Shown: positions 1 to 33,979 of the stretch, piece after piece
Position numbering within the stretch: position 1 is the stretch's first letter
How the letters are laid out: every line of letters starts with the position of its first letter
NCBI GenBank assembly: GCA_947631095.1
Contig: CANRJX010000011.1
Coordinates: 1-33,979 of the forward strand
From: an uncultured Wohlfahrtiimonas sp.
GTDB lineage: Bacteria; Pseudomonadota; Gammaproteobacteria; Cardiobacteriales; Wohlfahrtiimonadaceae
DNA: 33,979 bases
Direction: 5' to 3'
The notes under the pieces: generated by a model
Told to the model about the DNA's origin: nothing
Seen by the model: only the letters and a program-made list of their open reading frames with translations
The model's database searches: none
Position numbers and translations under genes: made by a program

Positions 1-74
1 AATCTCCTAACTTATTTAAATTAATATTAAGCGAAAATTCTACTTTTGAATCCTATTATTTTTAGGGGGGATTA

Positions 75-138
75 CCCATAAAATCAAGTAGTTACACTTA
101 AAAGTAAACAACAAAAGGTTCAAATCCTTTTTATGGAC
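75..138 (+). other. tRNA-like remnant (possible)
   Basis: A 5 bp stem AAAGG/CCTTT encloses the loop TTCAAAT (114-130), which has the form of a tRNA T-arm. The next seven bases (131-137, TTATGGA) pair at six of seven positions with CCCATAA at 75-81, like an acceptor stem. No D-arm is seen, the anticodon arm is poor and no CCA follows, so this is not a working tRNA. It may be the relic of a tRNA or an attachment site, or chance in AT-rich DNA. Confidence 0.2.
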
Positions 139-149
139 ACGAAAAAGTA

Positions 150-180
150 CCGCTAACATATTGAAGTGTAGCGGAATTTT
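150..180 (+). terminator. weak hairpin terminator
   Basis: CCGCTA (150-155) pairs with TAGCGG (169-174), followed by AATTTT. It could end transcripts entering from the left. It lies beyond the end of the minus-strand gene at 323-1921, for which the U-run would be on the wrong side. Confidence 0.35.
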
Positions 181-185
181 CTATC

Positions 186-202
186 TGGAGGCGGCGGCGG
201 GA
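186..202. other. candidate distal att site
   Basis: TGGAGGCGGCGG (186-197) is identical to 18910-18921, the last bases of the tmRNA gene just before its CCA. After a three-base insertion the match continues as CGGGA, then becomes weak. Islands inserted in ssrA carry a copy of the gene's 3' end at the far boundary, so this may be the other end of an island of about 18.7 kb. The match is short and the GGC-rich part is of low complexity. The rest of 1-322 shows no gene. Confidence 0.35.
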
Positions 203-322
203 GTATGACTCTGGCACAACACAACCAATACACAGATTATGTTTTGTTTATCAAAAATATACTAAATTAGTCTAAAATATAAAAATGTATGTGCTTGGAT
301 CTTTTTTGGTACTAAATCCGCT

Positions 323-1921
323 CTATCTTTTCGTGTATCTCTTAACCGCAGTTATTATTTGCCAAGTAAGTATTGCGAAAATAATATAAAAGAATAAACT
401 TAAAAACTCCATTCCAGCCCTTAAAAAGGACTTGAAGGGTAACAGACTCAAAGCAAATTGATTAACTATATCTGATATATTTGAAAGATAAATGTTCATA
501 GATGGAAATATTTTATATAACAAATTATTTTTCTGCCCTAAAGTTAACAAATAATATATCAACCCAAATATCAAATACAAAACTATAGGACGAATATAAC
601 TTTGTCCAAAGTCAGATATCACATAATTAAGCCATAAAATAAATCTTTCCCACTTATTAGCTTTAGACTTATTTATGGACAAGTCTTGCCTATGCTTTTT
701 CATTTCAAGAACAAAAAATTTATTTGCTTCTATTTGATTACTTAATTTATCAAATGAATATTTAATAATACGCAATGTCTCACGTGATGTTTTAATACTT
801 TTTATTTGATTTGGCTCTAATACAATATTCAAAAAATTGGGTGGCTCTTTAAAATTAGCCTCCTCTAAATCTAAGCCAGAAAAAAATTCAGTTTTTCTAA
901 AATTGGTAAAACTCAAGAAAGTTGAATACTGAAAAGTCGGAATATCATCATCTAAAGAGGTACCAAATTTACATTTCTCAAATCCTACAAAGTCACTAAA
1001 AATAGACTTAAAGCAATTGAAGCTTTTATATTTGGTGCCGAAGGCATCAAATAGCTTCTCAAAATTTGTATTAGATATTTTGGTCTTTTGTATGCACCCT
1101 TCTTTGAGCTCAACTTTTAATTTAAATTCTGAATCCTTAACAATCATTGAATTAGCATTCAATTTATTTAAAATAAATTTCTCTTCAAAAACACACTGAC
1201 TAATCAATATATTATTTATATCTACAAACATATCTGAAGAATTATTAAATACAGGTAGTATAAATATAGAATTATTTAACTCAAGTGATGTTTCAAATGT
1301 ACAATCACTAAATAACGAACTTTCTATCGTATATGGCTTCAAATCATCAGGAGTATATATACTAACATCTTTTTTAAAGGTACATGCTTGATACAACACA
1401 TTAACATCATTTTCTAAAATACTATTATTACTTACACTCCAATATTCCCAAAAAGTACATTCATCATAAAATAACTTATACCTAGAACTATTCAAACAAC
1501 TTTTAACTTTAAAAGAACATAACCTAAAATGTATATTATGACAGTGCTTTATTAACGAATAATAATTATCTGGATCTCTTAATTTCACAAAAGGAAAACA
1601 TATTTGATCAAAAACAATAGTTGCATCATTAATATAATTTTGTGTATCTTTAGGATATTCATTATTAGAATCATCCGAAGTAATATATTTTAATATTACA
1701 GATTCAGTTATTTGTTTTGGTAAAAAACCTTCAACGTAACATTTATTATATATATAACTAACCATATATTGAGATAATGCATCATAGAATTCAGATATCA
1801 TCTCGCCATGCTCAATAGAGTAATATTCATATGCATTTTTTTCACAATGGAGCACGCATTTATCTCCGTTTTTATAACTTTGATTTTGACACTTTGTCAC
1901 ACTACAGTTTGTTTTTAACAT
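323..1921 (-). CDS. membrane protein with degenerate pentapeptide-like repeats, third gene of the hipBA operon
   Basis: A 532-residue protein. The N-terminus has four cysteines (C6, C11, C22, C26) and H25 in a compact knuckle that could bind zinc. Residues about 130-370 are rich in short irregular beta-type repeats of the kind CxFxxxxxF/NF, resembling divergent pentapeptide repeats (for example TNFRKTEF, LEEANFKEP). A charged helical stretch follows (about 385-430), then two hydrophobic helices (about 445-462 and 504-526) and a basic tail KRYTKR, giving an inner-membrane anchor at the C-terminus. Similar layouts occur in pentapeptide-repeat proteins with a small channel-like C-terminal domain; that comparison is from memory. 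The start codon lies inside the end of hipA (20 bases overlap) after GGTGGGA, which indicates coupled translation. Function unknown; a role as an effector or modulator with HipA is inference from the operon. Confidence 0.7.
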   Translation of the reverse strand: MLKTNCSVTKCQNQSYKNGDKCVLHCEKNAYEYYSIEHGEMISEFYDALSQYMVSYIYNKCYVEGFLPKQITESVILKYITSDDSNNEYPKDTQNYINDATIVFDQICFPFVKLRDPDNYYSLIKHCHNIHFRLCSFKVKSCLNSSRYKLFYDECTFWEYWSVSNNSILENDVNVLYQACTFKKDVSIYTPDDLKPYTIESSLFSDCTFETSLELNNSIFILPVFNNSSDMFVDINNILISQCVFEEKFILNKLNANSMIVKDSEFKLKVELKEGCIQKTKISNTNFEKLFDAFGTKYKSFNCFKSIFSDFVGFEKCKFGTSLDDDIPTFQYSTFLSFTNFRKTEFFSGLDLEEANFKEPPNFLNIVLEPNQIKSIKTSRETLRIIKYSFDKLSNQIEANKFFVLEMKKHRQDLSINKSKANKWERFILWLNYVISDFGQSYIRPIVLYLIFGLIYYLLTLGQKNNLLYKIFPSMNIYLSNISDIVNQFALSLLPFKSFLRAGMEFLSLFFYIIFAILTWQIITAVKRYTKR

Positions 1922-3149
1922 TTATATTCCCACCAATCTTATCCTTAATCATCGCAGTCGTAGCCTTTGAAACTGCATATTGCCCACTTGATAATTCGCC
2001 CAATCGGCTTTTAATAACGCCAATCATAGTATCAATTACTGCTTCGCTTTTCTTTACATCCAAGCCTGAGTTCTTAGCCAATTTAATTAGGTGCTCACGT
2101 TTGATTTTATAAGCTTCACCTTCTACATCCATTTGGTGATAACCATTCAGCCCAGGATTATAGGTTAAATCGTAAGCAGGCGATAATGCCCACTCGCCAT
2201 GCTGATTCATCAGATATGAGAAGTTTTTCGTATGATCATCACGATTATTCATGCACACATTGAACACACAATATTTGAATGCCTTTTCAACTTCCTGTTC
2301 ATTTCTTGTCATGAATCTAGTCATGCGCAAATAGATGCCATAACTACAGTTAGGAATACGAAAATTAGCGTGCAATGCACCTGCTAAGCTATGCATTGGA
2401 ATACGAATGCCATTCAAACGATCAAAACGTTTCATACCAATTGCAGCGATTTGATCATTCACATGAAAGACTTTGGATTCAGGCACAGGCAAACCACATG
2501 ACTCAGCAGTATCTAAGTAAAATTTCTCTATCTCACAGACTTCAATATCCTCATCCTGAGCATTAAACTTCACTAACCATGGCTCACCACCATCAATCGA
2601 CTGATTGCTCATCTGTTCAGTGATAGGATTGTAATAGACTTGTGATTTAGGCCTTGCACCTTGTGGTGACCCACCGATCACGACCAATGTTTCTAGCACA
2701 TCCACATCTTGACCAATCTGCACTGCTGCCATTTGCTCTGCAATATCTGCCAAGCTCATTTCCTGCACTGCCATAATCACATCCGAACTTGGTCGGTACG
2801 TAAATGCGCCCATTGTTTGATCGCCTAAGCATGCTAGGCGCTCTAATGGATTAATTTGATCAGGATTCTTGCCTAATTCTTTCTTAAAGAAGCGATCCAT
2901 CAACAATAACCCCCAACCATCAGGCAAGCTATCCGCAAATAATCCTGGCAATTGAAATTGAAAATCTGGAAAATCTGTCAATGCTTGTGATTGCAATGGT
3001 AAACATTTGGGGGAAAACTCAATATCACGCTTCAGTGCTTCTTTGGAATATTCAAATAGTGTTTGACGGCCATTGGATACCAAATCACCCAAATGCCAAT
3101 CCTCACCCCAGCCATTGTAATAAACACTAATTTTATATAAGTTTTGCAT
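1902..3149 (-). CDS. hipA: HipA-type serine/threonine kinase toxin
   Basis: A 415-residue HipA-family kinase. Known members phosphorylate a cytosolic target such as glutamyl-tRNA synthetase and cause growth arrest, and are neutralised by HipB. The HipA N-terminal domain covers about 1-120 (LPGLFADSLPDGWG at 67-80). The kinase core has the loop GGSPQGARPK (159-168), the ATP lysine in WLVKF (K194), the catalytic segment NNRDDHTKNF (301-310) and the metal-binding aspartate in SPAYDLT (D327). Every motif of an active kinase is present. hipB ends three bases upstream, and the last 20 bases overlap the start of a membrane-protein gene, so three proteins are expected from one transcript. The target cannot be told from sequence. 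Confidence 0.93.
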   Translation of the reverse strand: MQNLYKISVYYNGWGEDWHLGDLVSNGRQTLFEYSKEALKRDIEFSPKCLPLQSQALTDFPDFQFQLPGLFADSLPDGWGLLLMDRFFKKELGKNPDQINPLERLACLGDQTMGAFTYRPSSDVIMAVQEMSLADIAEQMAAVQIGQDVDVLETLVVIGGSPQGARPKSQVYYNPITEQMSNQSIDGGEPWLVKFNAQDEDIEVCEIEKFYLDTAESCGLPVPESKVFHVNDQIAAIGMKRFDRLNGIRIPMHSLAGALHANFRIPNCSYGIYLRMTRFMTRNEQEVEKAFKYCVFNVCMNNRDDHTKNFSYLMNQHGEWALSPAYDLTYNPGLNGYHQMDVEGEAYKIKREHLIKLAKNSGLDVKKSEAVIDTMIGVIKSRLGELSSGQYAVSKATTAMIKDKIGGNINVKNKL

Positions 3150-3152
3150 GGT

Positions 3153-3461
3153 TTATTTCCTTGGCTTTACAGCTCTTTGGCGCGACTCAGGATTATTCAT
3201 CTCTTCAAATTCTTGAATAGATATATTTTTCTTAACCAAAATATCAGCTAAATCATTAACAAAACCCAGTGCCGTCAATACACGAATAAATATACTCAAG
3301 CTTGATCCTTCACCTTTTTCTAAGCGTTGAAGAGTTGCCACGCCAACACCCGCCCTTTTAGATAAATCAACTTGAGTAATATTTTTTTGTATTCTTTGCT
3401 GAGCTATTCTTTTACCTAACTCCTCGGAAATTTCTGATTCTGTTGCAAAGTCAAAGCGCAT
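3153..3461 (-). CDS. hipB: HipB-type antitoxin, XRE family DNA-binding protein
   Basis: A 102-residue protein from the ATG at 3461, which has GGGTG six bases upstream; an in-frame TTG at 3473 would add four residues but has no better ribosome site. The Cro/C1-type helix-turn-helix is clear: GKRIAQQRIQKNITQVDLSKRAGVGVATLQRLEKGEG. The C-terminal tail after the domain (NPESRQRAVKPRK) is basic and probably flexible. It should bind and inhibit the downstream HipA and repress the operon through the palindromes at 3477-3543. The toxin start lies three bases past its stop. Confidence 0.9.
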   Translation of the reverse strand: MRFDFATESEISEELGKRIAQQRIQKNITQVDLSKRAGVGVATLQRLEKGEGSSLSIFIRVLTALGFVNDLADILVKKNISIQEFEEMNNPESRQRAVKPRK

Positions 3462-3476
3462 AATTACACCCAATAT

Positions 3477-3498
3477 AAAACATCATATTTGATTTATT
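3477..3498. promoter_or_regulatory. hipBA operator O2, half-conserved copy
   Basis: AAAACATCATA (3477-3487) repeats the left half of O1 exactly 41 bases away, about four helical turns; the right half (TTTGATTTATT) is degenerate. It sits in the hipB leader. Paired operators in phase fit cooperative HipB or HipAB binding. Confidence 0.6.
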
Positions 3499-3513
3499 AT
3501 ATATATAAAAAGC

Positions 3514-3543
3514 AAATAAAACATCATATATGATGTTTTATTT
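3514..3543. promoter_or_regulatory. hipBA operator O1, perfect 30 bp palindrome
   Basis: Each half reads AAATAAAACATCATA, mirrored without mismatch around 3528/3529. It is just upstream of a TATAAT-like -10 element (minus strand, near 3500), so bound HipB would block the promoter. It also lies past the hsdR stop codon and could fold as the hairpin ending the hsd transcript. Confidence 0.7.
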
Positions 3544-3571
3544 ATTGCATCACCATACCAACTATTGAGTA

Positions 3572-6500
3572 TTATTTTATCTCCTCACGAAGTATAAATT
3601 TGCGTAATAACTCATCTGCTTTTATATTAACCTCAAAAGCTTTAATTGCTCGCCCTTCCTTATCCTCAAAATATTGTTTAGCTTTTACCTTATCAACGGT
3701 ATTCATCAATTGACCAAAACGATCATATTCATTTAAGTTGTCTTTAGTCACATGTAGTGACAATAGTCTTTTGAGTAAAGTCTCATCTACTCCCAATCCC
3801 TTAACAATCTCACGAATTTGATTCTCCTGATCTTTCAACTTATATTCATTAATATAGTCTTGCAACGTCTTATCTTCGACTAGCTCAACTTCACCTCGCT
3901 CAACATCACGAAGAAAAATATTGGCAAATTTTTGATCCGTTTGTGTAAGGCTTGCAAATGTTTTATGTAGCTCACTTAATGCATTGGATAACGATTCATC
4001 TGATGATCCATCTTTTAGCTCTTTCAAATACTTGTTAAAACTAGCATTCATATAGTTTGAGTCTATTTTTCCTGTATCAATCTCAGTCAAATACCCTTCG
4101 ATGTCAAACGAAATGCCTTCCTCTCCATCCCCACTTACACTATCAGAGCTACACAGTTCTTTATATCTTAGGGCAAGAATCAAGTAAATTTGCTCATCAA
4201 ACATTAATGTAATAGAGGTATCAGCATTATTTTCATGTTTAAAACTATAACTTAGCGTATCCCATTTAAACCCCTGAATTTTAGCTGCATTTAAGTGTTT
4301 ATTGAGTTGATTAAAAAGCTTAGCAAATTGTCCACATACTTCCATTTCTGATGGTAGAGATTCAAAATCAGAAATACCTGATAATTTAAATACATTATCA
4401 ATCTCCCCGAAATAGTGATTCATTTGCTCTAAATTTCGCTCTAAATTATCAACAAACAAACCAAAAGGCTTATCCCCAGAATAGAGCTTAAGAGCTTTAT
4501 CTATATTTTGCTCCATGGTATGAGGCTTACGATAATAACGAATGGTACCAAAAGGTTTATCATGCCCAAATAAACGATTGGTTCTTGAGAATGCCTGAAT
4601 AATATTCTCATATTCCATTAATTTATCCATATACAGTGTATTCAACCATTTAGAGTCAAATCCTGTTAGCATTTGATCTACTACAATTAAGATATCTAAT
4701 TGCTGTTCAGGATCTTTTTCAATATATTTATATTGCTCTTTATGAGCCAATCTATTAGATAAATCCTTTTTAAATTTTGCATGTGTTGCTAGACTGAATA
4801 GCTGGCCATAGCGATTATTATAGTCCTCAAGAATCTCAACCAAACCTTCTTCTTTAAAGACAAAATTTTCATTATTATCTATCGTTGGATCAAACAATGT
4901 AGTGATTTTTAAATCAGGCTTTTCATTTTTAATTAACCGATAATATTCGATAGCTTCATTGATGCTACTTGTCGCAAAAATCGCATGAAATTTACCACCC
5001 TGACTTAATCTAAACCAATTGTCCAATATATCTTTAACCACCATTTTTTGGTGTTTAATATTTCTATACTGCTCCATTGGAATATAATCTTCTATGCCTT
5101 TTTCATAAGCCTGTCCATTATGAATACCTGCCATTTTTACTTGACTACTATCCATATACTTATGATAAATTTCTTTTTTCTTAGGATCTGCCAAAACTTC
5201 TGAATAAGCGTTCGCTTTTGACTTTATTAATGCAACTTGTTCACGAATATCTTTATCTTTAAACGTAGCGACTCTATAAAGATCAAACCCTAAAACATTT
5301 TTATCTCGTATGCCATCAGCAATGCTATAACGATGCAACTCGTTACCAAATACTGTCGATGTCGTATTTAACTCTCGTTGATTTTCTAGCTGAATAGGCG
5401 TGCCTGTAAAGCCAAAAAAGATTGCAGATGGGAATGTTTCTTTAATAGTAATTAACATATCCCCAAATGTAGAACGATGAGCTTCATCAATGATAAAAAC
5501 AATACGTTTATCTCTCATTTTTTCTAAATCTGAAGCATTTAAACCACCTTCCTCTTCTTTGATATTACTCATTTTCTGAATAGATGTAACAATCAAAGTA
5601 TTCTTGGGATCATTACTCTTTAATTTAGTCATGAGAACATAAGTATTTTCAGTCGATTGAACATCATCTTTGTCTTCTGAAAAGCTCTGATATTCTTTTA
5701 AAGATTGAGTGCCTAATTCAATCCTATCCATTAAAAATATTACTTTATCCGCATCTTTAGAGTTTGCAATCAATTGTGCTGATTTAAAACTTGTTAATGT
5801 TTTACCTGAACCTGTGGTATGCCAAACATAACCACCTAATAAATTTTTATCTTTCCAATTAGTTGTCGCAACTTTATCTGAAATAGCATGAGCAGCATAA
5901 TATTGATAGCTACGCATTACCTTTAAAATACCATCAGCGGTGTCTGCCACTGTGTAAAACCCAATTAACTGATGTGCCATAGGAATAGATAATAGTTTTA
6001 TTGCAATATCTTTCCAATCATCAATCAGTTCATTATTAAAATCAGCCCAGTGGAAATAATAATCTTGATTAAATCGACCATCAGATCCAGGATTAGCAAA
6101 ATACACACTTTCTTCAGGTGTCATTGCAAAGAAAATTTGAACTAGTGAAAATAAACCTGTGAAAATATTTTCATAAGAATACTTTTCGATCTGAATACAT
6201 GCTTGGCTTAAAGGTACACCTGTTTTTTTTAATTCAAGATGAAAAAGAGGCATACCATTAATCAATAGCATTAAATCACCACGTCTATCATTTAATATCT
6301 TTGAATGTGCGGGAAACATTGGCTGCTGTACGATTTGATATCGACTTTGCCCTGCTGCTATTTCATGTCTATCATAAATCTTTAAACTAACTTCTTTACC
6401 ATAATGCAATACATCATCAGGATTATCACGTTTAATAGATACGCTTCTACCATTGATAAATCCATTAAGCTTTAAAGGTGTCCTCAGCTCATTCACTTGC

Positions 6501-6703
6501 TCAATGATTTGTTGCATTTCACTTTGCGTTAATGGCACACCATTTAACTGATCAATCCCTCTATTATTTTCAAAGAGAATATCTGCCCAATTTTGTATCA
6601 AATCAGCTTCTGTTGAGTATTTAAGAACTTTATCTTCCCAACCATATTGCTTAAGAACCTTAATTAATGCTTCTTCAAATTCTGCTTCTGATTTAAATGT
6701 CAT
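3572..6703 (-). CDS. hsdR: type I restriction enzyme, HsdR (endonuclease and translocase subunit)
   Basis: A 1043-residue motor and nuclease subunit that translocates and cuts unmodified DNA as part of the HsdR-M-S complex. The N-terminal PD-(D/E)xK nuclease shows D143 and ExK at E157-K159 (GDLMLL...LELKK). The SF2 translocase follows: Walker A TGSGKT (297-302), Walker B DEAH (406-409), motif III GFTGTP, and motif VI QAFSRTNRLF. The C-terminal helical region of about 300 residues is the usual HsdM contact. The frame is intact with all catalytic residues, so the subunit is probably active. It is the last gene of hsdM-hsdS-hsdR, 11 bases after hsdS, with AGGA upstream of the start. Confidence 0.95.
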   Translation of the reverse strand: MTFKSEAEFEEALIKVLKQYGWEDKVLKYSTEADLIQNWADILFENNRGIDQLNGVPLTQSEMQQIIEQVNELRTPLKLNGFINGRSVSIKRDNPDDVLHYGKEVSLKIYDRHEIAAGQSRYQIVQQPMFPAHSKILNDRRGDLMLLINGMPLFHLELKKTGVPLSQACIQIEKYSYENIFTGLFSLVQIFFAMTPEESVYFANPGSDGRFNQDYYFHWADFNNELIDDWKDIAIKLLSIPMAHQLIGFYTVADTADGILKVMRSYQYYAAHAISDKVATTNWKDKNLLGGYVWHTTGSGKTLTSFKSAQLIANSKDADKVIFLMDRIELGTQSLKEYQSFSEDKDDVQSTENTYVLMTKLKSNDPKNTLIVTSIQKMSNIKEEEGGLNASDLEKMRDKRIVFIIDEAHRSTFGDMLITIKETFPSAIFFGFTGTPIQLENQRELNTTSTVFGNELHRYSIADGIRDKNVLGFDLYRVATFKDKDIREQVALIKSKANAYSEVLADPKKKEIYHKYMDSSQVKMAGIHNGQAYEKGIEDYIPMEQYRNIKHQKMVVKDILDNWFRLSQGGKFHAIFATSSINEAIEYYRLIKNEKPDLKITTLFDPTIDNNENFVFKEEGLVEILEDYNNRYGQLFSLATHAKFKKDLSNRLAHKEQYKYIEKDPEQQLDILIVVDQMLTGFDSKWLNTLYMDKLMEYENIIQAFSRTNRLFGHDKPFGTIRYYRKPHTMEQNIDKALKLYSGDKPFGLFVDNLERNLEQMNHYFGEIDNVFKLSGISDFESLPSEMEVCGQFAKLFNQLNKHLNAAKIQGFKWDTLSYSFKHENNADTSITLMFDEQIYLILALRYKELCSSDSVSGDGEEGISFDIEGYLTEIDTGKIDSNYMNASFNKYLKELKDGSSDESLSNALSELHKTFASLTQTDQKFANIFLRDVERGEVELVEDKTLQDYINEYKLKDQENQIREIVKGLGVDETLLKRLLSLHVTKDNLNEYDRFGQLMNTVDKVKAKQYFEDKEGRAIKAFEVNIKADELLRKFILREEIK

Positions 6704-6714
6704 TTTCTCTGTTC

Positions 6715-7437
6715 CTATACAAACATTTTAGCAAGATATGCTTTTTTGATATTTTTGAGCTTATCTAATTGCTCAGACTGCAATGCAATGGCTTTATCTA
6801 ACTCTTTAAAATAATTCCCAATCTTCTCCTGCTCTTTTTCGTCTGGAAAAAAGAACAACATTTTTCTAAAATTACCAAGTGTAATTTGATTAATAGTAGC
6901 ACCTAGACTTTTATTAATTTCAATAGTAAATTGTTGCGTATCTAATAAAGCGTTTACAAAATATGAATACTCATATCGTATCCCTGTCATAAAAGCACCA
7001 ATAACAGTATCTTTCATAATTGTCTTGATAATTGCATGCTTGCCAATTAACGCTCTGGAACCATTACGCACTACAACTATAATATCGCCTAATTCTACAT
7101 TTTGAGAGCTAACAACTTCAGTATCAACATAAACATTATCATTGAGATAAATCTCACTATTCTGAACATTGGAAGAACGTAATACTAATGTTCCACCATT
7201 AGCCACGATATTACTTGGTGAATATGTCAAACCTGAAAAAAACTCAACCTGTTCTCCTAATTCTTTTTCTTCCCAATCAATATCCCGAGCTCTCAGAAAT
7301 GGTATGCCTAAACTTGTCCAATCTGATTGATGTATTCTTTTAACAGATGTTACATTCATCAACATACCTAATTTATTCATCTCCCAATCTTCACTAAACC
7401 CTTTAAAGCGGATTTCAGGTTGTAGATTCTTACTCAT
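6715..7437 (-). CDS. hsdS: type I restriction enzyme, HsdS, half-length with a truncated TRD1
   Basis: A 240-residue specificity subunit; family members usually have 380-450 residues and two target recognition domains. The start is the ATG at 7437, overlapping the hsdM stop by eight bases and preceded by AGAGGTG; the frame stays open upstream but inside hsdM. Residues 15-53 look like the beginning of one TRD (EDWEMNKLG ... GIPFLRARDI). At about residue 53 the sequence restarts with a second TRD beginning (DWEEKELGE ... FFSGLTYSP), which continues to about 195, followed by the C-terminal conserved helix (KELDKAIALQSEQLDKLK). This looks like an internal deletion that fused two TRDs. Half-length S subunits can dimerise to read a palindromic target, so it may still work. 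The frame is intact. Confidence 0.88.
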   Translation of the reverse strand: MSKNLQPEIRFKGFSEDWEMNKLGMLMNVTSVKRIHQSDWTSLGIPFLRARDIDWEEKELGEQVEFFSGLTYSPSNIVANGGTLVLRSSNVQNSEIYLNDNVYVDTEVVSSQNVELGDIIVVVRNGSRALIGKHAIIKTIMKDTVIGAFMTGIRYEYSYFVNALLDTQQFTIEINKSLGATINQITLGNFRKMLFFFPDEKEQEKIGNYFKELDKAIALQSEQLDKLKNIKKAYLAKMFV

Positions 7438-10198
7438 GAGGTTCACCTCTGAGTAATTTTTGGAATTGAGCAATCCCATCCATATCAAATTCATTGCCTG
7501 TTAATTCATTCATTAAATCAGCTAAATGCTCTTCAGTTTCTGATAACTCTTCAGTGATAGCCGTATAAGTTTTCGCGTACTTCTCAACAATATGAGTGAG
7601 CTTTGATGTTAAGGCATTAATCACTTCATTAGGTAATGTGTTAATTGAAGTGACAATTGGATCAACCCATTTTGCTTCAATTAACTTTAAGGCATCTTCA
7701 TCTGATAAAGATTCAATTGTTGTCTTTGTGAGATTATGCAAAGCATCAGAATCTTTCTTAATTTCAGATTTTAGAGTTTTCTCAGTTTCTAAAAGCCCTG
7801 CTGCTTTAGCTAATTTATATTCAAAAGAATCTTCAGGAAATTCAAAACCAGATTGTAATTCTCTCAAATAAGCAATAACTTTGCCTTTACCATAAGTACC
7901 ATCGTTATTTGCTTCCATTTGATGCCAAGAAACAACCTTACAAGATCGAATGAATGCTTCTTTCTCTGGCTTCTTAGCTTTAGCATCTAAAAGATCAATA
8001 TAATCACTCAATGCTTTAGTTTCTTCCGTTTCAATATCTGCGTAGATTTCTTTTAATGCTTTATTTAACTCGCCTGCCACAAAAGCATCATTAGCATCAT
8101 TCAAAATTGGGCTATCTTTTTCTTCGTCGGTGAGAGAATCCAATATCGCTTCGATCTCTGAAGATGTATTCACGAGTAATTGCTCTTTATTTTTTAAAGC
8201 CTGTAACTCATCTTTAAGCATATGAGATTGAACTAGCTCAAAAGGCAAGATATGGCCAATCCAACCTTCTTGAACTTCAGAATCTTTGCCGTCTTTTTTC
8301 TTAATAACAATATTAGGATCAACTTTTTTAATAGCATCAAGGCCTTCAGTTTGAATCATCTCTAAATCAATTTCTATAACCTTCCATTCGTTATAAAATA
8401 GCTGATAAGCTTGATATTTATTGACCAATGGAACCATTGCTAATCGTTTAAAAATATCATTACTGAGTCTATTTTCTTCATGCCCTACATTCAATGTTTG
8501 CATGTTATTAACCAATGATTGCTTTAAAAATTGATGAAAACCATTGAATTGTTGGACAAATAATGCTGTAAATTGAGTAATATCACCACTATTTATAATA
8601 ACTTCTTTAATATTATTATTTTTTAGTAAAAGGTAAGGCGTTCCATTATCTTGAAATAATTCATTCTTCAATGATGGAAATGCTTTCCAATAATGGTGTA
8701 ACTGATCAACTTCTTCATTAGGTATTCCACCAAACATAGTGGCATAAATATCCCAACTTTCTACATCATCAGATGAATCTACATATCGAGGAATATTTAA
8801 GTTATATCCTTCTTCACGTATTCTTTCCAAACTTACAACAGCTGAGTATTTTTCGATGTTCTGACGTTCATTAACCGTAGATACAATCTTTTTAATGTCT
8901 GATGCTTGCAATACGTTATTTTTGCCTACTTTTAAGAAACCTTTTGATGCATCAATCACTAATACATCTGTATTAGAACGTTTTTGTCTTAAAACGATCA
9001 CAACCGTTGGTATACCTGTACCAAAGAAAATATTAGCAGGCAAACCAATAATGGCATCAATATTATTATTTTCAATCAGATTCTTTCGGATTCTTTCTTC
9101 TTCACCACCTCTAAATAATACACCATGAGGTAATACAATAGTCATAATACCATCAGGTTTTAAGTGATATAAATCATGTAGAAGAAAAGCAAAGTCTGCC
9201 TTTGTTTTAGGTGCTAACCCATAACGAGCATATCTTGGATCATTCTCTTTACTTTTAGGATCCCATGCTTGTGAATAAGGAGGATTAGAAACAACTGCAT
9301 CAACATATAAGGGCTCGTAAGTATGTACGGGATCACTTTCATCAAAGTAAGGCCAATCATCTTCCAAAGTATCTGCATTTCTTACCACAATATTATCAGG
9401 CAAAATACCACGCATCACTAAGTTCATACGGGTTAAGTTATAAGTATTTTCTTTCAGCTCCTGAGCATAATATTTAATATTATTAGAATCCTTCATATGC
9501 TTGGCAACAGATTCACCTATATTAATTAATAGCGATCCTGATCCACTCGTTGGATCATAAATTTTAATTTCCTCTTTATCGTGTAAATGATTAGCAATAA
9601 TTTCTGACATCAATAATGATACTTCATGAGGCGTGTAAAACTCACCTGCCTTTTTACCTGCATTTGCAGCAAAAGAACCAATCAAATATTCATAGATAAA
9701 CCCCAAAACATCATAGTCTTGCTTATTATCCATTGGAATATCTTTGATTAAATACAATAAGTCACTAATTGCTTTGGTTTGTTTAATCGCATTTTCACCT
9801 AACTTACTTAAACCTGTATCCAAGGTTTTGAAAATATCTTTAAAAACTTTCTCATGCGACTTATTAATCAATCGACCAAATGCAGACAATGCTGCTCGCA
9901 CATCGATAACGCTAAAATCACTACCTTTATCTAACCATGTGGAATATAAATGATCATAAGCAATAAAATATCCGATGCCTTGCTGAATAAATTTAACAAC
10001 ATTGCTATCCTTCTCAGTTAAATCTTTTATATCTTGCTCGGTAAAGTCATTTTCTTTTAAAAATTTCAATTCTTTATCTGACAAAAATTTATAAAACATG
10101 AAGCCTAAAATATAATCTTTATATTCATTAGCTTCAATTTTTGAACGCATCTTATTTGCTGAATCCCAAATTTTAGATGCTAACTGTTGCTTATTCAT
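7430..10198 (-). CDS. hsdM: type I restriction enzyme, HsdM (adenine methyltransferase) with long C-terminal extension
   Basis: A 922-residue N6-adenine methyltransferase subunit. The N-terminal helical HsdM domain (1-150) is followed by the methylase core with the SAM-binding motif DPTSGSG (215-221) and catalytic NPPY (305-308). The usual HsdM is near 500-550 residues; here about 400 further residues follow, charged and helical with coiled-coil character (about 670-905). Long forms of this kind exist in some type I systems, and the extension probably packs along HsdS or HsdR. First gene of the hsd operon. AGGGA lies six bases ahead of the ATG, and a plausible promoter is at 10247-10274. Confidence 0.93.
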   Translation of the reverse strand: MNKQQLASKIWDSANKMRSKIEANEYKDYILGFMFYKFLSDKELKFLKENDFTEQDIKDLTEKDSNVVKFIQQGIGYFIAYDHLYSTWLDKGSDFSVIDVRAALSAFGRLINKSHEKVFKDIFKTLDTGLSKLGENAIKQTKAISDLLYLIKDIPMDNKQDYDVLGFIYEYLIGSFAANAGKKAGEFYTPHEVSLLMSEIIANHLHDKEEIKIYDPTSGSGSLLINIGESVAKHMKDSNNIKYYAQELKENTYNLTRMNLVMRGILPDNIVVRNADTLEDDWPYFDESDPVHTYEPLYVDAVVSNPPYSQAWDPKSKENDPRYARYGLAPKTKADFAFLLHDLYHLKPDGIMTIVLPHGVLFRGGEEERIRKNLIENNNIDAIIGLPANIFFGTGIPTVVIVLRQKRSNTDVLVIDASKGFLKVGKNNVLQASDIKKIVSTVNERQNIEKYSAVVSLERIREEGYNLNIPRYVDSSDDVESWDIYATMFGGIPNEEVDQLHHYWKAFPSLKNELFQDNGTPYLLLKNNNIKEVIINSGDITQFTALFVQQFNGFHQFLKQSLVNNMQTLNVGHEENRLSNDIFKRLAMVPLVNKYQAYQLFYNEWKVIEIDLEMIQTEGLDAIKKVDPNIVIKKKDGKDSEVQEGWIGHILPFELVQSHMLKDELQALKNKEQLLVNTSSEIEAILDSLTDEEKDSPILNDANDAFVAGELNKALKEIYADIETEETKALSDYIDLLDAKAKKPEKEAFIRSCKVVSWHQMEANNDGTYGKGKVIAYLRELQSGFEFPEDSFEYKLAKAAGLLETEKTLKSEIKKDSDALHNLTKTTIESLSDEDALKLIEAKWVDPIVTSINTLPNEVINALTSKLTHIVEKYAKTYTAITEELSETEEHLADLMNELTGNEFDMDGIAQFQKLLRGEPHE

Positions 10199-10246
10199 AT
10201 TCTATCCCTAAGTGTTTTTTGTACCTAAATATTGAAGTCATTCTAC

Positions 10247-10274
10247 ATTATCCCATTAGAGATGACTGCACTAA
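10247..10274 (-). promoter_or_regulatory. probable hsdM promoter
   Basis: On the minus strand TTAGTG (-35) and GATAAT (-10) are separated by 16 bases, about 50 bases ahead of the hsdM start. No other good match is seen in the 144-base gap. Confidence 0.45.
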
Positions 10275-10342
10275 TAAAGGCTAAAACGACACAAAGAATC
10301 GAATCATAAAAATTCTATTCAAAATCCTTGCGTACAAACTGA

Positions 10343-10597
10343 TTAACTTTCATGATGTGCAATATTCTCAGACACTTCACCAAACTTCTCAATAATCTTA
10401 ATACTATTAATATCACCTGTATCTTCATGATAATGCAACACTCCCACAAGTGTACCGCATTTACGATTTAATAAAGCTTTAGCTACGATTCGAGCCTGCT
10501 CCTCTGTTTCATGATCGCTTTGTGAATCATTCACAATTGTAGTGCCTTGCTGAGTTTCTTTCTTAATGAATGTCCAAGCAAAATAGGTTACAGGCAT
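10343..10597 (-). CDS. hypothetical protein
   Basis: An 84-residue protein from the ATG at 10597, which has GGGGGA four bases upstream; the first in-frame ATG at 10609 lies within that ribosome site and is less likely. It begins PVTYFAWTFIKK, has no signal or membrane segment and no motif I recognise. It reads toward hsdM, but 144 bases and a promoter lie between, and a terminator separates it from the integrase upstream. It may be a single-gene unit. Function unknown. Confidence 0.55.
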   Translation of the reverse strand: MPVTYFAWTFIKKETQQGTTIVNDSQSDHETEEQARIVAKALLNRKCGTLVGVLHYHEDTGDINSIKIIEKFGEVSENIAHHES

Positions 10598-10637
10598 AAT
10601 ATCCCCCATTATTTTTCTAATATTGATTTGTTGTTAG

Positions 10638-10673
10638 AAAATCGACACATCATTAAAATATGTCGATTTTTTT
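10638..10673. terminator. bidirectional terminator after the integrase gene
   Basis: AAAATCGACA (10638-10647) and TGTCGATTTT (10661-10670) form a 10 bp stem with T/A runs on both sides. It ends the minus-strand integrase operon, whose stop is at 10690. Confidence 0.75.
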
Positions 10674-10689
10674 CATTTATTTAAAGATA

Positions 10690-11685
10690 TTACCCAAGCC
10701 GATCAGCAATCTCCGTTGCTGTTGGGTTGTAATAGATCATTAATGAACGTGTATCTTTGTGCCCTGTCATCTTTGCTAAATCTAATACATCCAATTTTCG
10801 AGCTAATCTTGTACAAGCTTCATGCCTACTATCATGAAAACGTAGATCTTCAATACCCAAATAACGAGTAGCCTTTCTAAAGGTTTGACTAACACTATCA
10901 GAAGTAATATCAAAAACCTCACCTGTATCTCGTGGATTCATTAATTTAAATAACTGTACAGCTCGTTTAGATAGCGGAATATCTCGATTATCACTATTTT
11001 TAGTATCAAAAAGCCTTAAATACTTCTGATCTAAATCGATATGTCGCCAATCAAGCTGCGTGATTTCGCTTTGCCTCATAGCTGTTTCCAACGCAATCAA
11101 AAAAATTAATCCGACCTTCTGCTTTTGTAGTTTTGGTGGTTCTTCGTTAAATTTAAAATACTCAAGCAATTGTTCTTCTTCCCGAAGTGAAACCCTTCGA
11201 TTACGTGGCGGTGGTTCAGGTAAAGACTTTAATTCAGTTAAAGGGTTATGATTCGTCCAATTCCAATCTCGCCTTGCAGTTTCAACCACAGAGCGAATTA
11301 AAGCTAATTCACGGTTTTTAGAAGGATTGGCAATAGGACGCTGATTACGCCACTCAATAATCATTTTCCCTTTCAGCTTCATCAATGGCACTTCTTTTGG
11401 AAAATAATCTTGCTGCATGATTGCTTTAATACGATGAGCTTCGTTCCTTTTACCTTTTTTGGTAGGTGTCACTTCACTCAAATAACGCTTCATGGCATCA
11501 CCTAAAGTCTTATCTTCATCATAATCTTTATCTGCACCTTCAATAATGGCTTTTTCACGCTGCTGAACCCAAATACTAGCTTCTAACTTCGTTGGAAAAG
11601 ACTTGTTTTCATTGTAGGTAATATAGTTATGCATCAAACGAATACGAGCATAGTATTTTTTACCACGTTTATTAATTGATCCCAT
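10690..11685 (-). CDS. int: tyrosine recombinase / integrase
   Basis: A 331-residue phage-type integrase. The chosen ATG at 11685 has GGAGG seven bases upstream; the open frame to 11751 lies within the preceding gene. The N-terminal 55 residues (INKRGKKYYARIRL...) are an arm-binding-like domain and about 60-160 are the core-binding domain. The catalytic residues are complete: R204 (AMRQSEI), K229, H284-D-S-R287, H309 (TGHK) and Y318 or Y319 (MIYYNP). It should catalyse insertion and excision of the surrounding element, plausibly at the ssrA 3' end at 18907. It is nearly 8 kb from that site, which is unusual, so the island may be composite. Its start overlaps the AlpA-like gene by 14 bases. 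Confidence 0.92.
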   Translation of the reverse strand: MGSINKRGKKYYARIRLMHNYITYNENKSFPTKLEASIWVQQREKAIIEGADKDYDEDKTLGDAMKRYLSEVTPTKKGKRNEAHRIKAIMQQDYFPKEVPLMKLKGKMIIEWRNQRPIANPSKNRELALIRSVVETARRDWNWTNHNPLTELKSLPEPPPRNRRVSLREEEQLLEYFKFNEEPPKLQKQKVGLIFLIALETAMRQSEITQLDWRHIDLDQKYLRLFDTKNSDNRDIPLSKRAVQLFKLMNPRDTGEVFDITSDSVSQTFRKATRYLGIEDLRFHDSRHEACTRLARKLDVLDLAKMTGHKDTRSLMIYYNPTATEIADRLG

Positions 11686-11923
11686 ATGGATCCTCCTTAC
11701 GGCTATCAATGAATGCCTGTACTTCACTAGCTTTGTACCGAGGGTAACCATTTTTAGTTAAACGTATAGGTTTTGGAAAGTCTGGCTGGGTCACAATGCG
11801 TTGCTTCACATGTTCTTCAGACATTTTAAAAATTTCTGCCAAATCTTGGACTGTTAATAATGGATCTAAGCGTGTCACAGTTTCTTCTACTACTGTCGTT
11901 GTGGTTGTTGTTACTGTATTCAT
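11672..11923 (-). CDS. AlpA/excisionase-like DNA-binding protein
   Basis: An 83-residue protein with a winged helix-turn-helix of the AlpA/MerR type: LLTVQDLAEIFKMSEEHVKQRI, then FPKPIRLTKNGYPRYKASEVQAFI. The N-terminus has a run of threonines (TVTTTTTT). Placed between the primase-helicase and the integrase, with a 14-base overlap into int, it may be an excisionase (directionality factor) or a regulator of int. Second such protein in this operon. Confidence 0.75.
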   Translation of the reverse strand: MNTVTTTTTTVVEETVTRLDPLLTVQDLAEIFKMSEEHVKQRIVTQPDFPKPIRLTKNGYPRYKASEVQAFIDSRKEDPYGIN

Positions 11924-11927
11924 AATA

Positions 11928-14366
11928 TTATTCCTGGTCTAATTTTTGAAAAACATAAGCTCGTACAATTCTTGAAGCTTTAGTAGCTGTTTTATTCGTA
12001 TAAAAACGAGAATATGTTTCTTTATTTTTGGCAATAAATTTGTATCGGGTACTTGTTGGTAAAAGCTTTTTAACCTCACGTATATCATCTAGCTGGTAGC
12101 GATGTTCAGTTGCTAAAGCATAAAATTGAGTTAAATTAATGGCGATCATTTTAGGATCACATGCGTGATTTACAGGATAGTTTTGTGCAGACAAATTGTC
12201 ATACACATCCCAAAACTGTTCCAACATAGGATGATCTTGTTTAAGTTCTAAATCTCGTTCAAGGGCTATCTGATCAATGTATGTAAACACTTCATTTTTC
12301 ACTGACTGATTAAGTGGCACAATTAAGGATAATGCATCCACTAGAGACAACATCAAACCGTGCGTTAAACCAATGCGACCTTCTTTGATACCTAAATCCA
12401 TAATGCGTTGACGATTAGCTTCAAACGTAGACTGAATAACACGCATCACTTGTAATTCAAGCTTTAATGATGCGATCAAAAATCCTGAAACATCTTCTAC
12501 AGACAATAGTTCTAAGCGACGAGCCTTAACAGCACGCTCTGGTGTATGCCGAGTTTTATCAAAAGCTACCGAAATCATTCGTGATAATAATGCTTCTTGA
12601 TTAAACTTAGAACCCAATGTGATGACTCGATCATTCTGACAAATAATTAATACAGTACGAAACTTAGGTGAGTATGTTTCATTACTCAAATCCTTTTTGG
12701 CCGTCGCTCGTAGTATCCCACCATTGAACGCTGCTTTGAGATTTTCTAAACTGAAACCCTCACACTCAATCATAACAACAGGTAAATTGCCTACCTGAGC
12801 TAATGTCCTCAGATAGTTATTCTCTGTACCTAAATTGGGATTTGCACCTTCATAATCATGGCGACCCAATAAAGACCATAGAAATCTGAGAATCATAGAT
12901 TTGCCAGAAGATGGATCACCTGTTAATTCCAAAAATGGATAAGCCTTATAAACGCTGCGTATTTGTTCAGCGAATAAAGAGCCAAACCAATATGCTAGTA
13001 CAGCTACGCCTTTAACACCAAAGACATCCAAATAATCATCCCACCAATCATTTTGATAATGCATAACAGGATTAAAGTCAGGTAAATGAAAAGTTGTTTT
13101 CACTCGGATATTATTTGGCAACTCGATATATTCATGCTGATTAGCTTTATAAACTACACCTTTATAAACAGCGAAATCCTTAAAGATATACGCACCAAAC
13201 TCTTCGGCATAGCCCATAAAATTTGTTGCTTCAATATTATAAATATTGGTCGTTTTAAGCTTATACAAAGCATCTAGATTTTTAGTCTCACCTGTAAAAG
13301 TAGCGCCTGCAATAATGTTCATCACAGTAGTTTTAAATTCACCTGCGCTACTCAGCTGTTTACTAGTGAGAGCTGCGACATTGCGATTTCTATCTGTGCT
13401 AACTTCTATAAAATACGATAGATCATTACTACCTAACATCTTTTGAGCATATAAAAATGTAAAGGTACAATTGGCAATCTCGATAATTTGATATTCAGAT
13501 TGAAATATAGCTAGAGGATCATGGTTTTCGCTTTCCTTTTGCTTCTCATCACGTTTTGCCCAATAGGTTTTATTATCAAATTCAAATATGAATTGATTCA
13601 CATTATTGTGTTCATGAATCAAATACGCTTTTTTTAATACAGATTCAGCCATCAATAATGAACCGTTATACAAATACTCTTCAATATCTTCAGGCTTCAA
13701 AGCATTTTTCTTATGCTTATCATTCCAAGTATCTTCATCATTGGTTATTGCAACAGAAATAGTTTTAAAGCCTATTGCCTTACACTTTTCAATCCAAGAC
13801 TTGACTACCTTCAACCCTCTTTTATCAGAATTCAATGCAATCACAATCGCTAAATTTGGCTTCAATTGAAAAATATCAGTTAAAGTTTGTTCAGGAAAGT
13901 TATTGGCACTCATCGCACTTATAGCTGGAATGTCATGTTCCATTAATGCGAGCGCATCAAATATACCTTCAGCAATATATATCTGATTAATTTTAGCGAC
14001 ATCTAATCGATCATACTGCCATGCTAATCCCTTATAGGAATAACCAGATTTAAAACGAGATTTTTTACCAATTTTTTCTATATCCCCAATAAATTGTTCC
14101 CAATACCCATCATTTGGCATAGTGAAACGAATTGTTGGTATAGAAGCAGTAGTGGTATAATCGTAAAAGGTTTCTTGTGAGAATCCTGCATATCGTGTGT
14201 AGTCAAGGCCGCACTCCTCAGAAAAGTAAGCCTTGGCTATTGCACGATCATCTCCTTGAACTCCTTCCAAACTCTGTTCTAAATCTACATTCCCATCACT
14301 TCGATCTAGCACTTCTAATTCTTGAATCGCATCAGAACTCTGTGGCCGACTCATTAACTTATTCAT
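11928..14366 (-). CDS. TOPRIM primase-helicase of a satellite-like element
   Basis: An 812-residue replication protein. A TOPRIM domain at about 125-215 has the glutamate in IYIAEGIFDALAL (E133) and a DxD-type segment reading NSDKRG (N179, D181), so the first aspartate is asparagine; DTWND near 212 completes the fold. The C-terminal half is a P-loop helicase: Walker A GDPSSGKS (483-490) and a Walker B-like segment VVMIECEG. This is the layout of replication proteins of P4-like and PICI-like satellites, although no zinc-binding domain is visible at the N-terminus. AAAAGGAG is well placed before the ATG, adjoining a 27-base palindrome. It is second in the minus-strand operon, four bases ahead of the second AlpA-like gene. 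Confidence 0.8.
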   Translation of the reverse strand: MNKLMSRPQSSDAIQELEVLDRSDGNVDLEQSLEGVQGDDRAIAKAYFSEECGLDYTRYAGFSQETFYDYTTTASIPTIRFTMPNDGYWEQFIGDIEKIGKKSRFKSGYSYKGLAWQYDRLDVAKINQIYIAEGIFDALALMEHDIPAISAMSANNFPEQTLTDIFQLKPNLAIVIALNSDKRGLKVVKSWIEKCKAIGFKTISVAITNDEDTWNDKHKKNALKPEDIEEYLYNGSLLMAESVLKKAYLIHEHNNVNQFIFEFDNKTYWAKRDEKQKESENHDPLAIFQSEYQIIEIANCTFTFLYAQKMLGSNDLSYFIEVSTDRNRNVAALTSKQLSSAGEFKTTVMNIIAGATFTGETKNLDALYKLKTTNIYNIEATNFMGYAEEFGAYIFKDFAVYKGVVYKANQHEYIELPNNIRVKTTFHLPDFNPVMHYQNDWWDDYLDVFGVKGVAVLAYWFGSLFAEQIRSVYKAYPFLELTGDPSSGKSMILRFLWSLLGRHDYEGANPNLGTENNYLRTLAQVGNLPVVMIECEGFSLENLKAAFNGGILRATAKKDLSNETYSPKFRTVLIICQNDRVITLGSKFNQEALLSRMISVAFDKTRHTPERAVKARRLELLSVEDVSGFLIASLKLELQVMRVIQSTFEANRQRIMDLGIKEGRIGLTHGLMLSLVDALSLIVPLNQSVKNEVFTYIDQIALERDLELKQDHPMLEQFWDVYDNLSAQNYPVNHACDPKMIAINLTQFYALATEHRYQLDDIREVKKLLPTSTRYKFIAKNKETYSRFYTNKTATKASRIVRAYVFQKLDQE

Positions 14367-14377
14367 TCAAACTCCTT

Positions 14378-14404
14378 TTAAAAGTTTCGCTGCGAAACTT
14401 TTAA
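14378..14404. promoter_or_regulatory. 27-base perfect inverted repeat between two satellite genes
   Basis: Stem AAAAGTTTCGC mirrored around a single base (14391) and extended by two A/T pairs on each side. It covers the stop codon of the AlpA-like gene and ends one base from the AAAAGGAG ribosome site of the primase-helicase. As RNA it would be a strong hairpin that could attenuate transcription or gate primase translation; as DNA it could be an operator. Confidence 0.5.
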
Positions 14405-14640
14405 TCTTCAACTTTAGATATATCTGTTGTTAATTCTTGAGAGCAACTATCTATATAATTCAATACATCACTTTTCCTCCATCTACTTGCTTGCCCTCCA
14501 ATTCTTAGAGGCTTAGGAAACCCATTTTGATTAATAGCGTTATATAGCGCACCATTACTTTTAAAGCCTAATAAGTCTTTCACTTGATCCCTTGTCCACA
14601 AAATATAAGCATCACCTACTTCAATATTTTTCTTTTCCAT
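14401..14640 (-). CDS. AlpA family transcriptional regulator
   Basis: A 79-residue AlpA-type protein: a helix-turn-helix (ILWTRDQVKDLLGFKSNGALYNAI) followed by the family signature FPKPLRIGGQASRWRKSDVLNYI. AlpA proteins activate excision or replication genes of cryptic elements and satellites. First gene of the minus-strand operon alpA, primase-helicase, second AlpA-like gene, int; AAGAGGT precedes the ATG. It is transcribed away from the regulatory region 14689-14918 and may bind there. Confidence 0.85.
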   Translation of the reverse strand: MEKKNIEVGDAYILWTRDQVKDLLGFKSNGALYNAINQNGFPKPLRIGGQASRWRKSDVLNYIDSCSQELTTDISKVED

Positions 14641-14688
14641 TTTTACCTCTTAATTTAAAACCATGGAATACACTTATCTTAACTTTTA

Positions 14689-14918
14689 ATATACAGTAAA
14701 TACATATTCAATACATATTGAAAGCAAATATACGGAGATGACTTAAGAAAGTCAACAATAAAAAAGACCTAATAAAGGAATAAAAAAATAATGCACCGTC
14801 ACACTGTGCACTCTCTAAAACTCTGGGTTAGTTATGAAACTAATGCACCGCCATACGGTGCATATTTTATTAATTTAGGATAAAATATTTTCTGAAAATA
14901 ATTGTATTTACTGTATAT
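14689..14918. promoter_or_regulatory. symmetrical control region between divergent satellite operons
   Basis: ATATACAGTAAATACA (14689-14704) recurs as its exact reverse complement at 14903-14918, so both divergent genes have the same 16-base element upstream. Between them two copies of ATGCACCGYCAYACKGTGCAY begin at 14791 and 14843, 52 bases apart (five turns); the second is a perfect 8 bp dyad. Likely operators for AlpA or for the RHH-like protein, with promoters inside the outer repeats. No gene lies in this 302-base gap. Confidence 0.6.
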
Positions 14919-14942
14919 CTATTTAAAAACAGAGAGAATAAC

Positions 14943-15413
14943 ATGGCAAAATCACCACAAGCTCGTAAAGAAGCGACAAATTTTCGATTGGAACCTATCG
15001 TAAAATATACTGCTGAAATTGCAGCTAGGGTTCAACGCAAAAACTTAACAACATTTCTTGAATGGTCTATGAGTGAAAGCTTTAAAAAGCTTACTTTTGA
15101 TGATGGCAATACGATTGCATCTCAGATGGATTATCTATGGGATATTGATGAAGCTGATCGCTTTATTAAACTAGCTTATACATACCCAAGATTATTAACA
15201 TATGATGAACAACATCTACTCAAAGTCATCAATGAAAATTTTTCTGTATTCAAAAAAGATCCTGACAACTTCATTCCAGCCAACAAAGATCAAGAAGCTG
15301 CATTCAAAGCCAATATTCCAATGCTAGAATTTATTGACTTCAAAAAAGTTCGTGACCGTTGGACAAACTTGAACAATTACATTAAAGACGAAGAACCTTT
15401 AGATTTATCATAA
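14943..15413 (+). CDS. ribbon-helix-helix-like regulator (putative)
   Basis: A 156-residue protein. Residues 10-50 (ATNFRLEPIVKYTAEIAARVQ, then an LTTFLEWSM helix) read as one beta strand and two helices, as in Arc/MetJ-type ribbon-helix-helix proteins. The rest is acidic and helical with no recognised domain. It is divergent from the alpA-primase operon across a repeat-rich control region, the usual position of a master regulator. AGAGAG lies six bases ahead of the ATG, and a strong terminator follows. The fold is assigned by eye only. Confidence 0.6.
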   Translation: MAKSPQARKEATNFRLEPIVKYTAEIAARVQRKNLTTFLEWSMSESFKKLTFDDGNTIASQMDYLWDIDEADRFIKLAYTYPRLLTYDEQHLLKVINENFSVFKKDPDNFIPANKDQEAAFKANIPMLEFIDFKKVRDRWTNLNNYIKDEEPLDLS

Positions 15414-15426
15414 ATATTTGTAATAA

Positions 15427-15453
15427 AAAGGCACTGAAAAAATCAGTGCCTTT
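15427..15453 (+). terminator. Rho-independent terminator
   Basis: AAAGGCACTGA pairs with TCAGTGCCTTT over 11 bp with an AAAAA loop, 14 bases past the stop of the RHH-like gene. Confidence 0.85.
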
Positions 15454-15472
15454 AAATTTATAAGGATAATAA

Positions 15473-15781
15473 ATGTTTAATATTCATCAATCCGTATATA
15501 AAGATATATTTATTCGCTCATTAAATAATTTTGAAGAGATGCTTGGCAATATCAAAGTAGACCCACAACAATTAAGACTATTCTTTGGTGGAATCGAATT
15601 CTATATCATTATCGATCATATTGACCCCACTGAAGCTAGACACATGATTTTAGGCTATGTAACAGCACTACTTCATACAGGTGTCATTAATCAAGAATCT
15701 TTTAACTTTCTGGAAAAACAAGCAGCACTCATTGGTGAACCTGATCCTTCACTGCTCAGTTTTCTTCATACAACCCACTAA
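15473..15781 (+). CDS. hypothetical protein
   Basis: A 102-residue protein starting at an ATG with AAGGA seven bases upstream. Sequence is mixed hydrophobic and acidic (EFYIIIDHIDPTEARHMILGYVTALLHTG) and predicted mostly helical, without a signal peptide or a motif I know. It lies in the satellite region, separated from the RHH-like gene by a terminator, so it needs its own promoter or read-through. Function unknown. Confidence 0.6.
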   Translation: MFNIHQSVYKDIFIRSLNNFEEMLGNIKVDPQQLRLFFGGIEFYIIIDHIDPTEARHMILGYVTALLHTGVINQESFNFLEKQAALIGEPDPSLLSFLHTTH

Positions 15782-15830
15782 CCATAATTTTATTAAATTA
15801 AACCGTTGAGCATTTATGCGAATAAGTTTC

Positions 15831-15850
15831 GTCAATGTATATACATTGAC
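15831..15850. promoter_or_regulatory. perfect 20-base palindrome
   Basis: GTCAATGTATATACATTGAC is fully self-complementary and lies in the 327-base gap before the gene at 16109. It has the size and symmetry of a dimeric repressor operator. Confidence 0.5.
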
Positions 15851-15995
15851 ATATCTTGCCACTTTTATGAAAGTATATTATTAGTAAACTAAAAGTAACA
15901 TTTTAAGAAAAAACATAAAAAAGCTATAAAAACAAAAACAACGAAAAATTAATATTCAATATTTTCAATCAGTTGAATTTTTACAAAACAAAAAT

Positions 15996-16047
15996 ATATC
16001 ATATTTATATCAAAAATTAATTATATAAATATCATATTAACATCAAA
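15996..16047. repeat. two direct repeats of 19 bases
   Basis: ATATCATATTTATATCAAA (15996-16014) and ATATCATATTAACATCAAA (16029-16047) match at 17 of 19 positions, 33 bases apart, about 60-110 bases ahead of the gene at 16109. They could be regulator sites, but the DNA is so AT-rich that chance is possible. The rest of the 15782-16108 gap shows nothing else. Confidence 0.3.
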
Positions 16048-16108
16048 TATTTCATACATGATAGAATTTAAAATATTGATTGAAAACCTATGATTGGATG
16101 ATTAAACA

Positions 16109-16618
16109 GTGACAGAATTAAGTAGATTTATAGACCCTGAAAATTTTCAAGAAGCCATGGAAGCTGTTGCCAGTGATTCATTTAATGATGCATTTTTATC
16201 TCACTCATTCATTGATCACTTTAAAAGTTTAGAACCCAAAGAACAGAAATCCTTAAATCGTAATAACCTAAACTTATTATTACCTGTGACATTAAAACTA
16301 ATGGACAAAGGCTTTTTTAAAACAGATATTCACCGATTCTACGTTAAACGGTACTGGAGCAGTAATTCATACCTTACATTCAACAGAAGGCTATCTACAG
16401 ACCTTAAAGCAACTTCACCACGAATGACAAAACCTTCTCCCAAGAAAGAAATATCAAAAGAAGAACATGAGCCTATTAAAATAGGTGATGAACATCCCAA
16501 TCAATCTGTATCTTCTGGCTTCATCGGTGGTTCTCTTGAAAATACAAGAAAAAAGCTAAAGGCACTTTCTGAAAAACGTGAAGAAAGACAAAAACTAAAG
16601 CAACAGAATTTAGACTAA
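16109..16618 (+). CDS. hypothetical protein with charged C-terminal coiled coil
   Basis: A 169-residue protein with a GTG start (16109). The first 100 residues are helical (RFIDPENFQEAMEAVASDSF ...), followed by a proline- and lysine-rich linker and a basic helical tail (NTRKKLKALSEKREERQKLK) that could form a coiled coil or contact nucleic acid. A four-codon ATG reading frame just upstream ends in TGA overlapping the GTG, which may help re-initiation. No recognised domain. It lies beside the candidate origin, with a strong terminator after it, so an accessory replication or mobilisation role is possible but only inferred. Confidence 0.55.
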   Translation: MTELSRFIDPENFQEAMEAVASDSFNDAFLSHSFIDHFKSLEPKEQKSLNRNNLNLLLPVTLKLMDKGFFKTDIHRFYVKRYWSSNSYLTFNRRLSTDLKATSPRMTKPSPKKEISKEEHEPIKIGDEHPNQSVSSGFIGGSLENTRKKLKALSEKREERQKLKQQNLD

Positions 16619-16626
16619 TTGAAAGA

Positions 16627-16651
16627 AAAGGCTATTTTCACAATAGCCTTT
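16627..16651. terminator. bidirectional terminator
   Basis: AAAGGCTATT and AATAGCCTTT form a perfect 10 bp stem with a TTCAC loop between two convergent genes (16618 stop and 16658 stop). Confidence 0.85.
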
Positions 16652-16657
16652 CATACA

Positions 16658-16876
16658 TCACTTCAAAATTGTAACGTCGCCTGCTGCCGCTTCTCTTTCT
16701 TCATATTGCTTTATTAGATCAAGTGCTTGTTCATCTGTCATTGTTGGCTTTACCTGCCCTGCTCCTAGAGCTTTTTCAGCTTGTTTTAATTCTTGAACTT
16801 CAGGTTTTGGATCTTCACCACATCCAACAATCGCAAAACCCAACACAACAACAAATAAAAACTTAATTTTTCTCAC
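16658..16876 (-). CDS. small lipoprotein
   Basis: A 72-residue lipoprotein when read from the GTG at 16876, which has AAGGA six bases upstream; the ATG at 16882 directly abuts that site and the longer frame to 16909 lacks one. The signal peptide MRKIKFLFVVVLGFAIVGC has a lipobox ending in C19. The mature part is about 54 residues, acidic and helical (DEQALDLIKQYEEREAAAG). After lipidation it would sit in the inner or outer membrane. Small lipoproteins on mobile elements often act in entry or superinfection exclusion; that role is inference from context. Confidence 0.65.
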   Translation of the reverse strand: MRKIKFLFVVVLGFAIVGCGEDPKPEVQELKQAEKALGAGQVKPTMTDEQALDLIKQYEEREAAAGDVTILK

Positions 16877-16986
16877 GACCATTCCTTTATATTTATAATC
16901 AACAATCACACAAAAACCATATCTTTAAACTTTGGCTGACCAACTGTAATCACAACAAAATAAAATGGCAAGCTTTGACTACCCAT

Positions 16987-17275
16987 TAAAAAGAAGTAAT
17001 TTAAGTAACCTTTTTACTTAATTTCATCAAAACCATTGCTATAGCTATCTTTTAACAAAAAATAAAAGAGTAACTTTTAAGTAATAATAAGTAATATTAG
17101 ACTACTTATTTATTTAACCTATTGTTTTTATTAACCCTATATATTACTTTTTAAAGAGTAATTTAATTACTTCTAGATTACTTAAAAATTACTTTTTCAC
17201 ATCTGGTATAAATACTTAAATAACAATTAGTTATATAAATACTTTCTATAAAGTTACTCAAATTACTTCTTTTTA
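16987..17275. repeat. inverted array of AGTAAY repeats, candidate replication origin
   Basis: At least 12 copies of AGTAAY (or its complement) lie within 16995-17267. Forward copies start at 16995, 17004, 17069, 17080, 17090 and 17157; reverse copies at 17143, 17166, 17177, 17188, 17253 and 17262. Five pairs mirror each other around one axis near 17131, four of them exactly and one with a one-base offset. Within clusters the spacing is 9-11 bases, one helical turn. The outer arms (16987-17012 and 17250-17275) match at about 24 of 26 positions as inverted repeats. Iteron clusters like this are typical of origins bound by an element's replication protein. The rest of the gap (16910-17534) has only the repeat at 17347-17406 and an 8 bp inverted repeat (AATCATCA/TGATGATT) ahead of the HNH gene. 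Confidence 0.6.
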
Positions 17276-17346
17276 GGCATATACCAAAAAACTGGGAAAT
17301 TTTATTTAGCAGCCAACTTTGATCATTTATTGTTCAATAATTATTA

Positions 17347-17406
17347 TTTTTGTTTTTCTAACGATTTTTCTATGAAAAATCATGTCTTCTATTTGGTGCT
17401 GATCAA
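17347..17406 (+). repeat. direct repeat, left copy, flanking the HNH gene
   Basis: The first 39 bases differ from 18758-18796 at one position only; about 10 diverged bases follow, then GTGCTGATCAA in both copies. Inside is a perfect hairpin, GATTTTTC-TAT-GAAAAATC (17363-17381). The pair encloses the HNH gene and about 250 bases around it. Confidence 0.8.
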
Positions 17407-17534
17407 CCACAATACTATATGCTACAAAATCGGATATGTTAGACTTAGCGAAAATGATTAATCATCACACTACTCGCTCATTGATGATTTATTGCAAGCC
17501 AACAACAAAGATTACAAATAGATTAGGATAAAAA

Positions 17535-18644
17535 ATGAATAATAAAAATTGTACTTTATGCAATAATCCCCTTACACAAAAAAATGACTCAAAAGAGCAT
17601 ATCATCCCTAATTCTATTGGAGGGTTTAAAACTATAAAAGGTTTTATCTGTAGAGATTGCAATAGCCAAACAGGAGATGAATGGGATAATGAATTGGCTA
17701 AACAATTTAATTTATTCAATAATTGGTTCGATATCAAAAAAGATAGAGGAGCTGTACCACCTGAAAATATCCAATCAATTGATGGTGAATTATTAAAATT
17801 ATATCCAGACGGAAAAATTCAACATCGCCATCCTAAAATAGATATCGATGAAAATGAAGATGGATCCTTTAAAATCTCAATGATGACTAGAGATATAAAA
17901 GAAGCCAATCAAAAAATCAAAGAGCTCAAAAGAAAATTCCCTAATCTGGATGTGGAAGAGGCAATATCGAAAGTCAAATCTTCTAAAATAGACACACCTA
18001 TAATTGAAATTAATGCTCAATTTGGTCAGAATTATGCTTGGAAATCAATTATCAAAATAGCCCTAGCATTTACCAAAAGCTTAAATATTGATACCACAAA
18101 ATGTTATACGGCGCTGAACGCACTAAAAAATGAGACATCATGCGACACTATATATTATGAAAGCGATTTGTTGCTAAACCGCCCATCAGATAAAGTATTT
18201 CATTTAATTCATATTCAAGGGAATCCTGAAACTAATCAATTGATTGGATATGTTGAGCTTTACGGATTTCATAGAACTTTAATGATCTTAAATGATGCTT
18301 ATACAGGCGATCCCATCTCAAAAACTTACGCCTTCGACCCATCAACATCAGAGGAATTAAATATTAATGTTGAAATTTCATTCACAAATAGTGAAATAAT
18401 TCAATTCATTAAGAAACCATATAACCATACGGAACTGCAAAATGCTCTTGGTAAAGTTATTGAAATATATCAGAAAAGAAGCCAGCAAAAAGAATTGGAT
18501 ATCACAATCCAAGAGGCAATCGAATATGCTTTCAACAATTGTGGGGCTAAAGAAGGAGAAATATTACAAGAACATCATACTAAAAAAATTACAGAATTGG
18601 TTTTAGAAAAAATACAACCTTTTATCATCAAGCACATCAGATAA
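17535..18644 (+). CDS. HNH endonuclease-domain protein
   Basis: A 369-residue protein. The N-terminus is an HNH/zinc module of the HNH_5 type: CxxC at C6-C9, SKEHIIPNSIGG with H22, and CxxC at C39-C42 in ICRDCNSQTG. The remaining 300 residues match no family I recognise: a lysine-rich helical part (about 120-150) followed by a mixed fold to the C-terminus, which might be the sensor or target-binding part. AGGA lies seven bases ahead of the ATG. It stands alone between two imperfect direct repeats next to ssrA, without a methyltransferase, as many single-gene nuclease defence cargoes do. Nuclease activity is likely; the target is unknown. Confidence 0.75.
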   Translation: MNNKNCTLCNNPLTQKNDSKEHIIPNSIGGFKTIKGFICRDCNSQTGDEWDNELAKQFNLFNNWFDIKKDRGAVPPENIQSIDGELLKLYPDGKIQHRHPKIDIDENEDGSFKISMMTRDIKEANQKIKELKRKFPNLDVEEAISKVKSSKIDTPIIEINAQFGQNYAWKSIIKIALAFTKSLNIDTTKCYTALNALKNETSCDTIYYESDLLLNRPSDKVFHLIHIQGNPETNQLIGYVELYGFHRTLMILNDAYTGDPISKTYAFDPSTSEELNINVEISFTNSEIIQFIKKPYNHTELQNALGKVIEIYQKRSQQKELDITIQEAIEYAFNNCGAKEGEILQEHHTKKITELVLEKIQPFIIKHIR

Positions 18645-18743
18645 ACAACATAATCATTAATACATTACATACATCAACTCCGTATATTTCCTGCCCTCAC
18701 CAGATGAAGCCTGATAAGCCACTCGTTTGGTGATGGGCACATC

Positions 18744-18768
18744 AAAGGCTTTTAGCTTTTTTGTTTTT
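18744..18768 (+). terminator. probable terminator of the HNH gene
   Basis: AAAGGC and GCTTTT pair over 6 bp (one G-T) with a TTTTA loop and are followed by a long T-run that is also the start of the right direct repeat. Confidence 0.45.
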
Positions 18769-18816
18769 CCAACGATTTTTCTATGAAAAATCATGTGTTT
18801 TTATAGTGCTGATCAA
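18758..18816 (+). repeat. direct repeat, right copy, flanking the HNH gene
   Basis: Second copy of the repeat at 17347-17406, with the same inner hairpin (18774-18792) and the GTGCTGATCAA end. It lies 91 bases from the tmRNA 3' end. Confidence 0.8.
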
Positions 18817-18854
18817 TCGTTATACATCGATTGGTACAAAAAATGGATCAGGCA

Positions 18855-18897
18855 TAAAAAAAGCCACTTCAAGTGATTGAAATAGCTTAATTTTTTA
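18855..18897. terminator. terminator of the tmRNA gene
   Basis: On the minus strand AAGCTATTTCAA pairs with TTGAAGTGGCTT (12 bp with two G-U pairs), loop TCAC, followed by seven U. A T-run on the other side makes it usable in both directions. Confidence 0.8.
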
Positions 18898-18906
18898 CTA
18901 GATATT

Positions 18907-19259
18907 TGGTGGAGGCGGCGGGATTTGAACCCGCGTCCGAAAACTATCCATCCTTGGTACTACATGTTTAGCCGTATCTTTAATTTAACTGGTTTTAATC
19001 CGACCGGCAGGACAAAACTCAGCTGTTCCAGTAAATTTCGAGAGGGAGCACCTGGACTTACATCTCTCTAGATCGTTTAAGTTGACTGAAATTAGAATCG
19101 AACGAACACAATCTTAATTTCAGTTAGCTGGCTTAAGCAGCTAAAGCGTAGTTATTATCGTTTGCAATTATAACTGATTGCCGCGTTTTTACGAGACTCT
19201 CGACCTTCTCGACATGCACCTCAAACTTCAACATCCCCGTCGAATCCAAGAACGCCCCC
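18907..19259 (-). ncRNA. ssrA: tmRNA (transfer-messenger RNA)
   Basis: tmRNA rescues ribosomes stalled on broken mRNAs and tags the unfinished protein for degradation. The 353-base gene has the tRNA-like ends: 5' GGGGGCG pairs with CGCCUCC before an encoded ACCA, and the T-arm reads GGGTTCAAATCCC. The 5' part contains the conserved GATTCGACGGGGAT. The tag reading frame (19133-19165) encodes ANDNNYALAA followed by TAA, close to the ANDENYALAA tag of many gammaproteobacteria. The 3' end is a frequent integration site, and accessory DNA starts right after it here. Confidence 0.96.
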
Positions 19260-19275
19260 ATTTGAAACTTTTTAA

Positions 19276-19304
19276 ACTCTAATACAAAAACAGTAAAACT
19301 TCAA
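19276..19304 (-). promoter_or_regulatory. probable ssrA promoter
   Basis: TTGAAG (-35) and TAGAGT (-10) on the minus strand are 17 bases apart, with the -10 box ending 16 bases before the mature tmRNA 5' end. Confidence 0.5.
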
Positions 19305-19354
19305 TAAACGTTAGTTAATATAACGAAATACTCTGAAATTTTACTGTTGAAATA

Positions 19355-19430
19355 TGGTGGCTCGAGACAGAATCGAACTGTCGACACGAGGATTTTCAAT
19401 CCTCTGCTCTACCAACTGAGCTATCGAGCC
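19355..19430 (-). tRNA. tRNA-Phe (GAA), copy 2
   Basis: A 76-base cloverleaf with encoded CCA: acceptor GGCTCGA/TCGAGCC, anticodon loop TTGAAAA with anticodon GAA, T-arm GACAGTTCGATTCTGTC. Identical to the copy 19 bases upstream and ahead of the tmRNA gene on the same strand. Confidence 0.97.
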
Positions 19431-19449
19431 GTTAAATGTGCTTATTAAA

Positions 19450-19525
19450 TGGTGGCTCGAGACAGAATCGAACTGTCGACACGAGGATTTTCAATCCTCT
19501 GCTCTACCAACTGAGCTATCGAGCC
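19450..19525 (-). tRNA. tRNA-Phe (GAA), copy 1
   Basis: Same 76 bases as the other copy, with CCA encoded. It is the first gene after the strong promoter at 19559-19587, so both tRNAs are probably cut from one precursor. Confidence 0.97.
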
Positions 19526-19558
19526 ATTTTTGCGATGTTCATCGCTAAGCAGGTGAGC

Positions 19559-19587
19559 ATTAAACACTATTAAGATGATTTGGTCAA
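19559..19587 (-). promoter_or_regulatory. promoter of the tRNA-Phe pair
   Basis: TTGACC and TTTAAT on the minus strand are spaced 17 bases apart, followed by a GC-containing GCTCACC discriminator as expected for a stringently controlled tRNA promoter. A leader hairpin, GCGATG-TT-CATCGC (19532-19545), precedes the tRNA. Confidence 0.7.
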
Positions 19588-19630
19588 GCATCAGATATGA
19601 CTAACTTTTACCCACAACCTGTTTTTATAT

Positions 19631-20776
19631 ATGGAGTGCACTAAAATATTGAAATCGTATGCTGTGGAAGCCATTGAAATGCCTTTAAGTAATTTAAATA
19701 TCAACATAGAAGCATCCATTAATGCAGGATTAAATTCTGCTCAATTATTAATTGTCAAAGATCATAAAATTATCAAACATACAGCTTATGGCAATGCAAA
19801 TCTTAATACATTATTTGATATAGCGTCCTTAACTAAAATATTTTCTCTAACATTTTTATATCAGAATTATGTTAATCAACAAAAAATAGATATTAATTTA
19901 CCTTTAAAGGCTATTTTTCCTGAATATTTTAATGATGATTATTTAGCAAATAAAGCCAATATTACAATTAAAATGCTATTGGCCCATGAAGCTGGATTTG
20001 AGCCAAATCCGCTATTTTACGACAAAAATTATGATGAAAATTTATATTGCCAAAACCGTGCACAATTCTTAGAAAAATTACTTCAGGCTCCTTTAGTGAA
20101 TATTCCACAATCGATATCTTTATATTCAGATGTCGATTTTATGTTGTTAACATTTATTTTAGAGAGGCTATTTTCTAAAAATATTAGTGAACAATTTGAA
20201 GAAGCAACGACTATTTTTCAGCCTTTAGATGTTTGCTACTTGCCCTTACAAAAGGGTTATAAACTTTCACAAATCTCCCCAACGGAACTTTATGGCAATA
20301 CACGCGATCATTTTATTCATTTTGAAAATGTTCGCACCAAAACGATTCATGGTGAAGTACAAGATGAAAAAGCTTACCATTGTATGAATGGCTTATCAGG
20401 TCATGCAGGATTATTTGCCAATTCTCACTCACTGTATCGCTTACTCGAATCTATGAAGATTCCACCAGAGTTTTTAAAAAGCCAATCCGCTGATCCTAGC
20501 TTTGGATTAGGCTGGCGCTTAAATAAAGGTGGAGATATGGCTTATCATTTTGGGGATCTTGCTTCTGATCAAGCTTATGGTCATACAGGTTGGACAGGTT
20601 GTGTTGTTGTCATTGATCCAAAGTTTGATTTAACGATTATCTATTTAACCAATCGAAAACATAGTAAAGTACTGAATCCAGCCATCAATCAGCATCGATT
20701 TTTAGGCGATGTTTTATGGGCTGGGCAATATAAAAATATTGTGAATGAAATTTACCGTTCTCTGGAATTGAATTAA
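19631..20776 (+). CDS. serine beta-lactamase-like hydrolase, YfeW/PBP4B-like
   Basis: A 381-residue serine hydrolase of the beta-lactamase/PBP class C fold. The catalytic SxxK is S66-L-T-K69, the second motif YSD at 165-167 (where Y-x-N is usual; YSDVDF is the form found in YfeW), and the third HTG at 318-320. The segment GLSGHAGLFA (254-263) is also characteristic. YfeW is a weak D,D-carboxypeptidase of peptidoglycan. Unlike periplasmic members, no signal peptide is visible, so the protein may be cytoplasmic or the start may be wrong. The ATG at 19631 has no good ribosome site; later starts up to 19679 are possible. Its stop overlaps the lnt start by one base, so the two are co-translated. 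Confidence 0.8.
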   Translation: MECTKILKSYAVEAIEMPLSNLNINIEASINAGLNSAQLLIVKDHKIIKHTAYGNANLNTLFDIASLTKIFSLTFLYQNYVNQQKIDINLPLKAIFPEYFNDDYLANKANITIKMLLAHEAGFEPNPLFYDKNYDENLYCQNRAQFLEKLLQAPLVNIPQSISLYSDVDFMLLTFILERLFSKNISEQFEEATTIFQPLDVCYLPLQKGYKLSQISPTELYGNTRDHFIHFENVRTKTIHGEVQDEKAYHCMNGLSGHAGLFANSHSLYRLLESMKIPPEFLKSQSADPSFGLGWRLNKGGDMAYHFGDLASDQAYGHTGWTGCVVVIDPKFDLTIIYLTNRKHSKVLNPAINQHRFLGDVLWAGQYKNIVNEIYRSLELN

Positions 20777-22323
20777 TGAGTCGCAACTACATCTTATCTA
20801 AATTATTTATCGTTATTATTCTAGGTGCTGCAGTGCCTTTGGCATTTGCCCCATTTAATCAATGGTGGTTAGCACCGTTTTTATTAGCGATGTGGCAACT
20901 AACAATCAAAAATGAAAGCCCTAAAAAAAGCTTTTGGCTCAGCTATATATTTGGTCTGAGCTTATTTACCGTTGGCTTATGGTGGGTTCGCATTAGTGTG
21001 CATCAATTTGGAGGTGCACCGCTAGCACTTGCTATCCTAATGGTATTTATTCTCTCAGGATATTTAGCACTTTATTATGGTTTACTTGGCTATATTACGC
21101 AAAAATTAAAAGTGGGGATTTTTATCCGCTATTTGGTTCTTTTCCCTACTATTGGTGTCTTATTAGAAATATTGCGTGCTCATATTTTCACAGGTTTTCC
21201 ATGGCTCGCAATGGGCTACTCATTAACACCCACACACTTCGCGCAATATTTATTCCCAGCATTTGGCGCATTAATCAGTAGTTTTATTGTGTATTGGTTG
21301 GCGGGTATTTTAATTATCTTGATACTTTCCACCCAAAAACCATTCTTTGTGCGATCAATCGCAACAATACTCTCTTCCTTAATAATTATTGTAGCGATCA
21401 CTTTTACCACACTTTCTTTATTGAATGATTCCATTCAAGATCAAAAAGAACCCATCAATATTTCCTTAATCCAAGGGAATATCACGCAAGATCAAAAATT
21501 TGATGAAAATAGCTTTGAAACATCGATTAATACCTATTTAGCATTGACAGACAGAGTCATTGAAAAGTCTAACTTAGTCATATGGCCTGAAACAGCTGTC
21601 GTTGCATATTACGATCAAATGGATGGATTGATGAATAATCTCAGACAATGGTCAGATTATACAGACACAGAAATCTTATTAGGCATTCCAAGAGAAAATA
21701 GTAATTTTGAACAATTCAATTCGTTCGTTCATCTTGGAGAATCTCAACAAGATGATCATTTTTATGATAAATATCGCCTACTTCCTTTTGGTGAATATAT
21801 TCCATTACCTGAAGTATTTGGTGTTTTTTATCAATGGATTGATATTCCATTAGCCGGTTTTACTAGAGGTAATATCCAACAAAAACCTTTCACATTTTCA
21901 CAATTTTCAACACAAACCACTGGATCCATCTGTTTTGAAGCTGTCTTTGGTGAAACATTGCGTTATCAAGCTGAACAGAGTGGTTTTTTAATCAACATCA
22001 GCAATGATGCTTGGTTTGGCAACTCCTTAGCACCTTGGCAACATTTACAAATTGTTCAGGCTCGTGCCATTGAGTTTGCACGCCCCATCGCAAGAGCGAC
22101 TAATACTGGCGTCACAGCATTTATTAATGCGAATGGTCAAATCACAGCACAAGCGCCACTTTTTGAAGCAACAACTTTATCAGCAACTGTTATCGGTAAA
22201 GAAGGATTAACAGCATATGTAAAATATGGTGATAAACCTTGGATTATTGTTTTTGCTACGCTCTTTGGATTAACCTTATTGTTGTCTATTGTGAATCACC
22301 AAAGAAAATCTAGAAATAGATAA
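20776..22323 (+). CDS. lnt: apolipoprotein N-acyltransferase
   Basis: A 515-residue inner-membrane enzyme that adds the third acyl chain, from phospholipid, to the N-terminal cysteine of lipoproteins. About seven membrane segments fill residues 8-215, and a nitrilase-like periplasmic domain follows (225-480) with the triad E272 (WPETAV), K332 (YDKYRLLPFGEYIP) and C386 (GSICFEAVFGE), then LINISNDAWFG. A final helix near 490-508 completes the family layout and length. Translation starts within the stop of the upstream hydrolase gene. Lnt is usually paired with a magnesium/cobalt efflux gene, which is absent here. Confidence 0.96.
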   Translation: MSRNYILSKLFIVIILGAAVPLAFAPFNQWWLAPFLLAMWQLTIKNESPKKSFWLSYIFGLSLFTVGLWWVRISVHQFGGAPLALAILMVFILSGYLALYYGLLGYITQKLKVGIFIRYLVLFPTIGVLLEILRAHIFTGFPWLAMGYSLTPTHFAQYLFPAFGALISSFIVYWLAGILIILILSTQKPFFVRSIATILSSLIIIVAITFTTLSLLNDSIQDQKEPINISLIQGNITQDQKFDENSFETSINTYLALTDRVIEKSNLVIWPETAVVAYYDQMDGLMNNLRQWSDYTDTEILLGIPRENSNFEQFNSFVHLGESQQDDHFYDKYRLLPFGEYIPLPEVFGVFYQWIDIPLAGFTRGNIQQKPFTFSQFSTQTTGSICFEAVFGETLRYQAEQSGFLINISNDAWFGNSLAPWQHLQIVQARAIEFARPIARATNTGVTAFINANGQITAQAPLFEATTLSATVIGKEGLTAYVKYGDKPWIIVFATLFGLTLLLSIVNHQRKSRNR

Positions 22324-22342
22324 TAACCGTGAGGTGGATGCT

Positions 22343-22951
22343 ATGTTTAAAAAGATAATTTTCATTATGATGCTATTTCAAGTGGCCTTAGCGAGCGACT
22401 TAGATGTTCAAAATGATTGGTTTTATGCTGGTATTCATCATCCTGCTGAAAAAATGACTGTTTATGAAATGGATGAAAATGGCCATAAAATACAGAAAAT
22501 CACGACAACATTTAATCGCTTTGGTTACATTACCGAAGTCATTTACGATGATTTTTTAATACAACGCTATGAGCCGTATATTAACGGCCACAGAGACATT
22601 GAATTCATTTACACCATCAATCATAAAGAACATACATCCATCATAAAAACCGAATGGTTAGCACCCGATTATTTACGTTTTGATGATGGTGACTTAATTA
22701 TTGATACATATTTTGATGCCTTGGGTCATATTACCAAACAAAATCTTTTTTTAGATCACCCATTAATCCCTTATGAATCGCTAAAATACACCTATTTAAC
22801 TCATGATCAAATTCAACCGAATGGCACTGAAAATGATGTTTTTATCACAATATTAGAAACCGATAATTTTGGTAGTTGGACGAAACAAAAAGAAGAGAAT
22901 ATAAATAAAAAAACGATTATCAGAACTAGAACCATCGAATACCAACCGTAA
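22343..22951 (+). CDS. exported protein of unknown function
   Basis: A 202-residue protein from the ATG at 22343, chosen because AGGTGG lies five bases upstream; an ATG at 22334 would add three residues. A signal peptide (MFKKIIFIMMLFQVALAS, cut after ALA) sends it to the periplasm. The mature part is beta-rich, with repeats such as FNRFGYITEVIYDD and FDALGHITKQ that recall YD-type repeats but are too few to assign. It lies 19 bases after lnt and probably shares its transcript. Function unknown. Confidence 0.65.
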   Translation: MFKKIIFIMMLFQVALASDLDVQNDWFYAGIHHPAEKMTVYEMDENGHKIQKITTTFNRFGYITEVIYDDFLIQRYEPYINGHRDIEFIYTINHKEHTSIIKTEWLAPDYLRFDDGDLIIDTYFDALGHITKQNLFLDHPLIPYESLKYTYLTHDQIQPNGTENDVFITILETDNFGSWTKQKEENINKKTIIRTRTIEYQP

Positions 22952-23046
22952 TTTTCCATTTACTCACAACCTTTACATTCTCTATACAAAATACAATTTT
23001 TAATTCTATATAATTCACAAAATTTATCTTGAAACGGCATCTCCTC

Positions 23047-24258
23047 ATGAAAATAAAAAATGTTAAAGTCTTTATCTTAGTGCTCACTATTTTATGTATT
23101 GTGGGCATTATTATTTATCAAAAATATTTCACTCAAATTCCAATTAACTACCTAACTGAGCCTGTTAAAAAACAAGATTTAGAAGTCACAATCTTGGCAG
23201 ATGGTAAATTAGAAGCCTCACAACAAGTTGAAGTGGGGGCACAAGTTTCAGGTCAGATCAAAAAGCTGCATGTCAGCTTAGGAGATACTGTTAAAAAAGG
23301 GGAGTTAATTGCAGAAATTGATGATCTTCCACAACAAAACTCCGTCAAAGACAGTGAAGCTCGCTTAAAAAATGTTGAAGCAGCAAAAATGGCAAAAGAA
23401 GCACAAATCGTGAATGCTCAAGTAACTTTACAACGTCAACAAAACTTAATTCGCCAAAAAGCCACAACACAGTCTGATGTAGACATTGCAGAGGCAAACT
23501 TACGTGTATTAGAAGCAGAATTAGATGCATTAGATGCACAAATCGCTCAAGCAAAAATTGCTTTAGATACTGCAAAGTTAGATTTAACTTATACGAAAAT
23601 CGTAGCACCTATGGATGGCGTTGTTGTTGCAACGATTGTCAAGGAAGGCCAAACTGTTAATTCCAGCCAAACTGCACCCACGATTGTTAAAATTGCTGAC
23701 TTAGACACGATGCATATTAAAGCTCAAATCTCTGAAGCAGATATCACAAAAATCGAACCAGGCATGAAAGGATATTTTAGTATTTTAGGTGAGCCTAAAA
23801 AACGCTATCCTGCATCGCTAGAATCAACAGAACTTGCACCTGAAAAATTCCAAACAACGGTTGGCAATGCAGCCACAACAACAAGCACAGAAGCTATTTA
23901 TTACAATGGTATTTTAAAAGTAGATAATAAAGAGCGTCGATTTTTAATTGATATGACAGCACAAGTCTATATTGTCGTAGATAGCGTGGAAGATAAACTA
24001 GTGGTATCCACTATGGCGACTCGCTTTAAACCATCATCATTACCACTGCCCGAAGAAAAGCTCGAAAGAAACGAAGCTTATGTTTGGGTAAAAGATGCAA
24101 ATGGCAAAATTTCACCGCGTAAAGTTACATTAGGTATCAGTAATAATATTTATACAGAAATCACCTCTGGTTTAAATGGTGATGAGAATATTATTTTATC
24201 AGAATCATTAACAGGCGGTGATTCTGCTGGTCCAAATCGCATGCCGCGCATGAGGTAA
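23047..24258 (+). CDS. macA: MacA, periplasmic adaptor of a tripartite ABC exporter
   Basis: A 403-residue membrane fusion protein linking the MacB transporter to a TolC-type outer-membrane channel. One membrane helix at the N-terminus (about 7-24), a lipoyl half-motif (VGAQVSGQIKKLHVSLGDTV), a coiled-coil hairpin (about 95-165), the second lipoyl half (PMDGVVVATIVKEGQTV), then beta-barrel and membrane-proximal domains. Start taken at the ATG 23047; an in-frame TTG at 23029 gives six more residues and neither start has a clear ribosome site. Four bases separate it from macB. No tolC gene is in the window, so the channel must be encoded elsewhere. Confidence 0.93.
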   Translation: MKIKNVKVFILVLTILCIVGIIIYQKYFTQIPINYLTEPVKKQDLEVTILADGKLEASQQVEVGAQVSGQIKKLHVSLGDTVKKGELIAEIDDLPQQNSVKDSEARLKNVEAAKMAKEAQIVNAQVTLQRQQNLIRQKATTQSDVDIAEANLRVLEAELDALDAQIAQAKIALDTAKLDLTYTKIVAPMDGVVVATIVKEGQTVNSSQTAPTIVKIADLDTMHIKAQISEADITKIEPGMKGYFSILGEPKKRYPASLESTELAPEKFQTTVGNAATTTSTEAIYYNGILKVDNKERRFLIDMTAQVYIVVDSVEDKLVVSTMATRFKPSSLPLPEEKLERNEAYVWVKDANGKISPRKVTLGISNNIYTEITSGLNGDENIILSESLTGGDSAGPNRMPRMR

Positions 24259-24262
24259 GATC

Positions 24263-26224
24263 ATGTCTTTAATTGAGTTAAAAAATATCACTCGTTCATT
24301 TCAATCAGGTGATACCAATGTACAGATTTTAAAAGACATTGACCTAACGATTAATGAAGGTGAAATGATCGCTATCATCGGAGCTTCCGGCTCGGGTAAG
24401 TCGACATTAATGAACATTTTGGGTTGCTTAGATCAACCAACTTCTGGTGAATATATTTTCCATAATGAAGATATTGGTCAATATGCAGATGATCAACTTG
24501 CCAAATTACGCCGTGAACATTTTGGATTTATTTTTCAACGTTATCACTTATTATCCACACTGAATGCTGAGGGTAATGTCGAAGTTCCAGCTATTTATGC
24601 AGGCTTTTCACCAAAAGATCGCAAAAATCGTTCAGATGCCTTATTGACTGCGCTTGGGTTACAAGAACGTGTTAAATATTATCCGACACAGCTCTCAGGT
24701 GGACAGCAGCAACGTGTTAGTATCGCTCGTGCATTAATGAATGGCGGTGAAGTCATTCTTGCTGATGAACCAACAGGAGCTCTAGACAGTGAAAGTGGCG
24801 AGCAAGTTTTAAAAATCCTTCAAGAACTTAATCAAGCAGGACATACCATTATTCTCGTCACTCATGATAAACATGTTGCCAACCATGCAACACGCATCAT
24901 AGAACTTAAAGATGGTAATGTCATATCAGATCGTCAAAATACACCGCCAACGATTGAAAAAAATAAAACTGAGCCTGTACAACTACCAAAGCTGAATCAA
25001 AAAAGAGCATCTGAATGGATATTACTCTTTGATCGTATCGTCAATGCATTCAGAATGGCTCTCATTTCGATGTCCATGCAACGCATGCGTACATTTTTAA
25101 CCATGCTTGGCATTATCATAGGTATCGCTTCTGTTGTGCTCGTCATCGCTCTTGGGCAAGGCACCATGAATCAAATACTGAGCAGCATTAATTCAATGGG
25201 TACAAGTACGCTTACCATTTATCCAGGCAGTGGCTTTGGTGATGCGAGATCTGGTCGTGTACGCAGCTTAACGCCACATGATGTGAACTTTTTAAGTCAA
25301 CAAGCATTCATTAAAAATGTCACACCCGTTGTAAGTACAAGCGCACTTGCTCGATATGGCAATTTGGAAAAAAATGTTTCGGTAATGGGTGTAGGAACAC
25401 AATATTTTGAAACGGAAGGCTATTTCCCAGCTGAAGGCATTTTCTTTAATGAAGAGAATGAAGAAAACTTAAGCTTAGATGTCGTTATTGATGAAAGCAC
25501 AAGAGATGAACTATTTACAGATGGCTCCAATCCTATTGGAGAAGTCATTACTTTAAATCGTCTGCCGATGCGAATTATCGGCGTTGCCACATCAAAATCT
25601 CAACGCGCCAGTGGCTATAGTAATCTGACAGTTTTCATTCCATATTCAACAGCCATGAAGCGTTTATTGGGACAGAGCTATTTACGCAATATCACTGTGA
25701 CTGTTCAAGATGATATTGATATGAAATTAGCAGAACAAACCCTAACAAGCCTTATGATCCAATTACATGGTACAAAAGATTTCTTTATATTTACTGCAGA
25801 CTCATTCAAAGAATTGATAGAAGAAACTACTTTTGTTATGCGCTTTTTAATCTTCTCTATCGCGATGATCTCTTTAGTCGTCGGCGGTATTGGCGTAATG
25901 AATATCATGCTAGTCTCCGTCGCTGAGCGCACCAAAGAAATCGGTATGCGAATGGCTGTTGGCGCTCGTAAAAGTGATATATCTATGCAATTTTTAATCG
26001 AAGCCATTTTGGTTTGTTTATTGGGGGGTTGTATTGGGATTTTAGTGGCTTATTCTGCAGGTTTTGGAATTAATCAGCTAGAGTTAGATTTGAAGGTTGG
26101 TTTCTCTTTAATCTCAATTATGGTTGCTATCGGTGCATCTACTGCAATTGGCGTTCTATTTGGTTACTTTCCTGCAAGAAGAGCCGCTCAACTAGCACCC
26201 ATCGAAGCTTTAGAAAGATCATAA
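24263..26224 (+). CDS. macB: MacB, ABC transporter for macrolides, peptides or enterotoxin-like substrates
   Basis: A 653-residue fused ABC exporter. The ATPase occupies 1-225: Walker A GASGSGKS (40-47), signature LSGGQ (144-148), Walker B VILADEP (164-170). The membrane part starts near 275 ([23 protein letters not shown]), followed by a large periplasmic domain (about 300-520) and three more helices, the last ending in PIEALERS. This type IV transporter pushes substrates from the periplasm through MacA and a TolC channel. GAGGT precedes the ATG. A strong terminator follows, so macAB end this operon. Confidence 0.95.
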
Positions 26225-26249
26225 ATAAAATATAGCCATTCAGCATAAT

Positions 26250-26288
26250 AAAAAACTCCCACTAGTACATTTCTTATGGGAGTTTTTT
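26250..26288. terminator. bidirectional terminator between convergent operons
   Basis: AAAAAACTCCCA (26250-26261) and TGGGAGTTTTTT (26277-26288) form a 12 bp stem with T-runs in both directions. It ends macAB and the minus-strand operon ending at 26309. Confidence 0.9.
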
Positions 26289-26308
26289 ATTTAATCTATT
26301 TTCAATGG

Positions 26309-27964
26309 TTATTTTTGAATTTTTTCAGAGATTGATTCAATGTCTAAAACATCAAATTTATGTGGTAATCCCCACTCACTAATATAGCCATCTTTAGCAG
26401 TCGATTGAACTCTAAAATAGTAAGTACCTGGTGATAAATCTTCTACATAATAATGATTTTCTGCTAACTGTTGCTCTACCAATACCTGAGCGAAATTACT
26501 ACTGTTAGAAATTTGAATCTTATACTGAGTTCCTTCTTCCAATGGCGCCCATTCTAACTCTATATCCACTCTTTTAATCTTTGATTTTTCAAGATATGGA
26601 TCTTCTAATAAAACCCTAAAAGATTGTTCTGGAGAAAAAGGTCCTCTTTTGCCATTGTCATCAATAGAAGCAACACGCCAAAAATATATGCCTGATAATA
26701 AATTTTCAGGTTTATACGTCGATTCAGTTAAATTATCAGCATCAATGACAATATCTCTAAAAATATCATCTTTTGACACCTGTAAATAATATTTACTCGC
26801 TTCATCATTCACTTTTTGCCAACGAAACTCTAAATTTTTAAGCAAAACTTTCTCTTCTTGAGTGGGTGCAATTAATTCTGCTGCAAATGGTCTCGCATTT
26901 AAAATAAACTCATAAGCTGCTGGTTGTCCTGTGACGCCATATTGATCAATTGCACTCGTGATTAATGTATATCTCCCATCAGACAGATCATCACCCAATA
27001 GTACATTCCCTTCAGATCTCACGCTCGATACAGCTTCATGTTCATCAGTACCTACCGGAATGATTTTAGTTGAATAACCAACTATATTTTCGACCGGAGT
27101 CACTTCAATTCTAATCGGGACACTTTCTATTAATTGCGGGAAATTATTAAATTCAGGAGCGGCTAACATTTCAACATGTTTAGTTTCACCATCTTTTTCA
27201 ATAATAATGGCTTGCCCTTCCAATAACTCTGCAACATTTTTTGCACCTTCTTGTGATTTTGCAACCACTTTACCTTTAACAACCTCAGTTACACTATTAT
27301 CATTTTCTAAACCCATTCGAAATATTGTTCCACGAACTGAAGTTGTTGCAGTTGCAGTTTTTACTTCATAATTTGTATTGGAAATAGGACTAGAATAAAC
27401 ACGATTTTCCAATCGCCCTTTTTCTAATTGTAATTTAATATCACTCAATGACCCATCGCCCAAAGCGATTAAATCATTTAAAATTAGTTTACTGTCACTT
27501 TGTCAAAGTAATCTTGAACCATCTTTAAATAAGATAGTTGCCAAACCGCCTTCACCTGTAATAACCGTATCACCTGCCGTCAGAATTAAATTATCCTTAT
27601 TGGTAAAATCTTGATCCAAAATTAATATTTGTTCATGATTATTGATAATTTTCACTTCGCCCACTGCATGCACTAACGTTGCTGCAGATTGATTGACTTT
27701 TAACCATTGCCTTGGAACTTTAATTAAAGTCCCCGGTTCAATATAGTCATCATTCGGTAGTTGATTAATTTTTTTTAATTCTGTCCATAAACTTATATTA
27801 TGCAAATGTCTTTGTGAAATATTCCATAAGCTATCACCAGGAATAGTTTTATATAAAAATATATCACTGACTTGCTTATGCTCTTCAATTTCCGCATAGA
27901 TCACTGACATAAATAATGAGAAAACAATTAAAATCTGAAGCCAGATTAATTTCATCTTATTCAT
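26309..27964 (-). pseudogene. LysM-FecR domain protein interrupted by one in-frame TGA
   Basis: Two open frames, 27964-27503 and 27463-26309, lie in the same frame, divided by one TGA at 27505-27503 and a short unopened stretch. Read through, they make one protein of 551 codons: signal peptide (MNKMKLIWLQILIVFSLFMSVIYA), LysM domain (about 38-85), FecR domain (about 95-230), and two or three fibronectin type III-like domains to the C-terminus. The stop falls inside the FecR core (KDGSRLL, stop, QSDSKLILNDL), where a leucine is usual; TTA to TGA is one change. It would be a periplasmic or cell-wall protein. It is last in a minus-strand operon after mlaE. Gene loss, a sequencing error and read-through (TGA followed by C is leaky) are all possible. 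Confidence 0.8.
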
Positions 27965-27998
27965 TTTGATTATCCTTAATTGTTTTGTTGTAATTTTT

Positions 27999-28775
27999 TT
28001 ATCTAAACAACAAGGCTGTTAATAAGAAGTCTGCCGCTAAAATCAACAATGATGCTTTAACCACTGTTGCTGTTGTTGAATTTGCAATACCACTTGAAGT
28101 GGCACCCCCCATCAAACCTTCTCTCAATGCGACTAAATTACAAATTAGGCCAAAAACAATACTTTTAACAATCACACCATTAAAAATATCATCATAAAAT
28201 ACGACTGAAGATTGCATTTGTGACCAATAACCACCACCATCTAGCCCCAATACTTCAACTGCAATATAGTAACTTCCTAAAATTCCGATATCTGAAAATA
28301 GAATTGTCAAAATAGGTACCACAATAATACCTGCCATCAAACGTGGTAATAAGATATAGCGATATGGATCAACAGCCATCATTTCGTAACTTGACCACTG
28401 CTCTGTTGCTCTCATTAACCCAATTTCTGCAGTAAGCGACGATCCTGCACGCCCTGCATATAATAAAGCTGTAAACACAGAGCTAAGCTCTCTAAACAAA
28501 GCCAATGCTGTGACTGTACCAACAGATGCTTCAGCACCAAATTTTACTAAATTCACATAACCTTGGAATGCCAAAACCATGCCGATAAACAGACCTGATA
28601 ATAAAATAATTGGCAAAGATAAAATACCCAATTGATAAACTTGACGTGCAAATAAACCAGGTTTTTGAAATAAGTATGTAAAATGTTTCGTGATTGCGAA
28701 AAAAAATACAACACTATCACCCAAAGAAGAAATAAATTGAATGACTTTTTGACCAGTTGTTTCTATAAATCTCAT
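27999..28775 (-). CDS. mlaE: MlaE-type phospholipid transporter permease
   Basis: A 258-residue inner-membrane permease. Five to six hydrophobic helices and the family hallmark FRELSSVFTALLYAGRAGSSLTAEIG region (about 92-118, with GRAG and EIG) followed by EQWSSYEMMAVDP. MlaE with MlaF, MlaD and MlaB moves phospholipid between the membranes to keep the outer-membrane asymmetry. Here its start overlaps the mlaF stop (ATGA), but the next gene is a LysM-FecR gene and not mlaD, which is unusual. Confidence 0.92.
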   Translation of the reverse strand: MRFIETTGQKVIQFISSLGDSVVFFFAITKHFTYLFQKPGLFARQVYQLGILSLPIILLSGLFIGMVLAFQGYVNLVKFGAEASVGTVTALALFRELSSVFTALLYAGRAGSSLTAEIGLMRATEQWSSYEMMAVDPYRYILLPRLMAGIIVVPILTILFSDIGILGSYYIAVEVLGLDGGGYWSQMQSSVVFYDDIFNGVIVKSIVFGLICNLVALREGLMGGATSSGIANSTTATVVKASLLILAADFLLTALLFR

Positions 28776-29563
28776 GCTAATAACTCATCCTTCAAAGATG
28801 TTGTTGGCAAGCTAAATGGTACAGGGCCATCTGATAATCCTTCGATGAACTGTCTGACCCAAATATTTTGATCTGCCTTAATTTCATCAGCACTGCCTTG
28901 TGCGATGATTTTCCCACCACTTAAAATATATACATAATCTGCGATGCTCAATACTTCTTCTACATCATGGGAAACAATGATACTCGTTAAATCTAATGCA
29001 TCATTCAAATTTTTAATTAATCGAATAAGCACACCCATCGAGATAGGATCTTGCCCTGTGAATGGCTCATCATATAGTAAAATCTGAGGATCTAATGCAA
29101 TCGCTCTTGCTAAAGCAACACGACGCGCTTGCCCACCTGACAAAGATGATGGTTTAGCATCTTTTAGCGCCCGTAAACCGACTGCTTCAAGTTTTAATAA
29201 AACCAATGTATTAATCAATTCCTCTGAGAGATCGGTATGTTGTCTCAGTGCAAAAGCAACATTATCAAACACTGACATATCAGTAAATAATGCCCCTGAT
29301 TGAAAGAGTAAACCCATTTGCTTACGCAATTCATAAAGCTCTTTACGAGAGACTTTATTTAATGCCTTCCCCATTACAGAAACATTTCCAGTCTGAGGAA
29401 TAACTTGCTGTGTCATTAATTTAAGTAATGTTGTTTTACCAGTACCTGAAGGCCCCATAACAGCCGTAATTTTACCTTTAGGAATGGACATTGAAATCTG
29501 ATCAAAAATGACTCGCTCGCCAAATGATAGCGAAACATCTTTTAAAGTGATTATGTCAGACAT
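28772..29563 (-). CDS. mlaF: MlaF-type ABC transporter ATPase
   Basis: A 263-residue ATPase of the Mla lipid transporter. Walker A GPSGTGKT (37-44), signature LSGGQARR (141-148), Walker B ILLYDEP with the EPFTGQDPISMG loop typical of MlaF, and an H-loop in IIVSHDVEEV. Full family length. It is preceded by the Hpt-protein gene (11 bases) and overlaps mlaE by four bases. Confidence 0.94.
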   Translation of the reverse strand: MSDIITLKDVSLSFGERVIFDQISMSIPKGKITAVMGPSGTGKTTLLKLMTQQVIPQTGNVSVMGKALNKVSRKELYELRKQMGLLFQSGALFTDMSVFDNVAFALRQHTDLSEELINTLVLLKLEAVGLRALKDAKPSSLSGGQARRVALARAIALDPQILLYDEPFTGQDPISMGVLIRLIKNLNDALDLTSIIVSHDVEEVLSIADYVYILSGGKIIAQGSADEIKADQNIWVRQFIEGLSDGPVPFSLPTTSLKDELLA

Positions 29564-29574
29564 CCGTACAACTC

Positions 29575-31365
29575 CTAGTTAAATTTTGCTAAAAATGCTT
29601 TAAATTGCTCAATAATATTCAATATAGATTTGTGATATAACTCGATGATATCGGCATTATACGACAAATTACTGCACATATTATTCTCTAAAATACCCGC
29701 TAATTTAGCAACATCTTTAAGTTTTACAATTTCAGCATTACCACGCAGTGTATGAACAATTCTGATTAAATCATCATATTCTGTTTTGGTTTCTACACCT
29801 TTAGTAATCAGTTGTGTTAACTCATATTCTAGATTATTTAAATCTTCACTAAATGCATCCAGTAAATCTTTATCAAATTGAGGCTCATCTTGAATTTCTG
29901 TGATGGAGTTAATGTTCTGTAAATGTCTTTGTAAAATTTCTTGTGCATTACAAACAACATCATCAACAACTACTCTATTTTCAAAGTTCATATTGCTGAT
30001 ATATTCAATCGCCAACGTAATTTCTAATAAATCATCCTTTGATAAAGGTTGCGACATAAAACCATCAATAAAATATTTCGTCAAACCATAAGAAATCGAC
30101 AAAATTTTCTCTGCTTTGACAGTATTAAATAATTTTTTCTGCAAATCTAATAATTCGGCAGCATCTGATGCATTAATGATTTTTTCACGAATTTGCTTGT
30201 ATTCAATAGTGAAAAACTTCAAAGTTGCTTGTTTAGCACTTGCATATGCCCAATTCTGAGCTTCGCTGTATGACAATGGAACAACTTGATCTTTTCTCAT
30301 CCATAAATTAGATAAAAAGCTTTCTAAAACCCAAAACTGGCTAACAATTTCATTAAATTGATCATCATTCACAGGACGATCGACCAATTTTTTAAAATCT
30401 ATGAGTATATTTTCTGCCAATAAAGATAGACGTTTTAACCCCATAAAATTAAGCACACACTTTAAATTTTCTAAAAAAGAAAATGATTCTTGTAAACGTA
30501 ATCGCTGGGAATAGTCTAAATAAATACGTTCTAACTGCTCATGAATTTTGACCAAATCATCTTTAACAGCCGCACCAAATTTCTTATAGACAATCGGGGT
30601 AATTGAATAAACATCTTGTGTCAGAATATTATTTTCAATAAAAGCAGGGCCATTATCTAAATCTTTTATCGTATTTAAAAGATCTTCATAAATACCTTCT
30701 GGGACATCTTTATCGCTCAATAATGATGACAATCTCAAATCTAAATGAGCCAACAATCTATGTGTATTAACGTCTAGTGCTAATTCACCATCCAATATTG
30801 CTTGAATATAAAATGAGAGCAACAGCCAATCTCTTGCATTGAGTTTTGGTAATGCAGAAGAAATGTCACGACTGAGCGCATTTAATGCATTTAAAGCAAT
30901 TTTTTTATCACTATTTTTGATCAATAATAAGAGTTGTTTCTGGTACAAGGTTCTTAGTATTTTCAATAAAGTTGCATTAATTTCACTAGAAGATTTTTCA
31001 GAATCAGCATTATAATTTCCAATAATGTTATCTTCTGTAATGAATTCTAAGTTTTCATAATTTTCAAGAGCTTGCTCTAAGACTAAACAATAATGCAACA
31101 AAAACTTTTCAGCATCATCTTCACCAAAGGCTGAGAGCAAAGGAACATATTCTAAAGATTGGGCTGTGTATTCAATCGCTTTATCCCAATTTAAAACAGT
31201 AAAGATATTAGACAACTCTTCTAAAGAAGCAGTAATATTGTTTTTTTCATCCACTTCATCATTGGAATCTTCTAATAATGTTTCTAAAGTTACTCGTAAA
31301 TCCGCTGCGATATTCTTTAACTCTTCGATGATTTCTAAATCAGTTAACTTAATTATTTTATCCAT
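29575..31365 (-). CDS. Hpt-domain protein resembling the N-terminal part of ChpA/PilL
   Basis: A 596-residue soluble, helical, acidic protein. Near the C-terminus is a histidine phosphotransfer motif, IRIVHTLRGNAEIVKL, with the phosphorylatable H538. Earlier segments (LNARDWLLLSFYIQAILDG, and RLRLQESFSFLENLKCVL near 290-305) resemble the modules that precede the CheA core in ChpA/PilL and occur alone in FimL. There is no kinase, CheW or receiver domain. It follows the PilG-like and PilJ-like genes by two bases and so should accept or hold phosphate for that response regulator. The kinase must be elsewhere, or the pathway is degenerate. Confidence 0.75.
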   Translation of the reverse strand: MDKIIKLTDLEIIEELKNIAADLRVTLETLLEDSNDEVDEKNNITASLEELSNIFTVLNWDKAIEYTAQSLEYVPLLSAFGEDDAEKFLLHYCLVLEQALENYENLEFITEDNIIGNYNADSEKSSSEINATLLKILRTLYQKQLLLLIKNSDKKIALNALNALSRDISSALPKLNARDWLLLSFYIQAILDGELALDVNTHRLLAHLDLRLSSLLSDKDVPEGIYEDLLNTIKDLDNGPAFIENNILTQDVYSITPIVYKKFGAAVKDDLVKIHEQLERIYLDYSQRLRLQESFSFLENLKCVLNFMGLKRLSLLAENILIDFKKLVDRPVNDDQFNEIVSQFWVLESFLSNLWMRKDQVVPLSYSEAQNWAYASAKQATLKFFTIEYKQIREKIINASDAAELLDLQKKLFNTVKAEKILSISYGLTKYFIDGFMSQPLSKDDLLEITLAIEYISNMNFENRVVVDDVVCNAQEILQRHLQNINSITEIQDEPQFDKDLLDAFSEDLNNLEYELTQLITKGVETKTEYDDLIRIVHTLRGNAEIVKLKDVAKLAGILENNMCSNLSYNADIIELYHKSILNIIEQFKAFLAKFN

Positions 31366-31367
31366 TA

Positions 31368-32876
31368 TTATTCCTTCAATCCTCTATTTAACTGATCAAT
31401 TTCTGAAATAATTAACATCAATTCTTGCTCAACTTCTCTATATGCAGTCACAGAATCATTTGTATTACTCACAACATCTATAAAAAACTCATCCACCAAT
31501 AAAGAGCCCTGCTTCATATTAACCAATTGCTCTTTACGCTCTAGAAAAAATTTCAGTTGTTTTTTCAATGTTGTTCTTAGTTCTTCTAAATCAACCACAT
31601 CTGTTTTAATTAAAGACAAATCATGAGTTAAAGATTGTTCTAAATACTCATAAGTATGGCCCATATCTTTAATAGCATTGGCAAAACCTTCTGTTGACTC
31701 TCGTACTTTTCGACCTTTTTGAAGAATTCTATCACTTTCATTATTCAAAGATGAAACTATCTCTAATTGCGGTAATAAACGTTCCCGCAAGATAACAAAT
31801 TTATCTAACACTCTCATTACTTCAGTAATTCTCTGATCTCTTGCATCTTTTTCTGAGGCAATAAATAAACGCGATTTATTGAGTCGTAAAAATAAGAAAG
31901 CAAAAATGATAAAAAATATTACTGTGCCAATGGATGCAATTAATGAGATTAAAAAAACCGATCGATTAGTTGTCTCTATATATTCCTGTTGTGATAAATA
32001 TGCATTATCAATGGTTTGCTGCAAAATATTTTGAATTTTATCTTTCTCTTCTTGCAAACGAACCTTCATTTGATTCAATAAAACAATTCCGCTCGCATCT
32101 TGAATCAAATCATAAACATCTCTAGCAAGCTGATTAAAGATAAATTGTGATTCAATAATATTTTCTTCTTCCAGCGCGCCTTTCAAGCTTTGAATACCTT
32201 CCGCAGGCATACCCATCATTAACGTATTTAATCCTCTTTGAACCAAAGATAAACTTTCAGTCAGCTCTGCGATAGTTTGAATCTCAACCTTGGATTGACT
32301 ATTTAATACAGTCGAGATATTTGTGTGTAAACCACTCACCGCATTAGCAACCTGATCAACATAGCGAATTGTTTCTAGGCTAACTGATCCTGTGATTGAT
32401 AACTGTTCCGAGACCATCATTAGTATCTTATATAGCGATGTACTTGCTGTATCTGCACGTAATCTCAATTGAATGGCATTGTTTAAGCTATTAAACGCAT
32501 AAGAACGATCTGAAATTAAAACTCTAAACTCATTCCAGACGCTTTTAATATTATCAACATCATGACTGTCTATTTTATTGAGTATCTTCGTAGTTTCATC
32601 AATTTTTTCTTGCAGCACATCATTACTTAATTGCCCACCCTGTGCTTGAATACTGACATAATAATCAATTTCCCGAATAGTTTCATAAGCTTTTGATAAG
32701 TGTTCAACATTTTGATTTGTTTGATATTTCGGCAAACTAACAAATGCAAAAATAATAAAGCCCACCAAAAAAATGCCACAGAGAAAAAAGGCGACAGCGA
32801 GATATTTTCGCTGTTGTTGATACAAAATATTATCAGCCTGATCTTCAGTATTAACTATAGTGTTGTTTTTGGTCAC
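31368..32876 (-). CDS. PilJ-like membrane sensor without a methyl-accepting domain
   Basis: A 502-residue membrane protein. A first helix at about 28-50, an extracytoplasmic helical domain (about 55-300, with a repeat of PilJ-type four-helix modules), a second helix at about 306-330, then a cytoplasmic coiled coil (about 335-500). The conserved hairpin tip of chemoreceptors that binds CheA and CheW is not seen, so it cannot signal like a normal MCP. Between a PilG-like regulator gene (11 bases) and an Hpt gene (two bases) it is likely the sensor of a modified type IV pilus or twitching pathway. The relation to PilJ rests on layout and context. Confidence 0.65.
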   Translation of the reverse strand: MTKNNTIVNTEDQADNILYQQQRKYLAVAFFLCGIFLVGFIIFAFVSLPKYQTNQNVEHLSKAYETIREIDYYVSIQAQGGQLSNDVLQEKIDETTKILNKIDSHDVDNIKSVWNEFRVLISDRSYAFNSLNNAIQLRLRADTASTSLYKILMMVSEQLSITGSVSLETIRYVDQVANAVSGLHTNISTVLNSQSKVEIQTIAELTESLSLVQRGLNTLMMGMPAEGIQSLKGALEEENIIESQFIFNQLARDVYDLIQDASGIVLLNQMKVRLQEEKDKIQNILQQTIDNAYLSQQEYIETTNRSVFLISLIASIGTVIFFIIFAFLFLRLNKSRLFIASEKDARDQRITEVMRVLDKFVILRERLLPQLEIVSSLNNESDRILQKGRKVRESTEGFANAIKDMGHTYEYLEQSLTHDLSLIKTDVVDLEELRTTLKKQLKFFLERKEQLVNMKQGSLLVDEFFIDVVSNTNDSVTAYREVEQELMLIISEIDQLNRGLKE

Positions 32877-32887
32877 TCAATGATCCC

Positions 32888-33259
32888 TTATGCTTTAAAC
32901 TTTTCAATTACATGCAGCAAATCATCTCGCGTAAAAGGTTTAGTAATAAAAGCATCGCAACCGGCCAACTGCCCTCTTGCCTTATCGAAGGCACTGTCTT
33001 TACTAGTCAGCATAATAACAGGTGTCTTGGAAAGCTCTGAAGGCGAGCCTTTAATAATTTGGCATGTATCATAACCATCCAAATTTGGCATCATTACATC
33101 CATAAAAATAAGATCAGGCTTAATGTCTTCTATGTGCGCCAAAGCATTAAAACCATCAATTTCTGAAACAACGTCAAATCCTTCTTTGGATAAAATTAGT
33201 TCAGCTGTTTTACGGACAGTGCTACTATCGTCAACGACCATGATTTTAAAATTACTCAT
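32888..33259 (-). CDS. PilG/PilH-like single-domain response regulator
   Basis: A 123-residue CheY-like receiver. Acidic pocket D10-D11, phosphorylated D54 in IFMDVMMPNLDG, the switch residue in MLTSK and K107 in ITKP are all present. No output domain. It matches the PilG type, which in Pseudomonas controls pilus extension through the Chp pathway. It leads the minus-strand operon; a TATAAT-like -10 box is at 33310-33315 with a poor -35. PilG or PilH cannot be told apart by eye. Confidence 0.85.
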   Translation of the reverse strand: MSNFKIMVVDDSSTVRKTAELILSKEGFDVVSEIDGFNALAHIEDIKPDLIFMDVMMPNLDGYDTCQIIKGSPSELSKTPVIMLTSKDSAFDKARGQLAGCDAFITKPFTRDDLLHVIEKFKA

Positions 33260-33334
33260 AATTATTATATTCCATTGGCTAATTTTCAGAACAACCTTTG
33301 CAGTACCTCATTATATAGATAATTTAAACTTTAA

Positions 33335-33850
33335 CTATGCCTTTTCTTCAAATTTATCACGCAAATATCTAAATAGAAGCGTGCGACTACGAGACTTACC
33401 ACCTTTTTTAATCTCATTAATAGAGTTACGCACCATTTGTCGCATATATTGAAAATCCAAATCATCTAACTGCTCAACAATCTCATCATTCACAGATGCA
33501 TCAGCAGCCAGCAAGCGCTCAACCTTATTCTCAACCCATTTTTCGATCATTTTTTGCTGTTCACTGCCAGATCTTAAACCTTCTAAACGCCTAGATAATC
33601 GTGCATAGTCTTCATCATCAAATGCTCGCATTAATTTGCCAATTAATTGTTTCTGGCGTTTTAATGATGAATCATTACGCATTTCTTGTGCTAGCAAGAT
33701 TGCTTCATATAAAGAAATTGGCAATTCTAAACTTTCCAAATCATTCTTTGATAACTGGATCATTGAGATACCTACATTTTGTCTAGCATCGGCTTCTCTT
33801 TTTAACTGACTCTTACTTGGGCCGTAATCTTCAAAATCTTCTTCGTACAT
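33335..33850 (-). CDS. darP: DarP/YjgA, ribosome-associated 50S assembly protein
   Basis: A 171-residue basic helical protein that in E. coli binds late 50S precursors and helps the peptidyl transferase centre mature. The signature PSKSQLKREADARQNVG at the N-terminus, KRQKQLIGKLMR in the middle and SRTLLFRYLRD at the end match the family, and the length is typical. AGGAG precedes the ATG by nine bases. It lies between tRNA-Glu and the PilG-like gene on the same strand. Confidence 0.92.
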   Translation of the reverse strand: MYEEDFEDYGPSKSQLKREADARQNVGISMIQLSKNDLESLELPISLYEAILLAQEMRNDSSLKRQKQLIGKLMRAFDDEDYARLSRRLEGLRSGSEQQKMIEKWVENKVERLLAADASVNDEIVEQLDDLDFQYMRQMVRNSINEIKKGGKSRSRTLLFRYLRDKFEEKA

Positions 33851-33870
33851 AAGTTATTTCTCCTGATAGC

Positions 33871-33899
33871 AAAAAGCCTGCAACATTGTGCAGGCTTCT
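33871..33899 (-). terminator. terminator of tRNA-Glu
   Basis: On the minus strand AAGCCTGCA and TGCAGGCTT form a 9 bp stem with a six-base loop, followed by TTTT, eight bases after the tRNA. Confidence 0.8.
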
Positions 33900-33906
33900 A
33901 TTAATA

Positions 33907-33979
33907 TGGCGTCCCTACGGGGATTCGAACCCCGGTTGCCGCCGTGAAAGGGCAGTGTCCTAGGCCTCTAGACGATAGG
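33907..33979 (-). tRNA. tRNA-Glu (TTC), 5' end cut by the window edge
   Basis: Reads from CCTATCGTCTAGAGG to a CCA end, with anticodon loop CTTTCAC (anticodon TTC) and T-arm CGGGGTTCGAATCCCCG. The first three bases (GTC, expected from the acceptor pairing) are outside the window. Confidence 0.95.

Follow-up and report, generated by a model that had tools for sequence, protein, structure and literature searches.

A two-fold symmetric iteron array as the probable replication origin of a satellite-like element at ssrA in Wohlfahrtiimonas

The element at ssrA

The window, the whole 33,979-nt stretch of DNA analysed here, is one entire contig of a Wohlfahrtiimonas MAG. It carries the gene for tmRNA, ssrA (18907–19259, minus strand), the 3' end of which, at 18907, is the attachment site of an integrated element. 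The element is placed to the left of ssrA on the basis of a relative: in W. larvae (L040:1-12301), two elements lie in tandem at the ssrA end, and a second copy of that end, at L040:4365-4382, separates them. From left to right, the element encodes HipA, a type I restriction system, a tyrosine integrase (10690–11751, minus strand), a small AlpA/excisionase-like HTH protein adjoining the primase (11672–11923, minus strand), a primase-helicase assigned to PHROG 1139 (11928–14366, minus strand), an AlpA-like regulator (14401–14640, minus strand), and small uncharacterised genes, followed by an array of short repeats (16987–17275, no strand) and an HNH endonuclease gene (17535–18644, plus strand), which is cargo between the array and the attachment site. 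Upstream of the array is the gene for a 169-aa protein without assigned function (16109–16618, plus strand), and the array itself, flanked by divergent genes, is close to the element's att end. The element is predicted to be satellite-like because small genes fill the position beside the array where related prophages have portal and capsid genes. A helper portal was not found in the genome to which the window belongs (81% complete).

Past the array, an integrase C-terminus remnant (17426–17533, plus strand) directly precedes the HNH cargo gene. In W. larvae, a similar fragment (L040:6841-6912) directly precedes an ORF at L040:6918, and a further fragment is present at L045:14173-14265, a pattern that would fit repeated acquisition of cargo at the 3' end of int. 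The segment with the HNH gene and this remnant is bordered by a 60-bp direct repeat (17347–17406 and 18758–18816, 90% identical), which contains a terminator-like hairpin. Farther left, a 532-aa protein encoded beside hipA (323–1921), possibly a defence or cargo gene product, has a predicted membrane-like C-terminus and does not clearly match any family. An imperfect palindrome of 67 bp (3475–3541; 86% AT, 75% self-complementary) lies between hsdR and the gene for HipA's HTH partner.

Structure of the array

The array is a two-fold symmetric set of iterons arranged about an axis at 17131. Within 273 bases there are 12 copies of AGTAAY, starting at 16995, 17004, 17069, 17080, and 17090 on the left side (all plus strand) and at 17143 (minus), 17157 (plus), and 17166, 17177, 17188, 17253, and 17262 (all minus) on the right side. 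These form a left outer pair (AGTAAT and AGTAAC with a 9-bp step; 16995–17009, plus strand), a left inner trio (17069–17095, plus strand), a right inner trio (17166–17193, minus strand) that mirrors 17069–17095, and a right outer pair (17253–17267, minus strand) that mirrors 16995–17009, in addition to two off-register iterons, at 17143–17148 (minus strand) and, facing outward, at 17157–17162 (plus strand). Each half therefore consists of an outer pair with a 9-bp step, separated by ~65 bp (six helical turns) from a trio at 10–11-bp steps, with arm offsets from the respective end of 0, 9, 74, 85, and 95 (left) and 0, 9, 74, 85, and 96 (right). The two halves oppose each other across an AT-rich central spacer (17096–17142, ~80% AT), for which a role as the melting region is proposed.

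The original prediction for this locus described at least 12 AGTAAY copies in 273 bases, five pairs mirrored about an axis near 17131, an in-cluster spacing of 9–11 bases, and outer 26-base arms matching as inverted repeats, all of which were recovered: besides the 12 copies located, the five mirrored pairs have start and end positions summing to 34262 (four pairs) or 34261 (one pair), the step inside the clusters is 9–11 bp, and the end arms (16987–17012 and 17250–17275) are 92% complementary across 26 nt. It had also suggested shuffling the surrounding 625-bp gap, and 3000 dinucleotide-preserving shuffles of that gap never gave more than six AGTAAY copies (observed, 12) or more than two mirrored pairs (observed, five). 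When compared with its own reverse complement, the 289-bp block matches at 66% (E = 3.7e-7), and its ungapped self-complementarity of 156/289 lies above that of 500 shuffled sequences (124.7 ± 4.3; maximum, 142). There is no second AGTAAY cluster in the window, with every other separate 290-bp stretch holding at most three copies. The array is a non-random feature.

Two other interpretations of the repeats were considered and set aside. A MITE-like noncoding transposon, prompted by the terminal inverted repeats, was rejected on the basis of other loci (see below), which differ in their end sequences and share the internal geometry and a fixed gene context. A conjugative oriT, with the 169-aa protein in the role of a TraK-like protein, was rejected with no relaxase seen. 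In alignments, the 169-aa protein shares 14–23% identity with the upstream proteins of other satellites.

The primase-helicase as candidate initiator

An AlphaFold model of the 812-aa primase-helicase (mean pLDDT, 84) was used for structural comparison. Residues 39–245 match DnaG-type Toprim domains (Z about 15), and residues 258–811 have the SCCmec Cch helicase as nearest match (Z 24.0; 446 residues) and also match the SaPIbov1 Rep initiator (Z 22.1; 431 residues). The last 100 residues contain a predicted winged-helix-like fold (~713–808); as an isolated domain, the C-terminus has a weak match to Cch (Z 4.8), and a Foldseek search with the model of this isolated domain returned no significant fold match. 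Based on the full model, the protein is predicted to have the fold of the origin-binding initiator helicases, with an AAA+ helicase joined to a DnaG-type Toprim domain and a C-terminal winged-helix-like domain. In SaPIs, it is the C-terminal domain by which Rep helicases are reported to recognise iterons just 3' of their own gene, the protein apparently acting as two hexamers (PMC7581432). We infer that the array is recognised by the primase-helicase at 11928–14366, as originally proposed. Further, identity to the winged helix of the window is ~34–37% in phages with AGTAAY-type arrays versus 25–26% in those with GTTACG or GGAACA types, at similar identity of the core, with one exception (42%) and with values uncorrected for phylogeny, which is suggestive of a link between the iteron word and the winged-helix sequence.

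Related arrays in satellites and prophages

Mirror arrays of ~270–315 bp with other words adjoin relatives of the primase in Wohlfahrtiimonas satellites, in Wohlfahrtiimonas-family P2-like prophages, and in Providencia and Pseudomonas prophages. The words found across these loci include AGTAAY, TGTAAY, GTTACG, GGAACA, TATGAC, GTGATT, and others, and the same steps recur amongst them (9, then 64–66 or 74–78, then 10–11). A second array-bearing element with a different word is present in the same genome at a tRNA-Leu gene (L044), and elements of other Wohlfahrtiimonas also possess arrays with different words, the arrays of these elements measuring ~255–310 bp. Mirror symmetry lies above all shuffles in many of the related arrays, though not in every one. 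Searched directly against phage records, the array DNA had no match. The position of the array differs between groups, starting ~20–30 bp past the portal gene Q in the Wohlfahrtiimonas-family P2-like prophages and 150–200 bp past the primase gene in Providencia and one Pseudomonas group; in Wohlfahrtiimonas, the distance to att is 0.2–1.6 kb.

In P2, cos is located just after the portal gene Q, and the arrays of the Wohlfahrtiimonas-family prophages occupy this same position. The arrays beside portal genes at first favoured a packaging site (cos/pac), which a P2-like helper's small terminase would bind and which the satellite would have copied for its own packaging. A canonical P2-type cos was not found in these prophages, in keeping with such a role, and no P2-type cos core (GGCGAGGCGGGG-like) occurs within two mismatches in the window or the Wohlfahrtiimonas array regions. 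This reading was dropped on the evidence of four Providencia P2-like loci, in which a P2-type cos (GGGCGAGGCGGGG) is found beside Q, apart from the array, which lies ~190 bp past the primase. A cos-like site also lies apart from the array in L141 and L081, and the satellite array in G002 (TGTAAY, opposite polarity) differs in both word and polarity from that of the co-resident P2-like prophage, and is thus no copy of it. Additionally, nearly all of the GGAACA arrays from viral genomes (see below) hug the primase and not Q. With these observations a packaging function for the array is highly improbable.

The left of the two tandem W. larvae elements retains only the right half of the array, adjoining a TonB-dependent siderophore receptor gene, and this half array may be either a naturally single-armed origin or a relic. 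The array in the window might likewise be an origin that was formerly functional and is now a relic, as the loss of half the array in this relative, the integrase remnant adjoining the array, and the length of the window primase would suggest, the latter being without the N-terminal zinc-finger part of its relatives (870–880 aa). However, ten of the ten arm iterons are intact and in register, and the primase frame is open with the Toprim domain and helicase core conserved, making decay of the origin an unlikely explanation.

Array geometry in viral genomes

A replication origin read by the primase-helicase was further explored in IMG/VR, which was scanned by the outer geometry alone with three words and yielded 140 arrays (RTTACA, 58 loci; AGTAAY, 35; GGAACA, 47). 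In the GGAACA set, the primase 3' end is 151–161 bp from the array at 44 of 47 loci. A full-length PHROG 1139 primase is present in 27 of the 35 AGTAAY records, and three of the eight records without a primase are short fragments (~8 kb at most). The 27 primase-bearing records have exactly one array each and no match to the reversed AGTAAY pattern. In the AGTAAY set, sites beyond those specified in the query concentrate at |38|, |49|, |60|, and outward |29| relative to the axis, which are the offsets seen in the window. In 25 of the 27 records, the prophage has the array toward one end and the primase 3' end toward the other, an arrangement that on circular DNA brings them face to face across the att junction; the remaining two have the array directly 3' of the primase. 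The window, in which the att junction likewise separates the array from the primase 3' end, fits the arrangement of the 25 records.

The expectation that the array travels with the primase largely holds in these phages and satellites, as the AGTAAY and GGAACA sets show, but does not extend to more distant relatives of the primase (Pseudomonas, Xanthomonas, and Stenotrophomonas), where none of 47 genomes has an AGTAAY array, and eight Pseudomonas P2-like loci have no array between portal Q and the primase. The array is either not universal amongst primase relatives or beyond detection in those without one. For 32 of the 58 RTTACA-type loci, a PHROG 1139 primase was not found in the locus or the searched records, and the RTTACA arrays without the primase (among L148–L204) have spans of 259–287 bp and occur in phage contigs.

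A scan with a shorter gap (130–160), planned as a negative control, returned 46 loci. Mirrored TTACA/TGTAA arrays of shorter span (159–188 bp; L287–L330) are found near replication genes, and ten large genes were sampled, nine beside shorter-gap arrays and one beside a normal-gap array, nine of which encode VapE, DUF5906, D5, or Prim-Pol type replication proteins and one DnaB. This suggests that shorter-span mirrored arrays form a wider class of such origins.

Comparison with known origins

As has been reported previously, PICI origins are defined by two opposed iteron sets that flank an AT-rich region, and for EcCICFT073, an E. coli phage satellite, a rep-ori plasmid replicates while a rep mutant does not (PMC6092414). 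The EcCICFT073 origin was read from the CFT073 record, in the intergenic sequence that follows the 3' end of the gene annotated as DNA primase, where TCTACC sites occur at 0, 9, 77, 88, and 97 from the left end and at 0, 9, 77, and 88 from the right end, an agreement with the arm offsets of the window to within 3 bp. Similarly, the annotated type-1 repeats of P4 ori1 (9406, 9396, 9331, 9320, and 9310) correspond to offsets of 0, 10, 75, 86, and 96. Both of these spacing matches arose outside any query.

PICI and SaPI origins resemble the array in having opposed sets of short iterons around an AT-rich centre and in having an SF3/AAA+ helicase as initiator, as proposed for the window. They differ in several respects: the EcCICFT073 word is TCTACC in place of AGTAAY and its span is 222 in place of 273, the window having the wider central gap; the PICI origin is immediately 3' of rep/pri, an arrangement found in the Providencia and Pseudomonas relatives, whereas the array in the window is on the 5' side of the primase, ~2.6 kb away; the proposed initiator, unlike those of PICIs and SaPIs, has a DnaG-type Toprim primase; and no defined PICI gene set is apparent in the window element, with int, an AlpA-like gene, and the primase-helicase present on a contig that ends within the element. 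By its spacing, P4 ori1 is one arm of the window array, and P4 also has a fused primase-helicase as initiator and 9-bp-step pairs in crr. In contrast, the P4 type-1 repeat differs in sequence from AGTAAY, and P4 combines a single-arm ori1 with a separate crr (two 120-bp direct repeats) and has no annotated two-fold symmetric array; a P4-style separate crr was not seen as an AGTAAY cluster elsewhere in the window. Plasmid iteron origins and the RepA_N origin of the Vibrio PLE (PMC7145576) share with the array short repeats and an element-encoded initiator, but they have direct or semi-palindromic direct repeats and non-helicase initiators as opposed to mirrored repeats and a proposed helicase. 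The two-fold symmetry, which had been predicted to set this array apart from most iteron origins, does so for the direct-repeat origins of plasmids; it is not unusual in itself, as it defines the origins of PICIs.

The match to a tested replication origin also bears on whether a small HTH or ribbon-helix-helix protein binds the array, as an operator, partition site, or set of integrase/excisionase arm sites. Short sites at helical spacing would suit such proteins too, the element encodes AlpA-like proteins, and the location near the att end between divergent genes would be appropriate. However, the arrays track the primase and Q and not att, those of Providencia and Pseudomonas are beside the primase and far from int, and the arrays are 270–315 bp long and, in Wohlfahrtiimonas, 0.2–1.6 kb from att. 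There is very little probability of any of these roles.

Proposed function

The array is very probably the replication origin of the satellite-like element integrated at ssrA, a conclusion that draws on sequence and model comparisons. The original prediction of an origin is supported by the recurrence of arrays with the primase family, the initiator-helicase fold, and the arm spacing of the tested PICI origin. In the proposed mechanism, the C-terminal winged-helix-like domain of the primase-helicase would contact the iterons in both arms, and each arm would receive one AAA+ helicase ring; the AT-rich centre would melt, and the two opposed rings would start bidirectional replication of the excised circle, primed by the Toprim domain. 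Excision would join the array and the primase 3' end, with the cargo between them, as in related P2-like prophages, because the integrated map puts the two on opposite sides of the att junction. Because the contig stops before the far end of the element, the route from the array through att to the primase cannot be completed.

The two-fold symmetry is the known layout of PICI-type origins. What appears to be new is the presence of the array on P2-like prophages and satellites with this primase-helicase, outside of the PICIs, and the nearly fixed arm spacing common to the tested PICI origin and P4 ori1. The balance tips slightly toward one sequence-independent half-origin module (0, 9–10, ~75, 86, and 96 bp) set by the loading geometry of Rep-like helicases, of which P4 ori1 would have one arm and the PICIs, P2-like phages, and satellites two mirrored arms, with the word varying with the winged helix and the spacing remaining fixed. 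Near-constant arm spacing across unrelated words offers a testable prediction on the loading of two opposed helicase rings, and the shared spacing ties P4, PICI, and P2-like origins together. Further, the arm geometry provides a search pattern for phage and satellite origins that lack annotation.

Several arrays were also encountered in other settings. In Pseudomonas saxonica, an element already bearing a GGAACA mirror array after its primase is adjoined by a second array, with 11 GTTACA copies in 85 bp (L110:14043-14128). Two further Pseudomonas loci (L121:5479-5770 and L130:5039-5330) have strong GGTAAT mirror arrays with a span of 274, located a few kb from primase fragments and outside any obvious prophage, and these are possibly remnants.
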